DNA of 64,000 nt, from assembly GCA_022239325.1 (NCBI GenBank), contig JAKOGP010000005.1:62001-126000 (forward strand). Reading direction: 5' to 3'. The translations under genes were made by a program, and so were the position numbers. Source of the stretch: Flavobacteriaceae bacterium LSUCC0859 (lineage in GTDB: Bacteria; Bacteroidota; Bacteroidia; Flavobacteriales; Flavobacteriaceae). Shown one piece after another: positions 1 to 64,000 of the stretch. The stretch's first letter is position 1. Each line of letters starts with the position of its first letter. The notes beneath the pieces are model-generated. The model saw only the letters and a program-made list of their open reading frames with translations. It was not told the origin of the DNA and did not search any database.

Positions 1-1
1 A

Positions 2-160
2 CTAGCCTTCGAATACCCCAATCACTTTTCGAGGTTTTTCAAAAATCAAACAGGTACTTCCCCATCTGACTATAAATTGAATTTAAACTTATTAATCACT
101 AAAAAGAAAAAACCGCCACACTATAATAGTATAATAGTTTTATTTAGAATGGTGTTATGA
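2..160 (+). CDS. AraC-family transcriptional regulator, C-terminal end (partial, runs off left edge)
   Basis: The reading frame is open from the first bases to a TGA at 158-160. Its first residues, LAFEYPNHFSRFFKNQTG followed by TSPSDYK, match the second helix-turn-helix of AraC/XylS regulators (consensus GF..pnhFsrfFK...G.sPs.yR). This DNA-binding domain contacts the major groove of target promoters. The usual family C-terminus would end soon after SPSDYK; here about 28 extra, Lys-rich then hydrophobic residues follow, so the tail may be an extension or slightly decayed. The sensor domain lies outside the window, so the ligand is unknown. It is transcribed toward the dioxygenase-like gene at 278-1657, which is on the opposite strand. 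Confidence 0.72.
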   Translation, partial: LAFEYPNHFSRFFKNQTGTSPSDYKLNLNLLITKKKKPPHYNSIIVLFRMVL

Positions 161-277
161 CTGGTTGCGGGGAAGTGTGTTAATTTTCAGAGTATATATA
201 AAGGTTGAAAAGTGATATTAATTCATAAAAAAGCAAATATTTAGTCTTATTTAGAACCTAATTAATATTTGTTTTAA

Positions 278-1657
278 TCAAAAGTCCTGATAACCTAAAT
301 CACTATTGAGTTTAAAAACATCCTCTGGATTAAAAGCATCTATAGAAACTATCTCTAGTTGTTTGTTAAGCAAGTCTACCTTTCTTTGATAATTTTGACT
401 CCAATCCTCTAATGAAAATTCAAATGTTGATTTCATAGATTCAGATAATACTTTCATTGCGCTTAGAACAGCTTTTATCTGGTTTGGTATCCATTGAGTA
501 ATAGGAGTTCCACCTGTTGCTTTAGGGTATGCGGTATTCTGCATAATATATTTTTGAACAAATTGCCAGTGACCATTTCTGAATAAGTATATTTCTTCAT
601 AAACTTTCATCAATTCTTGCATGCCCAATTGATCGTCATCACAAATTAATCGATTTGCAAGAGGATTTTGTGACATTTGTTGTGTTAGTTCTGAAAAAAA
701 CTTTTGAACACACATTGGTCTATATTGTCGAAGGTCCAATAAGTACTCTGTTAATTGGTTCTTGGGATAGTAATTTATTACTCCACTTACGATATCTGCT
801 GTAGGGATAATATTGTCTTGAGCCCCTGTTTGACCTCTATATGCGTGAGGTACGTCCCACACTCCTTCATATAATAAACCATTTGGAAAAATATCGTCAT
901 TCCCTTTTACACCCATTATAAAAACTCTGAAGTCGTTATAATGTTTCCAACGCGAGGCTTCCCACATTAATTTTCTTCGGTCATTCATTTTATGTAAAGT
1001 ATCGGCAAGTAACTTTACAGAATCATTTAATATTACTCCAGTTTTTTTGCTATCAACTATGGCAAAAACAGATTTAATCATGTCTGGAGAATACTGATTG
1101 ATATCAACATGAAGCATAATAAATCCTCGCTCATCATCCATGCCTGAAAATTTTACTGCCATGGATAAATTTGTCCATTCATATCCTCCTAGTTTGTCTA
1201 TTTTAACATAATTGCCTAAGCTATATGCATAATGATAGTCTATCCATGGATAAACTTCTAATTTTTCCGAAACGGCTACAAAAGGCTGTGCTATATTTTT
1301 TGGAAGTAAATCATGGGCTTTCCCATATTTACCTGTTTTCAAAAATGTATGGTGTGCTGGTGCTAAAGTATAGGCAGATGTTATAAAACTATAGGCCCTA
1401 AACAAAGAAGCTAAAACAAACTTATCAGTTTCTTTGCATACTAAATTTTTATAGTTTGTAATTTTTATTGCTTCAGCTTCAAACTCACCCTCAAAACTTA
1501 AAAGTCCTGGATTGCCATCTGGTTTTTTTATTGGCATATTATCTAACAATCTTTGTAATTCAGAGTACCTTTCAGGAAGAACCGATAGCGGCTCTGAAAT
1601 TGGCAAAAATCCATTTGTAGGATCTATTGAAAAAAAACCATCAGAAAATACCTTCAT
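278..1657 (-). CDS. indoleamine 2,3-dioxygenase-like heme protein
   Basis: This 459-residue protein has the layout of the indoleamine 2,3-dioxygenase (IDO) family, heme enzymes that insert O2 into the indole ring of tryptophan. Visible family marks, in order: an LPERYSELQRLLDNMP start of the small domain (residues 28-42); DFRVFIMGVKGN with Arg244 where IDO carries its substrate-carboxylate Arg; LLYEGVWDVPHAYRGQTGAQ, matching the YEGFW...GGSAGQ loop over the heme (261-280); RQYRPM (310-315); RNGHWQFVQKYI with His363 as the expected proximal heme ligand; and ATGGTPI (380-386). The GGSAG loop is altered to RGQTG, so substrate may differ from tryptophan. The gene is AT-rich and stands alone, convergent with the AraC fragment; no kynureninase or other kynurenine-pathway gene lies nearby. 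Family assignment is confident, substrate is not. Confidence 0.78.
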   Translation of the reverse strand: MKVFSDGFFSIDPTNGFLPISEPLSVLPERYSELQRLLDNMPIKKPDGNPGLLSFEGEFEAEAIKITNYKNLVCKETDKFVLASLFRAYSFITSAYTLAPAHHTFLKTGKYGKAHDLLPKNIAQPFVAVSEKLEVYPWIDYHYAYSLGNYVKIDKLGGYEWTNLSMAVKFSGMDDERGFIMLHVDINQYSPDMIKSVFAIVDSKKTGVILNDSVKLLADTLHKMNDRRKLMWEASRWKHYNDFRVFIMGVKGNDDIFPNGLLYEGVWDVPHAYRGQTGAQDNIIPTADIVSGVINYYPKNQLTEYLLDLRQYRPMCVQKFFSELTQQMSQNPLANRLICDDDQLGMQELMKVYEEIYLFRNGHWQFVQKYIMQNTAYPKATGGTPITQWIPNQIKAVLSAMKVLSESMKSTFEFSLEDWSQNYQRKVDLLNKQLEIVSIDAFNPEDVFKLNSDLGYQDF

Positions 1658-1875
1658 ATTGTTGTAAAAATATTAATTGCAACCAATTTAGATTTAAATA
1701 TAACAATAATTAACATGTTATAATGAGTAATTTGTTCAGGAATCATTTGAAAAAAGTCTTAATTATAATAACAGTTCGGAAAGAACAAAAATTGTGGATG
1801 CTCTATGTTTTCAAATTACTATATATCAACACTTTATTCAGTTATAAAATATTAACTGGTTAAATAAGTGGCTAA

Positions 1876-2016
1876 ATGAGCATTTTAAAGTATCCTAAAG
1901 TTTGTTTGACAAAAGACAATAAAGCATTCGTATTATTTATTATTAACAATAAAAGATATAGGTTGTTTAATGGAAAAAGACACAAATCAAAAATGAAAAA
2001 AAATGGAACGATCTAG
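1876..2016 (+). pseudogene. possible N-terminal remnant of a tyrosine recombinase/integrase
   Basis: A 46-codon open frame begins MSILKYPK and contains DNKAFVLFIINNKRYRLFNG, then stops at TAG 2014-2016. A short, Lys-rich strand pair of the type x-FVxFxxNxKRYRLxNG resembles the arm-DNA-binding start of Bacteroidota phage/transposon integrases. Nothing resembling a core-binding or catalytic domain follows. It overlaps the cupin fragment that starts at 2003 in another frame. The identification is by impression of one short motif only; it could equally be random sequence. It is listed because it sits at the head of a run of gene fragments. Confidence 0.3.
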
Positions 2017-2206
2017 TAAAAAATATCTTAATACAAAAAATATAGAATGGGAAGCCTTAGGTGGCGGTGATAGAGTATATATTGAACCAAATCTATTACA
2101 TAGTGCAGTATGCTTAGAAGAAGGAATATTAATTGACACATTTAGCCCAGTAAGAGAGGATTTTCTCAGTGGTGGAACAGTGTCTTATTTTGGTGATAAG
2201 AAGTAG
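2003..2206 (+). pseudogene. cupin-domain fragment (N-terminus missing)
   Basis: The 67-residue frame contains GGGDRVYIEPNLLHSAVCLE followed by EGILIDTFSPVREDFLSGG. This is the second cupin motif and the end of a small cupin protein (G.G..v.iP....H......E...D.FsP.RedFl), with the metal-binding His in LLHS. A complete cupin of this type is around 110 residues and begins with a first motif (G...H.H....E), which is absent upstream, so the gene is truncated at its 5' side. The last residues run directly into an SDR-like fragment in a different frame. Confidence 0.55.
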
Positions 2207-2337
2207 CAATCAAAAAAATACAACCATCAGGAAATGTAGAGGAAGTTGCAAGAACGGTTTTATTACTAGGCTCTGTATATGATGGTTTTACTACTGGTAC
2301 AACTTTACAAAAAAGTGGTCGTATGTACTATATATAA
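2206..2337 (+). pseudogene. short-chain dehydrogenase (SDR) C-terminal fragment
   Basis: Reading from 2206 in frame with a TAA at 2335-2337 gives PSGNVEEVARTVLLLGS, then FTTGTTLQKSGRMYYI. This is the C-terminal pattern of classical SDR oxidoreductases (P.eva..v.fLaS....itG..l.vdGG). The cofactor-binding TGxxxGxG and catalytic YxxxK parts are missing, and VDGG is degraded to QKSGR. It lies in a different frame from the cupin fragment just before it, so it is a separate remnant rather than a fusion. No start codon is apparent. Confidence 0.5.
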
Positions 2338-2376
2338 TACTCCCATATAGCATCACAATAAATTTCATCCAATGGA

Positions 2377-2874
2377 TTAAACTTCCTTTGTAAACTTTCT
2401 TATTAGCCCTATTTGGCCTAGGTGATAGATGTCGTGATGGAGTATTCCATCTACTAGGAACCTATATGTACATACCTTTTTAAAGTCTATATCATAGTAG
2501 GTTTCTGTTAAAAATTCATCTTCTTTGCTTGATAACACTTGAATAAACTCTACTACACTTAACTTATATTCGTCATAGATACAAGCCCATCCCTTTTTTT
2601 TGAGCTCGGAGTTTAAAATCCAATTTTCTTCCGATTCATCTGTTTTAGTTCCAACACCTTTTTTTATTTTTAGGATTGCTTCGTTTCTCCACATGGTGCA
2701 ATGAGAAAAGATCTCTGCAATGCTATGCATTCCATGTACAGGTTGTATAAAGCAGTTTTCCTTGTCCACCGTTTTTAATATTTTAGAATAAGAATTCCCA
2801 ACCCAGGGTTTCCCATACTGAATCTCTTCTATTTGAGAGATGTAGTTTTCGATCAATTTTCTCATAGAGTTCAT
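2377..2874 (-). CDS. DinB-like four-helix protein
   Basis: The protein resembles the DinB/DUF664 superfamily of helical-bundle proteins that bind a divalent metal through three His residues and often act as thiol-dependent transferases. Candidate ligands are the His in GMHSIAEIFSHCTMWRNE and those in GILHHDIYHLGQIGLIRK near the C-terminus, the standard spacing for the family. Length (about 160-170 residues) is normal. Three in-frame ATGs lie close together (2898, 2874, 2865). The first would add the hydrophobic MFFLILVK, which the family does not usually have, so 2874 or 2865 is preferred. No substrate can be inferred; it is a single gene facing the graveyard of fragments. Confidence 0.7.
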   Translation of the reverse strand: MNSMRKLIENYISQIEEIQYGKPWVGNSYSKILKTVDKENCFIQPVHGMHSIAEIFSHCTMWRNEAILKIKKGVGTKTDESEENWILNSELKKKGWACIYDEYKLSVVEFIQVLSSKEDEFLTETYYDIDFKKVCTYRFLVDGILHHDIYHLGQIGLIRKFTKEV

Positions 2875-3072
2875 TTTGACTAAAATTAAAAAAAACATAC
2901 ACTATTAAAGTATAACCTTTAATCATTATTGGAGGACCCCCTATCATAAGATTTTAAGAAAAGTCCTCTGTGATATATTTCCAAAAAGAGATGGAGACAT
3001 CATTATTAATGCATAAATCATTCGTAAATTAGTATCTATAAAACAACAACTCAATTATCTAAAAAGCTTCAT

Positions 3073-3669
3073 ATGAAAAAGATTTATCTAATACTAGCCG
3101 CTATTGTAGGCGTATTTGTTCTGATAATTATGTGGTATGTAAATACCAACAACCGATTTGTAGAATTAAAAGGGAACGCCACCAAGCAGTGGGCCAATGT
3201 GGAGAGCTCCTACCAAAGAAGATCAGATCTTATTGGCAACTTAGTAAACACGGTCAAGGGTGCGGCCGATTTTGAGCGTAATACCTTAACAGCTGTGGTA
3301 GAGGCCCGTTCTAAAGCAACCAGTACAACTATAGACGCCAATCAGCTAAACGCATCTCAACTAGAAGCGTTCCAGGCAGCACAGGGTCAATTGACCTCTG
3401 CCCTTTCAAGGCTGCTTGTAACCGTGGAGCGTTATCCTGAGCTTAAGGCTAACCAAAATTTTCTCGAACTTCAATCTCAACTAGAAGGCACTGAGAACCG
3501 CATTAATGTAGAGCGAAATCGCTATAACAATATAGCCGGAGATTACAATATTGCCATCAAAAAGATTCCTGCGAGCATGGTTGCCAGCATGGCTGGTTTT
3601 ACTGAGCTTGCTCTATTCAATGCGAAATCCGGAGCTGAAAATGCACCAGAAGTAAACTTTGAGTTTTAA
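3073..3669 (+). CDS. lemA: LemA family membrane protein
   Basis: A 198-residue LemA protein. An N-terminal hydrophobic anchor (about residues 4-23) is followed by a long helical, charged domain beginning NRFVELKGNATKQWANVES and containing YQRRSDLIGNLVNTVKG, the family signature. LemA proteins sit in the cytoplasmic membrane with the helical domain outside; their molecular role is poorly known. Gene order LemA-TPM-TPM is common in Bacteroidota and suggests a joint envelope function. The TAA stop overlaps the ATG of the next gene (TAATG), so translation is probably coupled. Confidence 0.93.
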   Translation: MKKIYLILAAIVGVFVLIIMWYVNTNNRFVELKGNATKQWANVESSYQRRSDLIGNLVNTVKGAADFERNTLTAVVEARSKATSTTIDANQLNASQLEAFQAAQGQLTSALSRLLVTVERYPELKANQNFLELQSQLEGTENRINVERNRYNNIAGDYNIAIKKIPASMVASMAGFTELALFNAKSGAENAPEVNFEF

Positions 3670-4106
3670 TGAAGATCATTGAACTATTTACCAAAGAAGA
3701 AGAAAGCGCAATCGTTGCGGCAATAGTTGCTGCAGAAAAGCATACTTCTGGCGAAATTCGCGTTCATATAGAAGCTTCCAGAAAGGGCAAAGAAACTATA
3801 GATAGAGCTGTAGAAGTATTTCAAGAACTCGAAATGCACCAAACCCAGGCTAGAAATGGCGTACTCTTTTACCTTGCCTATGAGGACCATGCCTTTAGCA
3901 TTTTCGGAGACCAAGGAATTAACGAAAAGGTTCCCCCAGGATTTTGGGACAGCACGCGCGACCTAATGCAAGAAGCATTTAGGCGCTCTGCTTTCGCAGA
4001 GGGCCTCATCGCCGGAATTGGCGAGGCAGGTCGCGCTCTAAAAGATTATTTTCCGTATGAATCCAACGATAAAAACGAGCTAGATGATTCTATTTCAAAG
4101 GGCTAG
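3669..4106 (+). CDS. TPM-domain protein, soluble
   Basis: A 145-residue protein with a TPM domain (PF04536) spanning nearly its full length. It begins FTKEEESAIVAAIVAAEKHT and shows SGEIRVHIE and GVLFYLAYEDHAFSIFGDQGIN, the family core strands. No signal peptide or membrane segment is visible, unlike the following paralogue, so it may act on the cytoplasmic side. TPM domains occur in plant thylakoid phosphatase/photosystem repair factors and in bacterial envelope proteins; enzymatic activity is not assured. It is the middle gene of the lemA operon and overlaps the next gene by 23 bases. Confidence 0.88.
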   Translation: MKIIELFTKEEESAIVAAIVAAEKHTSGEIRVHIEASRKGKETIDRAVEVFQELEMHQTQARNGVLFYLAYEDHAFSIFGDQGINEKVPPGFWDSTRDLMQEAFRRSAFAEGLIAGIGEAGRALKDYFPYESNDKNELDDSISKG

Positions 4107-4881
4107 TCTCTTCCTATTATGTTTTCTTAGCTTTTCGCTCTCTTGGGGGCAATTTGAAATTCCTTCCAAACCATCAAAGCAAACAGCAGTATATGACTAT
4201 GCCGGTGTGCTAAAGGCTAACGAAAAGAAGGCACTTACTGAAAAACTGCTCCGTTATGCAAACGCTACTTCAACCCAAATTGTACTGGTAAGTATTGCGA
4301 GTACCCAAGGGGAAGACATCCAATTTTTAGGAGCAAACTGGCTCAGTAAGTGGGGTATTGGTCAGGCTGGAAAAGATAATGGTATTTTAATTCTATTGGC
4401 CCAAGAGGATCGTAGAATAGGAATAAATACTGGATATGGCGTCGAGGACAGACTTACCGACGCCCTTTCCAAACGAATCATTGAATCGCTTATTATTCCC
4501 GAATTTAAATCGGGCAATTACTATAAGGGGCTAAACGCGGGTACCGATGCCATATTCGAGGTCCTTACCGGTTCCTTTACCGAAGAATCTAAACCTCGGA
4601 GATCAAAAAAGGAGGCCTTTGTTAGTTTAGTCTTCTTAATTCTCCTCATTGTTATACTTATTAGTGTCTTTGGACGCAGAGGCGGCAAAGGTGGGTCCTC
4701 TGGTGGTATGCGCGGCCCAGATCTTATGGACGTTATCATTCTTAGCTCTCTCGGTAGAAGGAGCGGTGGCTTTGGAGGAGGTTTCGGCGGTGGTTCATCA
4801 GGCGGAGCATTTGGTGGAGGTTTTAGTGGAGGCTTCGGAGGAGGTTTTGGAGGAGGTGGTGGCGCCTCGGGGGGTTGGTAA
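4084..4881 (+). CDS. TPM-domain membrane protein with Gly-rich tail
   Basis: This 265-residue paralogue of the preceding gene has a signal peptide (about 1-22, ending SWGQ) and a TPM domain (about 35-150) with QIVLVSIAS, GQAGKDNGILILLA and RRIGINTGYGVE. A transmembrane helix (about 181-198, SLVFLILLIVILISVF) follows, and then a Gly/Ser/Phe-rich tail of about 60 residues ending GGGGGASGGW. This is the YgcG-like architecture. The extracytoplasmic TPM domain, single membrane anchor and flexible cytoplasmic tail fit a membrane-protein quality-control or stress role with LemA, but that is inference. The start overlaps the upstream gene by 23 bases. Confidence 0.9.
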   Translation: MILFQRASLFLLCFLSFSLSWGQFEIPSKPSKQTAVYDYAGVLKANEKKALTEKLLRYANATSTQIVLVSIASTQGEDIQFLGANWLSKWGIGQAGKDNGILILLAQEDRRIGINTGYGVEDRLTDALSKRIIESLIIPEFKSGNYYKGLNAGTDAIFEVLTGSFTEESKPRRSKKEAFVSLVFLILLIVILISVFGRRGGKGGSSGGMRGPDLMDVIILSSLGRRSGGFGGGFGGGSSGGAFGGGFSGGFGGGFGGGGGASGGW

Positions 4882-5011
4882 TCTAATGATTGAAATTAGT
4901 TCGTACTTTAAAAAGTTAAAACCGGACCGAATAAAACCAACTCTTGGCACAAACTGAAAATCTCGGGTAGAATTGTTACTTGCAAAGGCGCCAAGCCTAG
5001 CTGTTGGCAGA

Positions 5012-5077
5012 CCTACCTACGGTAGGCAGGCAGGCCGCAAAGAAATTGTGACCAGCTTCTTTCTCCTAGCCTGCCTG
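5012..5077. repeat. intergenic inverted repeats (CCTACC/GGTAGG and CAGGCAGGC/GCCTGCCTG)
   Basis: The gap between the convergent lemA operon and the DUF4143 ATPase holds two palindromes. CCTACC (5012-5017) and GGTAGG (5021-5026) flank a 3-nt loop. CAGGCAGGC (5027-5035) is complementary to GCCTGCCTG (5069-5077) across 33 nt. The location between two convergent stops suits a transcription-ending or REP-like role, although no clear T-tract follows. Confidence 0.5.
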
Positions 5078-5084
5078 TCAAAAT

Positions 5085-6338
5085 TTATTTCCCCAATGAA
5101 GCCAAGGAAATTACATGAATACCATCCGAGCGACGGTAGCTCATTCCTGTACCAGTAATTATAGTAAGCGATTTTGGAGCCTCCATTTTGGCAGTATCAA
5201 TATTGGCTGAGAATTTTTTTAAATTTTCTGCCGCTTCATCAATATATCCTACCCCTAATTTTATTTCAAAAGCAGCATAATCACCATTTCGTTTCTGTAC
5301 AATAGCATCTACTTCATTCCCGTACGAATCATTGTAATGGTAGACAGTGGCATCATTTGCCTTTGCATAGACATTCAATTCATGAATTGCTAATGACTCA
5401 AAAAGGAAACCTGTGTACTTTAAATCTTTTAGCAATGCTTCCTTGTCCAAACCCAAAGCTGCAACAGCCAATGAAGGGTCACAAAGGTGCTTTTTGGTTG
5501 ACTTTCGCAAAGATGCTGCCGAGCGAATATGTGGATTAAATGCTGGTTGCTCATACAGAATCATCAATTTGGACAAAGCTCCTAAGTAATCAGACAGCGT
5601 ATTTCTGGATAGCTCATTGACTTCATTGATTTTTACATCTGTTTCTAAGGTCTTGTTATCTACCAAGGTGGCTATATTCCTAGAAATTGAACGCAATAAG
5701 CTCCGTACTTTATTTGGATCTCGCTTCACTCCCGAAACTTGACTCATGTCTACCTCGCAAAGTAAATCCACATAACCTCTATTTAATTTCAAAGCGTTTT
5801 TTAAACGCTCGTGAATCAATATCGGCCAACCTCCAATACATAATCTTTCAAGAATTAAATCTAAGGAAATCTCAGGGGCATAATACTCATCCAAATGGCC
5901 AAGAAGTAAATCTGATAATTTCACAATTCCAGTAGAATAGCCTAATTCTTGCCAAGACAGGGTATCCATTTGTACCACCGTAAATCGACCGGCACCACTA
6001 TGCAGCTTCACATTTTCAGGTGGATTGGCCGATCCAGTAAGGATAAACTGACCCTTTGATTTACGGTAATCGACTTCATGGCGAACATAATTCCATATTT
6101 CTGGCTGCTCTTGCCATTCATCGAGCAATCGAGGGGTTTCTCCTCTTAACAACAATTGTGGATTGGTTGCCATAATGACCGGAACTTGTGGATCACGATC
6201 CATACGCAAGACGCTTTTTGCGTATTGTGTTGCTGTTTCTGTTTTCCCACAAGACTTTGGACCCTTTATCAGCACTGCTCCTGAGGCTGCGAGTTTGTCT
6301 TCCAAATCGTCTTCAACCAACCTTATTATATACTCCAT
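5085..6338 (-). CDS. AAA ATPase with DUF4143 domain
   Basis: A 417-residue P-loop protein of the AAA_14/DUF4143 type. Walker A is GPKSCGKT (residues 26-33), Walker B is LLDEWQ (71-76), and a sensor-like FILTGSANPP follows. The C-terminal DUF4143 part contains FLFESLAIHELNVYA and NEVDAIVQKRNGDYAAFEIKLG, which resembles the acidic E-D-ExK core of PD-(D/E)XK nucleases. These proteins are widespread, mobile and functionally uncharacterised; neighbourhoods often suggest toxin-antitoxin or defence-like behaviour. The gene is alone, in an AT-rich region, and its upstream side carries four 23-bp repeats that could be its operator. Start ATG at 6338 gives the normal family N-terminus. Confidence 0.88.
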   Translation of the reverse strand: MEYIIRLVEDDLEDKLAASGAVLIKGPKSCGKTETATQYAKSVLRMDRDPQVPVIMATNPQLLLRGETPRLLDEWQEQPEIWNYVRHEVDYRKSKGQFILTGSANPPENVKLHSGAGRFTVVQMDTLSWQELGYSTGIVKLSDLLLGHLDEYYAPEISLDLILERLCIGGWPILIHERLKNALKLNRGYVDLLCEVDMSQVSGVKRDPNKVRSLLRSISRNIATLVDNKTLETDVKINEVNELSRNTLSDYLGALSKLMILYEQPAFNPHIRSAASLRKSTKKHLCDPSLAVAALGLDKEALLKDLKYTGFLFESLAIHELNVYAKANDATVYHYNDSYGNEVDAIVQKRNGDYAAFEIKLGVGYIDEAAENLKKFSANIDTAKMEAPKSLTIITGTGMSYRRSDGIHVISLASLGK

Positions 6339-6381
6339 AAAGCTATTCTTCCCTTTGTTTAAATCTACATTAAAAAAATTT

Positions 6382-6461
6382 ATTGTGCAAATTTAAGACT
6401 TTACATTGTGCAAATTTAATACTTTACATTGTGCAAAATTATGGTTTTTTGTTGTGCAAAA
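6382..6461. repeat. four tandem 23-bp repeats upstream of the DUF4143 ATPase gene
   Basis: The core TTGTGCAAA recurs with an exact 23-bp period at about 6383, 6406, 6429 and 6452. Copies 1 and 2 agree almost completely (ATTGTGCAAATTTAAxACTTTAC); copies 3 and 4 keep only the core. The array begins 44 bases upstream of the ATG at 6338 on the minus strand, that is, in the 5' leader/promoter of the ATPase. A spacing of about two helical turns is typical of cooperative binding of a regulator on one face of the DNA. Operator function is inferred. Confidence 0.75.
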
Positions 6462-6567
6462 AATATACAATGCCAAATAAAACAAGCCATAGGCAACTTC
6501 CTCTCGCAATTCTCCGGGACTGGCTCTTAAAAAGGGGGTTGGTAGCGCGCCATCTCGGCCCTTCGCT

Positions 6568-6590
6568 AAAATAGTCCACTGGACTATTTT
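6568..6590. repeat. perfect 11-bp-arm palindrome
   Basis: AAAATAGTCCA (6568-6578) and TGGACTATTTT (6580-6590) are perfect complements around a single C. It lies in a GC-richer patch (about 6480-6640) between the ATPase repeats and the terminator of the DUF2892 gene. No gene is supported in this roughly 390-base gap (6339-6731). Confidence 0.7.
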
Positions 6591-6638
6591 TAAACGCTCG
6601 TGCGCCTCATTGGGCTCTTCTCGCCCGCGAGGGGTCAC

Positions 6639-6669
6639 AAAAAAAGCCTTTACAGAAATGTAAAGGCTT
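6639..6669 (-). terminator. intrinsic terminator of the DUF2892 gene
   Basis: On the minus strand a 10-bp stem (AAGCCTTTAC / GTAAAGGCTT, plus positions 6644-6653 and 6660-6669, 6-nt loop) is followed by seven T (6645-6639). It lies 63 bases downstream of the DUF2892 stop and is oriented to end that transcript. Confidence 0.75.
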
Positions 6670-6674
6670 AGATT

Positions 6675-6700
6675 TTGCTCCACCTCTTATTCAAAGATGC
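6675..6700 (-). repeat. decayed copy of a tRNA 3' end (distal copy)
   Basis: TTGCTCCACCTCTTATTCAA and the six bases after it match the second copy at 7059-7084 with three differences in 26. Both resemble the acceptor/3' end of the tRNA-Asn at 7905-7978. A terminator hairpin lies directly beyond it, as it does beyond the genuine tRNA. It is interpreted as an old attachment-site-like duplication of the tRNA 3' end. Confidence 0.5.
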
Positions 6701-6731
6701 AGCACAACTAAATCTTTTAGTGGATTAACTT

Positions 6732-6956
6732 TTACTTACCGTTCTGAATAGGGTCAGTTTTGGGCATAAGTTTGTTTAAAACGAAATAAACTGGGCAAAA
6801 CTTCGTCATTGGACTAATAAGTTGAAGTCCACCAACCGCTACTGCAATCCATAGAAAATTTAAGTCGGTAGTGTACAGTGTTAAACCTGCACTAATTAAA
6901 TACAACACTCCGACAATCGCATCGTGTGCTCTTACTTTAGAAATATTTTTTTCCAT
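6732..6956 (-). CDS. DUF2892 small membrane protein
   Basis: A 74-residue protein of the DUF2892 (YgaP-transmembrane-like) family. Two hydrophobic helices (about 12-28 and 33-49) are joined by a short turn, followed by PMTKFCPVYFVLNKLMP, the usual family ending with a single Cys. Such proteins sit in the cytoplasmic membrane, often next to rhodanese or redox genes; none is here. It lies between two decayed copies of a tRNA 3' end, and a good terminator follows, which suggests an acquired single-gene cassette. Start at 6956 gives MEKNISKVRAHDAIVG, typical of the family. Confidence 0.82.
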   Translation of the reverse strand: MEKNISKVRAHDAIVGVLYLISAGLTLYTTDLNFLWIAVAVGGLQLISPMTKFCPVYFVLNKLMPKTDPIQNGK

Positions 6957-7014
6957 TTATTTCTGGGTTTTTTAGGTTATTGAAATATACTTTATTTATT
7001 TTAAATAAAAGAAA

Positions 7015-7084
7015 AAAACGGCTATGTTATCGAAATATAACTGTTTTGTCATTATAAGTTGCTCCCCCTATTATTCAAAGTTGC
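7015..7084 (-). repeat. duplicated tRNA-Asn 3' end plus terminator (att-like repeat)
   Basis: CATTATAAGTTGCTCCCCCT occurs at 7050-7069 and, identically, at 7893-7912, where it forms the 3' end of the tRNA-Asn and its downstream flank. Similarity continues beyond it into the terminator hairpin (AAAACGGCTA ... ATAACTGTTTT against ATAACCGTTTT). The T-arm side has decayed (TTATTCAAAG). The arrangement is an intact tRNA, then about 0.8 kb of cargo, then a copy of its 3' end, the geometry left by site-specific integration into a tRNA gene. Confidence 0.65.
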
Positions 7085-7097
7085 ATCCAAGAATTAT

Positions 7098-7844
7098 TCA
7101 ATTCACTTTCCTCGCTACATAGAATCCATAACCAAAGTACTCTTTGAACCTTTTATATAAATCAATTTCATTTTGGTAGGATTGAACGATTTCTTTCAAC
7201 TCATCATCCAGAGAATCTTCCATTTCAATCCTGTGAAGCTCCTCTTCTAATGGGCCATAGTAATTATTGAGCCAACTTTCTTCAGATAGAATGAAATGAT
7301 CAATGAGTTGATATCCCGATTCATTAATTATTTTGATCTTTCCTTTAGCAGTGTCAATTTCAGGATATTCATTTTTCCAAAAGGTTTCAATCTCAGCCGG
7401 ACGCTCGTTTGTTAACCAAGTGATTTCACTTAATGCTATGACTCCATTCTTTTGGAGGAATGGATGTAAATATTTTAATCCATTTTCAAACCCCATATTA
7501 TAGATGGCCCCCTCCGACCAAATAAGGTCGAAGCTTTTTTTTTCAAAGGGTAAGTCTTCCATGGATCCTTGAAAAGCGAAAACATTTTTGCTGTTAATTT
7601 TCTCTTCTAATATACTTAAGAAGGGTTGAAATAAATCTAATGCAGTAATGTTCCCATTTAGATTATTGTTGAGTACTTTGGTTTGAGCACCGGTGCCACA
7701 TCCCAAGTCCAAAATTTTAAGTGCGGTTAATGCATTTAGTCCTGTGATTTGAATGGCTTTAAGGGTTTCCTCGTCACTTCCAGGTCCTTGTCGGTGAAGT
7801 TTTGTGTGTAAGGAAATGATGAAATCAAGTTGTTTTTCGTTCAT
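7098..7844 (-). CDS. class I SAM-dependent methyltransferase
   Basis: A Rossmann-fold methyltransferase of the UbiE/Methyltransf_11/25 type. Motif I is ILDLGCGTGAQT, followed by NITALDLF (acidic end of strand 2), FQGSMEDLPFEKKSFDLIWS (motifs II/post-II) and a C-terminal YFGYGFYVARK. Substrate cannot be told; small-molecule or quinone-like substrates are usual. The frame is open upstream to 7928, but those codons lie in the terminator and tRNA-Asn, so the ATG at 7844 (MNEKQLDFIISLH) is the true start. It is the only gene between the tRNA and the duplicated tRNA end, so probably cargo of a past integration. Confidence 0.85.
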   Translation of the reverse strand: MNEKQLDFIISLHTKLHRQGPGSDEETLKAIQITGLNALTALKILDLGCGTGAQTKVLNNNLNGNITALDLFQPFLSILEEKINSKNVFAFQGSMEDLPFEKKSFDLIWSEGAIYNMGFENGLKYLHPFLQKNGVIALSEITWLTNERPAEIETFWKNEYPEIDTAKGKIKIINESGYQLIDHFILSEESWLNNYYGPLEEELHRIEMEDSLDDELKEIVQSYQNEIDLYKRFKEYFGYGFYVARKVN

Positions 7845-7854
7845 GCTCAAAAAT

Positions 7855-7890
7855 AAAAAAACGGCTACAATGTAATAGTATAACCGTTTT
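7855..7890 (-). terminator. terminator of tRNA-Asn
   Basis: On the minus strand, AAAACGGTTA pairs with TAGCCGTTTT and is followed by a run of T, beginning about 14 bases after the tRNA 3' end. The same hairpin is duplicated near 7015-7048. Confidence 0.65.
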
Positions 7891-7904
7891 ATCATTATAA
7901 GTTG

Positions 7905-7978
7905 CTCCCCCTCTTGGGCTCGAACCAAGGACCCTCTGATTAACAGTCAGATGCTCTAACCAACTGAGCTAAGGAGGA
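7905..7978 (-). tRNA. tRNA-Asn (anticodon GTT)
   Basis: The 74-nt minus-strand sequence folds as a standard cloverleaf. Acceptor arms are TCCTCCT and AGGGGGA (one G-T pair) with discriminator G. The D-arm is GCTC AGTTGGTTA GAGC. The anticodon stem TCTGA/TCAGA carries loop CTGTTAA with anticodon GTT. The T-arm contains GGTTCGAGCC. The CCA end is not encoded. A hairpin terminator follows, and its 3' end has been copied twice further downstream. Confidence 0.96.
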
Positions 7979-8056
7979 GTGTCGCGTGCATTACTGCATT
8001 AGCGGCTGCAAATATAAATGTTTTTTCTAATCTTCAAAACAAAAAAACGGGTTTCT

Positions 8057-9415
8057 CTACTTAAAAATGAGTTTATAGAGATCATTGCCGTTGGCAAAGA
8101 GCAAAAGCGCCATAAGAAGGAAAAAACCAACTACTTGAGCGTACTCTAAAAACTTGTCACTGGGCTTGCGGCCAGAAACCATTTCGTAGAGTAAAAACAT
8201 CACATGCCCTCCGTCTAAGGCAGGAATGGGAAGGATATTCATAAAGGCCAAGATTACAGAGAGAAGTGCTGTAGTTCCCCAAAAGGCTTGCCAATCCCAT
8301 GCGTCGGGGAAAAGGCCGCCAATGGCTGCAAAACCACCTACCCCTTTGTAGGCACCAGTCTGTGGATTAAATATTTTCTTGAGCTGTTTTACATAGCCCG
8401 TCATGGTGGTCCAGCCTTTGTTTATTCCCACAGGAATAGACTCTACAAAGCTGTACTGCTCATTTTCTACCCGCATAAGTCCTTTGTCTACGAACTGCTG
8501 CATGCTTAGCTGCTGGAGGGACACCCCTAAAGTGGCAGAGTCACTCACTTTTGCCATTAGGCTAGCTTCCTCCCCATTTTCACGCGCAACTACCACACGA
8601 ACCTCCTGGCCCTTATTCGCTTCTAAAATAGGCTTGGCCTGATCTAAATAATAAGCCGTAGTTCCATTTATAGAAAGCACCTGGTCCATGGCCCTAAAGT
8701 CTACCTCTGGGTTTACCACATGGGCTGGATCATGTCCTTTTACCACAAAAGGCTGTCTCATAGTCAAGAATCTCATGCGCTCTGGGTTATCCAAGAGCGT
8801 TTCAATAAAATCTACTGGAATTTGAATGTCCTGAGCCTGCCCATCTCTTTCAATAGTAATAACATTCCCATTAACAATTTCTAAAAAGAGGCCTCTGAAT
8901 GTTTTCACTCGATTGCCATCTACCGCTAGAATTCTATCTCCCGTCTGAATGCCTAATTCGTTTCCTATTTCAGTATCTGTCACATAATAGCCATCCTTTA
9001 CACTCTCATTGGCAATATATTGGTCTCCATAAGCAAAAGCCATCCCAATAAAAATAATCACTGCCAACACAAAGTTTACCGTAACACCACCCAACATAAT
9101 AATTAGACGCTGCCATGCAGGCTTAGATCTAAACTCCCATGGCTGTGGCTCTTTTTTCATAGCCTCGGTGTCCATGCTTTCGTCTATCATCCCAGCAATT
9201 TTTACATATCCCCCTAAAGGCAGCCAGCCCACACCGTACTCTGTTTCTCCAATTTTCTTTTTAAAGAGAGAAAATTTAACGTCAAAAAAGAGGTAGAATT
9301 TCTCCACCTTCGTTTTAAACAGTTTAGCAGGTATAAAATGGCCTAACTCGTGTAAAATAACGAGCAACGAAAGGCTTAAGAAAAATTGTATGGCTTGTAT
9401 GAGAATCGGATTCAT
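8057..9415 (-). CDS. rseP: site-2 zinc metalloprotease RseP/MmpA
   Basis: A 452-residue intramembrane metalloprotease. The zinc-binding HELGHF (His22, Glu23, His26) lies in the first membrane segment and NILPIPALDGGHV near residue 390 supplies the third ligand Asp. PDZ-like regions lie between (GIQTGDRILAVDGNRVKTF; and VLSINGTTAY). Membrane helices occur around residues 5-22, 105-128, 380-400 and 425-448. In regulated intramembrane proteolysis such enzymes cut anti-sigma factors or signal-peptide remnants. Length matches the flavobacterial form, which is slightly longer than Escherichia coli RseP. A TATTTTTG promoter element lies 20 bases upstream. Confidence 0.95.
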   Translation of the reverse strand: MNPILIQAIQFFLSLSLLVILHELGHFIPAKLFKTKVEKFYLFFDVKFSLFKKKIGETEYGVGWLPLGGYVKIAGMIDESMDTEAMKKEPQPWEFRSKPAWQRLIIMLGGVTVNFVLAVIIFIGMAFAYGDQYIANESVKDGYYVTDTEIGNELGIQTGDRILAVDGNRVKTFRGLFLEIVNGNVITIERDGQAQDIQIPVDFIETLLDNPERMRFLTMRQPFVVKGHDPAHVVNPEVDFRAMDQVLSINGTTAYYLDQAKPILEANKGQEVRVVVARENGEEASLMAKVSDSATLGVSLQQLSMQQFVDKGLMRVENEQYSFVESIPVGINKGWTTMTGYVKQLKKIFNPQTGAYKGVGGFAAIGGLFPDAWDWQAFWGTTALLSVILAFMNILPIPALDGGHVMFLLYEMVSGRKPSDKFLEYAQVVGFFLLMALLLFANGNDLYKLIFK

Positions 9416-9435
9416 AGCTTTTATTTATAAGGGAT

Positions 9436-9443
9436 CAAAAATA
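9436..9443 (-). promoter_or_regulatory. -7 promoter element of rseP
   Basis: TATTTTTG on the minus strand fits the Bacteroidota TAnnTTTG element and ends 20 bases before the rseP ATG. The -33 side is only an A/T run (no clear TTTG), so it is a partial match. Confidence 0.45.
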
Positions 9444-9528
9444 CACTTTTACACACGGTTAAAAAAATAGGATGGGGCGCAATCCGTCATTTTTAAGATA
9501 AGATTAAGACACAAAGCCCTCTGGGTTT

Positions 9529-9559
9529 TTTGAGAGCCCAAAGCCATGTGGTATCTTTG
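9529..9559 (+). promoter_or_regulatory. Bacteroidota-type promoter for the SCO gene
   Basis: TTTG at 9529-9532, exactly 19 nt of spacer, then TATCTTTG at 9552-9559. This is a full match to the sigma-ABfr consensus (TTTG at -33, TAnnTTTG at -7). It lies 26 bases before the chosen ATG at 9586. Confidence 0.8.
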
Positions 9560-9585
9560 TAGAGATAAACCCAATTTTGTTACCC

Positions 9586-10275
9586 ATGCGGAACTTTTTT
9601 TTGGCCTATAAAAAATTCTGGATTGCCTTTTCTTTGCTCTCTGCAGTAATCATGTATTTGTTTTACAATGCCCTACAGCCCAAAAGAGTGCTGCCTATAT
9701 ATCAGCCCAGCATGGTGAACACGGAATTGGTAGACCCAGAGATTCAATATATTAGGAAATACCACAGCATTCCTGATTTTTCTTTAATAAACCAGCTGGG
9801 CGATACGGTAACTGCTCAAACCTTTGACCAAAAAATATATATCGCAGACTTTTTCTTTACCAGCTGCCTCACCATCTGTCCCATCATGACAGACCATATG
9901 GCTCAAATACAATCCCGTATTTTAGACATGCCAGACGTCCTACTACTCTCTCACTCTGTAACTCCGGTGAGAGACTCTGTACCGGTGCTGTACCAGTACG
10001 CCCAAGAAAAGGGCGTACATGCCAATAAATGGCATTTGGTCACAGGGCCCAAGGAAGAAATTTACGATTTGGCCAGAAAATCCTATTTGGTAGCTAAAGA
10101 AGAAAACGGTGGCAATGCAGGCCCCTTTGACCTGGTACACACAGAGAATTTTGTATTGGTAGACAAGCAGAAAAGAATTAGAGGCTACTATGACGGTACC
10201 GACTCTGAGTCTGTAGAACAGCTCCTAGAAGACTTGGCCTTACTCAGAAAATCTTACGAGGAAAAGGCCGATTAA
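9586..10275 (+). CDS. SCO1/SenC family protein
   Basis: A membrane-anchored thioredoxin-fold protein. A hydrophobic helix (about residues 8-25) is followed by a SCO domain with FFFTSCLTICPIM, the CxxxC copper/thiol motif, and a distal His in DLVHTENFVLVD. SCO proteins hold Cu(I) or reduce thiols during assembly of the CuA site of cytochrome oxidase. Length (229 residues) is normal. The frame extends to a TTG at 9577, but ATG 9586 (MRNFFLAYKKFW) lies at the expected distance from a consensus promoter. The iron-uptake genes follow on the same strand after 123 bases. Confidence 0.92.
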   Translation: MRNFFLAYKKFWIAFSLLSAVIMYLFYNALQPKRVLPIYQPSMVNTELVDPEIQYIRKYHSIPDFSLINQLGDTVTAQTFDQKIYIADFFFTSCLTICPIMTDHMAQIQSRILDMPDVLLLSHSVTPVRDSVPVLYQYAQEKGVHANKWHLVTGPKEEIYDLARKSYLVAKEENGGNAGPFDLVHTENFVLVDKQKRIRGYYDGTDSESVEQLLEDLALLRKSYEEKAD

Positions 10276-10361
10276 AACAGAGGCTTCCACCCAAACCAGC
10301 ACTAGCTATTTTTAGGTCACAAAAAATGATAAAAATCCTGTTCTAACTGCACTAATTGTCT

Positions 10362-10386
10362 TATTTTTGAACTTAATTATAATCAA
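10362..10386 (+). promoter_or_regulatory. candidate feoAB promoter and operator
   Basis: TATTTTTG (10362-10369) fits the -7 element and lies 29 bases before the TTG start of feoA; no good -33 element is visible. Just downstream, TTAATTATAATCAA (10373-10386) is a near-palindrome (12 of 14 positions self-complementary), placed where an iron-responsive repressor could block transcription. Binding by Fur or a DtxR-like protein is inference. Confidence 0.35.
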
Positions 10387-10398
10387 TCTAAATAAACA

Positions 10399-10713
10399 TT
10401 GCAGCAGACTGTAGCCCATCTAAAGCGAGGAGAAAAAGGAATTATCTTAGAATTCCCTGATGATTTTCTGCCCATAAAACTGCTAGAATTAGGCTGTTTG
10501 CCTGGCAATGAGATTGAACTCATACAGCTGGCGCCACTCAAGGATCCCCTGTATGTGAATGTAAACGGCTCCCATATTGCCATTAGACGAGAGGTGGCAG
10601 AAAAAATCTGCATCGGCCCTTTAGGGCCTAAAACAACGCATAAAGACTCTGCTACTGAAGACCTGGCTCAAGTAAAGCTTCAAACGCCTTTAAGCCCAAG
10701 CGCTCATGAGTAA
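10399..10713 (+). CDS. feoA: ferrous iron transport protein A
   Basis: A 104-residue FeoA, an SH3-like cytoplasmic partner of the FeoB iron channel. The family pattern is clear: LKRGEKGIILEF, LPIKLLELGCLPGNEIELIQLAPLKDPLYVNVNGSHIAIRR. The C-terminal 25 residues after ICIGPLG are extra, polar and probably flexible. No ATG precedes the domain; TTG at 10399 (MQQTVAHLKRG) is the best start. The gene overlaps feoB by eight bases. One copy of the hairpin-GATGC repeat is embedded antisense near its 3' end (10610-10628). Confidence 0.92.
   Translation: MQQTVAHLKRGEKGIILEFPDDFLPIKLLELGCLPGNEIELIQLAPLKDPLYVNVNGSHIAIRREVAEKICIGPLGPKTTHKDSATEDLAQVKLQTPLSPSAHE
10610..10628 (-). repeat. hairpin-GATGC element, copy 1 (inside feoA)
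   Basis: On the minus strand GGCCCT-AA-AGGGCC is followed by GATGC. Perfect 6-bp stem. Element is antisense to feoA, where it encodes CIGPLG. Confidence 0.65.
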
Positions 10714-12931
10714 AAGACTCAATGTAGCCCTCATTGGAAACCCCAATACGGGGAAGACTTCTGTGTTTAATCAGCTTACGGGATTACACCAAAAAGTGGG
10801 GAACTACCCTGGGATTACCGTAGAAAAAAAAGAGGGTATTTGTAAGTTAGACCGTGGCCTTAAGGCGCATATTATAGACCTTCCCGGCACCTACAGCCTC
10901 AATACTACCTCTTTAGATGAGTCTGTAGTAATTGAGTTGCTGCTCAATAAAAACGACAAGGATTATCCGGACGTAGCCGTGGTAATCACAGATGTAGAAA
11001 ATCTAAAGCGCAACCTACTGCTGTTTACCCAGATTAAAGACCTGAAAATTCCGAGCATTTTAGTAATTAATATGGCAGACCGCATGCCTAAAAAAGGCAT
11101 TAGCTTAGACATAGAAGCTATGGAAGTGGCCTTGGACACTAAAATTGCCCTGGTTAGTACCCGTAAGGGAACGGGGATAGACCAGCTCAAGGGCTATATT
11201 GCAGATTACAAAAAACTGTCCTCTGCACCTATCACGCAAACAGAGCGTATAGACCCTACTTATTTTGAAAAGCTAAAAAACACCTTCCCCAAGGAAGATT
11301 TATACAAATTGTGGCTGGTGATAACCCAGGATGTGAATTTCATGCCCATTGAAAAAAATCCCATCCCGGACACCTCCAATTTCACCACAAAATCTAAGGT
11401 AGACCTCAAAAGACTACAACAGCGAGAAACCATATTGAGATACCAATTTATTAATGAGGTGCTCAAAAAGGGCTATCAGGTAAACGCTGCTGCCGCTAAA
11501 GGACTCAGAGCTTCTCTAGACCGCGTACTCACCCACCACATATTTGGCTACCTCATCTTTTTTATTATACTGATTGGTATATTTCAGGTGATTTACGACT
11601 GGAGTAACATTCCAATGGACCTCATTGACGGCTTCTTTGCCCAGGCCAGCAATTGGGTAAAAATCAATTTACCGCCGGGGGCTTTTACCAACTTATTGGC
11701 AGAGGGCGTGGTGGCTGGTATAGGTGGTATTGTAATTTTTATCCCTCAGATTGCATTTTTATTTCTCTTTATCTCTCTCTTGGAAGAGAGTGGCTATATG
11801 AGCCGGGTTGTATTTCTCATGGACCGGCTTATGCGACCCTTTGGACTCAGCGGGAAGAGTATTGTTCCGCTAATCTCTGGAACGGCCTGCGCCATACCGG
11901 CAGTGATGGCTACTAGAACTATTGAAGACTGGAAAGAACGGCTCATCACCATTTTGGTAACCCCTTTCACCACCTGTTCTGCCCGGCTACCGGTGTACCT
12001 TATCCTTATTGGTTTGGTTATACCAGAGGGGCGCTTCCTAGGGCTCAGCTATCAGGCGCTCACCCTTATGGGGCTCTATCTCATAGGTTTTGTAGCAGCC
12101 ATTCTTGGCGCTATGATACTCCACAAGGTGTTACGCATTAAAAAACGGACTTTCTTTCTCATAGAAATGCCCAATTACAAATTACCCCTTCTTAAAAACG
12201 TGGCCATTACCGTGGCAGAAAAAACCAAGAGTTTTGTGTTTGGTGCGGGTAAAATAATTTTGGCCATTTCTATTATTCTTTGGTTTTTGGGGTCTAATGG
12301 TTCCTCAGAAGCCTTTAAGAACGCAGAAAGCCTGGTGGCCCAAAAAATAGCTGCGGAAGGTTTTAGCGATTTTAATGAAAAAAATATGGCTGCAGCCATG
12401 GCCGTGTATGGCCAGGAGCTGGATAGCCTATTCCAAGCAGGCCAAGAGATAGATCGCTCTGCCGCCCTAGAAGACCAAAGAGCGGCTTTGGCCCTGAGCG
12501 CCCTAAACCAAGAGATAGCTAGTTTTAAATTAGAAAACTCGTATATAGGATATATGGGTAAGGCCATTACCCCTGTAGTGGCTCCGCTGGGCTATGACTG
12601 GAAAATTGGCATTGCTGTGATTACCTCCTTTGCAGCCAGAGAGGTCTTTGTAGGCACCTTGGCTACCATATATGCGGTGGGTACCGACGAGGTAGACACC
12701 ATTCAAAACAGAATGCGCGCAGAGCAAAATCCCCGTACCCAAAAGCCTTTATTTAATTTGGCCTCTGGTGTTTCGCTTATGTTGTTTTACGCCTTTGCCA
12801 TGCAGTGCATGAGCACCTTGGCGGTAGTAAGAAGAGAAACCAATTCTTGGCAATGGCCCGCCTTACAACTTGTATTTATGAGTGGTTTGGCCTATATTGT
12901 GGCCTTTGCGGCTTACCAAATTTTATCTTAA
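10706..12931 (+). CDS. feoB: ferrous iron transporter FeoB
   Basis: A 741-residue FeoB that carries Fe(II) across the cytoplasmic membrane. The N-terminal G-protein domain shows GNPNTGKTS (G1, about residues 11-19), NYPGITVEKKEG (switch I), DLPGTYSL (G3) and NMADRMPKKG (G4). The membrane part has the two Gate regions (GIGGIVIFIPQIAFLFLFIS and SFAAREVFVGTLATIYAVG) and the SGTACAIPAVMATRTI segment with its conserved Cys. It overlaps feoA by 8 bases, and the small Cys-tailed gene follows at once, making a three-gene operon. Confidence 0.97.
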   Translation: MSKRLNVALIGNPNTGKTSVFNQLTGLHQKVGNYPGITVEKKEGICKLDRGLKAHIIDLPGTYSLNTTSLDESVVIELLLNKNDKDYPDVAVVITDVENLKRNLLLFTQIKDLKIPSILVINMADRMPKKGISLDIEAMEVALDTKIALVSTRKGTGIDQLKGYIADYKKLSSAPITQTERIDPTYFEKLKNTFPKEDLYKLWLVITQDVNFMPIEKNPIPDTSNFTTKSKVDLKRLQQRETILRYQFINEVLKKGYQVNAAAAKGLRASLDRVLTHHIFGYLIFFIILIGIFQVIYDWSNIPMDLIDGFFAQASNWVKINLPPGAFTNLLAEGVVAGIGGIVIFIPQIAFLFLFISLLEESGYMSRVVFLMDRLMRPFGLSGKSIVPLISGTACAIPAVMATRTIEDWKERLITILVTPFTTCSARLPVYLILIGLVIPEGRFLGLSYQALTLMGLYLIGFVAAILGAMILHKVLRIKKRTFFLIEMPNYKLPLLKNVAITVAEKTKSFVFGAGKIILAISIILWFLGSNGSSEAFKNAESLVAQKIAAEGFSDFNEKNMAAAMAVYGQELDSLFQAGQEIDRSAALEDQRAALALSALNQEIASFKLENSYIGYMGKAITPVVAPLGYDWKIGIAVITSFAAREVFVGTLATIYAVGTDEVDTIQNRMRAEQNPRTQKPLFNLASGVSLMLFYAFAMQCMSTLAVVRRETNSWQWPALQLVFMSGLAYIVAFAAYQILS

Positions 12932-13081
12932 ATGATGGAAGTACAAAACATACTAGTTGCAATTACCCTCATAGGAGCCTTGGGCTACCTGCTGCTGCGC
13001 TGGTTTTTTCCACGGCTACTTCAGGGCAGTAAAAAGAAGGGACTCAAAGACTGCAATTCTGGGAACTGCGGCTGCGCTTAG
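12932..13081 (+). CDS. FeoB-associated Cys-rich membrane protein
   Basis: A 49-residue protein starting directly after the feoB stop (ATGATGGAAGTACAA). One transmembrane helix (about residues 6-23, ILVAITLIGALGYLLLRW) precedes a basic stretch and the Cys tail DCNSGNCGCA. This is the layout of the FeoB-associated Cys-rich family (PF12669), thought to assist FeoB in place of FeoC; the three Cys could bind iron. It is absent from longer-ORF predictions because of its size. Position, single helix and Cys tail together make the call secure. Confidence 0.85.
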   Translation: MMEVQNILVAITLIGALGYLLLRWFFPRLLQGSKKKGLKDCNSGNCGCA

Positions 13082-13292
13082 GTCTCCTTACAAGCCCCTG
13101 TTATGAAAACAGCTTATGGGTGCATGGCAAATAGCTTTTTAAAAGGCCTATCCATTCTTAAAGAATTATTAAAAAGGTCTTAAGACTTTCCCATTTTTTA
13201 CTCCAATGGCAATGTTTTTATTTCCTTTGAGTGATCATGTCACCAAAGCGCTTGTAAAGCGTCTTATAGGTAGCACTCAATTTCATTTATGT

Positions 13293-14858
13293 ATGACCAC
13301 TCTTTTTAAAGTTATTCTGGCCCTTTTGTTAGCTATTTTTAGTGTTTTTAAATCACAAGCGCAGTCCGTTTCCAGTGTGCTTGTAGACGCCCAAACGGGA
13401 GCACCCATTCCCTATGCCACCCTCATGCTAAAAAACAAAAAGGGGGTCATAAGCAATGAAGAAGGCGCCTTTAGCATAGAATTAGATAGGGCCATACAGG
13501 CTTCAGACTCCCTCTACATTTCTTGTATGGGTTACAGCAATAGCCGCGTGGCACTCTCAGAGCTTAAAGACAGTCTTTTTTTACATGCCGTAGAAATTAA
13601 CCTCAAGGAGGTGATTGTTTCCAATAAAAATTACACCGCAGCAGAAATTGTAGCCAAAGTGCAGGAAGCTTTGCCTAAAAATTACCCTGGAAAACTCAGC
13701 CGCAAAAGGCTTTTTTACCGGGCCAGTGAAACCCAGCAGATTAACCGCATGGAGGCTCAAATTAAAAAATCGAGTATCGCAGAAATTAATAGCCCCCTAC
13801 TAGACTCCGTTCTGCAAAAGATACCTAAAACAGGAGCTTATTACACAGAAATCTTAGCAGACCTCTCCGGAGATTACAGTAAGGAGCAGCAAAAAATTAA
13901 CCTCATTAAGGCCTCCAACCTTTACGACAAAGAAAATGAACTGAGCTTGGAGGGGATAGAAGAAAAATTCAATGCCATTTTTGAGGCCAATGTAAAAAAG
14001 AACTCTTACTTGAAGGTGAAGTCTGGTCTCTTTTCCAGCAAAATTTCCTCAGACGAGCTCTTTGGAGAGGATCAAGCCATAGACAGCAGCAACAGCGCCT
14101 TATTAGACTCCATAGCAGCTGCCAAAAAGAAACAAGCCCTCGAGAGAAAGACCAACTTTGCCAGGTATAGAAAAAACCGATTGGCAAGACTTTTTAGCCG
14201 TTTGCCCATTTTTGAAGACAGCCCCTTTAACTTCCTATTTAAAGAAAATCGCTACCTAATTAGTCTAGAAGACTTTACCTATATGGGAACCCAGCCCGTA
14301 TATGTGTTGCGTTTTATTTCCAAAGGCCGCTCGGACTACAACGCTACCCTCTACGTAAACGCAGACGACTTTGCTGTGGTGCGAATGGACTATAAAAACA
14401 ACCAACACCTCAGCAATTTTAAACTTCTTGGCATTTCCTATGTTAATTATTTAAGCGAGGGCAAGGTTTTTTTTAGCAAAACAGAGGCTTTGGGCTATGA
14501 GCTGTCTTATTTAGAAGAAACCACTGGAGAAAAGGTAGGTGTGAAGAGACCCCTCAAGGTGGTAGAAAAAAATAAATATGTAAAAGGAAGGCGCCAGCAA
14601 AATCAGTTGAAATTAGATTTTCACTTTGAGATAAACACCCAAAACAAAAATGAGGTGGTGGTCTTTAGTCAAGAGCCACTCACGGAAGAAGACTACAAAA
14701 ACACCCTAGAAAAAAACGAGGTGCTGCCCACCTACCTCCCTGCTTATGACCCGGATTTTTGGAAAGGATACAACATTATGGCTCCAAACCAAGCCATTAA
14801 ATCTTTCAGTGTCCTGGGCGAAGCACCCAATAAAATTTCTCCAAAAGACCTCAAATAA
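13293..14858 (+). CDS. exported protein with carboxypeptidase-like regulatory domain
   Basis: A signal peptide (about residues 1-24, ending KSQAQ) is followed by a CarboxypepD-reg-like beta-sandwich domain: VLVDAQTGAPIPYATLMLKN then KKGVISNEEGAFSIELD. After that comes KEVIVSNKNYTAAEIVAKVQ and a long C-terminal region of about 400 residues without a recognisable enzyme motif. This is a common Flavobacteria type, sometimes related to DUF5686 proteins; an envelope or cell-surface role is likely and the function is unknown. The frame runs upstream to 13206, but those 29 residues have no export signal, so ATG 13293 is preferred. It is single-gene, 211 bases after the feo operon. Confidence 0.78.
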   Translation: MTTLFKVILALLLAIFSVFKSQAQSVSSVLVDAQTGAPIPYATLMLKNKKGVISNEEGAFSIELDRAIQASDSLYISCMGYSNSRVALSELKDSLFLHAVEINLKEVIVSNKNYTAAEIVAKVQEALPKNYPGKLSRKRLFYRASETQQINRMEAQIKKSSIAEINSPLLDSVLQKIPKTGAYYTEILADLSGDYSKEQQKINLIKASNLYDKENELSLEGIEEKFNAIFEANVKKNSYLKVKSGLFSSKISSDELFGEDQAIDSSNSALLDSIAAAKKKQALERKTNFARYRKNRLARLFSRLPIFEDSPFNFLFKENRYLISLEDFTYMGTQPVYVLRFISKGRSDYNATLYVNADDFAVVRMDYKNNQHLSNFKLLGISYVNYLSEGKVFFSKTEALGYELSYLEETTGEKVGVKRPLKVVEKNKYVKGRRQQNQLKLDFHFEINTQNKNEVVVFSQEPLTEEDYKNTLEKNEVLPTYLPAYDPDFWKGYNIMAPNQAIKSFSVLGEAPNKISPKDLK

Positions 14859-14885
14859 AAGGGACTTCACACTTTGTTCTAATAC

Positions 14886-15275
14886 CTAAAGAATATGAGC
14901 TACAAAGCTGTAGGCCAATAGTGCCCATCCTATACTAAGTAGCAAGCCTCCTATAGGGGTGATCGGTCCCAAAAAACGCCATTTTTTTCCCGCTATATCT
15001 GAAAGCACTAAGCCGTAAATGGAAAAAGAAAACAGAAAGGTCCCTCCCAGAAAACAAAGAATAATATAGTCTTCTACAGGGCTATTATAGCTAAAGTTAT
15101 ACCCCAAAACCACCAAAACAATCGCGTGGTACATTTGGTATTTTACCCCAGTTTCAAAACTGGCCAGCTGGCTGGCCGATGCTTTTTTTTGTAGAGCATG
15201 TGCTCCAAAAGCTCCAAATATAATCGCTAACATACCCAAAAGGGCGCCTAAAAACTGTGTGAGTAATACCAACAT
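14886..15275 (-). CDS. DUF423 family membrane protein
   Basis: A 129-residue, four-helix membrane protein of the DUF423/YgdD family. The signature LAIIFGAFGAHALQKK lies in the first quarter, with KYQMYHAIVLVVLGYN and GPITPIGGLLLSIGWALLA later. Function is unknown throughout the family. It begins 10 bases after the end of the DUF2141 gene and so ends a minus-strand run. A hairpin-GATGC element lies within it, antisense (15162-15182). Confidence 0.9.
   Translation of the reverse strand: MLVLLTQFLGALLGMLAIIFGAFGAHALQKKASASQLASFETGVKYQMYHAIVLVVLGYNFSYNSPVEDYIILCFLGGTFLFSFSIYGLVLSDIAGKKWRFLGPITPIGGLLLSIGWALLAYSFVAHIL
15162..15182 (+). repeat. hairpin-GATGC element, copy 2 (inside DUF423 gene)
   Basis: GGCCAGC-TG-GCTGGCC followed by GATGC and eight T. 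Perfect 7-bp stem. Antisense to the gene, where it encodes ASASQLA. Confidence 0.7.
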
Positions 15276-15285
15276 ATGAAGTCTT

Positions 15286-15717
15286 TTAATTGTTTTCTAA
15301 AGGAATGTCTATACGCATGTCTCCGTCTACATTAAACATACAATCTTTGAATTTTGGAGGTCCAAAGGTTCTGAGTTTAGCCTTGGAAAACCCCAATGGT
15401 TCCGTGGGAATACCAATCCAGTTTTTGTCCATTTGACCATTATTGTTCTGGTCTTGGTACAGGGCTATGGCATAGGTTCCAGCAGGAAGAGAGTCTAATA
15501 ATACGGTAGTGGTTCCTTTGGTAGCAGGCACCACTTTACTGGCAAAAACCTGCTTAAAATCTAAAAAATGGGCTTCCTTGTCATACAAGGCTATTCGCAG
15601 CACCCCCAGAGGTTCTTTAACCTCCTGCACTTGAATGGTAAGCTTAGTATAAGTTGGTGCTTTTTTGGAATGTAACCATAAGAGTATGGGCCATAGGGCC
15701 AGGAAGAACCATTTCAT
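15286..15717 (-). CDS. DUF2141 domain protein, exported
   Basis: A 143-residue protein with an N-terminal hydrophobic leader (MKWFFLALWPILLWLH) and a DUF2141 beta-rich domain. Visible parts are VLRIALYDKEAHFLDFKQVF, PAGTYAIALYQDQNNNGQMDKNWIGIPTE and GFSKAKLRTFGPPKFKDCMF. The D-x-N-x-N-G-x-M-D turn looks like a calcium-type loop. Family function is unknown. It sits between DUF423 and the ZIP transporter on the same strand. Confidence 0.88.
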   Translation of the reverse strand: MKWFFLALWPILLWLHSKKAPTYTKLTIQVQEVKEPLGVLRIALYDKEAHFLDFKQVFASKVVPATKGTTTVLLDSLPAGTYAIALYQDQNNNGQMDKNWIGIPTEPLGFSKAKLRTFGPPKFKDCMFNVDGDMRIDIPLENN

Positions 15718-15762
15718 AGCAAAAGTCTTTTACACAAATATAACAGCTAATTACTAGAATGA

Positions 15763-16587
15763 CTAACCCAATCCCACATCTAGGGTCATCATAATAATAA
15801 AGCCTCCAATAAAGCCCATGGTAGCAATGTCTGTATGCTGGTCTTGCTGGGTCTCAGGAATTACCTCCTCTACTACTACAAAAATCATGGCACCTGCAGC
15901 AAAAGCTAAGGCATAGGGTAAAATAGGCTGGAAAGTCATCACGGCCCAGGCTCCCAATACGGCAGCGATAGGTTCTACCAAAGCAGAGGCTTGACCATAC
16001 ATAAAGCTCTTTTTTCTAGAGAGTCCCTGGCGTCTCAGTGGCATAGCTACAGCAAATCCCTCTGGGAAATTCTGCAGTCCAATCCCCAAGGCCAATGCCA
16101 CGGCACCCCCAATGGTAGCACCGTCAAAACCAGCCGCTACCCCTCCAAAGAGTACCCCAACCGCCAAACCTTCTGGAATGTTGTGTAGAGTAATGGCTAG
16201 GGTTAATAAGGTAGTTCTGTGCCAAGGAGTCTTTATCCCCTCTGCTTCACTCTCCTTAAAATTAATATGCAAATGGGGTAGCACCTTATCTAGGGCAAAT
16301 AAAAAGAGGGCCCCTAATAAAAAGCCCACCGCTGCGGGAATTACTTTAACAAAGCCCTCCCCAGGGCTCATCTCTATACCAGGAGCCAAAAGACTCCAAA
16401 AACTGGCGGCTACCATCACCCCGCCCGTAAAACCAAGCATGCCATCTAAGACCGCTCGGTTGGCGGTTTTAAAGAAAAAGACCAAACTAGCTCCTGCAGC
16501 CGTGAGCCCCCAAGTAAAAAGGGTGGCGTAGAAAGCCGCCAATACCGGATCTATAGACTCAAAATAGGCAATAATGTCGTACATCAT
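15763..16587 (-). CDS. ZIP family divalent metal transporter
   Basis: A 274-residue ZIP permease of the ZupT/GufA branch with about eight helices. The metal-site helices are present: LAITLHNIPEGLAVGVLFGG (TM4) and GIGLQNFPEGFAVAMPLRRQ (TM5), with His-Asn-xx-Glu-Gly and Asn-xx-Glu-Gly ligand sets. A further VVVEEVIPETQQ helix completes the pattern. Zinc, iron or manganese import is possible; the sequence does not settle which. The outer-membrane protein 62 bases upstream is on the same strand and could share its promoter. Confidence 0.93.
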   Translation of the reverse strand: MMYDIIAYFESIDPVLAAFYATLFTWGLTAAGASLVFFFKTANRAVLDGMLGFTGGVMVAASFWSLLAPGIEMSPGEGFVKVIPAAVGFLLGALFLFALDKVLPHLHINFKESEAEGIKTPWHRTTLLTLAITLHNIPEGLAVGVLFGGVAAGFDGATIGGAVALALGIGLQNFPEGFAVAMPLRRQGLSRKKSFMYGQASALVEPIAAVLGAWAVMTFQPILPYALAFAAGAMIFVVVEEVIPETQQDQHTDIATMGFIGGFIIMMTLDVGLG

Positions 16588-16649
16588 AGGAAAAAAGTTT
16601 TAAAGGGAATGTTTTTAATTATATTATATAATAGATCTAAAAGAGGTCT

Positions 16650-17480
16650 TTATTTGGGCAGACGCACACTCACCCCAGCAGAGAATAAAATCTCTTGGTC
16701 AGTAGAAATACCAGAGCCAATAGTGGCGTCTAACTGCACCGAATTGGATACGAGATAAGTAAGTCCTGCGTCCCAAGAGTGGTTCGGACTAGAATTTTCA
16801 GGAAGGTCTCCGTACAATTCTGCATAGGCCCCCCATTTTGAAGAGAGGGAATAGCCGTAAGCAATAGTGTACACATAGGCCATTTCTGAAGAATCTGCCC
16901 CCCACATTGCCCCGGCATTATAGGCCAAACTACTTCTTTCTGTAAGGGTGTGGGCCACAGAAAATCTAAAATCTGCAGCTGTGGTTTCTGGCCGCAAGGC
17001 GGCCGATGCCGTGAAGGGTAAATACACATGCCCCATGGCGCCAATGTCTGCCTTGCCTTCCTCTCCCTGTCTAATGGCTACCTTAAATCCAAAAAGCATG
17101 GGGTCTATACCAGAGAATTCCTCGGCTTTGAAAAGCCCCTGCTGTCGCTCTCTCTTTTCTTCCAGCACATTGTAGCCCAACCTGAGCTCTAGATTATCTA
17201 AAAGGCCTATTCTAAAAAGACCCGTATTGTATACCGTTTGCTCTACCCCATTGGTGCCTGGAGCGTCCTTAGTGTATAGAAAACCACCCTCGTACTGCAC
17301 AAAACCCACCGGAACGGTATTGGGAGACTCGGTAGCGTCTGGACGGTCTGTGATCAGGGTGCTCTGAGCTACAGCAGCTCTTTGAGCAGCTTTGTCCCCG
17401 TTTTTTTGCTGCTGCTGGCCCAAGGCAACAGTGGTAACAAAACATAAAGAAACTGTGAAAAAAAAGGATTTAAAACTCAT
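16650..17480 (-). CDS. outer-membrane beta-barrel protein (transporter/MetA-pathway phenol degradation type)
   Basis: A 276-residue exported protein with a signal peptide (about 1-21, ending LGQQ). Next come TLITDRPDATESPNTVPVGFVQYE and then alternating amphipathic beta-strands, ending in a strand with terminal LPK. The ITDRPD.TESP start is typical of the Phenol_MetA_deg/transporter barrel family. These are predicted outer-membrane pores of unknown substrate. The gene is immediately upstream of the ZIP metal transporter on the same strand, hinting at a metal-related role. A hairpin-GATGC copy lies antisense at 16990-17009. Confidence 0.82.
   Translation of the reverse strand: MSFKSFFFTVSLCFVTTVALGQQQQKNGDKAAQRAAVAQSTLITDRPDATESPNTVPVGFVQYEGGFLYTKDAPGTNGVEQTVYNTGLFRIGLLDNLELRLGYNVLEEKRERQQGLFKAEEFSGIDPMLFGFKVAIRQGEEGKADIGAMGHVYLPFTASAALRPETTAADFRFSVAHTLTERSSLAYNAGAMWGADSSEMAYVYTIAYGYSLSSKWGAYAELYGDLPENSSPNHSWDAGLTYLVSNSVQLDATIGSGISTDQEILFSAGVSVRLPK
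16990..17009 (+). repeat. hairpin-GATGC element, copy 3 (inside barrel gene)
   Basis: GGCCGC-AAG-GCGGCC followed by GATGC. Perfect 6-bp stem. Antisense to the gene, where it encodes ASAALRP. Confidence 0.7.
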
Positions 17481-17658
17481 TTTTTTGAATTTAAAATAAT
17501 AGCAATCAAGTGTTTACAGCTTCACAAAAGGGTGTCGCATACCACCGTTTAAGGATGTAAAGATACTTGTTTTTTTAGCCAACATAAAATGGGCACTTTA
17601 AAATTATATTGCCCTTAAACATAGTTATATTTTTAAAACTTAATTATCTTGCTTAGGC

Positions 17659-18855
17659 GTGAAAGAGACAGAAGTATACGATTACATTATTGTGGGTGCG
17701 GGGGCTGCGGGTCTCATGCTTGGCAGCGCCATGGCATTAGACCCCTATTTCTCTTCCAAAAAAATCCTGCTGTTAGATCCAGATCCCAAAGACAAAAACG
17801 ACAGAAGCTGGTGCTTTTGGTCCAAAGAAGAGAAAGAGGCTGAGCCTTGGCAGGCCCTGCAGCCCCATTACTGGTCCCATATAGGGGTTAGCTACCAAAA
17901 CCATATAGTAGATCATACCATAGCCCCTTATCGCTATACTTTGGTAGAGGCCGCTCCCTTCTATGCACTCATGAAAAAACGCCTCTCCGCAGCGCCACAG
18001 ATCTCCCTAAAACAAGAAGCAGTAAGCCAGGTTCAGGAACGGTCGCTAGGACTAATGGCTGTAAGCACAGAGGCACGCACCTATTTATCCAGACAGGTTT
18101 TCGACAGCCGTTTTAACTACAAACCCCTATTACAACAGCAGCAATACCCTGTGCTACAGCAGCACTTTATTGGGTGGTTTGTAAAAAGTAACAAGGCGGT
18201 ATTTAATAGCCAACAGGCGGTTTTTATGGATTTTAGTGTGCCACAAAAAGGGAATACCCGATTTATGTACCTCTTACCTAGCTCTCCCACAGAGGCTTTG
18301 GTAGAGTACACCTTATTTTCACCTACAAGGCTGCAAACCAAGGAGTACGAAAAGGCCATTGAAGATTATCTATCCAACTTGGGACTAGGCACCAATGACT
18401 ATGAGGTACAACGCACAGAGACCGGAAGTATTCCCATGAGCTGTTATCCCTTTGAACAAGAGAACCACGCCCATTATTTAAAAATTGGAACGGCAGGGGG
18501 CTGGTCCAAACCTTCCACAGGATATACCTTTCAAAATAGTCATAAAAAAATACAGGCCCTAATTCCCTATCTTAAAACTGGAAAGCCCTTACACAAATTT
18601 CACAAAAGAAACCGCTTTTGGTGGTACGACCGTATTTTATTGAGGGTGCTCTCTCAGGACAACAGCCAAGGAAAACCTATTTTTGAAGGCTTATTTAAAA
18701 AGCGATCTGCCCCCCTTATTTTAAAATTCCTAGCAGAAGACACTCACTTTTTACAGGAATTATATATCATGAGTGCCGCACCACTATGGCGCTTTACCAA
18801 AGCTTTTTTTAGGGTCATGGCTCAAAGCTTTCTTCCATCGAGAAATAAGAAGTGA
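17659..18855 (+). CDS. crtY: lycopene beta-cyclase
   Basis: A 398-residue flavoprotein of the CrtY/CrtL lycopene cyclase family, which closes the ends of lycopene to make beta-carotene. The N-terminal FAD/NAD-binding motif is YIIVGAGAAGLMLGSAM (about residues 6-22), then NDRSWCFWS, a hallmark of CrtY. IPMSCYPF and GTAGGWSKPSTGYTF match the conserved C-terminal cyclase motifs. The only start in the right place is GTG at 17659. Neighbouring prenyl diphosphate synthase (opposite strand) supplies the pathway precursor, but no crtB or crtI is in the window. Confidence 0.93.
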   Translation: MKETEVYDYIIVGAGAAGLMLGSAMALDPYFSSKKILLLDPDPKDKNDRSWCFWSKEEKEAEPWQALQPHYWSHIGVSYQNHIVDHTIAPYRYTLVEAAPFYALMKKRLSAAPQISLKQEAVSQVQERSLGLMAVSTEARTYLSRQVFDSRFNYKPLLQQQQYPVLQQHFIGWFVKSNKAVFNSQQAVFMDFSVPQKGNTRFMYLLPSSPTEALVEYTLFSPTRLQTKEYEKAIEDYLSNLGLGTNDYEVQRTETGSIPMSCYPFEQENHAHYLKIGTAGGWSKPSTGYTFQNSHKKIQALIPYLKTGKPLHKFHKRNRFWWYDRILLRVLSQDNSQGKPIFEGLFKKRSAPLILKFLAEDTHFLQELYIMSAAPLWRFTKAFFRVMAQSFLPSRNKK

Positions 18856-18873
18856 AAAGTATTCCTTTGGTGG

Positions 18874-19848
18874 TTAAACTGAGCGTTTCATGAGCCAAAG
18901 CCCAAAATCTTTGAGTACGGCTTTATTTGGCTCAGACACTTCCATGGTCTCTAGAACGGAAAAGGCTTCTTGGGTATAATGCGCTATCTGAGCCCTGATA
19001 TGGGTAGCGGCTCCAGAACTATTAAAAATATCTTTTACAGCTGTAATTTTAGAGGTAGGATCTTTTGGAGACAAGCTAAATAGGTCTGTCAATGCCTTTT
19101 GCTCTGCTGTAGTTCCCATTTCCAAGGCTTTAATAAATAGCAAGGTTTTTTTATTGTTTATAATATCTCCCCCTACAGTTTTCCCAAAAGTCTTAGGATC
19201 TCCAAAGGCGTCTAAATAGTCATCCTGTACCTGAAAAGCAATCCCTAACTGCAAACCAAAGGCATACATTTTTTCCTGCTCAGCTAAGGAGGCGCCGGCT
19301 ACCATAGCGCCCATCTTTAAGGCTCCAGCCACCAAAACAGCAGTCTTTTGGCTAATCATTTTGAGGTAGGCCGCCTCGGGAACCTGATCCATCTGCTCAA
19401 AGTCTACGTCCCACTGCTGGCCCTCGCACACCTCTAAGGCTGTTTTTGAAAACAGCTGATTAAGTGCCTTGTACAAAGAAGGTTCATATTCCTCTAAGGA
19501 CTGATAGGCCATAATAAGCATGGCGTCTCCAGATAAAATTCCGGTGTTAATGTCCCATTTTTCATGAACGGTTACAGCGCCTCTTCTCAGTGGCGCCTTG
19601 TCCATGATGTCGTCATGGACTAAAGAAAAATTGTGAAAAATTTCAATGGCAGTGGCCACTGGCATAGCCTGCTGAAGAGTCCCCCCATAAGCCTCACAAC
19701 CCATAAGTGCTAAAACAGGCCTCAATCTTTTACCACCTAATTTCATTATGTAATCTATAGGGGTATATAAATTAAGAGGGTCTTTACTAATTTTTTTAGT
19801 CTCTAAATGAGCGAGAAAAGCGTCCTGATACTGGGCAAGGGTTTGCAT
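18874..19848 (-). CDS. polyprenyl diphosphate synthase (geranylgeranyl/farnesyl type)
   Basis: A trans-isoprenyl diphosphate synthase that condenses IPP with allylic diphosphates. The first Asp-rich motif is LVHDDIMDKAPLRRG, the second FQVQDDYLDAFGD, with GGKRLRPVL near the N-terminus; all catalytic Asp and Arg are present. Two residues between D and D of the first motif (DDIMD) fit the short-chain class. Geranylgeranyl or farnesyl product is most likely given the adjacent lycopene cyclase. The frame reaches 19878, but ATG 19848 (MQTLAQYQDAFLAHL) is the family-like start. It is convergent with crtY, 18 bases apart. Confidence 0.92.
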   Translation of the reverse strand: MQTLAQYQDAFLAHLETKKISKDPLNLYTPIDYIMKLGGKRLRPVLALMGCEAYGGTLQQAMPVATAIEIFHNFSLVHDDIMDKAPLRRGAVTVHEKWDINTGILSGDAMLIMAYQSLEEYEPSLYKALNQLFSKTALEVCEGQQWDVDFEQMDQVPEAAYLKMISQKTAVLVAGALKMGAMVAGASLAEQEKMYAFGLQLGIAFQVQDDYLDAFGDPKTFGKTVGGDIINNKKTLLFIKALEMGTTAEQKALTDLFSLSPKDPTSKITAVKDIFNSSGAATHIRAQIAHYTQEAFSVLETMEVSEPNKAVLKDFGLWLMKRSV

Positions 19849-19895
19849 AGCTGGGTGTTTTTGCCAAAAATAGAACATTTAAATATAAAAACTTT

Positions 19896-19936
19896 GGAAA
19901 CTTTTATTGTTTTTATAGTTTCCATATGTATCTTTG
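19896..19936 (+). promoter_or_regulatory. promoter with overlapping inverted-repeat operator for the TetR-efflux operon
   Basis: TTG at 19907-19909, 19 nt, then TATCTTTG at 19929-19936 forms a full Bacteroidota promoter. The inverted repeat GGAAACT (19896-19902) / AGTTTCC (19917-19923) straddles the -33 box and ends just before -7. This is ideal for autorepression by the TetR protein encoded 6 bases downstream. Binding is inferred. Confidence 0.72.
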
Positions 19937-19942
19937 TGGCCC

Positions 19943-20566
19943 ATGAGAAACGCTATTTTACAAAAAGCAACGGACCTCTTTTTAACCCATGGTTTTAAAA
20001 CCGTAACCATGGACCTTTTGGCAGCAGAAATGGGGATTTCCAAAAAAACCATCTACGCCCATTTTAACAACAAAAGCGAGCTGGTAGACGCTACCACTAA
20101 TGAACTCTTTGACCTTATAAGTTGTGGGGTAGACCATATTTGTACCCTAGACAAAAACCCCATAGAGGAGCTTTACGAGATTAAGAGGTATGTGATGCTT
20201 CACCTTAAAAATGAAAAGACGTCCCCACAGTATCAGCTTCAAAAATTCTATCCAGAAACTTTTCAGAAACTACAGAAAAGACAGTATAGAATGATGCAAA
20301 GTTGTTTTTTAAACAATATTAAAAAAGGGGTGTCCTCTGGGATTTATCGGGATAATTTAGATCCTGAGTTTATTGTCAAAATATATTTCTCAGGCGTAAA
20401 CGCCATTAAAGACGTAGCGCTTTTTCCACCTTCTATAAATGGTATTGTAGAAATTATGGAGCAATACCTGGAGTATCACCTTCGGGGCATTGTTTCTTCC
20501 AAGGGGCTACACCTGTTAAAAAATATTTTAGAATCTCAAACCCCTGAAAATCAACAAAATCTGTAA
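19943..20566 (+). CDS. TetR/AcrR family regulator
   Basis: A 207-residue TetR-type repressor. The helix-turn-helix is TVTMDLLAAEMGISKKTIYA followed by HFNNKSELVDA (about residues 20-50); the remaining helical domain would bind an effector. It is the first gene of a four-gene run with TolC, adaptor and RND pump genes, so it probably represses the pump. An inverted repeat overlapping its promoter supports autoregulation. The ATG at 19943 lies only 6 bases after the -7 box, so the message may be leaderless. An upstream in-frame TTG (19934) lies within the -7 box and is rejected. Confidence 0.93.
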   Translation: MRNAILQKATDLFLTHGFKTVTMDLLAAEMGISKKTIYAHFNNKSELVDATTNELFDLISCGVDHICTLDKNPIEELYEIKRYVMLHLKNEKTSPQYQLQKFYPETFQKLQKRQYRMMQSCFLNNIKKGVSSGIYRDNLDPEFIVKIYFSGVNAIKDVALFPPSINGIVEIMEQYLEYHLRGIVSSKGLHLLKNILESQTPENQQNL

Positions 20567-20612
20567 CAAATCCAATGAACACCTACTAATACAACGCACC
20601 ATAGAAACACTT

Positions 20613-21977
20613 ATGAAACAATTTATTACCCTATTTATTTTAGCAACTCAGCTAAGTCTGGCTCAAAACCAAGTGACCCCCCAGCCTCAAAACATACCAG
20701 ATAGTTTTAGCTTAGAGGAGGCGGTGCGCTACGCCTTGGATCACAATTACAAAATGATCAACGCCAGTCGCGACATCAAAGACGCCCAACTGCAAAAATG
20801 GGTCACTATTTCTAGCGGTCTACCACAAATAGACGCCAATGTAAATTACAACAACCAGCTCAAACAGCCCGTTTCGCTTATTCCTGCAGAATTTTCAGGT
20901 GGAGAGCCTGGCACCTTTGTTCCAGTTATATTTGGGGTTCCACAAGGGCTTGGAGCTGCCGTTACCCTCAGACAACAGATTTTCGATGGCTCCTATATAG
21001 TAGGTGTACAGGCCGTGAAGACTTTCGTAGACTACTCTGCCAACAACCAGCAAAAAACAGCCCAAGAAGTTACTAAAATGGTCACTCAGGCCTACGGAAA
21101 TGTTCTGATGGCCCAAGAAGGTGTTGCCATTATTCAGAACAACAGAGATAATTTGGCGGCCAGCTTAGCAGAAACACAGCAGGTAGTAGCGAATGGATTG
21201 GCAGAAGAAGAGCAGGCAGAACAGCTGCAAATTACCCTGGCCAATGTAGAAAGCCAACTGCGTAACTTTAAAAGACTAAGCGAGATTAGCCTACAATTGT
21301 TTAATCTGAGTTTGGGACTGCCCATAGAAAGCCCTACCCGCCTCTCAGACAATTTGGTATCCTTGGCAAGCAAACACACAGACTTAGCCTTATTGAGCAA
21401 ACCGCTACAAATAGAAAACAACACCGATTACAAAATGGCACTCAATTTAAATGAGCAGCGTTATTTTGAACATAAATTAGCCAAGTCTAGAGCCCTGCCA
21501 ACACTCACTAGTTTTATTAACTACGGCACCAATGCCTTTTCCAATGAATTTAGCTTCTTTAATGGTGGACAACAATGGTTCCAATCCTCTGTTTTGGGAG
21601 TAGACCTCAGGATCCCTATTTTTAGTTCCTTTGGCAGAGACGCCACTACAAAAAGAACTAAAATAGCCCTGCTAAAGTCTGAAACTCAACTTACAGAGGC
21701 TGCAGAGAGCATTCGCCTGCAGTGGGAACAAGCCAAAAGTGATTTTACGCTAGCCATAGAAAACCATCGCACCGCTAAAGAAAACTTAGCGCTAGCCAGC
21801 CGTATTGCGCAGAAAAATGAAACCAAATTCAAGGCAGGTTTAGCCAGTAGCTTTGAACTGCGCCAGGCCCAATTACAATTATACACCGCACAGCAAAGCT
21901 ACCTAGAAACTATGGTGGCGGTAATAAATCAGAAAACCAATTTATCTCAAATCGTACAACCTATCCCCCTTAATTAA
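20613..21977 (+). CDS. TolC family outer-membrane efflux protein
   Basis: A 454-residue outer-membrane factor with signal peptide (about 1-17, ending LSLAQ). The two OEP repeats characteristic of TolC are visible: SLEEAVRYALDHNYKMINAS for the first helix pair, and NLNEQRYFEHKLAKSRALPT opening the second. Late helical LASRIAQKNETKFKAGLASS precedes FELRQAQLQLYTAQQSYLET. The trimer forms the exit duct of the RND pump encoded two genes downstream. It follows the TetR gene by 46 bases in the same operon. Confidence 0.94.
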   Translation: MKQFITLFILATQLSLAQNQVTPQPQNIPDSFSLEEAVRYALDHNYKMINASRDIKDAQLQKWVTISSGLPQIDANVNYNNQLKQPVSLIPAEFSGGEPGTFVPVIFGVPQGLGAAVTLRQQIFDGSYIVGVQAVKTFVDYSANNQQKTAQEVTKMVTQAYGNVLMAQEGVAIIQNNRDNLAASLAETQQVVANGLAEEEQAEQLQITLANVESQLRNFKRLSEISLQLFNLSLGLPIESPTRLSDNLVSLASKHTDLALLSKPLQIENNTDYKMALNLNEQRYFEHKLAKSRALPTLTSFINYGTNAFSNEFSFFNGGQQWFQSSVLGVDLRIPIFSSFGRDATTKRTKIALLKSETQLTEAAESIRLQWEQAKSDFTLAIENHRTAKENLALASRIAQKNETKFKAGLASSFELRQAQLQLYTAQQSYLETMVAVINQKTNLSQIVQPIPLN

Positions 21978-21997
21978 GCGTCTTTAATACACACATC

Positions 21998-23173
21998 ATG
22001 AAAAAAATCTATTCTTTATTCGTTTTTAGCCTCTTGCTTGCCAGCTGTGGTGCACCCCAGAGCAGTACCTCAGACATCATAGACAGCCAAGATCTAAACG
22101 CCATTAGGGCTCAAAAAGCCAGTCTCACCCAAAACCTCCATAGCATAGAAACCGAATTGGCCGCCTTAGACGCAGCTATTGCCAAGCTAGACCCTGTGGC
22201 CAACCTTCCTTTGGTAACCACCTTTGAGGTACAGGCCCAACTTTTTAATCACTATGTAGATTTACAAGGCAATGTAAAAACTAAAGAAAACATCTTGCTG
22301 TACCCTGAAATGTCAGGGACCCTGATGCAGGTATTAGTTAAAAAAGGGGATCGTGTTAAAAAAGGACAGCTTTTGGCCGTGATTGACAATGGTGGTATGA
22401 GCAACCAACTTTCTCAATTAAAAACCCAGGCTGCCCTGGCACAGACTACTTATGAGCGACAGGCCAAATTGTGGGAACAAAACATTGGTTCTGAAATTCA
22501 ATACTTACAAGCCAAAGCTCAGGCAGAGGCCCAAGAAAATGCCGTAAAACAATTGGAAAAGGTTCTGGCCAAGGCCAGCATTCGCGCTCCTTTCTCTGGA
22601 GTGGTAGACCAGATATTAAAAGATCCTGGAACTCTGGTAGCACCAGGAGGATCTGGAAGTGAAATATTTAGACTTATTAACCTCTCCAATATGTACATAG
22701 AGGTAGATGTTCCAGAAACCTATTTAGGTGCCGTTCAAAAAGGAAAAAAAGCGGGGGTGTTTTTTCCCGTATTACAGGATAGTGTGACTGCTGTAGTAAG
22801 AGAAACCGGAAATTATATTAACCCCAACAACCGCTCTTTTACTGCAGAAATTTCTGTACCTAACCCAGAAGGGAAGATCAAACCCAACCTAAACGCTAGA
22901 GTACATATTAACGACTACACCAACCCAGCAGCCTTACTTATCCCACAGTCTGTTATTTCTGAAAATGCAGCCGGAGAACAATACGCCTATGTAGCAGAAC
23001 TCCAAGGAGATGTAGCCACCGCCCAAAGACACATTATAACTACGGGTAAAACACAGGGAGATTTTGTAGAGATTCTGAGCGGTATTGAGGCAGGAGACCT
23101 CGTGATTAAAGAGGGGGCTAGAAGTGTCAAAGACGCACAAAATATTAAAATCTTAAAAGCATCTGATGAGTAA
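21998..23173 (+). CDS. RND efflux periplasmic adaptor (membrane fusion protein), lipoprotein
   Basis: A 391-residue HlyD/AcrA-type adaptor with lipobox LLASC (Cys at about residue 17). A coiled-coil-prone segment (about 35-70) precedes the lipoyl-like half motif LYPEMSGTLMQVLVKKGDRV. The helical hairpin and second lipoyl half follow (KASIRAPFSGVVDQILKDPG), then beta-barrel and membrane-proximal domains. It links the inner-membrane pump to TolC. It starts 20 bases after tolC and overlaps the pump gene by 8 bases. Confidence 0.95.
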   Translation: MKKIYSLFVFSLLLASCGAPQSSTSDIIDSQDLNAIRAQKASLTQNLHSIETELAALDAAIAKLDPVANLPLVTTFEVQAQLFNHYVDLQGNVKTKENILLYPEMSGTLMQVLVKKGDRVKKGQLLAVIDNGGMSNQLSQLKTQAALAQTTYERQAKLWEQNIGSEIQYLQAKAQAEAQENAVKQLEKVLAKASIRAPFSGVVDQILKDPGTLVAPGGSGSEIFRLINLSNMYIEVDVPETYLGAVQKGKKAGVFFPVLQDSVTAVVRETGNYINPNNRSFTAEISVPNPEGKIKPNLNARVHINDYTNPAALLIPQSVISENAAGEQYAYVAELQGDVATAQRHIITTGKTQGDFVEILSGIEAGDLVIKEGARSVKDAQNIKILKASDE

Positions 23174-26100
23174 GCAGCAAAAAAACGTCAACAAGGAGTT
23201 TAAACTCTCTTCCTGGGCCATAGACAACCCTTCTGTGGTGTATGTCATGATTGGTATTTTCTTTTTTCTAGGACTCTCGGCTTACTTTGACATGCCCAGA
23301 GAAGATTTCCCAGAAATTAAAGAAACTAAAATATACATCTCTACTCCCTACCCAGGCAACACCGCAGAAGACATAGAAAGGCTTATCACAGACCCCCTTG
23401 AAGATGTCTTAAAAAACGTATCCAATGTGGTAGAAATTACCTCTACCTCTCAGGAAGACTACGCTATTATTACCGTAGAATTTGACGAGGACATTAGCGT
23501 AGAGGCGGCCAAACAAAAGGTAAAAGACGAGGTAGACTCTGAAAAGGCTGGAGAGGATTGGCCCACATTTAACGGGGCCAAGGTAGAGCCTAATGTGTTT
23601 GACCTAAACCTATCTGAGGAAATTGCCATTATGAATATTAACCTCACGGGAGACTACCCTGTAGAGAAGTTAAAACTGTATGGAGAATACCTAGAAGACC
23701 GCATAGAAGACCTCCCTCAAATTAAAAAAGTAGACATTCGCGGGGCCCAAGAAAAAGAAGTAGAAGTAGCTGTAGACGTTTACAAAATGATGGCTTCTCA
23801 GGTGAGCTTTAACGATATTTTGGGAGCCATTAGCAACGGAAACATGACCCTTTCTGCTGGAAACCTAGTGAGTTCTGGACAGCGAAGAACCATTAGAATT
23901 CTTGGAGAGATTGAACAGCCAGAAGCACTAGAAAATTTTATTGTAAAGTCTGACAATGGTGCCGTGTATCTCAGAGATATTGCAGAGGTTCACTTTAAAG
24001 ACAAAGAAAAAACCACCTATGCTAGAAAAGAAGGGGAAAGTGTAGTGATGTTAGAAGTTAAGAAAAGGGCAGGTAAAAACATGATCCAAGCGGCAGAAGA
24101 GATTAAAGCACTTATTGCCAAGGCCCAAGCAGAGGTATTACCAAAAGACCTAGAAGTGGTCATTACCAATGACTCTTCTTCCAGAACCCTGAACCAGGTA
24201 GACGACCTAGTGAACAACATTATCTTTGGAATTATCCTAGTGGTCACCGTTTTGATGTTTTTCCTTGGATTCAGAAACGCCCTCTTTGTTGGTTTTGCCA
24301 TACCTATGTCTATGTTCATGTCATTTGTGGTGCTCTCCCTACTGGGTTACACCCTCAACACCATGATCCTTTTTGGACTCATTATGGGGCTGGGTATGCT
24401 GGTAGATAATGGAATTGTTGTGGTAGAAAACGTATACAGGCTTATGTCTGAGGGCGTTCCAAGAATAGAAGCTGCCAAACAGGGTATTAGTGAAATTGCT
24501 TTTCCTATTATTATCTCCACAGCCACCACAGTGGCAGCCTTCGTACCCCTAGGGCTATGGCCAGGGATTTTTGGACAGTTTATGATTTACTTCCCTATCA
24601 CACTTTCTGTGGTGTTAGGTTCTTCCCTTTTTGTAGCCATCTTCATGAACTCTATGTTGGTGTCTAGATTTATGGAAGTAGGAGACAAAGAACTGAGTAA
24701 AAAACAACTCTTAAGAATCTCAGCTATTCTTGGTGGCTTTGGAATCTTTATCCTTGTTTTTGGTGGTGCCATGCGTGGCTTGGGCAGCCTCATGATTCTT
24801 ACTGCGGCTCTTTTCTGGGCCTACAAATACGGGATTAAAAGATGGGCCAAGAGCTTCCAAGCAAGTAGTTTAGTGCGTTTTGAAAATTTTTACGAAAGAC
24901 AGGTCCGTAGGGCTCTCACAGGTAAAAATGTATACTGGTATTTTGGAACCACCGTATTGCTTCTAATTTCTGCCTTTATGTTTTTTGGCATCTCGGTGGG
25001 TGCAGGAAGAACCAATATTGAGTTTTTCCCCAACAATACCCCCAACCAGATTATAGTTTACATTGAATATCCTCAGGGTACAGACATCAAAAAAACCAAT
25101 GCCATCACCCTAGATATTGAAAAAAGGGTACAGGCCATATTGAATGACCCTGCTCAAATAGAGGACGGTAAAAACTTCCTCGTAGAAGCCTCGGTCTCTC
25201 AAGTAGGGGAAGGAGCTGGTAACCCACAAACAGACGGGGGCTCCAGCGCAGAAATGCCACACAGGGGAAAAATCACAGCCTCTATGAGGGAGTTTAAATA
25301 CCGCAAAGGTATGGACACTGAAGTACTTCGTAAAAAAGTACAAGAAAGCCTCAAAGGGGTCTACCCAGGGGTGGCTATTTCTGTAGAGAAAGACGAGAAT
25401 GGTCCGCCAGCCGGTTACCCCATTAATATAGAGTTGGAGGGACCAGACTACGACGCCCTGATTGTTACCGCAGAAAAAATGCGCAACTACATTAACACCA
25501 AAAATATTCCTGGGATTGCAGAGCTTAAAATAGACGTAAACAAAGGGAAACCTGCTATGTTGGTTCGCGTAGACCGTGAAAAAGCAGGAACTCTAGGGGT
25601 AGCTGTAGGCCAAGTAGGCATGCAGCTCAGACGCTCTCTTTTTGGAGAAAAAGCAGGGGTGTACAAAGAAGACGGTGAGGATTACGACATTAATGTGCGT
25701 TTTAATGAAGACCTACGTTATAACAAATCTGCGCTCTTTAATCAGAACATCATCTTTAGAGACCAAGCTACAGGGCGCATTAAAGAGATTCCCGTCTCTT
25801 CAGTTGTGACACAAAAGAATACTGCGGCCTTCTCTGCTATTAAACACAGAGACAACAAAAGAGTGGTCACGGTATACTCCGGCTTAGAACCAGGTTTCAC
25901 AGACGCACAGGCTATAGTGAATGAAATCCAATCAGAAATGCAGAATTACACGGACATTCCTAAGGATATTAGCATAGACTATACCGGCCAAATAGAAGAG
26001 CAAAACAAGCAGATGGCCTTTTTAATGGGGGCCTTCTTCTCTGGACTAGGACTGATTATGCTGCTACTCATTTTCCAATTTGGTGGGGTATCCAAACCAC

Positions 26101-26648
26101 TCATTATTATGATTGCTATATTCCTGAGTTTTATAGGGGTGTTCTACGGACTCATTATTACCGGCTGGAGTTTTGTGATTATGATGACCATGGTAGGCAT
26201 TATCTCCTTGGCCGGAATTGTAGTAAACAATGGCGTGGTACTCCTAGATTACACCCAGTTACTCATAGACCGTTTTAAGGTAAAGCACGGTATTGCAGAC
26301 GAGCAATTGCTTTCACAGCCAGATGTGAAAAAAATGATTATTCAGGCTGGTAAAGCTAGGCTCAGACCAGTAGTACTTACCGCCATAACTACGGTTCTAG
26401 GACTTATCCCATTGGCTATTGGACTCAATATAGACTTCTTCTCTCTCTTTGCAAGCTTTGACCCCAAAGTATATATAGGAGGAGACAACGTAATTTTCTG
26501 GGGACCATTGGCATGGACAGTAATCTTTGGACTTATTGTAGCCACCTTCCTCACTCTAATTATTGTACCAGTACTTTTCTTTATTAGCTACCGCATAAAG
26601 ATAGGTCTGTATAAAAGTAGGGTACATGGAGAAATCACAAACCCTTAA
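23166..26648 (+). CDS. RND family efflux pump, inner-membrane subunit
   Basis: A 1160-residue AcrB/HAE1-type pump, longer than the usual 1020-1060. Extra hydrophobic sequence lies in the middle (about 505-545, LLRISAILGGFGIFILVFGG). Typical blocks are YPGNTAEDIERLITDPLEDV, GRTNIEFFPNNTPNQIIVYI and twelve or more membrane helices. In TM4 the proton-relay pair reads GMLVDNGIVVVEN: the first Asp is kept and the second is Asn. TM10 reads SLAGIVVNNGVVLLDY without the AcrB Lys. This variant set occurs in other Bacteroidota pumps and suggests a different coupling or substrate class. Last gene of the operon; a strong terminator follows. Confidence 0.95.
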   Translation: MSKQQKNVNKEFKLSSWAIDNPSVVYVMIGIFFFLGLSAYFDMPREDFPEIKETKIYISTPYPGNTAEDIERLITDPLEDVLKNVSNVVEITSTSQEDYAIITVEFDEDISVEAAKQKVKDEVDSEKAGEDWPTFNGAKVEPNVFDLNLSEEIAIMNINLTGDYPVEKLKLYGEYLEDRIEDLPQIKKVDIRGAQEKEVEVAVDVYKMMASQVSFNDILGAISNGNMTLSAGNLVSSGQRRTIRILGEIEQPEALENFIVKSDNGAVYLRDIAEVHFKDKEKTTYARKEGESVVMLEVKKRAGKNMIQAAEEIKALIAKAQAEVLPKDLEVVITNDSSSRTLNQVDDLVNNIIFGIILVVTVLMFFLGFRNALFVGFAIPMSMFMSFVVLSLLGYTLNTMILFGLIMGLGMLVDNGIVVVENVYRLMSEGVPRIEAAKQGISEIAFPIIISTATTVAAFVPLGLWPGIFGQFMIYFPITLSVVLGSSLFVAIFMNSMLVSRFMEVGDKELSKKQLLRISAILGGFGIFILVFGGAMRGLGSLMILTAALFWAYKYGIKRWAKSFQASSLVRFENFYERQVRRALTGKNVYWYFGTTVLLLISAFMFFGISVGAGRTNIEFFPNNTPNQIIVYIEYPQGTDIKKTNAITLDIEKRVQAILNDPAQIEDGKNFLVEASVSQVGEGAGNPQTDGGSSAEMPHRGKITASMREFKYRKGMDTEVLRKKVQESLKGVYPGVAISVEKDENGPPAGYPINIELEGPDYDALIVTAEKMRNYINTKNIPGIAELKIDVNKGKPAMLVRVDREKAGTLGVAVGQVGMQLRRSLFGEKAGVYKEDGEDYDINVRFNEDLRYNKSALFNQNIIFRDQATGRIKEIPVSSVVTQKNTAAFSAIKHRDNKRVVTVYSGLEPGFTDAQAIVNEIQSEMQNYTDIPKDISIDYTGQIEEQNKQMAFLMGAFFSGLGLIMLLLIFQFGGVSKPLIIMIAIFLSFIGVFYGLIITGWSFVIMMTMVGIISLAGIVVNNGVVLLDYTQLLIDRFKVKHGIADEQLLSQPDVKKMIIQAGKARLRPVVLTAITTVLGLIPLAIGLNIDFFSLFASFDPKVYIGGDNVIFWGPLAWTVIFGLIVATFLTLIIVPVLFFISYRIKIGLYKSRVHGEITNP

Positions 26649-26653
26649 CCCAT

Positions 26654-26682
26654 AAAAAAAGGCCCCAAATGGGGCCTTTTTT
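26654..26682. terminator. bidirectional terminator
   Basis: An A-run, GGCCCC-AAAT-GGGGCC (26661-26676) and six T. It lies 5 bases past the RND pump stop and 20 bases from the stop of the convergent MORN-repeat gene, so it can end both transcripts. Confidence 0.9.
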
Positions 26683-26702
26683 ATAAAGTCAAAACAGGAA
26701 CC

Positions 26703-27053
26703 TTACTTATTTAAAACCACGGTTCCTTTGCTGTCCCACTGCGTAATAGCAGCAATTTTGTTAGAAATATAATCTACTTCTTTCAAGGCTTGGCCTTCCC
26801 AGAAAAACCATTTTCCAGACTTGGCTCCTTCTTTGTAGTTTCCCATGGCAATCTTGTCGCCCTGTTTGTTGTACATCTTCCACTCTCCATGCAATTTGGT
26901 ACCCAAATAAAAACCGGTTTGGGCTACTTGACCATTGTCGTGAAAAAAGGTTGCTTTCACTAAATCTCCTTCTCTCTCATAAGTGGGTTTTGTGTTTTGT
27001 GCGGCCAATGACAATCCCATCATCAAAAGGCCTATAAGTAATACATTTTTCAT
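26703..27053 (-). CDS. exported MORN-repeat (YwqK-like) protein
   Basis: A 116-residue protein with a signal peptide (about 1-18, ending LAAQ) and three MORN_2-type repeats: KATFFHDNGQVAQTGFYLGT, HGEWKMYNKQGDKIAMGNYK and SGKWFFWEGQALKEVDYISN. Such repeats form beta-hairpin stacks; members are often labelled YwqK antitoxin, but no toxin is encoded alongside, so that label is not adopted. Function is unknown and location is probably periplasm or cell surface. Confidence 0.85.
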   Translation of the reverse strand: MKNVLLIGLLMMGLSLAAQNTKPTYEREGDLVKATFFHDNGQVAQTGFYLGTKLHGEWKMYNKQGDKIAMGNYKEGAKSGKWFFWEGQALKEVDYISNKIAAITQWDSKGTVVLNK

Positions 27054-27320
27054 ATCTAAATGTTTTTAAGTTTTTATTAAAAAGACACTTTACTTCTCCG
27101 TTCTTCCAGTGTACACTACAAATATACAGATTAATTTACATAAAATATACTTTTAGGTAACATTTAATTTACATTAGGATAACATTATGAGTTAAAATAT
27201 TTAAAATCAACTACTTAATAAATTGTATTTTGTAAGTAATATCTTACTTAAATAAAAAAGAGAGCCCATAGCCACATTGTTTTGCATAAATACTAAATTT
27301 GTAATCTTATATTTCACAGC

Positions 27321-29078
27321 ATGTATAGAAGTCACAATTGTGGCGCCCTAAGCGCCAAAGACATAGGAAAGACTGTTACCCTCTGCGGTTGGGTTCAAAA
27401 ACTAAGAGATAAAGGCTTTATTGGATGGGTAGATCTCAGGGACCGCTATGGCGTAACCCAACTTATATTTGACGCAGAGCGCACAGCTCCAGAACTCTTG
27501 CAGGCTGCCAAAGAATTGGGCAGAGAAACGGTGATAAAAATTAAAGGAGAGGTCATTGCCCGCAACAACGCCAATCCCAATATGCCCACAGGAGAGATAG
27601 AAGTATTGGTGCAAGAGCTCCAGCTGCTCAATGCTGCCAAAACCCCACCCTTTACTATTGAAGATCAGACGGATGGTGGCGAAGAATTACGCGCTAAATA
27701 TCGCTATTTAGACATACGCAGAAACCCAGTAAAAAACAATCTGATTTTCAGACATAAGGTGAGTATGGCCGTGAGACAATACTTGTCAGACCAAGGCTTT
27801 ATAGATGTAGAAACGCCATACCTCATAAAATCTACCCCAGAGGGAGCTAGAGATTTTGTGGTGCCCAGCCGCATGAACCCTGGACAATTTTACGCCCTAC
27901 CACAGTCTCCACAAACTTTTAAGCAGCTGCTTATGGTAGGCGGTATGGACCGCTACTTCCAAATTGTAAAATGCTTTAGAGATGAAGACCTGCGTGCAGA
28001 CCGCCAACCAGAGTTTACACAAATAGATTGTGAAATGGCCTTTGTAGAACAGGAAGACGTACTTCATGTCTTTGAGGGGCTCACTAGACACCTGCTCCAA
28101 GAGGTGCACGGGATAGATATTAAAGAATTCCCTAGAATGACCTATGCGCATGCCATGAAAACTTACGGGAATGACAAACCAGACATTCGCTTTGGTATGG
28201 AATTCGCAGAGCTTAACGAGCTGGCTCAGCACAGAGATTTTAATGTCTTTAATGCGGCGGCACTTGTGGTAGGTATTGCAGTACCTGGAGCCAACAGCTA
28301 TACCAGAAAAGAAATAGACGCTTTAATAGACTGGGTAAAGAGACCACAAGTAGGGGCCAAAGGCATGGTTTATGTGCGCTGCAATGAAGACGGAACCTAC
28401 AAATCTTCGGTAGACAAGTTTTATACCCAAGAAGATTTGGCCGCCTGGGCCAAGGCCACAGGCGCCGCCGCCGGAGACCTCATCTGTGTGCTTTCAGGAG
28501 ATATAGACGCAACCAGAGCGCAAACATCGGCGCTCCGTATGGAGCTGGCCACACGCTTGGGCCTCAGAGACCCCAAAGTGTTTGCCCCACTATGGGTTAT
28601 AGATTTCCCATTGTTGGAGAAAGATCCAGAAACAGGACACTTTCACGCCATGCACCACCCCTTTACCGCACCCAAACCAGAGCATTTAGAACTGTTAGAC
28701 ACCAACCCAGCTGCGGTAAACGCCAATGCCTATGATTTGGTCCTCAATGGAAATGAAATTGGGGGAGGGTCTATAAGAATTCACGACCGAGACACCCAAT
28801 CCAAAATGCTAAGCCTGCTAGGCTTCTCCAAAGAAGACGCCCAGGCCCAATTTGGATTCCTCATGGACGCCTTTGAATACGGCGCCCCACCACACGGAGG
28901 TCTAGCCTTTGGTTTAGACAGGTTAGTGTCTATCTTAGGAGGCCAAGAAACCATTAGAGATTTTATTGCCTTCCCAAAAAACAATGCCGGAAGAGACGTC
29001 ATGATAGACGCGCCAGCCCCTCTAGACCAAGAACAGTTAGAGGAGCTCTATTTGAGCAGCAGCGCAAACAAACAATAG
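27321..29078 (+). CDS. aspS: aspartate-tRNA ligase
   Basis: A 585-residue class II synthetase charging tRNA-Asp. The N-terminal OB-fold starts [20 protein letters not shown] with [20 protein letters not shown]. Motif 1 lies near [15 protein letters not shown], motif 2 is [20 protein letters not shown], and motif 3 is [13 protein letters not shown]. The insertion between motifs 2 and 3 (about residues 270-420) is the bacterial GAD domain, so this is the bacterial-type enzyme of normal length. A TAAATTTG -7-like element lies at 27294-27301, 19 bases upstream, without a good -33 box. Confidence 0.98.
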
Positions 29079-29103
29079 GCCGCTATCCAAGGGCCGCCCA
29101 TAT

Positions 29104-30894
29104 ATGGACGCAAAAAAGAAAAATGCCCTAACCCGCTTTCTCATTTGGCGGGCCAAACACATTAGCAACAAGCAGTTTGTATATCTGCTGGCCATGCTTA
29201 TTGGGTTTACCTCCGGGCTAGGGGCTGTGGTACTCAAAAACGCCACCCACTTTTTCCAACACCTCCTAGAAGGGCGCCTGGTGCAGTCATATCACCAAGC
29301 CTTTTACTTTGTCTTTCCCCTCATTGGCTTGGGTCTGGTGTTGCTCATTATCAAATACGGCATACGAAATAAGGTGAGCCACGGCATACCCTCTACCCTC
29401 TACGCCATGGCCAAGAGAAAGGGATTTATGAAACGCCATCAGATGTTTGGCTCCATGCTCACCGCACCCATCACCGTTGGTTTTGGAGGTTCTGTAGGAT
29501 TAGAGGGACCCACGGTAGCCACCGGTGCCGCCATTTCTGCCAATATAGCCAAGCTATTTCACATGAACCAATCTACGCGCAACCTGCTTATAGGCTGTGC
29601 TGCCGCAGGAGCCATGTCTAGCATTTTCAAGGCCCCCATAGCCGCTATTATATTTGCGGTAGAAGTCTTTAGCCTGCAGCTCACCACAGCCTCCATGCTG
29701 CCCCTTTTATTAGCCTCTATCACCGCCATTCTCACCTCCTATTTTTTCTTTGGCTCAGATATTTTATTGCCAGTGAAACTGGCCGATGCCTTTAGCCCCG
29801 CAGATGTTCCCTACTTTCTCCTTTTAGGCCTAGCGGCCGGGGGAATCTCTATTTATTTTACCAGTACTTACGAATACATACAAAAAGGCTTCGATCGCCT
29901 GAGCAAGCCCCATCACAAACTGTTGGTGGGCGGCTCCCTTTTGGGAGGGCTCATCTACCTCATCCCTCCTCTGTACGGAGAAGGCTTCGAGGTGGTAAAC
30001 AGCCTGCTGGAAGGAAACCCAACAGCCGTGCTCAAAAACAGTCCTTTCGAAATAGACCCCCAAAACTTCTATATGCTCATAGCGCTGCTCATGGGGCTGG
30101 TATTCTTTAAAATAATTGCTGCAAGCCTCACCTTTGGTGCTGGCGGTGTGGGTGGTATTTTTGCACCCACCCTATTTATGGGCGCCGTCTTGGGCCACAG
30201 CATTGGAAAAATAATCAACCACTTAGACCTATTTGGCGCCCAGGTATCCGTGACTCAGTTTACCCTGGTAGGCATGTCTGGCCTCATGGCCGGAGTCTTA
30301 CACGCCCCACTCACCGCCATCTTTCTCATAGCAGAACTCACCGGAGGCTACGAACTATTTATCCCCCTGATGATCACCGCTGCTACAGCATATACCATTA
30401 CTAAATACATACACCCCCACTCGGTCTACACCATGGAATTGGGCAGAAAAGGAGAACTCATTACCCATGACAAAGACCAGGCTGTACTCACCTTAATGGA
30501 CATAGAAAGCGTGATAGAAACTAATTTTATCCCCCTCTCTCCCGGCCAAGATTTAGGACATATGGTACAGGATGCCATTATAAAATCCAATCGGAATATT
30601 TTCCCAGTAGTCTCAGAAGAAAGCACGCTTCTAGGCGTGGTCCTGCTGGACGATGTGCGCCCGGTGATGTTCCAAAGAAGCCTCTACCACGAAATAAAAG
30701 TGCGGGACCTCATGCAGCACCCCCCTGCCATAATAGATGTAGACAGAGACAAAATGAAAGACATTATGCAGAAGTTCCAAGAGAGCGGGGCCTGGAACCT
30801 CCCCCTCATTAAAAACGGGAAATACCACGGTTTTATTTCCAAATCCAAACTACTGACGGCCTACCGCAGAAAACTCATCCATTTTAATTTTTAA
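29104..30894 (+). CDS. ClC-type chloride channel/antiporter with CBS domains
   Basis: A 596-residue ClC protein. The anion-path motifs are present: SHGIPSTLYAMA (GSGIP site), GGSVGLEGPTVATGA with the gating Glu, and GAGGVGGIFAPTLFMGA. C-terminal to the membrane part are two CBS domains (about 455-505 and 520-580; VRDLMQHPPAIIDVDRDKMK), which usually sense adenine nucleotides. Retention of the gating Glu is compatible with H+/Cl- exchange. The gene begins 25 bases after aspS and may be co-transcribed. A hairpin-GATGC copy lies in the sense strand at 29769-29789. Confidence 0.95.
   Translation: MDAKKKNALTRFLIWRAKHISNKQFVYLLAMLIGFTSGLGAVVLKNATHFFQHLLEGRLVQSYHQAFYFVFPLIGLGLVLLIIKYGIRNKVSHGIPSTLYAMAKRKGFMKRHQMFGSMLTAPITVGFGGSVGLEGPTVATGAAISANIAKLFHMNQSTRNLLIGCAAAGAMSSIFKAPIAAIIFAVEVFSLQLTTASMLPLLLASITAILTSYFFFGSDILLPVKLADAFSPADVPYFLLLGLAAGGISIYFTSTYEYIQKGFDRLSKPHHKLLVGGSLLGGLIYLIPPLYGEGFEVVNSLLEGNPTAVLKNSPFEIDPQNFYMLIALLMGLVFFKIIAASLTFGAGGVGGIFAPTLFMGAVLGHSIGKIINHLDLFGAQVSVTQFTLVGMSGLMAGVLHAPLTAIFLIAELTGGYELFIPLMITAATAYTITKYIHPHSVYTMELGRKGELITHDKDQAVLTLMDIESVIETNFIPLSPGQDLGHMVQDAIIKSNRNIFPVVSEESTLLGVVLLDDVRPVMFQRSLYHEIKVRDLMQHPPAIIDVDRDKMKDIMQKFQESGAWNLPLIKNGKYHGFISKSKLLTAYRRKLIHFNF
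29769..29789 (+). repeat. hairpin-GATGC element, copy 4 (inside ClC gene)
   Basis: GCCAGT-GAA-ACTGGC followed by CGATGC. Perfect 6-bp stem. The only copy lying in the sense strand of a gene; there GGCCGATGCC is read as part of LADA. Confidence 0.65.
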
Positions 30895-30963
30895 AAAAGA
30901 AATACAAGTCTTAATCTCAAGCCACAGCCTCCAGACCCAAACAAAAAATAAAACACACTAAGC

Positions 30964-31018
30964 CCCTCATAGGAACAAAAACACACAAGGGATACCCTCA
31001 TAAGTACAAAAACACACA
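30964..31018. repeat. 24-bp direct repeat in the ClC-31045 intergenic region
   Basis: CCCTCATAGGAACAAAAACA plus CACA at 30964-30987 recurs at 30995-31018 with two differences, a period of 31 bp. It lies 26 bases before the ATG of the small membrane-protein gene, so it may be a double operator or simply a local duplication. Confidence 0.6.
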
Positions 31019-31044
31019 GCAACAAACACAATCAAAAATAAATC

Positions 31045-31335
31045 ATGAACAACAAATCCTTCACTAGAACCCTCATTGGATTATTGGCCTTGGGATGTCT
31101 GATTTCCATAGTCTACGGCCTAATTATTAAAGAAACGGATCCATCGTTGGGCAATTCCTATATAGGTTTTGGAACCCTATTTTTATTTTTAGTGTCCATG
31201 CCGCTGTTTATTTTCTCAGAGTCTAGAGGGAAGAAACTAGACGATTATATGCTTAATGAAAAGAACATTAGAAGAATGAGAGCAAAAACAGAAAAGGACT
31301 CAAAAAAAAATAATAAAAGTGCAAAAAACACTTAA
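31045..31335 (+). CDS. small membrane protein, unknown function
   Basis: A 96-residue protein with two hydrophobic helices (about residues 9-27 and 39-55) and a strongly basic Lys/Asn tail of about 35 residues (beginning RGKKLDDYMLNEKNIRRMRA). No family is recognised. The positively charged tail after the second helix predicts both termini in the cytoplasm. It stands alone between the ClC gene and the cold-shock gene. Confidence 0.72.
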   Translation: MNNKSFTRTLIGLLALGCLISIVYGLIIKETDPSLGNSYIGFGTLFLFLVSMPLFIFSESRGKKLDDYMLNEKNIRRMRAKTEKDSKKNNKSAKNT

Positions 31336-31431
31336 AAATTCGCAATTCTACTGTTTTTTTTTAGGTATTGATCTACAAGACATTAAAATTCAGTACCTTA
31401 GTACTAATTATTTATCTCTAACTCTATTGCA

Positions 31432-31623
31432 ATGACTGGAACAGTAAAATTTTTTAATGGATCTAAAGGCTACGGATTCATAACCAACGATGAAACAGGT
31501 AAAGACACTTTTGTGCATGCCACCGCTTTAAACGGACTTCAAATTAACGAGGGCGACAAGGTTTCATACGAAGAACAAGAAAGTGAAAAAGGTATGACTG
31601 CCGTAAATGTAGCCATGCTATAA
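31432..31623 (+). CDS. cold-shock protein (CspA family)
   Basis: A 63-residue single cold-shock domain with RNP1 KGYGFITND and RNP2 DTFVHATAL, binding single-stranded nucleic acid as an RNA chaperone. It is the normal size for the family, MTGTVKFFNGSKGYGF being the standard start. A short inverted repeat (AGTAC CTTA GTACT) lies about 35 bases upstream of the ATG in the leader, where cold-shock genes often carry thermosensitive structure. A terminator follows directly. Confidence 0.96.
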   Translation: MTGTVKFFNGSKGYGFITNDETGKDTFVHATALNGLQINEGDKVSYEEQESEKGMTAVNVAML

Positions 31624-31672
31624 CATACTTTCACCTAAAAACTTATTTTGACAAGTTGTCAAAAAAAATTCC

Positions 31673-31702
31673 AACCCCAAGCCTCTGTTTGGGGTTTTTT
31701 TT
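31673..31702 (+). terminator. terminator of the cold-shock gene
   Basis: AACCCCAA (31673-31680), 8-nt loop, TTGGGGTT then a T-run to 31702. The ATG of the next gene starts at 31703, immediately after the T-run, so that gene needs read-through or a promoter within the hairpin. A second palindrome, TTGACAA-G-TTGTCAA, lies just upstream. Confidence 0.85.
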
Positions 31703-32164
31703 ATGAGTGTACACAAAGCCAACAAAAAAGGATGGGTCCATTACTTACTCATAGGAACTGCCACGCTTCCTATACTACTCTTTATATTCATAGATCTAAA
31801 TCCTTTTGGGGAGAACGAAGTGTCTGCCATGCAAATCATTAGCAAAAACCCTTTTATACTTCTCCCCCTTCTAGCACCCTTTGGACTTTTTTTATGGGTA
31901 TATCTCACTACCCAATACCAAATTAAAGACGCTCATTTACACTACCGTTCTGCCTTTCTAAAGGGGCAAATCCCAGTGGCCAATGTCAGAAAGATCGTCA
32001 AAGGAAAAACCTTGTGGGTAGGACTCAAACCGGCCCTGGCCACCAAAGGACTAATTATTTACTACAATCGATTTGATGAAATCTATATAGCCCCAGAGTC
32101 CAATGACAAAATGATAGCCGAGCTGCTAGCCATACATCCAGACATTGAGATTATAGAAGCCTAA
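31703..32164 (+). CDS. membrane protein with bacterial PH-like domain
   Basis: A 153-residue protein. Two hydrophobic helices (about residues 12-32 and 50-70) lead into a small beta-rich domain: TQYQIKDAHLHYRSAFLKGQ, IPVANVRKIVKG, KGLIIYYNRFDEIYIAPESN. This resembles the bPH_4/DUF1200 bacterial PH family. Function is unknown. The ATG abuts the T-tract of the preceding terminator. Confidence 0.75.
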   Translation: MSVHKANKKGWVHYLLIGTATLPILLFIFIDLNPFGENEVSAMQIISKNPFILLPLLAPFGLFLWVYLTTQYQIKDAHLHYRSAFLKGQIPVANVRKIVKGKTLWVGLKPALATKGLIIYYNRFDEIYIAPESNDKMIAELLAIHPDIEIIEA

Positions 32165-32581
32165 TCTGTATCGTTCTGCTCATAAACAAACTATACTGCG
32201 AGAATGTGGCGCCATATAAAGTTGCATTAAATGGGAAATCAGCCGCCATGCCAATAGAAAAAAGAAAGTGAAAAAAAGAGGGGGGGTATATACCCCTTTT
32301 TTGGCCCTTTTCATTTTCCTAGATCGGGTGTCGGAATATAAAGTATTTCTTTAGTTTCGGGCACAAAAACTAGGTTTTCCAAACCCCTCAAAAAAAGGGT
32401 ATACCCACCCTCTATACCATTCGTCGATACTTGGCAAGTACACCCCCAACCGGACCAACATATCAACCAGGTCAAAATCCATCCCCGTCCTATACCATGT
32501 ACCGCTCCTTTTCGCATATTCAGCTAAGAAGAATACTGAACAGATTTAAATATCCCAAAACTGTAAGCAAATAATAACCTC
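32165..32581. other. 417-base gene-free stretch with two G/C-flanked palindromes
   Basis: No convincing gene is seen. GGGGTATATACCCC (32283-32296) is a perfect palindrome preceded by A-rich and followed by T-rich sequence, and could terminate transcription from the PH-domain gene. A second, GGGTATACCC, lies at 32397-32406. A 68-codon minus-strand frame (32311-32517) overlaps these but has no family resemblance and an unlikely composition (Trp- and Cys-rich). Confidence 0.5.
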
Positions 32582-33070
32582 TTAGCGTTTTTTGGCAAAA
32601 AAATCTTGCAACAGTTGGGTAGCCTCATTGGCCATGACCCCACCCACCACTTGGGTCTTTGGATGTAGGGGTAGGTTTGAAGCTTCGTTTAGGCCTTTTT
32701 TAAGTTGGGGATCTTTCTGAGAAAAAATAGAAAGCCCCCCTCTTTTGGGGTCACTAGCGCCATAAACTACTTTGGAGATTTGGCTCCAATAGAGCGCGCC
32801 GGCGCACATGAGGCAGGGTTCGAGGGTCACATAGAGGGTGCAGCCCTGTAAATATTTACCGCCTAAATGGTTGGTGGCGGCAGTGATGGCCTGCATTTCT
32901 GCATGGGCTGTTACGTCTGTGAGTTGCTCGGTAAGGTTGTGGGCCCTAGCAATTATACGGTCTTGGGCCACCACGACGGCCCCAACGGGGACCTCGCCTT
33001 TTTCAAAGGCGGCCGCCGCCTCTTGCAAAGCGCGCTGCATAAAATAGTCATCCGTAAAAATGAGTTCCAT
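32582..33070 (-). CDS. tadA: tRNA-specific adenosine deaminase
   Basis: A 162-residue zinc deaminase converting A34 to inosine in tRNA-Arg(ACG). The zinc/catalytic motif HAEMQAI and the PCLMCAGAL pair of Cys are present, as is GEVPVGAVVV near the N-terminus. The closing FAKKR tail is usual. Start MELIFTDDYFMQRALQEA is typical. A TATTTTTG -7 element (33082-33075, minus strand) ends four bases before the ATG, so the message may be leaderless. Confidence 0.95.
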   Translation of the reverse strand: MELIFTDDYFMQRALQEAAAAFEKGEVPVGAVVVAQDRIIARAHNLTEQLTDVTAHAEMQAITAATNHLGGKYLQGCTLYVTLEPCLMCAGALYWSQISKVVYGASDPKRGGLSIFSQKDPQLKKGLNEASNLPLHPKTQVVGGVMANEATQLLQDFFAKKR

Positions 33071-33150
33071 ACCACAAAAATAGGCTATTTATGGGAGCTG
33101 GCTAAAAATGAAAATACTGTACCTTTACAGCCTCATAGCTACCCATACCA

Positions 33151-35028
33151 ATGTTCATGAATCAATTGTCTCACATACAATCTCCAGAAGACCTTAGGCG
33201 TCTATCTCCAGAGCAGCTTCTAGGGGTGGCAAAGGAGCTCAGAGACTTTATCATACATGCTGTGGCCACCAAAGAAGGCCATCTTGGAGCCAGTTTGGGA
33301 GTAATAGAACTCACCGTGGCCCTGCACTATGTGTTTCACACGCCCGAGGATAATCTGCTGTGGGATGTGGGGCATCAGGCCTACGGCCACAAAATTTTAA
33401 CCGGACGCAGGGATCTTTTTGAAACCAATAGACAGTGGAGTGGGATAAGTGGTTTTCCCAGCCGCAAAGAAAGCCCCTATGACGCCTTTGGCGTGGGCCA
33501 TTCCTCTACAGCTATTTCTGCCGCATTGGGCATGGCATTGGCTCAGGAGAGCGAGCCCAATTCTAAAGACAGAACCCATATTGCCGTAGTAGGAGACGCT
33601 TCCATTGCGTCGGGTATGGCCATAGAGGGACTTAACCATGCGGGTGCCACAGCGGCCAACCTGCTGGTGATTTTAAACGACAACCAAATGGGCATAGACC
33701 CAGCGGTGGGAGCCTTAAAAGCTCATTTTTCTATGCTAGAATCTATCGCTAAAGAAGAGCAGCAAGACCAAACAGCAAACAATAACAGCTTGAACACCAG
33801 CTCCAAAGCCAACTTTTTTACTGCCCTGGGTTTTTCCTACACCGGGGTTATAGATGGGCATGATCTGCAGGGGCTCATTGCACAACTCAAGATCTTAAAG
33901 CAGCAAAAAGGCCCGCGGCTGCTACACATAAAAACTACCAAAGGCAAAGGACTATCTATGGCAGAGGCAGACCAGATTACCTATCACGCCCCTGGAAAAT
34001 TTAATGTGCAAACGGGAGAGCGAACGCCCAAGCCAAGCCTTGGCCCAGCCAAATACCAAGACGTTTTTGGACACAGCCTATTGGAACTGGCCCAGCAACA
34101 CCCAGATATCATGGCCATTACCCCGGCCATGCCTACAGGAAGTAGCTTAAAATACATGATGGCCGCCATGCCCCATAGGGCCTTTGACGTGGGCATTGCA
34201 GAACAACACGCTGTAACCCTAGCTGCTGGAATGGCCACTGCCGGTAAACTTCCTTACTGTGTCATTTACAGTACTTTTTTACAAAGGGCCTATGACCAAC
34301 TCATTCACGACGTAGCCTTACAAGAGTTGCCGGTGGTCTTTTGTGTAGATAGGGCGGGTCTGGTAGGCCAGGACGGTGCCACCCACCATGGGGTTTTTGA
34401 TCTGGCGTTTTTACTACCAATACCCCATATGACCATAGCCGCTCCTTCAGATGAAGGGCAGCTCAGAGATTTATTATTTACCGCTACGCAAGCCTTTGAC
34501 AACAAGGCGCATGAGGCCATGGGGCCCTGGGCCATTCGCTACCCCAGAGGAGAAGGGGTCTTGCCCCAATGGAAAAAACCTTTTAAAAAATTAACCAAAG
34601 GAAAGGGCATAGAAGTTAAAAAAGGCACGAAGATTGCGGTGCTATGTCTGGGCCCCATATTACATGAAGTCCAAAAAGCTTTGAGCCTCTTGGAGGCCTC
34701 TCATCCAGAAGCATCAAAAACCTTTGGACTCTACGATATGATTTTTGCCAAGCCCTTAGACCAAGAGCTCTTAAACCGCATTCAAGACCATTACGCTCAA
34801 ATTATCACCCTAGAAGATGGGGTGGTACAAGGTGGTTTTGGTCAGGCAGTTGCCAGCTACCTCAGGGCACGGGCCGGGGGCCAAGGCAATATAAAATGTA
34901 CCCACTGGGGTGTTCCAGACCAATTTATTGGCCACGGAAAACCAGAAAAATTATATGAATCTCTGGGCTTAGACGCAGCGAGTTTGGCCCAAAAACTGAC
35001 ATCTTATCTCACCGATGAAAAGCATTAA
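33151..35028 (+). CDS. dxs: 1-deoxy-D-xylulose-5-phosphate synthase
   Basis: A 625-residue ThDP enzyme making DXP from pyruvate and glyceraldehyde 3-phosphate, first step of the MEP isoprenoid pathway. Present are GHLGASLGVIELTVALHYVF, WDVGHQAYGHKILTGR, GDASIASGMAIEGLNHAG (ThDP/Mg site, with Ala-Ser where many have Gly-Ala), and DRAGLVGQDGATHHGVFDLA. It feeds the carotenoid genes elsewhere in the window. A second in-frame ATG (33157, MNQLSHIQSPEDLRRL) is equally plausible as start. It overlaps the next gene by 14 bases. Confidence 0.97.
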   Translation: MFMNQLSHIQSPEDLRRLSPEQLLGVAKELRDFIIHAVATKEGHLGASLGVIELTVALHYVFHTPEDNLLWDVGHQAYGHKILTGRRDLFETNRQWSGISGFPSRKESPYDAFGVGHSSTAISAALGMALAQESEPNSKDRTHIAVVGDASIASGMAIEGLNHAGATAANLLVILNDNQMGIDPAVGALKAHFSMLESIAKEEQQDQTANNNSLNTSSKANFFTALGFSYTGVIDGHDLQGLIAQLKILKQQKGPRLLHIKTTKGKGLSMAEADQITYHAPGKFNVQTGERTPKPSLGPAKYQDVFGHSLLELAQQHPDIMAITPAMPTGSSLKYMMAAMPHRAFDVGIAEQHAVTLAAGMATAGKLPYCVIYSTFLQRAYDQLIHDVALQELPVVFCVDRAGLVGQDGATHHGVFDLAFLLPIPHMTIAAPSDEGQLRDLLFTATQAFDNKAHEAMGPWAIRYPRGEGVLPQWKKPFKKLTKGKGIEVKKGTKIAVLCLGPILHEVQKALSLLEASHPEASKTFGLYDMIFAKPLDQELLNRIQDHYAQIITLEDGVVQGGFGQAVASYLRARAGGQGNIKCTHWGVPDQFIGHGKPEKLYESLGLDAASLAQKLTSYLTDEKH

Positions 35029-36148
35029 AAAAACCAAGTGGTCCTTTTTATTGGGGCCATTATCCTGTCTATTTCTCTGCTTATCCTTTGCTTCTTATGC
35101 CCAAGAGCAGCAACAAGACTCCATCCCAGAGGTAGAAACAGACAGCAGTACGCTGCGTACGATTGTCATTAGAAGCCTTCCTGAAAAAGCAGGCACTAAA
35201 AAAGCAGGGGCTGCGATTAAAAACCATACGGAACCACTTAAAAAAACTGCTGCCTTGCAGCAGCGCATTAAACGCTTTCATATGCCGTCTTTCTGGACCA
35301 AGAAAAACAGGGTGTCTTTTAACCTCAACGAGGTAGCTTTTGTAAACTGGAATGCAGGGGGAGACAATTCAGTAGCCGTGCTCACCGCTGCCCGTTTTGA
35401 ACGCAATTATGCCTTTAGGTACATCTCCTGGGAAAACGCCTTGGACTTTAGGTTTGGTTTGAACATGCGAGAGGGACAGGGCATTAGAAAAACGGACGAC
35501 GCCCTTCGCTTTACCTCTACTTTTGGTTACCGAACAGACACCATTTCTAAGTGGTATACCTCTGGAAAACTGAATTTTAACACCCAATTGGCCAACGGAT
35601 ACAAATACCCCAATACAGAAACCCCCATCTCTAGACTGATGGCTCCAGGATACTTATTTCTCGGGGTGGGTACCTCTTATATAGATGCGGCAAAAAAAAT
35701 AAACCTCTATATTTCTCCACTCACCCAGAAAGCCACTTTTGTACTAGACCAAAGATTGGCAAACCAGGGGGCATTTGGGGTGGAAAAAGCCATTTTAGAC
35801 CCCGATGGAAACATCCTTACTCCTGGGAAAAACACCCTTATGGAGTTGGGTTTTCTGGTTACCCACAGCTGGGAGAAAGAAGTGTATGAAAACGTGCAAA
35901 TGATTAGCCGCTTAAACCTCTACACAGACTACCTAAACAGTTTTGGGAACATAGATATAGACTGGGAACTGAACTTTAATCTCAAGGTAAACCAATACAT
36001 CTCTGCCCAAATTGGCACCCATATTATCTATGACGACGACATTAAATTTGACGTAGAAAAGGCCGCAGACGGCAGCGTAATAGACCCCGGTGTTCCCAAA
36101 ACCCAATTCAAACAATTGCTGGGTGTTGGGGTGGTATACGAATTTTAA
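35015..36148 (+). CDS. DUF3078 domain outer-membrane-type protein
   Basis: A 377-residue exported protein with an N-terminal hydrophobic leader (residues about 9-30, ending SYAQEQ), a Lys/Gln-rich linker, and a DUF3078 beta-barrel-like region. Visible parts are NRVSFNLNEVAFVNWNAGGD, NSVAVLTAARFERNYAFRYI and a C-terminal strand ending GVGVVYEF, a terminal Phe as in outer-membrane barrels. Function of the family is unknown. It overlaps dxs by 14 bases at its start. Its TAA shares bases with the stop of the convergent dgt gene. Confidence 0.88.
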   Translation: MKSIKKTKWSFLLGPLSCLFLCLSFASYAQEQQQDSIPEVETDSSTLRTIVIRSLPEKAGTKKAGAAIKNHTEPLKKTAALQQRIKRFHMPSFWTKKNRVSFNLNEVAFVNWNAGGDNSVAVLTAARFERNYAFRYISWENALDFRFGLNMREGQGIRKTDDALRFTSTFGYRTDTISKWYTSGKLNFNTQLANGYKYPNTETPISRLMAPGYLFLGVGTSYIDAAKKINLYISPLTQKATFVLDQRLANQGAFGVEKAILDPDGNILTPGKNTLMELGFLVTHSWEKEVYENVQMISRLNLYTDYLNSFGNIDIDWELNFNLKVNQYISAQIGTHIIYDDDIKFDVEKAADGSVIDPGVPKTQFKQLLGVGVVYEF

Positions 36149-37485
36149 AGCATCCTCCCTGAAATTTTATTGTGCATATAGACCGCGGCACTGTCTGAGA
36201 GGCTGGCCACATAGGTAGCAGCGGCCATTAGGGTGCTGTAGGGGTCTTTCTCCTGCGGATGATGCAGGCTGGGAACCATGTTTAAAATAAGTTTGTCGTA
36301 GGTGCTGGGCCTGCCTGCAGACTGGGCTACAAAAGCGCTGCAAACTACCTCTAAAATACGGGCTATAATTTGATAACCCGCCACCTCTTTTTCTATCACT
36401 TCTGGCGCTTGGTATACCTGCTTTACAGAGAGATTAATAATGTCTTCTATCTGGGCCTTGTACTGGCTTTTGTCTAAAAGGGCGCAATCAAAAGTGCCGG
36501 CTAAAATAGCGGCTTCATGGGCCATGAACACCTGGGTGGCGTCTGTGATTAGGGTATTGATGGCCAGGGCCCTCAGATAGCTCAGCCGGTCTTCCCGATG
36601 GCTCATGGCGTGGTAGGTCTTGGTATTTATGCTGTCTTTCACCAATTTAATGAGGTATTCCAAAGCGTAATCTTCAGAGATGAGCCCCAAATTAATCCCG
36701 TCTTCAAAATCTATGATGGTGTAGCAAATGTCGTCTGCCGCCTCTACCAAAAAGGCCAAGGGATGGCGGGCGTAGCTATTGTTTTTAGGGTCCTTTAAAA
36801 GGCCTAGTTCCTGAGCAATGTCTGCGTAGAGGTCTTTTTCAGAGTCAAAAAAACCATACTTTTTATGTGCAATATGAGGGCTTGGTTTTTTGGGCAGGGC
36901 GGCTTTGGGGTATTTGGTAAATGCCCCCAGGGTGGCGTAAGACAGCCTGAGGCCGCCTGGGACCCCAGGCCTAGTGGCATTGAGGAGTCTAAAGCCGTTG
37001 GCGTTTCCCTCAAAATCTAGGAGTTCCTGACGCTGTAATGGGTTTAGGCCTGCGGCTAAGGCGGCCCCGCCGCCCTGGCTAAAAAACGCGCCGATAGCTT
37101 TTTCTCCAGAGTGCCCAAAAGGGGGGTTGCCAATGTCATGGGCTAAGGCCGCAGCGGCCACGATGGCGCCAAAGTCAGTAGCCATATATCCGTGGGTAGC
37201 CCCCAGCTCAGGATACTTTTCTAGCAGTTGTTTTCCCGCCATCCTACCCAGACTGCGCCCTACCACAGACACCTCTAAAGAATGGGTAAGCCGGGTGTGC
37301 ACAAAATCGGTTTGAGAAAGGGGGATCACCTGGGTCTTGTCTTGCAGGCTCCTAAAAGCAGAAGAAAATAAAATACGGTCGTAGTCTACCTCAAAACCCA
37401 AACGGCTATGATCCTGTTCTATTCTGAGTCTTTTATGGGTGTCGCCTTGGCGCTTTAAAGAGAGGAGGGGTTCCCACTGCATCAT
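36145..37485 (-). CDS. dgt: dGTP triphosphohydrolase-like HD protein
   Basis: A 446-residue HD-domain hydrolase of the dGTPase family, splitting dNTPs into nucleoside and triphosphate. The metal ligands are seen in TRLTHSLEVSVVGR (His) and AALAHDIGNPPFGHSGEKAI (HD), and LVEAADDICYTIIDFEDG gives the later Asp. QEHDRDRILFSSAFRRLQ-type start is read here as DRILFSSAFRSLQDKTQV. Likely role is control of dNTP pools or defence against incoming DNA. It is convergent with DUF3078, four bases overlapping, and is preceded by nadD on the same strand. Confidence 0.94.
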   Translation of the reverse strand: MMQWEPLLSLKRQGDTHKRLRIEQDHSRLGFEVDYDRILFSSAFRSLQDKTQVIPLSQTDFVHTRLTHSLEVSVVGRSLGRMAGKQLLEKYPELGATHGYMATDFGAIVAAAALAHDIGNPPFGHSGEKAIGAFFSQGGGAALAAGLNPLQRQELLDFEGNANGFRLLNATRPGVPGGLRLSYATLGAFTKYPKAALPKKPSPHIAHKKYGFFDSEKDLYADIAQELGLLKDPKNNSYARHPLAFLVEAADDICYTIIDFEDGINLGLISEDYALEYLIKLVKDSINTKTYHAMSHREDRLSYLRALAINTLITDATQVFMAHEAAILAGTFDCALLDKSQYKAQIEDIINLSVKQVYQAPEVIEKEVAGYQIIARILEVVCSAFVAQSAGRPSTYDKLILNMVPSLHHPQEKDPYSTLMAAATYVASLSDSAAVYMHNKISGRML

Positions 37486-37522
37486 GCTTAATATATTTTA
37501 GAAGCAAGATACAGCTTCTGGA

Positions 37523-38113
37523 TTACCTATAAAAATTCATCTGATCTATATAGGTCCAAACTGCAGCAGGCAATAATGGTTGTACGTTTTTCCCAGCCTG
37601 ATGGGCTTTTCTAATATAGGAAGAAGAAATAGAGATCACAGGCGCGTCTACACTCACAATATTTGGATGTGATTGTAAATTTTTCGGGGGTTCAGACACA
37701 TCAGTTGTATGCCTAGGGTACACATAAACCTTATGCGCCTCTAGCAAATGTTCGTAATTGTGCCATTTGTGAAAATGTTTGAGGTTGTCTGCTCCCATAA
37801 TGAGGGAAAATTCCAAGTCTGGATGCTTTTCCAGGAGTCTGGCTACACTCAGAGCGGTATACTGGGGAGGAGGCATGTCAAACTCAACAGTAGAAACCTT
37901 GAGTTTGGGATAGTCTTCAATGGCCTCATTTACCAAAGCTAAACGGTGGTGGTTGTCTAGCAGGCGGCTGTTTTTCTTGAAGGGACTCTGAGGCGTAATC
38001 ACAAACCAAACCTCCTCTAAGGGGGTCTCCTCTACCAAATAATTGGCTAAGATCAGGTGCCCCATATGCACGGGGTTAAAGCTGCCAAAAAAAAGTCCAA
38101 TTTGCTTTTTCAA
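37523..38113 (-). CDS. nadD: nicotinate-nucleotide adenylyltransferase
   Basis: A 196-residue nucleotidyltransferase that joins ATP to nicotinate mononucleotide in NAD synthesis. The start GLFFGSFNPVHMGHLILANY carries the HxGH-type motif (H-M-G-H), and ISISSSYIRKA near the C-terminus is the ISSTxIR nucleotide-binding motif. Length is normal. It lies 51 bases downstream of gmk, in a yicC-gmk-nadD run found in many Bacteroidota. Confidence 0.96.
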   Translation of the reverse strand: MKKQIGLFFGSFNPVHMGHLILANYLVEETPLEEVWFVITPQSPFKKNSRLLDNHHRLALVNEAIEDYPKLKVSTVEFDMPPPQYTALSVARLLEKHPDLEFSLIMGADNLKHFHKWHNYEHLLEAHKVYVYPRHTTDVSEPPKNLQSHPNIVSVDAPVISISSSYIRKAHQAGKNVQPLLPAAVWTYIDQMNFYR

Positions 38114-38164
38114 GATTCCAATGATTTGAATGGTTCTCAGATCTCTGGGTATGAGATCCTAATC

Positions 38165-38833
38165 CTAGCCCTGCTTAGAAACAAAATCTCCCACCAACTT
38201 TTCTGCAGCATCTAAGGCTACGTCTAGATCGTTATTTTTGAGGACAACGTCAAACTGCGGCGCCGTAGCTAGCTCTACAGAAGCTTTGGCAATACGCATA
38301 TTTATTTTGTCGTCAGACTCGGTGCTGCGCTTTTTAAGTCTGATCTTAAGCTCGTCTATAGAGGGTGGTTTTACAAAAACTGCTAAGGTCTGTTCTGGAA
38401 ATTTCTTTTTAATTCTAAGCCCCCCAGCTACGTCAATGTCAAAAATGACATTTTTACCCTGGGCCCACAAACGGTTTACTTCAGATTTAAGGGTGCCGTA
38501 AAAATTGTCTCTGTACACCTCCTCCCACTCCAGGAAATCGTCGTTTTTAATATGCTGCTTAAATTCATTCACAGTCATAAAATAGTAGTGCTCTCCTTGA
38601 ACTTCTTTGCCGCGTCTGGGCCTAGAAGTAGCAGAGACAGAGAAAGCCAAATTAAGTTGGGGCTTACTTAGCAAATGCCTTACAATGGTGGTTTTCCCAC
38701 TGCCAGAAGGAGCAGAAAAAATGAGGAGTTTCCCCTTAGAACTCTTGCTCTCAGAGCTCATCCCCTTTGGGCTGTGTAAGTCTCCATTAGAGGCACCAAT
38801 CTCTGCGCTGTCTCTTGTGTTTTCCTCTGACAT
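38165..38833 (-). CDS. gmk: guanylate kinase
   Basis: A 222-residue GMP kinase. The P-loop is FSAPSGSGKTTIVRHLL, followed by FSVSATSRPRRGKEVQGEHY, the GMP-binding region, and NVIFDIDVAGGLRIKKKFPE. The first about 30 residues are Ser/Glu-rich and not part of the domain. An internal ATG at 38761 (MSSESKSSKGKLLIFSAPSG) would give the usual size, so the longer start is uncertain. The ATG at 38833 shares one base with the yicC stop, suggesting coupling. Confidence 0.95.
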   Translation of the reverse strand: MSEENTRDSAEIGASNGDLHSPKGMSSESKSSKGKLLIFSAPSGSGKTTIVRHLLSKPQLNLAFSVSATSRPRRGKEVQGEHYYFMTVNEFKQHIKNDDFLEWEEVYRDNFYGTLKSEVNRLWAQGKNVIFDIDVAGGLRIKKKFPEQTLAVFVKPPSIDELKIRLKKRSTESDDKINMRIAKASVELATAPQFDVVLKNNDLDVALDAAEKLVGDFVSKQG

Positions 38834-39690
38834 TATAGGGCGTTTAAAAGTTGTTCCTTAATTTTTTCTAGCTCGTCTTTCATTTGCACTACCAGCTGCT
38901 GCATGGGCGCATGATTGGCCTTGGAGCCTAAGGTATTAATCTCCCGACCAATTTCCTGGGCTATAAAACCCAATTTCTTTCCCTGACTCTCTTGTAGAGA
39001 AAGGGTTTGGGTAAAATAATCCAAGTGGCCTGCCAAACGCACTTTTTCTTCTGTAATATCGTATTTTTCTATGTAGTAAATGAGCTCCTGCTCCAAGCGA
39101 TTCTGATCTATAGGCGCGGTTATCTCTGCAAGTGCCTTTTCCAAACGGGGCTTTATGGCGGCCATTCTCTCTGTGTCCATGGCCTTTACCTGCTCTAAAA
39201 GGGTACTGATATTCCCAATACGCTGCTCAAATTCTGTGGCCAATAAAGCCCCTTCCTCCCGGCGGCTTTGGTCCATAGTTTCCAATACCTGCACTAGTAA
39301 AGCTTCAATAGCAGTCATTTCTTCAGGATCTGCTTCTTCTCTTAGGGTAGAGAGGGTGTCTGGCAATTTAAGTGCCAAAGCCATAAGTTCCGATTCTGCA
39401 GCTGGAACAATCTCCCGGAGCTGATCCATATAAGCGCCCACCACTTCTGGGTTAACAGCAGCGGCAGCGGCGGCACCCGTTTGCTCTACAAAAAGACCAA
39501 AGTCTATTTTGCCGCGCTCCAAGACCGCAGCAATTTTTTTGCGAAAGGGCAGCTCTTGCTCTCGGTATATGGAGGGCATGCGCAGGTTAAGATCGAAGCC
39601 TTTAGAATTTAAAGACTTTATCTCCATATTAATTTTTTTATGGGCCAGCTGAATACTTAGCTTGCCGTAACCGGTCATGGATTTAATCAT
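38833..39690 (-). CDS. YicC/YloC family endoribonuclease
   Basis: A 285-residue YicC-family protein, members of which cleave certain RNAs. It starts MIKSMTGYGKLSIQLAHKKI and shows LNSKGFDLNLRMPS, EQELIYYIEKYDITEEKVRL and the closing GKKLGFIAQEIGREINTLGS with KANHAPMQQLVVQMKDELEK. All are standard family blocks. It is directly upstream of gmk, a very conserved pairing in bacteria. Confidence 0.95.
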   Translation of the reverse strand: MIKSMTGYGKLSIQLAHKKINMEIKSLNSKGFDLNLRMPSIYREQELPFRKKIAAVLERGKIDFGLFVEQTGAAAAAAVNPEVVGAYMDQLREIVPAAESELMALALKLPDTLSTLREEADPEEMTAIEALLVQVLETMDQSRREEGALLATEFEQRIGNISTLLEQVKAMDTERMAAIKPRLEKALAEITAPIDQNRLEQELIYYIEKYDITEEKVRLAGHLDYFTQTLSLQESQGKKLGFIAQEIGREINTLGSKANHAPMQQLVVQMKDELEKIKEQLLNAL

Positions 39691-39732
39691 CTATACTTCT
39701 TTAACCCACAAAGGTAGGGATTTGAAAAAAAC

Positions 39733-40554
39733 CTAGTCTAATTTTCTAAGCCAGATATTTCTAAAGCGCACCCTAGAGTTGTCTCCGTGGTCTTGAAGTA
39801 CTATAGGGGCGTCTCCGTGTGGCTCATTGGTAGGCCAACCAATATATTGAATAATGCCCTCAATAGTCACATGGTCTTGAATGAGTACCCCGTTGTGAAA
39901 GACCGTCAGGGTACCAGATTTGCTTTTTTGGCCCGCCTCATTAAACTCGGGGGCGTGAAATACTATGTCGTAGGCATTCCACTCTCCTGAAGGGACAGAT
40001 GCCATGGCCAGAGGTACTTTCTGCTTGTACAAGGCCCCTACTTGGCCATTGGTATAGGTAGGGTTGTCATTGTTATCTAAAATCTGTACCTCATAGCGCT
40101 GCTGGATAAAGACGCCAGAATTGGAACGGCTTTGGTTCTCCCCAATTATTTCTGCTGGAGAAGCCCATTCCAAGTGCAGCTGTATGCTGCCAAAGTTTTC
40201 TTTAGTCTGTAAGTTGCCTGTTCTATTGGCCACCGTCATGGAGCCATCTGCATTGAGGGCCCACTTTGCAGCAGTAGAATCTTGGGCCATATACCAGGCG
40301 TCTAAGTGGGTTCCGTCAAAGAGAACTATCGCGTCTGAAGGTGCGCTGCTAAAACCAGTGGCTGCAGCTCCTGGAGTTACTTTGGGTGGTACAGGCTCAT
40401 AGACCTCTGTCTCTTCTGGAGTGGTAGGTTCTGGGCCGGATCTTTCTATCTCTGGGACTACACCGCTATCTTCTGGGCATGGGGGGGTAGTGGGCTGACA
40501 AGCAAAGAGAAGAACACCAATAGCTGCGGCTAATATAAATTTGAGGGTTTTCAT
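39733..40554 (-). CDS. DUF1080 (3-keto-disaccharide hydrolase-type) lipoprotein
   Basis: A 273-residue lipoprotein (lipobox LLFACQ, Cys about residue 19) with a Pro/Thr/Glu-rich linker (about 20-65) and a DUF1080 domain (PF06439). The domain starts IVLFDGTHLDAWYMA and contains SIQLHLEWASP, NSGVFIQQRYEVQILDNNDN and a final GDNSRVRFRNIWLRKL. DUF1080 proteins are concanavalin-like and are now linked to cleavage of 3-keto-glycosides. It is the last gene of a minus-strand operon with a second DUF1080 gene, isomerase, dehydrogenase and permease genes. Secretion suggests action in the periplasm or at the surface. Confidence 0.9.
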   Translation of the reverse strand: MKTLKFILAAAIGVLLFACQPTTPPCPEDSGVVPEIERSGPEPTTPEETEVYEPVPPKVTPGAAATGFSSAPSDAIVLFDGTHLDAWYMAQDSTAAKWALNADGSMTVANRTGNLQTKENFGSIQLHLEWASPAEIIGENQSRSNSGVFIQQRYEVQILDNNDNPTYTNGQVGALYKQKVPLAMASVPSGEWNAYDIVFHAPEFNEAGQKSKSGTLTVFHNGVLIQDHVTIEGIIQYIGWPTNEPHGDAPIVLQDHGDNSRVRFRNIWLRKLD

Positions 40555-40632
40555 AAGGGGATCTTTGAAGTTAAAACCAAAGCAGCTCCCAAATGAGAGC
40601 CGCTTTAGACTATTAATTTAAGTAGGTAAAAT

Positions 40633-41382
40633 TTAAAGCTTTCTAATTTTGATATTTCTGAAGGCCACCTCGTCTCCGTGGTCTTGAACACCAATTTTTC
40701 CATTTCTAGTGGCACCAAAAGCGGCCCAGTCTGCAAATTTAGAATTGGCCTTCATGGCCTCCCACTCTGCGCCGTGTACCGGGAAACGAACCACTTCTTG
40801 GCCGTTGAGTTCTACAAAGCCCTCATTGGCATTATGGTCTATATGAATGAGGTAGTGGTTCCATTCTCCAGCAGGGTTAGGCTCCTGGGAAGGCGCTATC
40901 ATGTCGTACAAGGCGCCAGCTTTATGGGTGCCTTCGCCCACAAAAGAGTCTGGATGGCGCTCGTTGTCTAAGACTTGTATTTCAGGGCCAGACACATAGG
41001 GCTCTCCTAGTTCTGGGTCTTCTAACACGCCCCAAAAAATACCAGAATTGGCCCCTTCAGTCACCTTCCACTCTATAGAGAGTTCAAAGTTTTCAAAGGA
41101 TTGGTCGGTAACCAAGTTTAAGTTTTCACCTGCTTCTCTTTTTCGAGGATGAAAAACCATAGCCCCGTCTTCAATTTTCCAGGCGTCGGGTACTCCAGTT
41201 CCGTTATAAGCGTGCCAGCCACTAAAATCAGTACCGTCAAATAGGACCGTCCATTGTTGGGCGTCATTGGTTTCAGTAGCCAAACTTACCGCTTGGTCTT
41301 GTGTTTCTGCTGCTTTTTTTGGCGCCTCTTTACAGGCTCCTATACTTAGGCTTAAGGCCAAAAGGCCGATGATTTTTTTCAT
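40633..41382 (-). CDS. DUF1080 (3-keto-disaccharide hydrolase-type) lipoprotein
   Basis: A 249-residue lipoprotein (SIGACKE, Cys about 17) with a DUF1080 domain: TVLFDGTDFSGWHAYNGTGV, FELSIEWKVTEGANSGIFWG, PEIQVLDNERHPDSFVGEGT and a closing DEVAFRNIKIRKL. It is only distantly similar to its downstream neighbour, with a shorter linker. Two non-identical paralogues in one operon suggest different linkage or substrate preferences. Enzyme activity is inferred from family knowledge and neighbours. Confidence 0.92.
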   Translation of the reverse strand: MKKIIGLLALSLSIGACKEAPKKAAETQDQAVSLATETNDAQQWTVLFDGTDFSGWHAYNGTGVPDAWKIEDGAMVFHPRKREAGENLNLVTDQSFENFELSIEWKVTEGANSGIFWGVLEDPELGEPYVSGPEIQVLDNERHPDSFVGEGTHKAGALYDMIAPSQEPNPAGEWNHYLIHIDHNANEGFVELNGQEVVRFPVHGAEWEAMKANSKFADWAAFGATRNGKIGVQDHGDEVAFRNIKIRKL

Positions 41383-41420
41383 GTGATTTATTTTATTTGG
41401 TTTGTATTTCTTGAAATGAG

Positions 41421-42473
41421 TTAAATTCCCAAAATCTTTTGGAGTTGTTCGCGATCTGTGTCCTGACCCGCAAAATCGTCAAAAGTTTTTTGAGTGGCTT
41501 CTATAATGTGGTCTTGTATAAAGATAGCACCTTCTCTGGCCCCCTGCTCTGGAGACTTTATCACACATTCCCACTCCATAACCGCCCATACATCGCAGCC
41601 GTATTGGGTGAGCTTAGAAAAGATGGTTTTAAAGTCTATCTGACCGTCTCCAAGGGAGCGATAACGTCCTGCTCGGTCTTGCCAGTCGTTGTATCCGCCA
41701 AAGGCGCCCTTTTTACCAGTAGGATTAAATTCAGAGTCTTTCACGTGAAAGGCCTTAATAAACTCATGGTAATGGTCTATATAGGCAATATAATCTAACT
41801 GCTGTAGTACAAAGTGGCTGGGATCATAGAGAATGTTTACCCTTTTGTGGTTGCCCGTAGCGGCTAAAAAGCGCTCAAAGGTGTCTCCGTCATGCAGGTC
41901 TTCCCCCGGGTGAATTTCATAGCAAACGTCTACGCCCTGCTCGTCAAAATGGTTTAATATGGGCAACCAGCGCTTGGCCAGTTCCTCAAAACCCATTTCT
42001 ACAAGCCCCTTGGGGCGTTGTGGCCAGGGGTGCATGGTGTGCCACAAAAGCGCTCCGGAAAAAGTAGCGTGGGCTTTGAGACCCAAATGCTTAGAGGCTG
42101 TTGCGGCTTTTTTAACGGTTTCTATAGCCCATTGGGTACGTTCCTTAGGTTTCCCGTGCAAATGCGCAGGAGCAAAGGCGTCAAACATAGAGTCATAGGC
42201 TGGGTTTACCGCTACCAGCTGCCCTTGGAGGTGGGTAGAGAGTTCGGTAATCTCTAATCCGTAACTTCGAATGGTCCCTTGGAGCTCATCGCAATAGTCC
42301 TTGGAGGCGGCTGCCTGGTCTAAGTCTATGAGAAAAGACTCCCAAGTGGGAATTTGAATGCCTTTATACCCCAGATCTGCCGCCCACTGGCACATACCTT
42401 CTAGGCTGTTAAAAGGGGCTTTCCCGTCTACAAATTGGGCTAAAAATACGCCTGGCCCTTTGATTGTTTTCAT
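41421..42473 (-). CDS. sugar phosphate isomerase/epimerase-like TIM-barrel protein (cytoplasmic)
   Basis: A 350-residue xylose-isomerase-like TIM barrel (AP_endonuc_2 superfamily). Candidate metal ligands lie in VCYEIHPGEDLHDGDTF (Glu/His), NILYDPSHFVLQQLDYIAYI (Asp/His), FHVKDSEFNP (His/Asp) and VWAVMEWECVI (Glu). No signal peptide is present, in contrast to the paralogue at 45009-45989. It probably isomerises or epimerises a keto-sugar made by the neighbouring dehydrogenases. It lies between the DUF1080 and Gfo/Idh/MocA genes, same strand. Confidence 0.9.
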   Translation of the reverse strand: MKTIKGPGVFLAQFVDGKAPFNSLEGMCQWAADLGYKGIQIPTWESFLIDLDQAAASKDYCDELQGTIRSYGLEITELSTHLQGQLVAVNPAYDSMFDAFAPAHLHGKPKERTQWAIETVKKAATASKHLGLKAHATFSGALLWHTMHPWPQRPKGLVEMGFEELAKRWLPILNHFDEQGVDVCYEIHPGEDLHDGDTFERFLAATGNHKRVNILYDPSHFVLQQLDYIAYIDHYHEFIKAFHVKDSEFNPTGKKGAFGGYNDWQDRAGRYRSLGDGQIDFKTIFSKLTQYGCDVWAVMEWECVIKSPEQGAREGAIFIQDHIIEATQKTFDDFAGQDTDREQLQKILGI

Positions 42474-42517
42474 TTATTGCTATTTTTTTTGCAGGCAGCG
42501 CTGCAGTGAATTTTTTT

Positions 42518-43660
42518 TTATGATTGTTGGTCTAAATGTACCCAAACATTACCTCCTTTGTGAGAGGCCACGGCGCTTTCTATAAAATTTAAACCGCGAA
42601 GGCCGTCTGTTACCGTTGGATATTCTCCAGCGTCTGGGTTTTGGTTTCTAATAGCTCGGGCAACTCCAAGGTAAATATTGGCCATAGAGTCAAAAATACC
42701 CTCTGGGTGTCCCGGAGGTAATTTAGTGCCTCCCAAAGAAAGGGCACTGTTATACGCATGGCCTGGAGTGTATATTTGGAGAGCGGCGCCTTCTGAGAGC
42801 ACCTTTAGCACATTGGGGCTTTCCTGCTCCCATTTGAGTCCTTTTTTGTCTCCGTATATCGCAATAGATAGGCCATTTTCTTCTCCAGTAGCAATCTGAC
42901 TAGCTCTGAGAATTCCTTTAACCCCGCCTACCATTCTAAGGAAAATATTCCCGTCTATGTCCATCTGATTGTCTTCATAGAGGTAGTTCAGGTCTGCTAA
43001 TAGCGAGGCAATTCTCATGCCGGTGGTATACTCTACCATATTAAAGGCATGGGTGCCAATGTCTCCCATACAACAAGAAATACCAGCCTTACTAGCGTCT
43101 AAACGCCAGGTACTGCTGCGTTTTTCTTTGTCGTGAATAATGGGATTTATCCAACCCTGATAGTATTGAACGTCTATTTTTTGAATATTCCCCAATTCCC
43201 CATTTTTAATCATTTCTCGCATTTGGCGCACCATGGGGTAGCCAGTGTAGGTATGGGTAAGACCAAACACCAAGCCTTTTTCCTGCTGTAAGTCATAAAG
43301 AATTTTAGCCTCCTCGTAGGTGTTGGTCATAGGTTTTTCACAGATCACGTGAAAGCCGTTTTCTAACAGCTTTTTAGCCATGGGAAAGTGCAAGAAATTG
43401 GGCGTTAAAATAGAACAAACCTGAATGCGCTCTTCTGGCGGCAATTGAAGCTCCTCGCTAATTAAAGTGTCAAAATCTTTGTAAATTCTATTGGTGGGTA
43501 AGCCTATCTGTTTGGCAAAACCAATATTGTCTTCCCAAACCGGGTTAAATACCCCTCCAACAATCTCGTAGTTGTCATTAATAAAAGAGGCCACACGGTG
43601 TAATACTCCTATGAGGGAGTCTCCGCCGCCGCCTAAAATTCCAAGTCTAATTTTTTGCAT
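42518..43660 (-). CDS. Gfo/Idh/MocA family oxidoreductase
   Basis: A 380-residue NAD(P)-dependent sugar dehydrogenase. The Rossmann start is IRLGILGGGGDSLIGVLHRV, then ILTPNFLHFPMAKKLLENGF with HVICEKPMTNTYEEAK, the EKP catalytic Lys motif. GDIGTHAFNMVEYTTG carries the usual Asp-x-Gly-x-His. In this setting it most likely interconverts a glycoside or sugar and its 3-keto form. It is second in the minus-strand operon after the MFS gene. Confidence 0.93.
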   Translation of the reverse strand: MQKIRLGILGGGGDSLIGVLHRVASFINDNYEIVGGVFNPVWEDNIGFAKQIGLPTNRIYKDFDTLISEELQLPPEERIQVCSILTPNFLHFPMAKKLLENGFHVICEKPMTNTYEEAKILYDLQQEKGLVFGLTHTYTGYPMVRQMREMIKNGELGNIQKIDVQYYQGWINPIIHDKEKRSSTWRLDASKAGISCCMGDIGTHAFNMVEYTTGMRIASLLADLNYLYEDNQMDIDGNIFLRMVGGVKGILRASQIATGEENGLSIAIYGDKKGLKWEQESPNVLKVLSEGAALQIYTPGHAYNSALSLGGTKLPPGHPEGIFDSMANIYLGVARAIRNQNPDAGEYPTVTDGLRGLNFIESAVASHKGGNVWVHLDQQS

Positions 43661-43696
43661 GCTATTCTGTAAAATTGATGGTAAGCTAGGTCCTAG

Positions 43697-44923
43697 CTAA
43701 GATTTATATTCTATTTTTTCATTCTTAAAAAAGAGCGCAAACAAGAGCATTACCACAAAAGCAAAAGCTGCTGGTAAGGTCCAGATTTGGGCCCAATCGT
43801 GGCTGCCGTCTGCAGCGGCAAAATGGTCTGTAATTTGTCCGGCCACCCAAAAACCAATGAGCATTCCCACCCCGTAGGTGGCAAGGGTAATAAGCCCCTG
43901 CGCGGCAGACTTAAACTGCGCTCCCGCTTTAGTGTCCGTGTATATCTGTCCGGAAACAAAGAAAAAATCATAGCAAATTCCGTGCATGGCAATTCCTATA
44001 ATGAGCATAAAAGCACCTTCTCCTGCGTTTCCATAGGCAAACAGCAAATAGCGGAGCGTCCAAGCCAGCATACCCACCAAAATGGTTTTCTTAAAGCCAA
44101 ATTTCTTAAAAAATAAGGGCAATAACAACATAAAGAGCACCTCAGAGGCCTGTCCAATGGTCATTTTCCCTGTGGGATTGGCTACGCCTATTTCTGACAA
44201 GAAAGGATTGGCATTCTGATAGTAAAATGCCAGTGGAATACAAATGAGAACAGAGGCCAAAAAGAACATCAGAAAGTTTCTGTCGCCCAATAATTTTAGC
44301 GCGTCAAAACCTAAAATCTGACCCAAGGATTGCTTTTCTCCAGCCCTAGCCTGAGGGGGCGTAGCAGGAAGGCTAAAACTAAATAAGCCAAGCACTGCAG
44401 AGGCTATAGCCACCATGAGAAAGGTGTTCTTGAGCATGCCTGCGTCTGCGTTGGCTTGGGAATCCCATGCCAAAGCGCTTATGAGTAGTCCGGCTACAAT
44501 CCAGCCAATGGTTCCAAACACCCGCACCAAAGAAAATTCTTTGGCTGGGTCTTTCATTTGCTTAAAAGAAATAGAGTTCACCAAGGCCAAGGTGGGCATA
44601 TAAGCAATCATATAGCCCAACACATAGGGATAAAAAGTGTCAAAATCTGAGGCCCCGTACATCAGGTACATGAGCCCGGCTCCAAGGAGGTGGAGCACCC
44701 CTAAAATTCGCTCTGCGTTAAAGTAGCGGTCTGCGATAAGCCCAATGATAAATGGCGCAATAATGGCTCCCCAAGATTGGGTAGAAAAAGCCATGGCAGA
44801 CTCTGCACCGCTAGCATTTAAGTTTTTTCCCAGAAAAGTCCCCAGGGTCACAAACCAGCCGCCCCAAATAAAAAATTCTAGGAACATCATGGTGGAGAGT
44901 TGAATTTTAGTTAAAGTCTTCAT
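43697..44923 (-). CDS. MFS permease, nucleoside:H+ symporter type
   Basis: A 408-residue, 12-helix transporter of the Nuc_H_symport/NupG-like MFS family. It begins LTKIQLSTMMFLEFFIWGGW followed by FVTLGTFLGKNL, a hallmark of this group in Bacteroidota sugar loci. Between helices 6 and 7 there is a short cytoplasmic loop (PPQARAGEKQSLGQIL). The nucleoside label comes from enteric homologues; in this operon the cargo is more likely a sugar, keto-sugar or glycoside fragment. It is the first gene of the run 44923-39733, with 36-45 base gaps to the next genes. Confidence 0.9.
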   Translation of the reverse strand: MKTLTKIQLSTMMFLEFFIWGGWFVTLGTFLGKNLNASGAESAMAFSTQSWGAIIAPFIIGLIADRYFNAERILGVLHLLGAGLMYLMYGASDFDTFYPYVLGYMIAYMPTLALVNSISFKQMKDPAKEFSLVRVFGTIGWIVAGLLISALAWDSQANADAGMLKNTFLMVAIASAVLGLFSFSLPATPPQARAGEKQSLGQILGFDALKLLGDRNFLMFFLASVLICIPLAFYYQNANPFLSEIGVANPTGKMTIGQASEVLFMLLLPLFFKKFGFKKTILVGMLAWTLRYLLFAYGNAGEGAFMLIIGIAMHGICYDFFFVSGQIYTDTKAGAQFKSAAQGLITLATYGVGMLIGFWVAGQITDHFAAADGSHDWAQIWTLPAAFAFVVMLLFALFFKNEKIEYKS

Positions 44924-44954
44924 GTAGTTTTATTTAGTTTTTTTAGTGTTTCCT

Positions 44955-44978
44955 GGCCCTTTTTCAAAGGGCCGATGC
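44955..44978 (+). repeat. hairpin-GATGC element, copy 5 (intergenic)
   Basis: GGCCCTTT-TTC-AAAGGGCC followed by GATGC. Perfect 8-bp stem, the longest of the family. It lies between the MFS gene and the exported isomerase gene, both on the minus strand, and could also attenuate transcription between them. Confidence 0.75.
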
Positions 44979-45008
44979 AGCCCTTCTCAGCACCATCAAA
45001 AATATTTG

Positions 45009-45989
45009 TTATTGTAAAGAGATCAGTAAATCTCTGGTGGCTATAATTCCGGCTTCTTCAGACAGGCTACTGCCCTCGTACTCTACCCCAACAAATCCGG
45101 TATAACCAGCGTCTTTCACCAGCTGCATAATTCTAGGATAGTCGGTGTGAATTTCCTGGCCCTCAGCGTCAAAATCATGAGATTTAGCACTCACCGCTTT
45201 GGCATATGGCATAAGTTCTTCTACCCCTTTGTAGCGGTCGTATTCCTCTAAACAAGTGCGGCCACTAGCTCCCCATTCTGCGGTAATGCAAAAATTCCCA
45301 AAGTCTGGTAAGGTCCCTGCATTGGGCATATTTACGCCTTCCATCACCTGTACCAGCAGGGCCGCATTGGAAGACAAACCGCCATGGTTTTCCACAATCA
45401 CATTAATATTTTTAGTGGCTGCATAGGTAGCTAATGCCGTTAAACCATCTGTGGCTGCAGGCACCCAAACCGCCGGGTCATTAGAACCCGACAAGTTCAC
45501 TCGTACCGAGTGGCAGCCCAAGGCTGCTGCCGCGTCTACCCACTTGTAGTGGTTCTCCACGGCCTCTTGCCGCTCTGCAGCGTCTGTAGTGGCTAAATTA
45601 CCCTGACCATCAATCATAATGAGCAGGTTCTTCATTCCGTATTGCTCGCTGGCCGCCAGAGATTTACTCACAAAGTTGGCCATAGCTTCCGGAGAATAAT
45701 TGGCGGGCTGTAATTCCTTATTGTATAACTGGCTCACATACTCCAAGCCTTCAAAGCCCCATTCACTGGCTTTTTGGGCAAAAGAATAAGGGTCTACACC
45801 CTCTTCATTAATCATTTTATGCATAGACCACTGGGCCAAAGACAATTTAAAAGCAGGCGAAGGAGCCTGGGTTACAACCGGCTCTGTAGCGGCAGCTTGT
45901 TTTTTGTCTTTACAAGAAATTTGTGTAACAGATAAAATTCCTAAGGTGGCCATAAAAAGAGCCCGAGTAGATAAGTTTTTCAAAATCAT
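45009..45989 (-). CDS. exported sugar isomerase/epimerase-like TIM-barrel lipoprotein
   Basis: A 326-residue xylose-isomerase-like protein with an N-terminal signal and lipobox (LGILSVTQISCKDKK, Cys about residue 27), so it is a periplasmic lipoprotein. The barrel shows KLSLAQWSMHKMINEEGVDP, WGFEGLEYVSQLYN, INVIVENHGGLSSN and TGFVGVEYEGSSLS, with Glu/His candidates for a metal site. The frame extends to 46166, but that part crosses the divergent promoter region and the ATG of the GMC gene; ATG 45989 gives the signal peptide and is chosen. It heads the minus-strand sugar operon, divergent from the GMC dehydrogenase. Confidence 0.88.
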   Translation of the reverse strand: MILKNLSTRALFMATLGILSVTQISCKDKKQAAATEPVVTQAPSPAFKLSLAQWSMHKMINEEGVDPYSFAQKASEWGFEGLEYVSQLYNKELQPANYSPEAMANFVSKSLAASEQYGMKNLLIMIDGQGNLATTDAAERQEAVENHYKWVDAAAALGCHSVRVNLSGSNDPAVWVPAATDGLTALATYAATKNINVIVENHGGLSSNAALLVQVMEGVNMPNAGTLPDFGNFCITAEWGASGRTCLEEYDRYKGVEELMPYAKAVSAKSHDFDAEGQEIHTDYPRIMQLVKDAGYTGFVGVEYEGSSLSEEAGIIATRDLLISLQ

Positions 45990-46013
45990 AAGGTTGGTGT
46001 TTAAATTTAAGGT

Positions 46014-46064
46014 GAAAATGAGTGTAAACACTTGAAAACTACAACGTTTTCGCTTGTCATTTTC
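46014..46064. promoter_or_regulatory. nested inverted repeats in the divergent promoter region
   Basis: The 148-base gap between the divergent isomerase and GMC genes contains three inverted repeats. GAAAATGA (46014-46021) pairs with TCATTTTC (46057-46064). AGTGT-AA-ACACT lies at 46021-46032. GAAAAC (46034-46039) pairs with GTTTTC (46046-46051). Arms are perfect in all three. They are well placed for a LacI- or CRP-type regulator acting on both operons; the protein is not in the window. Confidence 0.55.
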
Positions 46065-46137
46065 TGAAAATAATGCGAATAAATGTAAAAAATTAATTCT
46101 ATATTTAGTCACATTTTTTAACAAACAATCACCAATC

Positions 46138-47847
46138 ATGAGCACCTTTTCTAATAATGATTCCAATGAGAACTACGACGCTATTGTAGTAGGAACGGGA
46201 ATTTCTGGTGGCTGGGCCGCCAAAGAGCTGTGTGAAAATGGCCTTAAAACCCTTGTGCTAGAGCGCGGGCGTATGGTTACACACATCAAAGATTATCCAA
46301 CAGCCAATTTGGACCCATGGGACCTACCTAACAATGGAGACCTAAGCCCCGAGCAAAAGGCCAGGCAGGAAAAACAGGCCCGTACCGGATATACCGTTCG
46401 TGCAGAAAGCAACCACTGGTTTGTAGACGACGTGACCCACCCATACAATGAAACCAAACGCTTTGACTGGATGCGTGGCTACCACGTAGGAGGCCGTTCC
46501 ATTATGTGGGGGCGCCATTCTTACCGCTGGTCGGACCTAGACTTTGAAGCCAACGCCAAAGATGGTGTGGCCGTAGACTGGCCGGTGCGCTACAAAGACA
46601 TTTCTCCTTGGTATGACAAAGTAGAGGAATACATAGGAGTGAGTGGTGAAAATTTAGGACTGGACCAATTGCCAGACGGTAAATTTGAGCCTATGATGCA
46701 GCTAAACTGTGTAGAACAACACTTTAGAGAGCAGGTGGCAGAGCAATTTGACGGCCGTGTGGTTACCGCCGGACGTGTGGCTCATATTACCTCAGATAAA
46801 AAATACGACGGACGTAGCAAATGTCAGTTTAGAAACCGCTGTATAAGAGGCTGTCCTTTTGGTGGCTACTTCTCTTCTGTGTCTTCTACCTTACCTGCTG
46901 CAGAGCTTACAGGAAACATGACCCTCAGACCCAACTCTATTGTTCATGAGGTGATATACGACGCCGCTACAGGCAAAGCCTCTGGCGTAAAAGTGATAGA
47001 CAGAGAAACCAAAGAAAGCATGGTATTTAACGCGAAGATAATCTTCCTTTGTGCTTCTGCCATGGCCTCTACTGCCATCCTCATGCAGTCTAAATCTGAG
47101 CGTTTCCCTAACGGATTAGGTAACGACTCTGACCAATTGGGAAGAAATATTATGGACCACCAATTGGGTGTGGGTGCCAGCGGAAAATTTGACGGCTTTG
47201 CAGACAAATACTACAAAGGCCGCAAGCCTAACGGAGTATACATCCCAAGGTTTAGAAATTTAGAAGGTGGGGAGAAAAAAGACTACTTACGTGGGTTCGG
47301 TTACCAAGGAGGTGCCTCTAGAGGTAACTGGGAAGACGCCATTGCAGAACACGCCTTTGGGAAAGAGCTCAAAGAAGCCGTGCTTAAGCCAGGCGGATGG
47401 ACCATGGGAATAATGGGCTTTGGAGAAGTACTACCGCACCCAGACAACCGCTTTACGCTAGACTACGAGCGTTTAGATGAGTGGGGCTTACCTACCCTAA
47501 CTTTTGACGCAGAGTTTAAAGAAAACGAATGGAAAATGCGAGAAGACATGAAAGCCCAGGCGGTAGCCATGTTGGAAAAAGCAGGTTTTAAAGAGGTAAA
47601 CGCCTACGACAACCCTGGTGCCCTAGGCCTCGGGATTCACGAGATGGGAACCGCCCGTATGGGAAGAGATCCGAAGACTTCTGTACTCAATGGACACAAT
47701 CAGGTGCATGCCTGTCCCAATGTGTTTGTGACAGATGGTTCTTTTATGACCTCAGCCTCTTGTGTGAACCCTTCACTGACGTATATGGCCTTTACGGCCA
47801 GGGCAGCCAATTTTGCTGCAGAACAACTTAAAAAAGGACTTTTATAA
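46138..47847 (+). CDS. GMC-family FAD dehydrogenase, large subunit (glycoside/glucose 3-dehydrogenase type)
   Basis: A 569-residue GMC oxidoreductase. FAD-binding is by YDAIVVGTGISGGWAAKELC (about residues 13-32), with HVGGRSIMWGRHSYRWSDLD next. A Cys cluster KCQFRNRCIRGCPFGG (about 227-242) resembles the iron-sulfur site of bacterial FAD glucose dehydrogenases. The catalytic His is in LGIHEMGTARMG (about 500), and VNPSLTYMAFTARAA closes. It oxidises a sugar hydroxyl, probably C3, passing electrons to the partner or a cytochrome. No own signal peptide is seen; export would rely on the Tat-type partner encoded next. The longer frame from 46054 lies in the promoter region. Confidence 0.93.
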   Translation: MSTFSNNDSNENYDAIVVGTGISGGWAAKELCENGLKTLVLERGRMVTHIKDYPTANLDPWDLPNNGDLSPEQKARQEKQARTGYTVRAESNHWFVDDVTHPYNETKRFDWMRGYHVGGRSIMWGRHSYRWSDLDFEANAKDGVAVDWPVRYKDISPWYDKVEEYIGVSGENLGLDQLPDGKFEPMMQLNCVEQHFREQVAEQFDGRVVTAGRVAHITSDKKYDGRSKCQFRNRCIRGCPFGGYFSSVSSTLPAAELTGNMTLRPNSIVHEVIYDAATGKASGVKVIDRETKESMVFNAKIIFLCASAMASTAILMQSKSERFPNGLGNDSDQLGRNIMDHQLGVGASGKFDGFADKYYKGRKPNGVYIPRFRNLEGGEKKDYLRGFGYQGGASRGNWEDAIAEHAFGKELKEAVLKPGGWTMGIMGFGEVLPHPDNRFTLDYERLDEWGLPTLTFDAEFKENEWKMREDMKAQAVAMLEKAGFKEVNAYDNPGALGLGIHEMGTARMGRDPKTSVLNGHNQVHACPNVFVTDGSFMTSASCVNPSLTYMAFTARAANFAAEQLKKGLL

Positions 47848-48401
47848 TGGAAAGAAGAAACGCCCTTAGAAATATAGGATTGGGATTGGGGTATATGGCG
47901 GCAACGCCAGCCATATTAAGCATGCTTCAGAGCTGTAACACAGCGGCAGAAGGGGCTTGGGCACCTCAGTTCTTTAGCCAAGAGCAGGCCAATTTTATCA
48001 CAACAGCGGTAGATGTTATCCTGCCTAAAACAGACACGCCTGGAGCCTCTGAGGTGAACGTACCCCAATTTATGGATCGTTTTTACGCAGAGATTCTCAC
48101 GGAAGCAGACCAAGAAAACCTTCAAGCTGGGCTAAAAGCCTTTATGGATACCGCCGGAGGAAGTGACGCAGCAGCAATTACTGCAGCCTTGGAGAAAACT
48201 CTAAAAGCCAAGCCAGAACCTGATGCAGAGCCAGATGCAGCCACTCAGTTTGCCTACGAACTCAGAGGCAAGGCCATCTGGTCTTACAAAACTTCTGAGT
48301 ACATAGGAGAAGAGGTATTGGTGTACCTGCCGGTACCCGGAGAATACCTTCCATGTGAAGATTTGGAAAGCCTTACGGGAGGCAAAGCTTACACCTTTTA
48401 A
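47847..48401 (+). CDS. gluconate 2-dehydrogenase subunit 3 family protein (Tat-type small subunit)
   Basis: A 184-residue small subunit (PF13618) of the GMC dehydrogenase. It starts MERRNALRNIGLGLGYMAAT, a twin-Arg-like signal, and has a Cys at about residue 31 (SMLQSC) that could be lipidated. The helical domain includes FFSQEQANFITTAVDVILPK then TDTPGASEVNVPQFMDRFYA, a family hallmark. It shares one base with the upstream stop (TAATGG), so translation is coupled. In related FAD glucose dehydrogenases this subunit is needed to carry the folded catalytic subunit through the Tat system. Confidence 0.93.
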   Translation: MERRNALRNIGLGLGYMAATPAILSMLQSCNTAAEGAWAPQFFSQEQANFITTAVDVILPKTDTPGASEVNVPQFMDRFYAEILTEADQENLQAGLKAFMDTAGGSDAAAITAALEKTLKAKPEPDAEPDAATQFAYELRGKAIWSYKTSEYIGEEVLVYLPVPGEYLPCEDLESLTGGKAYTF

Positions 48402-48418
48402 AGAGGCATAAGTTTCAT

Positions 48419-48697
48419 TTAACTAACAATAACTACCGTTCGTCTATAAAAATATATAGGTGGTCTTTTTCTCTTGTGCCAAATGCCTAAAAATATTATT
48501 TTTATAGGGTAAGTAGAATTATTAGGTCTTGCTTTTTCACGACCATCTGAAAAAGATTTAAAATTCATTTTAAGAACGTTGAATATAGGGAGTTGCGAAC
48601 TCATTGGCGAAGATTTATTCTGGTCCTTTGAGTTCGCTTCATTTTTGGGCAATATCCCCGCAGAAGAAACCATAAAAAACCCGCTAAGCAGCCACAA
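48419..48697 (-). CDS. small hypothetical protein, doubtful
   Basis: A 92-codon frame in the 371-base gap before nrdA. It begins with a hydrophobic stretch (LWLLSGFFMVSSAG, continuing in frame upstream as WVIIKL without a start codon), which looks like a signal peptide. A polar middle (NEANSKDQNKSSPM) and a basic tail follow. Only TTG at 48697 or ATG 48673 can start it. No family is recognised. A terminator hairpin directly upstream (48717-48746) argues that any transcript would need its own promoter. It may be a remnant with a decayed start. Confidence 0.3.
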   Translation of the reverse strand: MWLLSGFFMVSSAGILPKNEANSKDQNKSSPMSSQLPIFNVLKMNFKSFSDGREKARPNNSTYPIKIIFLGIWHKRKRPPIYFYRRTVVIVS

Positions 48698-48716
48698 TAG
48701 CTTAATAATAACCCAT

Positions 48717-48746
48717 AAAAAAGCCTCCGATTTGGAGGCTTTTTTT
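48717..48746. terminator. bidirectional terminator downstream of nrdA
   Basis: AGCCTCC-GATTT-GGAGGCT (48722-48740) flanked by an A-run on the left and six T on the right. It lies 27 bases past the nrdA stop (minus strand). Confidence 0.88.
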
Positions 48747-48772
48747 ATAAGGTAATATAAAAAGTTTGTGTC

Positions 48773-51259
48773 CTAAGAACCGCACATTTCACAGTCGTCG
48801 TCTGCCTGTCCCTCTTTGGCTCTGGCGATCATAGCGCGCATTTCCTCTGGAGTGAGCGGCTGCACCTCGTCTGGTTCTACCTGTACCTGTACTTGGGAAG
48901 CAGCAGGAATTTCTGGCGCTACCTTTTTTACAGGTTGGGCCGCAGCTACCTCTGCCTCTGCAGCTACGCTTACCGGTACGTCTTTCTTAGCGGTATTGTC
49001 TAGGGTAAACTTAATAGCGTCTACTGCAGCCTTAGTTCTCAAGTAGTACATTCCAGTTTTCAGGCCGCTCTTCCAAGCGTAAAAGTGCATGGAGGTAAGC
49101 TTAGAATAATTGGCGTTTTCCATAAAGAGGTTCAGAGACTGAGACTGGTCTATGAAATACCCTCTGTGTCTAGACATGTCTATAATGTCTTTCATAGAGA
49201 GTTCCCACACCGTCTTGTACAACTCCTTAATCTCTTGCGGAATAATGTCTATATGCTGCACAGATCCGTTGGCACGCATGAGCTCCTGCTTGAGGTTCTC
49301 ATTCCAAAGACCCAGAGAAACTAGATCTTCTAATAAGTGTTTGTTTACTACAATAAACTCTCCAGACAACACTCTTCTGGTGTAAATGTTAGAGGTATAG
49401 GGTTCAAAGCACTCGTTGTTTCCAAGAATTTGTGAGGTAGAAGCGGTAGGCATGGGTGCCACCAAAAGGGAGTTTCTAACTCCGTGTTTCTTAACCTCTT
49501 TTCTGAGCTTGGCCCAGTCCCAACGGCCAGATAAATCTTCGTCTTTAACACCCCAAAGGTTGTGCTGGAATTCCCCCTGAGATATAGGAGAACCCTTGTA
49601 GGTCTCGTAAGGCCCTACTTCTTTGGCTTCTTCCATAGAGGCGGTAACCGCAGCAAAGTAAAGAGTCTCAAAAATTTCTTCGTTTAATTTCTTCGCATCG
49701 TCTGAGGTAAAAGGCATACGCAGCATAATAAAGGCGTCTGCCAATCCTTGTACCCCTAGACCAATAGGTCTGTGACGCATATTGGAGTTCTCTGCCTCTT
49801 TTACCGGATAGTAATTGCGATCTATCACCTGGTTTAGGTTTTTTGTCACTCGCTTGGTCACCCGATACAGTTCTTTGTGATCAAAGGCGCCATCTTTCAC
49901 AAACATGGGCAGGGCAATAGAAGCCAGGTTACATACCGCTACCTCGTCTGGAGAGGTGTACTCCATGATCTCTGTACAGAGGTTAGAAGAACGGATGGTT
50001 CCTAGGTTTTTCTGGTTACTCTTACGGTTGGCCGCATCTTTGTATAGCATATAGGGTGTTCCGGTCTCAATTTGAGACTCGAGAATTTTCTCCCACAGCT
50101 CTCTAGCTTTAATGGTCTTACGACCCTTTCCTTCAGACTCATATTTTAAATACAGTTCCTCAAATTCCTCGGAGTGTCTGTTGTATAGGTCAGGACATTC
50201 GTTGGGGCACATGAGGGTCCACTCTGCGTTGGCCTCTACCCTTTTCATAAACAAATCTGGGATCCACATGGCGTAGAACAAATCTCTAGCGCGCATTTCT
50301 TCTTTCCCGTGGTTCTTTTTAAGGTCTAGAAAGTCAAAAATGTCTGCATGCCAAGGTTCTACATACATGGCAAAGCTTCCCTTGCGTTTTCCACCACCTT
50401 GGTCTACGTAGCGGGCGGTGTCATTGAACACCTTAAGCATGGGCACAATACCATTGGAGGTTCCATTGGTGCCTGAAATATACGAACCAGTAGCGCGAAT
50501 ATTGTGAATAGAAAGTCCTATCCCACCTGCAGACTGAGAAATCTTAGCCGTTTGCTTTAGGGTGTCGTAAATACCGTCAATGGAGTCGTCCTTCATGGCC
50601 AAAAGGAAGCAGGAAGACATCTGTGGTTTGGGCGTACCAGAGTTAAAAAGCGTAGGGGTAGCATGGGTAAAATACTTTTTACTCATGAGCTCATAAGTTT
50701 CAATAGCCGCGTCCATATTGTGGGGGTGTATTCCCACAGAAACGCGCATGAGCATATGCTGAGGACGTTCTACAATTTTACCATTAAGCTTTAGTAAGTA
50801 AGAACGCTCCAAAGTTTTAAAACCAAAGTAGTCATAGCCAAAATCTCTATTGTAAATGATAGTAGAGTCTAACAGCTCTGCATTTTTCATGATAGCTTCA
50901 TAAACCTCATCTGACAATAATGGGGCCGCTTTTCCCGTTCTGGGATTTACGTAGGTATAGAGGTCTTCCATGGTTTCTGAGAAAGACTTCTTGGTGTTTT
51001 TATGTAGGTTAGACACAGAAATCCTGGCCGCCAATTTGGCAAAGTCAGGGTGGGTTGTGGTCATGGTAGCGGCAATCTCTGCAGCTAAATTATCTAATTC
51101 AGAGGTAGTTACCCCGTCATAAAGACCCTCAATCACACGCAGCGACACCTTTACAGGGTCTACACGTTCATTAAGGCCATAACATAATTTTCTAACCCGG
51201 GCCGTGATCTTGTCAAACATCATGGGCTCCTTCTTTCCATCTCTTTTAAGTACGTACAT
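48773..51259 (-). CDS. nrdA: ribonucleoside-diphosphate reductase, alpha subunit (class I)
   Basis: An 828-residue catalytic subunit. An N-terminal ATP-cone ([20 protein letters not shown]) gives allosteric control. The catalytic barrel has FSNSG-type [20 protein letters not shown] with the first active-site Cys, [20 protein letters not shown] with the radical Cys/Glu region, and [20 protein letters not shown]. The C-terminal tail ends DDCEMCGS, the redox-shuttle Cys pair, after a linker rich in Ala, Glu and Val (about 765-805). It follows nrdB by 162 bases on the same strand. Confidence 0.98.
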
Positions 51260-51421
51260 CTTTTGCTTTGTTTGGTTTTAGTTGTTGATATTGGGGGCTA
51301 AAACACTGACCCAAGATGGTTTGGTTAAAGGCTCCAAACCATGCTTGAGTAGATCTGACTATGAATCTAACAGTATTTTACAGCTATAAAATGCTAGCTG
51401 GTAGGCGTTTAGGTTTGTTAC

Positions 51422-52408
51422 TTAAAAATCTGCGTCAAAACTAATAGACTGGGCATTTTCGTCCTGCTCTTTGTTTAACACACCCGCTTTTTGGTATTCA
51501 GAAACCCGCTTTTCAAAGAAGTTGGTTTTACCCTGAAGAGAAATCATGTCCATGAAGTCAAATGGATTGCTCACATTGTACTCTTTCTCACAACCTAACT
51601 CTACCAGGAGGCGGTCGGTAACAAACTCTAAGTATTGTGTCATGAGTTTCGCGTTCATACCAATGAGACTGGCAGGAAGCGACTCGGTGATAAATTGTCT
51701 TTCGATATTTAAGGCGTCTACTAAGATCTCGCGAATGCGCTCCTTAGGCACCTGATTTATTAAGTGGTGGTTGTGCAGGTGCACGGCGTAGTCGCAGTGC
51801 ATGCCCTCATCTCTAGAGATAAGCTCGTTGGAGAAGGTCAATCCTGGCATCAGCCCGCGCTTTTTAAGCCAGAAAATAGAACAGAAAGCACCAGAGAAGA
51901 AAATTCCCTCTACCGCAGCAAAGGCAATGAGTCGTTCTGCAAAGCTTGGCGATTCTATCCATTTTAGAGCCCAATCTGCTTTTTCTTTAATCGCAGGGAA
52001 ATTTTCAATTGCTTTAAATAATTGATTTTTCTCTTTCTCATCTTTCACATAGGTGTCAATGAGAAGGGAGTAGGTCTCCGAGTGAATGTTCTCCATCATG
52101 ATTTGGAAACCATAGAAGAACTTGGCTTCTGCATATTGCACCTCACTTACAAAATTTTCTGCAAGGTTCTCGTTCACAATGCCGTCAGATGCCGCAAAAA
52201 AGGCCAAGATGTGTTTGATAAAATAACGCTCGTCGTCGTTTAATTTATTGTTCCAATCGTTGATGTCTTCCGAGAGGTCTATTTCTTCTGCCGTCCAGAA
52301 ACAAGCTTCACATTTTTTATACCACTCCCACAAATCATTGTGTTTGATTGGAAAAATTACAAAACGGTCTGGATTTTCTGTTAAAATAGGTTCTACTTGA
52401 GTGCTCAT
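51422..52408 (-). CDS. nrdB: ribonucleoside-diphosphate reductase, beta subunit (class I)
   Basis: A 328-residue diiron subunit that holds the tyrosyl radical. Ligand-bearing helices are visible: [36 protein letters not shown] (candidate radical Tyr), [20 protein letters not shown] and [16 protein letters not shown]. The tail carrying the subunit-docking residues is present ([11 protein letters not shown]). The frame extends to 52450, but ATG 52408 ([20 protein letters not shown]) fits the family. With nrdA it supplies dNTPs; dCMP deaminase and dGTPase genes elsewhere in the window also act on these pools. Confidence 0.97.
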
Positions 52409-52685
52409 CTGGGTTTTTTTTACGGTTTCATAGCGCACAATATAGTGCAATGCTGGGCTAACAAAGATGGTTAAAAATGAAGAAGAACGGTAGTCAAAAA
52501 CAGAGACTTAACACTAAAGTTTTTAACATGAATTGTTGAAATGTAGGATGGAGCCCCAGCCACATTACCCTGAGCCCTTATTTCAAAAAAATCAAGAAAA
52601 ATTTGGTCTGTTTTTTGTTAGAAGAGCACTTTAGAAATCGCTTAGATTTTAAGACAAAATTCATTTGGGAGGTGCTCCTAAAGAA

Positions 52686-52703
52686 GCATCGGCCCGGCGG
52701 GCC
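52686..52703 (-). repeat. hairpin-GATGC element, copy 6 (intergenic)
   Basis: On the minus strand GGCCC-GCC-GGGCC followed by GATGC. Perfect 5-bp stem. It lies in the gap upstream of nrdB. Confidence 0.65.
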
Positions 52704-52782
52704 AAAACGGCTTACAGATAAAAAACAAAAAACCGAAGGAATTCAATTGGACAGGACACTAAATTCCAGGATGTGAGGTAAA

Positions 52783-52886
52783 GTTTCGCTATATGATCGG
52801 AAGTTCCATTATTTAATAAGCCGTTTCGCTGTATAATGGGGAGTTCCAATGGGGAGTTCCAATGGGCAGTTCCAATGGGCAGTTCC
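52783..52886. repeat. 13-bp tandem repeats upstream of nrdB
   Basis: AATGGGSAGTTCC is repeated four times head to tail at 52835-52886 (two copies with G, two with C at the variable base). An older imperfect copy of GTTTCGCTRTATRATSGGRA plus GTTCC occurs at 52783-52807 and again at 52823-52847, leading into the array. The rest of the 490-base gap (52409-52898) holds no gene. The array sits just beyond the end of the DUF3109 gene, so it is not coding. Confidence 0.8.
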
Positions 52887-52898
52887 AAAAGATAGAAA

Positions 52899-53483
52899 TT
52901 AGGAAATTCCTCCGCCCTCCTTAAGGGTTTTGGCTACCAGGCAAAGTTCCTCATACCAGGCCGCACCGAATTTTCTAATGAGGGCTTCTTTGACAAACAC
53001 ATACACGGGAACCTGTAGTTCTGCGCCCAAAGCACAGGCGTCAGAACAAATGCCCCACTGGTGATAATTCACCGCCGTAAAGGACTCGTATTCCCGGGTT
53101 CTCACCGGATATAAATGACAGGAAACCGGTTTTTTCCAGGAGGTAGCCCCGGCCTTATAAGCCGCTTCCAAACCGCATTTGGTAACCCCTTGTTTGTCAA
53201 AAATCACATAGGCACATTCAGAGCCGTTTACCAAGGGGGTTTCCCACTCCCCGTCTTCGCCTTTCACAAAGGCACCCTGAGCTTCAATGGCAGCAATCCC
53301 CTCTGGTCTTAAGAAGGGTTTTGCAGCGCTGTATATGTCTACCAAAATCTCTGTTTCCTCTTCTTCCAAGGGGGCGCCTGCGTCGCCGTCTACACAGCAG
53401 GCTCCTTTGCAGGCACTGAGGTTACACACAAAATCATATTCGAAAAGGTCTTCAGACACCAGGGTTTTGTCAATTTGAAACAC
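52899..53483 (-). CDS. DUF3109 family Cys-rich protein
   Basis: A 194-residue DUF3109 protein found across Bacteroidota. It starts MFQIDKTLVSEDLFEYDFVC, then NLSACKGACCVDGDAGAPLE, a dense Cys cluster. SECAYVIFDKQGVTKCGLEA, SCHLYPVRTREYE and WGICSDACALG contain the other conserved Cys. The set resembles the YkgJ-type metal/cluster-binding proteins, so a zinc or iron-sulfur site is likely. No physiological role is known. Confidence 0.93.
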   Translation of the reverse strand: MFQIDKTLVSEDLFEYDFVCNLSACKGACCVDGDAGAPLEEEETEILVDIYSAAKPFLRPEGIAAIEAQGAFVKGEDGEWETPLVNGSECAYVIFDKQGVTKCGLEAAYKAGATSWKKPVSCHLYPVRTREYESFTAVNYHQWGICSDACALGAELQVPVYVFVKEALIRKFGAAWYEELCLVAKTLKEGGGIS

Positions 53484-53629
53484 AGCCTAAGTTTTGCCGC
53501 TAAGATAATATAAAAAGCCCTAAATTTGCCCCATAAAACAGGCGCCATTAGCGCGGCCCAATACTAAAACCAAAGCGAAGACAACGCTAATAAAAACTCC
53601 TGTGACGCAGGCCAAAAAAAAGACCTACC

Positions 53630-54211
53630 ATGGAAATGCACTTTAATTTTAAAGAAATACTTACCGCAAGCATGGTGCTTTTTGCCGTGATAGACATTGT
53701 GGGTTCTATTCCCATTATCATAAGCCTTAGAAATAAGGTAGGCCACATTCAGTCCGAAAAAGCTTCCATTGTAGCAGGCGTCATTATGGTAGCCTTCCTC
53801 TTTATTGGGGAGGAAATCTTAAACCTGATAGGCATAGATGTAAACTCATTTGCCGTAGCAGGGGCCCTAGTGATCTTTTTCTTAGCTATAGAAATGATCT
53901 TAGGCATCACCCTTTATAAAGATGACGAACCAGAAACAGCCTCCATAGTACCCATAGCCTTCCCCCTTATTGCCGGCGCCGGAACTATTACCACCCTACT
54001 TTCGCTGCGATCTGAATTTCACGTAGAAAACATTATTGTAGCCATTGTAGTAAACATCATTTTTGTGTACCTGGTACTCAAATCCTCCAGACGCATAGAG
54101 CGTATATTGGGCAAAAACGGACTCTCAGTCATTAGAAAAGTATTTGGCGTTATCCTACTGGCCATAGCCGTGAAGCTATTTGCTGCCAATATTAACGAGT
54201 TGTTTCACTAG
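53630..54211 (+). CDS. MarC family integral membrane protein
   Basis: A 193-residue, six-helix membrane protein of the MarC/UPF0056 family. Typical blocks are LFAVIDIVGSIPIIISLRNK, FAVAGALVIFFLAIEMILGI, VPIAFPLIAGAGTITTLLSL and the last helix VILLAIAVKLFAANIN. Despite the name, MarC is not shown to cause antibiotic resistance; transport function is undefined. The ATG at 53630 gives the family start. Confidence 0.94.
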   Translation: MEMHFNFKEILTASMVLFAVIDIVGSIPIIISLRNKVGHIQSEKASIVAGVIMVAFLFIGEEILNLIGIDVNSFAVAGALVIFFLAIEMILGITLYKDDEPETASIVPIAFPLIAGAGTITTLLSLRSEFHVENIIVAIVVNIIFVYLVLKSSRRIERILGKNGLSVIRKVFGVILLAIAVKLFAANINELFH

Positions 54212-54309
54212 GCTGAGTAAACGAAAAAAATTAATACAAGAAAATATCTATTAGACAGAAAGTCAATCCCTGATAGAAACTAAAAAAATTGAATACATAA
54301 CGCTACACT

Positions 54310-54510
54310 ATGAACCAAGTTTTATTCTACATCTTATTCATCGCCGCCCTGGGCCTAGCCGCTTATAATGCGTATTTAATAGATTATAGCGACTTTATGG
54401 CGGAGGAAAATTTTGTGGCAATCGTCTCGGGAATTGCCGCTTTGGCCGCAGCTGTTTTGCTTCTTATTTTAAACCTCTCCAAAAAGATAGAAGCCAAAAC
54501 TAAGGCCTAA
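54310..54510 (+). CDS. small two-helix membrane protein, unknown
   Basis: A 66-residue protein with helices at about residues 4-20 (VLFYILFIAALGLAAYNAYL) and 37-57 (VAIVSGIAALAAAVLLLILN) and a short charged tail. No family is recognised, but the regular codon use and position after MarC on the same strand, about 100 bases on, support it as a real gene. Confidence 0.65.
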   Translation: MNQVLFYILFIAALGLAAYNAYLIDYSDFMAEENFVAIVSGIAALAAAVLLLILNLSKKIEAKTKA

Positions 54511-54536
54511 AATTTTTATTCTTAGCCTAACCCTCC

Positions 54537-55319
54537 CTATTTTTTGCCGCTAAAATTGGCCTTTCGTTTTTCTAAAAAGGCGGTGGTGCCTTCTATAAAA
54601 TCTGGGCTGCCAAATAGATTTCCAAAAGCCTTTATTTCTACTTCGTAGCCATTTTGAGTGGGGTCAAAGCCAGCGTTTACCGCTTCAATGGCTGCGCTAA
54701 TAGCAGTGGGCGACTGCTGGGCAATTTTTAAAGCCAGGGCTTCTGCACTACTCATGAGCTCTTCCAAGGCCACTACCTTATTCACCAGTCCATATTCCAA
54801 GGCGGTTTGGGCCCCAATCATTTGACCAGAAAAAATAAGTTCATTGGCCCGGCCCTTCCCAATGAGTTGGGGCAGTCTTTGAGTGCCCCCATAACCAGGA
54901 ATGAGCCCCAGGGACACCTCTGGTAAACCCATTTTAGCGGTACTGGCCGCAAGCCGCATATGGCAGGCCATAGCCAGTTCTAAACCACCCCCCAGTGCAT
55001 AGCCATTTATGGCGGCTATCACTGGGGTGGGCCCCTGCTCTATTAGATTGAACAAGTCCAACTGACCCTGGCTAGCAAGGGCCTGGCCCTCCGCGGGTCC
55101 AAATTTGGAAAAAGCAGCAATATCGGCGCCAGCCACAAAGGCCTTTTCCCCGCTGCCAGTGAGAATAATAACCCTGATGTTGGGGTTGTAATGAAAGTCT
55201 TTAATCGCCCCGGAGAGGGCTTCTATCACCTCAGCGTTTAGGGCGTTGAGCTTGCTGGGACGGTCAATGGCTATGATACCTATAGCCTCTTTTTTTTCTA
55301 TAATCAGGTGGTTTTCCAT
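54537..55319 (-). CDS. enoyl-CoA hydratase/isomerase (crotonase) family protein
   Basis: A 260-residue crotonase-fold enzyme. The oxyanion-hole segments are AFVAGADIAAFSKFG and AAINGYALGGGLELAMACH, and the catalytic Glu positions are in LPEVSLGLIPGYGGTQRLPQ, as in enoyl-CoA hydratases that hydrate trans-2-enoyl-CoA. RPSKLNALNAEVIEAL gives the normal N-terminus. Exact substrate cannot be told. It ends a minus-strand run headed by the dCMP deaminase and protease genes. Confidence 0.95.
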   Translation of the reverse strand: MENHLIIEKKEAIGIIAIDRPSKLNALNAEVIEALSGAIKDFHYNPNIRVIILTGSGEKAFVAGADIAAFSKFGPAEGQALASQGQLDLFNLIEQGPTPVIAAINGYALGGGLELAMACHMRLAASTAKMGLPEVSLGLIPGYGGTQRLPQLIGKGRANELIFSGQMIGAQTALEYGLVNKVVALEELMSSAEALALKIAQQSPTAISAAIEAVNAGFDPTQNGYEVEIKAFGNLFGSPDFIEGTTAFLEKRKANFSGKK

Positions 55320-55330
55320 ACACTGTATTT

Positions 55331-56776
55331 TTATTTAGGGAGGTGCACTTTAAAGGTACTGCCCTGTGCGCTGCTTTCCAATTCTATATGACCACCGTAG
55401 CTATCAACGATGTTTTTGACCATCCCCAATCCCAGTCCCATGCCAGAACTTTTGGTAGTGAATTTGGGTTCAAAAATTTGGGCCTGAATGCTGGGGTCTA
55501 TACCAGAGCCATTGTCAGACACCTCCAGGACAAGCTCTTGGGCTTGTTCCACCAGACGAACCCGTACTCTTGCTTGCCTCTCTTCCGGAACGGATTGAAT
55601 GGCGTTTTTTACCAAATTAGTTACCAGTCTAATGAGCTGGGTGCGGTCCATCTTCATCATCACCGAACGCTGAGGGGGCTCAAATTCAATATGAGATTCA
55701 TTAAAAAGGGAAATAGCCAAGGCCACCACCTGACCCACATCCAAAGATTCTTTTTGCTGGGCAGGCATTTGGGCAAAGGCAGCAAAAGCCGTGGCAATAT
55801 TGCTAAGCGTGTCTATCTGCTCTAGAAGGGTGTTGCTGTGGGCCTTTAATTTTTCAAAAGCCTCTGGGTCTTTGGGATCAAATTTTTGAGCAAAAAGCTG
55901 CACGTGCAGCCTCATGGGCGTGAGCGGATTTTTAATCTCGTGAGCTACCTGCTTGGCCATTTCTTGCCAGGCCTGTTCTCGCTCCGATTTGGCCAGCTTC
56001 GCGGCCGATGCCTCCAACTGGTCTATCATCCCGTTATACGACTGAATAATCCTGCCTATCTCCTCTGAAGACTGCGGCACCTCTATCTTGATGTTTTGTT
56101 TCTCTAAATGGGTTTGAGAAAGTTTGTCCGAGATGGTTTTTAGAGAGCGGGTAATATAGGTAGAGATTAGGTAGGCCAATAAAATGGCTATGGCCAGCAT
56201 GAGCAGGTATACCCCAGCCAAGCGCATGAGAAATTCTTCCAACTCTTTTTTGTTAAAAGAATTGTCTTCGTAGTAAGGCAAATACACAATGGCCAAAGGT
56301 TTTTTCTCCAAGTCGTACACATAGGAATAAGCGGCTAAAAAACTGAGTCCTTGCACGCTTTGCGGCGTTACAAAACGCTTGTTTTTTCTCAGTCCCTCAA
56401 GCACATTTGCTGGCAGCTGCTGTGCGGCCTCTAAGGGGTCGTTGGCCTTGGGGTTGGCGGTCTGAATGAATTCCCCCGACAAGCTGTAGAGGCTAAAATT
56501 CACGTTTTGAACATCTGCAATGGCGTAGAGCGACTCCCTAAAAATATCCCCTACATTGGCCTTATTTTGCACCAAAGGCGTCTCCTTAAGGCTGTACCAC
56601 AAACTGCGCTGTAGCTGTTCTTCCTTGCGCTCCAAACGATCTGCGTGATAGTCCTTGGCCTGCTCTGAATACTGATAAATAGTTATACCCGCTATAAGTA
56701 CAGAAGCCAAAAGCACCAAGACAATCATGGAGACAAAAATTCGAGACCTGAGAGAAAAATTAGCGTTTAAGGGCAT
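55331..56776 (-). CDS. sensor histidine kinase (NtrY-like)
   Basis: A membrane histidine kinase of about 481 residues: helix (about 10-31), extracytoplasmic sensor (about 32-180), second helix (about 190-208), then HAMP (STYITRSLKTISDKLSQ). The phosphoacceptor is in QVAHEIKNPLTPMRLHVQLF; the N box is LVTNLVKNAIQSVPEE, with VSDNGSGIDPSIQAQIFEPK and GMGLGLGMVKNIVDSYGGHI for ATP binding. The sequence is NtrY-like. No response regulator lies beside it, so its partner is unknown. The frame goes on to 56839, but that overlaps the protease gene; ATG 56776 lies 10 bases past that stop. Confidence 0.93.
   Translation of the reverse strand: MPLNANFSLRSRIFVSMIVLVLLASVLIAGITIYQYSEQAKDYHADRLERKEEQLQRSLWYSLKETPLVQNKANVGDIFRESLYAIADVQNVNFSLYSLSGEFIQTANPKANDPLEAAQQLPANVLEGLRKNKRFVTPQSVQGLSFLAAYSYVYDLEKKPLAIVYLPYYEDNSFNKKELEEFLMRLAGVYLLMLAIAILLAYLISTYITRSLKTISDKLSQTHLEKQNIKIEVPQSSEEIGRIIQSYNGMIDQLEASAAKLAKSEREQAWQEMAKQVAHEIKNPLTPMRLHVQLFAQKFDPKDPEAFEKLKAHSNTLLEQIDTLSNIATAFAAFAQMPAQQKESLDVGQVVALAISLFNESHIEFEPPQRSVMMKMDRTQLIRLVTNLVKNAIQSVPEERQARVRVRLVEQAQELVLEVSDNGSGIDPSIQAQIFEPKFTTKSSGMGLGLGMVKNIVDSYGGHIELESSAQGSTFKVHLPK
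55991..56011 (+). repeat. hairpin-GATGC element, copy 7 (inside histidine kinase gene)
   Basis: GGCC-(A)-GC-TTC-GCGGCC followed by GATGC. The 6-bp stem has a single bulged A; the TTC loop equals that of copy 5. Antisense to the gene, encoding ASAAKLA. Confidence 0.6.
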
Positions 56777-56786
56777 ATAACTGACT

Positions 56787-58412
56787 TTATTGAAGCAGGT
56801 GAATGTTGTTGGTTTGGTTTGGCAGCTGGGGAGGGGCAACAGATATTTCTAAGACTTTTTTAATCATGGGGTCTGTTTGGGCTCTAATAGCCAACACGGC
56901 ATGGTCTCCAAACAGCTGATAGGCCAAAGCCGCTTTGAGCTCTTGCTTTATAGCCTCTTTGTGGGTCTCAAAATCAAAGACCACCCCGCTGCCACTGAGG
57001 TAGCGTTCAAAATCTTCAAACAGAGCCTCTGTTATCTGATATTGGGAAACAAATTCTGCTTGAGACAGGTCTTTGTAGTCTTCCCGGTGGGCGTCTAGCT
57101 GCTCAAAACTATAAAAGGAAAAAACCCCCAAACGCTCCAACTCCTGAACCACCAAAGCTCCATCTTCTTCTATGGGTACAAATACATCTGGAATAATACC
57201 GCCACCCCCATAGACTGTTTTTCCCCCGGGAGTCTGGTAAGCCAAAGAGTCTACAATCGGTATGCTGTCTTTGTACTGTAATTCCCCAGAGCGATAGCGG
57301 TCCTGGGCGCTCTCATAGGTTTCATCCCCATAAGGCTTTTGAATAGAGCGCCCAGTGGGGGTGTAATATCTCGCAATGGTAAGCCGTACCATAGAGCCAT
57401 CTCCCAAGGGCATTTCTCTTTGCACCAAGCCTTTACCAAAGGTCCTGCGGCCCACAATAGTACCCACGTCATTGTCTTGAAGGGCCCCAGCAATAATTTC
57501 AGAGGCAGAGGCAGATCTCTCGTTAACCAGAACGTAAACCGCTTTGTTCTCAAAACTACCCCCGGCCGTAGCCATAGTTATAGCAGTCACGCCCTCTTTA
57601 TTTTTAGTGTATACAATGGGAGTGTCTTTGGGGAGGAAAGCGTCTGATATTTGCGTAGCCATTCCCATATAACCCCCCAAATTATCTCTGAGATCTAAGA
57701 CCAGCTGCTGGGCTCCCTGTGCTTTAAGCGCCTCTAAAGCCTGTTCAAACTCTTCATAGGTAGTGGCCGCAAAGCGATTAATTTTAATATAGCCCAAGGA
57801 GTCATTGAGCATGGTGTGGCCATCTACAGAAACAATAGGAATGCGGTCTCTAGTGAGGGTAAAATCTCTAAAGGACTGGTCTTGCTTGCGAAACACGGTG
57901 AGATTCACCTTGGTATTCATAGGCCCCTTGAGCTTACTTACAAGGGTTTCGTTGGGCATGCCATTACCGTATAGGGTGTCTCCCTCGGCCAATAAAATAC
58001 GATCTCCCGCCAGCAAACCCGCCTTCTCACTGGGGCCGCCTTTGACGGTTCTGATCACGGCCACCGAGTCTTTGTAACGATAAAAATTCACCCCAATGCC
58101 CACAAAGTCGCCCTGCATTTGTTCCGCCACGGCGGCCTGGGCGGCCTTTGGAATATACAGAGAATGGGGATCTAATTTGGCTAAAATTTCATTGATGGTC
58201 ACCGTCACAATACTGTCTGTGTTCACGGCGTCTACATAGTCTTGCTCAATAAAATAAAGCAGCCGCTGCATTTTTTCTTGGGCCACTTCTGAAGGAGAGC
58301 CACTGAGGCTTGCTCCGTGTTTGTAATTGTATACGCTGAGCTGGCTACCTATGAGTATCCCGCCCAACAAAATGGCCAAAGTGAGAAAAAAAACGACTAG
58401 CTTGCTTTTCAT
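56787..58412 (-). CDS. C-terminal processing peptidase, S41 family
   Basis: A 541-residue S41 protease. An N-terminal signal anchor (MKSKLVVFFLTLAILLGGIL) is followed by a PDZ domain (GGPSEKAGLLAGDRILLAEG). The catalytic core has the Ser in NERSASASEIIAGALQDNDV and the Lys in GRRTFGKGLVQREMPLGDGS. A C-terminal helical region of about 150 residues follows, as in Bacteroidota tail-specific proteases. It acts in the periplasm on exposed C-termini. ATG 58412 gives the signal anchor; the longer frame from 58484 overlaps the upstream gene. Confidence 0.95.
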   Translation of the reverse strand: MKSKLVVFFLTLAILLGGILIGSQLSVYNYKHGASLSGSPSEVAQEKMQRLLYFIEQDYVDAVNTDSIVTVTINEILAKLDPHSLYIPKAAQAAVAEQMQGDFVGIGVNFYRYKDSVAVIRTVKGGPSEKAGLLAGDRILLAEGDTLYGNGMPNETLVSKLKGPMNTKVNLTVFRKQDQSFRDFTLTRDRIPIVSVDGHTMLNDSLGYIKINRFAATTYEEFEQALEALKAQGAQQLVLDLRDNLGGYMGMATQISDAFLPKDTPIVYTKNKEGVTAITMATAGGSFENKAVYVLVNERSASASEIIAGALQDNDVGTIVGRRTFGKGLVQREMPLGDGSMVRLTIARYYTPTGRSIQKPYGDETYESAQDRYRSGELQYKDSIPIVDSLAYQTPGGKTVYGGGGIIPDVFVPIEEDGALVVQELERLGVFSFYSFEQLDAHREDYKDLSQAEFVSQYQITEALFEDFERYLSGSGVVFDFETHKEAIKQELKAALAYQLFGDHAVLAIRAQTDPMIKKVLEISVAPPQLPNQTNNIHLLQ

Positions 58413-58449
58413 ATTGGGGTCTAGAGAACTTGTTTTTAGTAGGTCATTT

Positions 58450-58884
58450 CTATTCGGTTTCTGAAATAGGCATATGCACCACACTTACACCCGCTTTTTC
58501 TAAAAAATCTATACCAGTGGTGTCTCTATACGCCTTGGCGTACACCACCCTCTGAATACCAGACTGGTGAATGAGCTTGCTGCACTCCTTACAAGGAGAT
58601 AGGGTAATGTAGAGGGTAGCCCCCTGAGAAGACTGGGTAGAACTGGCCACCTTAGACAGGGCATTGGCCTCTGCGTGTAAGACGTACCATTTGGTGTAGC
58701 CTTCTTCGTCTTCACAAAAATTTTCAAAACCAGAGGGAGTACCGTTGTAACCGTCAGAAATAATCATGCGGTCTTTTACCACAATAGCCCCCACCTGTTT
58801 GCGCTTACAATAGGAGAGTTTTCCCCACTCTGCAGCCATACGCAAATAAGCTTGGTCGTATTTGTATTGTTTATCTATGTTCAT
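58450..58884 (-). CDS. dCMP/cytidine deaminase family protein
   Basis: A 144-residue zinc deaminase of the dCMP deaminase (ComEB) type. It contains KRKQVGAIVVKDRMIISDGY, VLHAEANALSKVASS with the His and catalytic Glu, and LSPCKECSKLIHQSGIQRVV with two zinc Cys. It makes dUMP from dCMP for thymidylate synthesis. It is upstream of the S41 protease on the same strand. Confidence 0.94.
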   Translation of the reverse strand: MNIDKQYKYDQAYLRMAAEWGKLSYCKRKQVGAIVVKDRMIISDGYNGTPSGFENFCEDEEGYTKWYVLHAEANALSKVASSTQSSQGATLYITLSPCKECSKLIHQSGIQRVVYAKAYRDTTGIDFLEKAGVSVVHMPISETE

Positions 58885-58893
58885 AGCACGTAC

Positions 58894-59496
58894 TTAAAGG
58901 GCGTCTAAAAGCGCCATAAAACTGGAATAGGCCAAAGGAATGGTCACCAGCGACAAAAGCACAGAGAATACCAAAACCCAACGCGGCCTTTGAATTTTAA
59001 AGATACTAATAAAAAGGGCACTGGCTAACATTACCACAGAGAGCACCACCAGCTGGGCCAGCTCAATACCCGCTGCAAAACCCAGAAGGGCCGTAGCTTT
59101 ATTTTCCTGACCAGCCATTAAGATCTTAAAATAATTGGAAAAACCAAATCCGTGAATGAGTCCAAATAGGGCTGTACTCCCATAGGCCAAGACTCCAGTA
59201 GCGGCCACCGTACGCCTCAGGGCATTTTTAACATTCATTAGTAGCAGCAGCAAAATACTCAGCGGAATGAGAAACTCTATGAGCGCAGGGTTTACCGTGG
59301 CTACGTCAAAAGCAGAGAGCGCCAAAGAAATACAGTGGGCTATGGTAAACACAGAGGCCAGGTACACCGCCTGAAGCATTCTTTTTAGGGCAAATGGAAG
59401 CACCAAAGCAGCAAAGAACAACACATGGTCATAACCATTGGGGTCTAGTACGTGCTCTAAACCCATTTCCAAGTAAAATTTTATAATTTCTATCAT
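58894..59496 (-). CDS. HupE/UreJ family membrane protein
   Basis: A 200-residue, six-helix membrane protein of the HupE/UreJ_2 family. It starts with the amphipathic FYLEMGLEHVLDPNGYDHVL with the characteristic HxxxPxGxDHxxF, and SVFTIAHCISLALSAFDV and ALFGLIHGFGFSNYFKILMA follow with conserved His. Members are thought to move nickel or cobalt; no hydrogenase or urease genes lie here, so the metal is open. Located 9 bases upstream of the dCMP deaminase gene. Confidence 0.92.
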   Translation of the reverse strand: MIEIIKFYLEMGLEHVLDPNGYDHVLFFAALVLPFALKRMLQAVYLASVFTIAHCISLALSAFDVATVNPALIEFLIPLSILLLLLMNVKNALRRTVAATGVLAYGSTALFGLIHGFGFSNYFKILMAGQENKATALLGFAAGIELAQLVVLSVVMLASALFISIFKIQRPRWVLVFSVLLSLVTIPLAYSSFMALLDAL

Positions 59497-59539
59497 GGGA
59501 TACTTAGCTAATTATCTTCTTTAAAAATATTAAAATATC

Positions 59540-60271
59540 TTAGAGCCCCCGCTCTTTTTGAATGTCCTCGTAGGCTTTTTGCACCTGTTTGAACTTTTCT
59601 TCAGCTCCCTTTTTAATGGCAGCGTCCTGCGTGTTCACCCGGTCTGGATGGTACTTTTTGGCCATGTCTCTATAGGCTTTTTTTACCTGAGCATCAGTAG
59701 CAGTTTTTTCAATTTCTAGGATGGTATAGGCGCCGTCGGTGGCGGCAATAAACATGGCCTTAATAGAGTTAAAGTCTGCGGAGCCCAAGCGCAACAATCT
59801 AGCAATCTCCTCTAATTTGGCCACCTCCGGCGCACTCACTTGGCCGTCTGCCTTAGCAATATTAAAGAGAAAGTGCAGGAGTTGTAATTTAAGCTCGTAG
59901 GGAGCGCGTTGGTTTAGGCGGGCACAAATGTCTGCCAGCGACATGTCTTTTTTGTCTACCTGCTCATTAAAAGTTCTAAAAATAGCATTGGCACGCTGCT
60001 GGCCATAGGTTTGTAAAAAATAGCGCTTTACAAATTCCTTCTCTGCTGGGCTCACCTGGCCGTCTGCCTTAATCACAATGGCACACAAAGAAAGCAGCTG
60101 CAATTCAAAGTCTTGGGGCTGCAAGGGCCCGCGAGCATTCATAGACTCCAGCGTAACTTTGGCCTTGCCGCTTTGGAGCATATCTATAAAACTTCCCAAA
60201 AAATAGCCCGCTACTGCCCCGGGGAATCGGTAAATAAAAAACCCCAGAAGGGCCGCCAACCATTTAATCAT
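59540..60271 (-). CDS. TerB-like and DnaJ-domain membrane protein (DjlA-type)
   Basis: A 243-residue J-domain co-chaperone of DjlA architecture. A short N-terminal membrane segment rich in Gly ([20 protein letters not shown]) is followed by a TerB-like helical domain (about 45-150) with [20 protein letters not shown] and [20 protein letters not shown]. The C-terminal J domain has [12 protein letters not shown] with the HPD loop that stimulates DnaK. ATG 60271 is chosen over 60319 because a TATCTTTG promoter element lies 14 bases upstream of it and would fall inside a longer gene. Confidence 0.92.
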
Positions 60272-60285
60272 GCTAAAAATTTTAT

Positions 60286-60320
60286 CAAAGATACTTTTTT
60301 CACAAAAACTGAGGGGCAAA
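60286..60320 (-). promoter_or_regulatory. promoter for the DnaJ-domain gene
   Basis: On the minus strand TTTG (60320-60317), 23 nt, then TATCTTTG (60293-60286), matching the Bacteroidota consensus with a spacer at the long end. It ends 14 bases before the ATG at 60271 and so helps to fix that start. Confidence 0.5.
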
Positions 60321-60391
60321 CATTATGTGAAGATCCCTGGAAAATAAACTTTCTATGTTGTACTTTTGTAAGGTTAAAAAAAATCGCAATT

Positions 60392-60802
60392 ATGTACCCA
60401 GAAGAGTTTGTAAAACCTATGAGACAAGACTTGGCCCAAGCCGGTTTTCAAGAATTATTTACAGCAGAAGCTGTTAAAGAAGCCATAAACGCCCCAGGTA
60501 CCACCCTAGTAGTGGTAAACTCCGTATGCGGATGCGCCGCTGCCAACGCCAGACCTGCTGCTAAAATGAGTTTAAGCGCAGAGAAAACACCAAGCAGAGC
60601 CGTAACGGTTTTTGCAGGCGTAGACAAAGAGGCCGTAGACCAGGCCAGAAACATGATGGTTCCATTCCCTCCCTCTTCGCCCTCCATGGCCCTTTTCAAA
60701 GACGGAGAGTTGGTGCATATGATTGAGCGCCACCACATAGAAGGCCGCGCAGCCCAAGCCATTGCAGAAAACCTCATGGAAGCCTACAACGAGTTCTGCT
60801 AA
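60392..60802 (+). CDS. BrxA/BrxB family bacilliredoxin
   Basis: A 136-residue YphP/YqiW protein. It starts MYPEEFVKPMRQDLAQAGFQ and has NSVCGCAAANARPAAKM with the CGC redox motif (about residues 50-52), then MIERHHIEGRAAQAIAENLM. Bacilliredoxins remove bacillithiol from mixed disulfides. Many flavobacteria carry them. TACTTTTG at 60361-60368 fits the -7 consensus, 23 bases upstream of the ATG. The frame extends back to 60113 but crosses the divergent DnaJ gene. Confidence 0.94.
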   Translation: MYPEEFVKPMRQDLAQAGFQELFTAEAVKEAINAPGTTLVVVNSVCGCAAANARPAAKMSLSAEKTPSRAVTVFAGVDKEAVDQARNMMVPFPPSSPSMALFKDGELVHMIERHHIEGRAAQAIAENLMEAYNEFC

Positions 60803-60830
60803 AAAAGTCGGACACTCAAAACCATACGCC

Positions 60831-61565
60831 TTGTTAAAACTGCTATCCTACCCCCTAAGTGTGCTGTATTTCTTGTTGTTTGGAGTCACGCTTTTGGTAT
60901 TCCATCCCATTCAGGTACTTGCATTTAGGGGCTTAGGATATGAGGCACACCGCCGCTCGGTAGCACTTCTAAACGCCTGCCTTATGGGCTGTACCCGTGT
61001 TTTGGGCACCCGCTACACCATAAAGGGACTAGAACACTTACCCAAAAACCGGGCCGTGATATTGGTGGCCAACCACCAGAGTATGTATGACATTATTCCC
61101 ATTATTTGGCGGCTGCGTTCCTTAGAACCCAAATTTGTGTCCAAGGCCTCCTTGGGCAAGGGCATTCCCTCTATATCTTATAATTTACAGCACGGCGGTT
61201 CGGTACTTATAAACCGTAAAGATCCCAAACAGGCCATAGCTGCTATAAGCCAACTGGGCCAATATATAGAGAAACACAAGCGTTGTGCCGTGATTTTCCC
61301 CGAGGGCACCCGCTCTAGAAACGGACACCCTAAGGCCTTCCAAACCACTGGCCTTAAGGTGCTTATGAAAAAAGCCCCCTCTGCCCTACTGCTCCCTGTA
61401 ACTATTAACAACTCATGGAAAATGGTCCGCTGGGGACAATTCCCCATGGGACTGGGCTGCCACATTAGCCTGATCATTCACCCTGCTCAAGAACAAGCTG
61501 GCCCCGCAGACCAGCAAATTGCAGCCGTAGAACAGCAAATTATAGGCGCTATAAAAATGGCCTAA
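60831..61565 (+). CDS. 1-acylglycerol-3-phosphate acyltransferase (PlsC family)
   Basis: A lysophospholipid acyltransferase of phosphatidate synthesis. An N-terminal membrane helix (LKLLSYPLSVLYFLLFGVTL) is followed by the catalytic HX4D motif in VANHQSMYDIIPII and by the acceptor motif FPEGTRSRNGHPKAF. No ATG is available. The frame opens with TTG at 60762, overlapping bacilliredoxin by 41 bases, whereas TTG at 60831 gives MLKLLSYPLSVLYF, the usual flavobacterial start, and is preferred. Membrane-associated, cytoplasmic face. Confidence 0.88.
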   Translation: MLKLLSYPLSVLYFLLFGVTLLVFHPIQVLAFRGLGYEAHRRSVALLNACLMGCTRVLGTRYTIKGLEHLPKNRAVILVANHQSMYDIIPIIWRLRSLEPKFVSKASLGKGIPSISYNLQHGGSVLINRKDPKQAIAAISQLGQYIEKHKRCAVIFPEGTRSRNGHPKAFQTTGLKVLMKKAPSALLLPVTINNSWKMVRWGQFPMGLGCHISLIIHPAQEQAGPADQQIAAVEQQIIGAIKMA

Positions 61566-61598
61566 TAGCCCCCTTTCTCTGCAACCCACTTTCTTTTT

Positions 61599-61615
61599 GG
61601 CCTCCCGGCCGATGC
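61599..61615 (+). repeat. hairpin-GATGC element, copy 8 (intergenic)
   Basis: GGCC-TCCC-GGCC followed by GATGC, preceded by CTTTCTTTTT. Shortest stem (4 bp). It lies between the convergent plsC and hemJ genes. Confidence 0.6.
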
Positions 61616-61630
61616 GACTATAACTGAAGC

Positions 61631-62197
61631 CTATTCCTCGCCTTTTTTGTGGCGGTATTTTTTGTAGGAGCGGATGCCTAGCATGAGTAGGATGGCGAGG
61701 CCCACAAGGCCTGCGAGGCCAAAGATCCAACCGAGGGTGTTTTTTAGAATCACCAGGAAAACAATGGCGAATAAGAGCAAGGTAGCGCCCTCATTCCAGA
61801 CCCGCATGAAGGTGGGGGTGTAGCGGGGGCGGATGTGGCCGCGTTGGAGTTCGCGTACCATTTGGTGGCATTTGAGGTGGTAGAGCCAGAGGAGGACTAC
61901 AAAGAAAAGTTTGAGGTGCATCCACCCTTGGGTGAGCCAGCCCGGCATGAGCCAAAGGAGGCCTAGGGCAAAGACGGTGGCCAAGACCGCAGAGGGCCAG
62001 CTAATGATGTACCAGAGACGGCGGGTCATGAGCTGTATCTGGGGAACCAAATAGTCTGGGGCGGGGGCTGGTTTTTTTAGGGCCTCTAGGTGGTATACAA
62101 AGAGCCTGGGGATATAAAAAAGCCCTGCGAACCAGGTGATCACAAAGATCAGGTGCAGGGCTTTTATTAGTGAATAAGTGTCTATGCTAAATTCCAT
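61631..62197 (-). CDS. hemJ: HemJ-type protoporphyrinogen oxidase (CopD/UPF0093 family)
   Basis: A 188-residue membrane protein of the UPF0093/HemJ family, oxidising protoporphyrinogen IX in heme synthesis. Conserved His lies in IKALHLIFVITWFAGLFYIP (first helix) and a basic stretch includes MTRRLWYIISWPSAVLATVF. Four to five helices end in a Lys/Arg tail (SYKKYRHKKGEE). The frame offers a GTG at 62203 and an ATG at 62197; a TATTTTTG -7 element occupies 62210-62203, so ATG 62197 fits and would be nearly leaderless. Confidence 0.9.
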   Translation of the reverse strand: MEFSIDTYSLIKALHLIFVITWFAGLFYIPRLFVYHLEALKKPAPAPDYLVPQIQLMTRRLWYIISWPSAVLATVFALGLLWLMPGWLTQGWMHLKLFFVVLLWLYHLKCHQMVRELQRGHIRPRYTPTFMRVWNEGATLLLFAIVFLVILKNTLGWIFGLAGLVGLAILLMLGIRSYKKYRHKKGEE

Positions 62198-62215
62198 AGA
62201 CACAAAAATAAGGAT

Positions 62216-64000
62216 TTATTTAGTGGCTTCTAACTTTAAGAAAGGCAATTGCTTTTGGTTAAAGGCCTGGTTAAAGGCGTCTAAGTCTGCCCCTACTAAT
62301 TTTTCATAGGTGGCCAGCTGGGCATCTATAGCTGCAGTGAGCTCCTCGCGAACCGCCTGGTCCTGTGCCGTAGGGCCAAAATCGTCTAAACCTACTAGGG
62401 AGTTTAAGTGGCCTAACTTATTGGTGAGCCTAATGGGGAAATTGAGCGGGTCTTGGCCGGAGCGGTTTTGGGTCTGGTACAAGGCCTTTTCTACCTTGGA
62501 AAGCCCTTCTTTAAGCGCTTTGGCTTGGTCTAAGAGGGCTTTTAAGCTCTCGTCTCCCTTGTACTGCGCGCTAAAGGCGTCTAACTTTTTGGTTACCGCC
62601 CTAATGTTCTTTATGGCGTCGTGGGCCTCTTGCACCTTGGTATTTACCGCCGTGATAAAGTCATATTGGGCCTGCATGTCTGCCACAGTAGCCTCTGCAC
62701 GGGGGTCTGCTAGAATCTTAAAGCTGTGGCTGCCCACCGGATTTCCGTTTACACTCATAGCTACACTGTAGTCTCCGGGTACCGCCTTGGGACCGTCTAA
62801 ATTGGCCCACCATAATATCATTCCAGGTAGCTGCTCTGCGCCTGCCCCTCTGGTGTCCCACACAAAGGTGTTGCCCCCTTCTTTAACACTCATTTTCTGA
62901 TCTTTTTCGGTAGCCTTATTGCTAAAACTGGCCACAACTTCACCGCTAGCATTAGAAAAATCTAGGGCTACGGAGTCTTGTGCGGCTCCGGCAGGCAGAT
63001 AAAAATGAGTCAGTACCCCAGCAGGATGGTTGGTACCCGCTGTGAGGTTCTTTCTTCCAGAGCTTCCGCCCTTGGTTCTGTAAGCGTCCTTAGGAGGGAA
63101 CAGATGGGCCTCCTTGGTACTGGCAGTGGCCTCTAAAGCCTGCAGCGGATTCAGGTCATCTATTATCCAAAGGGATCTTCCTTGGGTGGCCACAATGAGG
63201 TTGTTGTCCTTAATGGCCAAGTCTGTAATAGGAACAATAGGCAAGTTTTGCTGGAAGGGTTCCCAGCTTGCGCCATCGTTAAAAGAAATATACATCCCTG
63301 TTTCTGTCCCAGCGTACAGCAATCCTTCTCTTTTTTGGTCTGCTCTAAGCACTCTGGTAAAGTGCTCGGGGTCTATGCCAGAAGTAATAGTGGTCCAGCT
63401 AGCTCCGTAATCTGAAGTCTTGTACAAATACGGCGTAAAATCTCCAGATTTGTAAGAGGTGGCTGCTATATAACAGACCGCAGGGTTAAAAGGAGAGGGC
63501 TCTACGGAGTTTACCATGGCCCAGGTAGGCATTTGTTTTGGGGTGATGTTGGTCCAATTGGCACCGCCATCTCTAGTGAGGTGAACCAGACCGTCGTCTG
63601 AACCTACCCACATAAGCCCTTCTTGTAGCGGGCTTTCACCGGCAGCAAAAATAGTAGCGTAATACTCTACCCCAGTGTTGTCTTGGGTAATAGGCCCTCC
63701 AGAAGAAACCAATTTACTGGGCTCATTTCTAGTTAGGTCTGGACTTAGGATCTCCCAGCTCTGTCCCTCATTGGTAGAGGCGTGTACGTGCTGAGAAAAG
63801 GTGTATATTTTCTTGGGATTGTGCTTGCTAAACACAATGGGGAAGTTCCACTGAAAGCGGTACTTCATGCCCTCTGCCCCATAGCCCATGGGGTTATCTG
63901 GCCATACGTTTATCCCTCTGGTGGTTCCTGTTTTGTGGTTTACCCTAGTGAGAAAGCCACCATAGGAGCCTCCGTATACAATGTCGTTATCCAAGGGGTC
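62216..64000 (-). CDS. sortilin/BNR-repeat (VPS10-like) protein, partial, runs off right edge
   Basis: At least 594 residues, open past the window end (DPLDNDIVYGGSYGG lies at the edge). The N-terminal part shown is a beta-propeller with repeated Asp-box-like motifs: HASTNEGQSWEILSPD, HLTRDGGANWTNITP, YKTSDYGASWTTITSG, YISFNDGASWEPFQQN and VATQGRSLWIIDDLNPLQ. Then follow a beta domain (NTFVWDTRGAGAEQLPGMIL) and a helical C-terminus. It belongs to the large exported Sortilin_N/WD40-YVTN proteins of Bacteroidota, labelled glycosyl hydrolase in some databases without proof. The missing N-terminus would carry the signal peptide. Confidence 0.85.
   Translation of the reverse strand, partial: DPLDNDIVYGGSYGGFLTRVNHKTGTTRGINVWPDNPMGYGAEGMKYRFQWNFPIVFSKHNPKKIYTFSQHVHASTNEGQSWEILSPDLTRNEPSKLVSSGGPITQDNTGVEYYATIFAAGESPLQEGLMWVGSDDGLVHLTRDGGANWTNITPKQMPTWAMVNSVEPSPFNPAVCYIAATSYKSGDFTPYLYKTSDYGASWTTITSGIDPEHFTRVLRADQKREGLLYAGTETGMYISFNDGASWEPFQQNLPIVPITDLAIKDNNLIVATQGRSLWIIDDLNPLQALEATASTKEAHLFPPKDAYRTKGGSSGRKNLTAGTNHPAGVLTHFYLPAGAAQDSVALDFSNASGEVVASFSNKATEKDQKMSVKEGGNTFVWDTRGAGAEQLPGMILWWANLDGPKAVPGDYSVAMSVNGNPVGSHSFKILADPRAEATVADMQAQYDFITAVNTKVQEAHDAIKNIRAVTKKLDAFSAQYKGDESLKALLDQAKALKEGLSKVEKALYQTQNRSGQDPLNFPIRLTNKLGHLNSLVGLDDFGPTAQDQAVREELTAAIDAQLATYEKLVGADLDAFNQAFNQKQLPFLKLEATK

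Follow-up and report, generated by a model that had tools for sequence, protein, structure and literature searches.

The window analysed here is a stretch of 64,000 nucleotides from the Flavobacteriaceae bacterium LSUCC0859, which has a small genome. It carries eight genes at 39733-48401, six of which lie on the minus strand and diverge from a plus-strand pair encoding a GMC dehydrogenase and its subunit 3. The families of all eight products were confirmed by Pfam (PF06439 twice, PF01261 twice, Gfo/Idh, PF03825 Nuc_H_symport, GMC_oxred N and C, and Gluconate_2-dh3), and the genes are those named, at this place, in the original prediction. On the minus strand, DUF1080a (39733-40554) and DUF1080b (40633-41382) are predicted lipoproteins of the 3-keto-disaccharide hydrolase family (PF06439, 131.8 and 166.7 bits, respectively; the signal of DUF1080a was read by eye). 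Next to them lie HYD (41421-42473), a cytoplasmic TIM barrel, a Gfo/Idh/MocA oxidoreductase (42518-43660), an MFS permease of the nucleoside:H+ symporter family (43697-44923; PF03825, 385 bits), which may import the cleaved sugar, and TIMlipo (45009-45989; PF01261), a lipoprotein TIM barrel. On the plus strand, the catalytic GMC subunit (46138-47847; GMC_oxred N and C), a putative glycoside 3-dehydrogenase, is followed by subunit 3 (47847-48401), which has a twin-arginine signal and Cys30 and may export and anchor the GMC subunit. The start of TIMlipo is most likely the ATG at 45989, not the TTG at 46166 of the ORF list, and that of the GMC gene most likely the ATG at 46138 rather than the listed TTG at 46054. 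The divergent intergenic region therefore spans 45990-46137. Neither a SusC/SusD pair nor a glycoside hydrolase was found among the ORFs and Pfam matches of the locus, as had been predicted; elsewhere the genome has five SusD-like matches, three of them above the cut-off, and one GH3. By the same two means, no cytochrome gene was found in or adjoining the locus. All NCBIfam equivalog matches of the locus proteins were far under the cut-off, the best for Gfo being levoglucosan dehydrogenase (87.7 bits against 650).

HYD aligned over its full length with the solved structure 8ro4 (551 bits), which was deposited as a 2-hydroxy-3-keto-glucal hydratase. The original prediction had called this protein an isomerase, a label that the match does not support. 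The homology places the locus in the known pathway of oxidation, elimination, hydration and reduction, for which HYD is the predicted hydratase. It is 65-67% identical to four proteobacterial homologues, across phyla. A Gfo/Idh gene adjoins HYD in the window, as is typical of the pathway, and does so in all four proteobacterial loci that were read, three of which also have the GMC/subunit-3 pair nearby; the window Gfo, a proposed 3-keto-sugar reductase, is 37-42% identical to the Gfo/Idh proteins of these four loci. A scan with HYD gave at least 587 related stretches. Most annotated matches of a related-protein search carry the label sugar phosphate isomerase/epimerase, and genes so annotated in such loci may be hydratases or eliminases.

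Genome-context comparison, which the original prediction had named as a check, gave the same genes in conserved order across the 80 close-relative loci fetched, and this recurrence makes the gene set more than chance. Some loci lack one DUF1080 gene and some have another MFS gene; the subunit 3 gene is present in 56. Where relatives carry extra genes, Pfam analysis of one representative of each gave DinB, ASCH, an additional MFS, a TIM-barrel protein whose signal is Tat-like, and GH2 (Zobellia russellii), and no cytochrome gene. In the genus of the window, HYD occurs in all six genomes with a completeness of at least 90% (own counted), and the other five also have GMC, subunit 3, TIMlipo, MFS, Gfo and DUF1080 genes. 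If the pathway is read correctly, Flavobacteriaceae have in this locus a conserved set of genes for using glycosides without glycosidases, one retained in congeners whose genomes measure about 1.7 to 4.1 Mb. Beyond the genus, HYD is patchily distributed (14 of 40 relatives and 20 of 118 genomes in a phylum sample, own counted in both). Only 10 of these 118 genomes have both TIMlipo and HYD; the distance between the two is less than about 10 kb in only three (own, G145 and G146) and about 46 kb in one, and the remaining six have them on separate contigs. The dN/dS values against the congener L092 were 0.026-0.071 for the six computable locus genes, at an already high dS of 1.0-2.6; they were saturated for DUF1080b and TIMlipo, and against L097 for all matched genes.

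A palindrome, ACTAYAACGTTRTAGT, lies between the two arms in 31 of the 80 loci, and suggests that both arms are jointly controlled in many relatives, in line with the co-regulation that the original prediction called for. The copy in the window (46038-46053) is eroded, with three mismatches, and supports such control there weakly. In its own genome, the 14-base core gave only two-mismatch sites, 14 against 19 for a reversed control pattern. The palindrome is not specific to the locus: two family genomes that lack HYD (G020 and G021) have exact sites close to other genes, which as read by eye include a SusC-like, a GH31-like and a GH13-like gene, and in G012 an exact site and HYD are on different contigs.

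The GMC subunit aligned end to end with the large subunit of fructose dehydrogenase, with the C-terminal His and Asn in register, as well as three cysteines (C-x5-C-x3-C) that presumably bind an Fe-S cluster. It is 55% identical over 563 aa to a Ketogulonicigenium GMC protein encoded in a HYD-Gfo cluster. Subunit 3 corresponds, by its signal and Pfam family, to the Tat-signal small subunit of fructose and glucose dehydrogenase complexes. R3, R4 and C30 are invariant in 23 of 23 aligned sequences (the window and 22 of the 56 loci having the gene), and TatC is present in the genome. The top fold match of subunit 3 was the fructose dehydrogenase small subunit 9jqa_B, a weak one (Z 5.0, from a model with mean pLDDT 65). 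Fe-S GMC complexes have a cytochrome subunit encoded beside the dehydrogenase, and the locus does not. The nearest solved relatives of the GMC subunit are fructose and glucose dehydrogenases, and weak matches to IolE (59 bits, cut-off 290) and IolG (34 bits, cut-off 355) were obtained, so that the pair might act on a free aldose, a polyol or inositol, in a rare-sugar or inositol pathway. We regard this as very unlikely: the hydratase match is far stronger, DUF1080 genes share the operon here and are present in 77 of the 80 loci, and in Croceicoccus the HYD-Gfo-GMC set adjoins GH3 and a TIM barrel with DUF6379.

Both DUF1080 proteins carry the conserved residues shared by the family, as judged by alignment, and DUF1080a keeps N-S-G-x-F, E-x-Q-x-x-D and Q-D-H. 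The nearest solved structure was 4qhz (253.6 bits) for DUF1080a, and 4jqt and 8v31 for DUF1080b. The lipobox Cys17 of DUF1080b is conserved in at least 95% of 73 aligned sequences; the Cys is missing from the signal peptide of some DUF1080a orthologues (L021, L029, L037 and L065). The family bears the name hydrolase and includes a characterised endo-xanthanase/lichenase (PMC9007349), so the name leaves the reaction unfixed. The accessible text of the paper on its active site (PMC9765024) gives no residue names.

TIMlipo has C26 in 60 of 60 aligned sequences, and E200, H202, D229, S267 and E303 are invariant in two alignments (60/60 and 20/20). H202 aligns with the His of DgpC1, the strand-5 catalytic His of the TIM-type eliminases (CGE and OGE); the His of this Glu-x-His motif is catalytic in the eliminases (PMC10628242). 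At the strand-7 metal ligand, His189 in AtOGE, all TIMlipo sequences of both alignments have Ser (Ser267), and CGD (8qrz) has Gln at the aligned position. The closest solved relative is 4ovx (284 bits; Z 41.3, rmsd 1.3 over 265), followed in fold by the isomerase Art22 (Z 28.6), C-glycoside eliminases (24-27) and 3-epimerases (24-26.5). Since Art22 stands ahead of the other two, the fold cannot choose the function. AtOGE was absent among the best 50 fold matches listed, which carries no weight against a relationship. An orthologous relationship between TIMlipo and the OGE-like Pseudoalteromonas protein was rejected (E 0.26).

We propose that TIMlipo is an extracytoplasmic 3-keto-glycoside eliminase. 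It could instead act outside the cytoplasm as a genuine epimerase or isomerase on free 3-keto sugars, with cleavage left to DUF1080 alone, as the rank of Art22, the Ser in the metal site and the insignificant similarity to the Pseudoalteromonas protein would allow. This reading seems somewhat unlikely to us. The Glu-x-His motif with the catalytic His is invariant, the sequence matches ranked under 4ovx, albeit weak, are without exception C-glycoside deglycosylation proteins, and the Croceicoccus TIM protein beside DUF6379 matches TIMlipo at E 2e-6. Moreover, in 20 neighbourhoods from 19 genomes (one stretch shortened to 10 kb), TIMlipo lies near GMC genes in 10 and near DUF1080 genes in 10, against 0/20 for the controls. 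Hydratase-like matches numbered five, two of them hydratase-grade, and G091 has TIMlipo near GMC in a genome without a hydratase match at 1e-60. As an eliminase, TIMlipo may tentatively be taken to define an unrecognised extracytoplasmic family, Bacteroidota-wide with 4ovx as a planctomycete relative, located beside GMC 3-dehydrogenases, having an altered metal site (Glu-Asp-Ser-Glu versus Glu-Asp-His-Glu) and sharing cleavage with DUF1080. If this is true, links that ordinary glycosidases may not cleave would be cleaved outside the cytoplasm. In either case TIMlipo is a testable candidate enzyme.

The locus probably enables the cell to use small glycosides through successive oxidation, elimination, hydration and reduction. 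The families, hydratase homology, synteny, export signals and conserved residues are properties read from the sequence of the locus. From these we infer every reaction assigned to this bacterium, where it takes place, which species is transported and what the substrate is, as follows. The GMC/subunit-3 complex, exported by the Tat signal of subunit 3, would oxidise the glycosyl C3 outside the cytoplasm. A beta-elimination by the two lipid-anchored DUF1080 proteins and TIMlipo would then split the glycosidic bond and yield 2-hydroxy-3-keto-glucal, or free 3-keto-sugar if a DUF1080 protein also adds water. The product would be imported through the MFS permease, the glucal hydrated to 3-keto-sugar by HYD, and the 3-keto-sugar reduced to hexose by the Gfo/Idh enzyme. 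The original prediction of a hydrolase-independent route, in which oxidation and cleavage precede import and reduction follows it, agrees with the homology and signals, and it lacked the hydration step, as HYD now indicates. It is improbable that the 3-keto-glycoside enters the cell intact, to be cleaved there by an enzyme whose gene lies elsewhere, with the exported proteins serving other substrates. The A. tumefaciens eliminase AtOGE is a 259-residue protein, and sugar ABC transporters flank HYD-Gfo in Phyllobacterium and Ketogulonicigenium, as would suit such import. However, the locus has no cytoplasmic cleaving candidate, both DUF1080 proteins and TIMlipo have signal peptides, and in Pseudoalteromonas and Ketogulonicigenium, too, the GMC pair has neighbouring TIM proteins with apparent signals (by eye).

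The locus most likely splits glycosides by oxidation and elimination, without hydrolysis, and this type of pathway is known. Among the matches listed in the open-licence literature, no paper was recognised as describing this Flavobacteriaceae locus. The novelty implied by the original prediction is nevertheless not upheld, because closely similar gene sets have been described in Agrobacterium and Caulobacter, to judge from the accessible parts of both reports (PMC10628242, PMC9007349). The Caulobacter lac cluster has two DUF1080 genes, near lactose 3-dehydrogenase and with lactose phenotypes, and BT2157 of Bacteroides is a DUF1080 protein acting on 3-ketotrehalose, a 3-keto-disaccharide (PMC9007349). 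The 3-keto pathway of the BT2157-BT2159 type shares the DUF1080 family with the window, whereas its first step involves the BT_2158 and BT_2159 families, named glycoside/disaccharide 3-dehydrogenase in NCBIfam, to which the window Gfo scored 34.3 and 19.5 bits against cut-offs of 750 and 650. Caulobacter LacABC, in which LacB is a cytochrome, consists of three components, whereas the window has two dehydrogenase genes and no cytochrome gene in the locus. Unlike a SusC/SusD polysaccharide utilisation locus, this one has no such pair. 4ovx, a xylose isomerase domain protein of Planctomyces limnophilus whose title names no tested function, shares the fold of TIMlipo. The C-glycoside deglycosylation proteins (DgpB/C, DfgA/B and CGD) share the TIM fold (Z 24-27) and Glu-x-His, but the third metal position is Ser in TIMlipo, which also has a lipid anchor, and the locus lacks the DUF6379 partner. 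Kastner et al. 2024 is reportedly a follow-up on the A. tumefaciens GlycDH-Tat-OGE-HYD-Gfo operon. In the accessible account of that operon, which encodes a GMC enzyme, a Tat-signal partner, the eliminase OGE, HYD and Gfo, elimination was demonstrated, and hydration and reduction to glucose rest on preliminary evidence (PMC10628242). The GMC enzyme with its Tat-signal partner, the TIM-barrel hydratase, the Gfo reductase and the sequence of oxidation, elimination, hydration and reduction are common to the operon and the window. In place of an OGE-like protein, of which none was found in the locus, the window has two DUF1080 lipoproteins, a lipid-anchored TIM barrel and an MFS permease, and its cleaving candidates are lipoproteins.

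Open reading frames and Pfam matches confirmed that the predicted gene set is present in full in the window, whose source genome (2.17 Mb) is 99.76% complete. Six genes of the locus at 39733-48401 lie on the minus strand, in the order, leftward from the divergent point, TIMlipo (the lipoprotein TIM barrel, 45009-45989), MFS, Gfo/Idh, a cytoplasmic TIM barrel, DUF1080b and DUF1080a. On the plus strand, the GMC gene starts rightward at the ATG at 46138 and is followed by the subunit 3 gene with a 1-base overlap. From reading the sequence, the flanking genes were named yicC, gmk and nadD at one end of the locus, and nrdE (ribonucleotide reductase large chain) at the other. Elsewhere in the window, 278-1657 encodes an indoleamine 2,3-dioxygenase family protein (PF01231).

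The cytoplasmic TIM barrel had been called an isomerase, and this name was not upheld. The protein matched PDB 8ro4, annotated as 2-hydroxy-3-keto-glucal hydratase, with 551 bits across residues 1-350, while the IolE model gave 59 bits against a cut-off of 290. Judged from these matches, it is a hydratase homologue. Plasmid-borne homologues with 65–67% identity were found in Pseudoalteromonas, Phyllobacterium, Croceicoccus and Ketogulonicigenium; a Gfo/Idh gene adjoins the hydratase homologue in all four loci, and three of them also have a GMC/subunit-3 pair nearby, either directly adjoining or separated by a few genes.

A scan with the same protein returned at least 587 related stretches, of which the best 80, and hence close relatives, were kept, including at least two congeners; the closest named matches among these were Croceitalea and other Flavobacteriaceae (84–89% identity). 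In the genome-context comparison, the gene set recurs. By open-frame clusters, the 80 loci contain hydratase (80), DUF1080 (77), GMC (75), Gfo (73), yicC (70), TIMlipo (66), nucleoside-type MFS (62) and subunit 3 (56), these counts being lower bounds because many loci stop at contig ends. Many relatives carry a second GMC gene (113 frames in 75 loci), and additional genes of the 80 loci encode ASCH (64), DinB (48), a TIM barrel with a Tat-like signal (33) and a second MFS (16). The window's locus is a reduced version compared with those of its relatives. The Cellulophaga loci L024, L030, L059 and L060 gave no match to the nucleoside-type MFS, which is replaced by another MFS in L024. With the own genome included, hydratase was detected in 14 of 40 relatives' genomes and in 8 of 12 genomes of the window's genus (6/6 among those at least 90% complete). 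Besides one or more DUF1080 genes, the other five complete congeners (loci L093, L094, L095, L097 and L098) all have GMC, subunit 3, TIMlipo, MFS and Gfo; in L093, GMC and DUF1080b each matched as two separate pieces, and DUF1080a had no match in L097 and L098. Against the congener locus L092, dN/dS was 0.061 for DUF1080a, 0.026 for hydratase, 0.028 for Gfo, 0.033 for MFS, 0.047 for GMC and 0.071 for subunit 3 (dS 1.0–2.6), and was saturated for DUF1080b and TIMlipo.

The palindrome ACTAYAACGTTRTAGT, a pattern picked from the very data in which it was counted, occurs exactly in 25 of 58 divergent intergenic regions, the window's included, and with one mismatch in one more. With up to two mismatches it was found in 31 of the 80 whole loci (30 exact), once per locus and always just upstream of the GMC gene, and in none of 1160 single-base shuffles of the intergenic regions. 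The window's copy (46038-46053, within the intergenic region 45990-46137) is degenerate, with three mismatches; the two closest congeners have two mismatches, and four others are no better than five. No exact copy was present in 12 genomes of the genus, and exact sites in three other family genomes are located elsewhere. By its shape, the palindrome may be a LacI-type operator; a single LacI match was found in the own genome, adjoining a SusC/SusD pair. The predicted co-regulation of the two divergent operons is supported in many relatives, and weakly in the window itself. A second conserved element, the 8-mer TAAATGTA, lies nearer the GMC start on either strand in 49 of the 58 intergenic regions; in several, the arms TAAATGTA and TACATTTA stand about 20 bases apart, as a candidate promoter or operator.

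Both DUF1080 proteins have, as read by eye, a signal peptide and a lipobox Cys, and share the conserved motifs N-S-G-x-F, E-x-Q-x-x-D and Q-D-H. Their nearest solved structures are 4qhz for DUF1080a and 4jqt and 8v31 for DUF1080b, and the pairing of two such genes is not new. A third DUF1080 of the own genome, with a lipobox-like signal, lies in a separate small locus (L081, 8981-11125) beside a Gfo/Idh protein that, on inspection by eye, seems to carry a signal sequence. The Zobellia russellii locus (L014, 4206-7418) includes a GH2 beta-galactosidase-like gene, a hint, and no more, toward galactosides as substrate.

Alignment of the GMC protein with the large subunits of fructose dehydrogenase spanned the full length, with three Cys and a C-terminal His and Asn in register. 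Compared with other GMC proteins, it was 55% identical to that of Ketogulonicigenium across 563 residues, 46% to that of Croceicoccus and 32% to that of Pseudoalteromonas. In subunit 3, Arg-Arg at 3-4 and Cys30 were invariant in 23 of 23 aligned sequences (the window's and 22 of 56), and TatC is encoded in the own genome; subunit 3 is therefore likely exported by Tat with the GMC subunit carried along. No cytochrome gene was found within the locus. A second GMC gene of the own genome (L144, 8733-11168) is of the Pseudoalteromonas type (44% identity, against 31% to the window's GMC). It adjoins a short protein bearing a Tat-like signal, taken by reading as a subunit-3 analogue, which the window's subunit 3 did not match as a query.

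Among 118 evenly drawn Bacteroidota genomes of 90% completeness or more, TIMlipo was found in 20, hydratase in 20 and both in 10, the own included; the odds ratio was 8.8 with a p value of 0.00014, a guide only, as the genomes are related. In three of the ten (own, G145 and G146), the two genes are separated by about 10 kb or less; one more has them about 46 kb apart, and in the other six they are on different contigs. We compared 20 TIMlipo neighbourhoods from the other 19 TIMlipo-bearing genomes; G102 contributed two, of which one was cut to 10 kb, and a single genus accounts for four. They contain GMC (10), DUF1080 (10), subunit 3 (7), locus-type Gfo (6) and locus-type MFS (8), each 0/20 in control stretches that we picked on the same contigs. 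A hydratase-matching protein was present in five, two being hydratase-grade (L119 and L120) and at least two others near 33% identity, and likewise in none of the 20 controls. Counted by genus, GMC was near TIMlipo in 7 of 14. The association is not exclusive, as GMC was missing from half of the 20 neighbourhoods. The G091 neighbourhood (L107) has TIMlipo in divergent orientation to the GMC and subunit 3 genes, in a genome that gave no hydratase match at 1e-60.

No other part of the locus is as interesting, or as poorly explained, as TIMlipo. Its predicted model was confident (mean pLDDT 91.2), and the best fold match was 4ovx (Z 41.3, rmsd 1.3 over 265), followed by the Art22 isomerase (Z 28.6), C-glycoside eliminases (24–27) and 3-epimerases (24–26.5); the fold therefore does not discriminate between these functions. 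Sequence matches below 4ovx were few, weak and all C-glycoside deglycosylation proteins; a Croceicoccus TIM protein beside DUF6379 matched at E 2e-6. Cys26 was present in all 60 aligned sequences (the window's plus 59 taken from the 67 frames in the 80 loci), and a twin-Arg motif in 30, the window's being without it. E200, H202, D229, S267, K269 and E303 were invariant in the same 60 and in all 20 distant homologues. In the alignment with the deglycosylation protein DgpC1, E200 and H202 correspond to its Glu and His; at the position of S267 it has His, and CGD has Gln. TIMlipo was not classed among the eliminases of 3-keto C- or O-glycosides (CGE or OGE), as S267 occupies the place of the strand-7 His. 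His132, Asp163 and His189 are the metal ligands of the Agrobacterium tumefaciens OGE, with Glu233 as a weak fourth, and His134 is catalytic; CGEs have Glu in place of His132 (PMC10628242). We propose that TIMlipo would work like such an eliminase. The A. tumefaciens operon comprises GlycDH, a Tat protein, OGE, HYD (hydratase) and Gfo; elimination by OGE was shown, and the evidence that HYD hydrates and Gfo reduces was preliminary (PMC10628242). The locus in the window probably encodes a known pathway type, in a lipoprotein-based variant.
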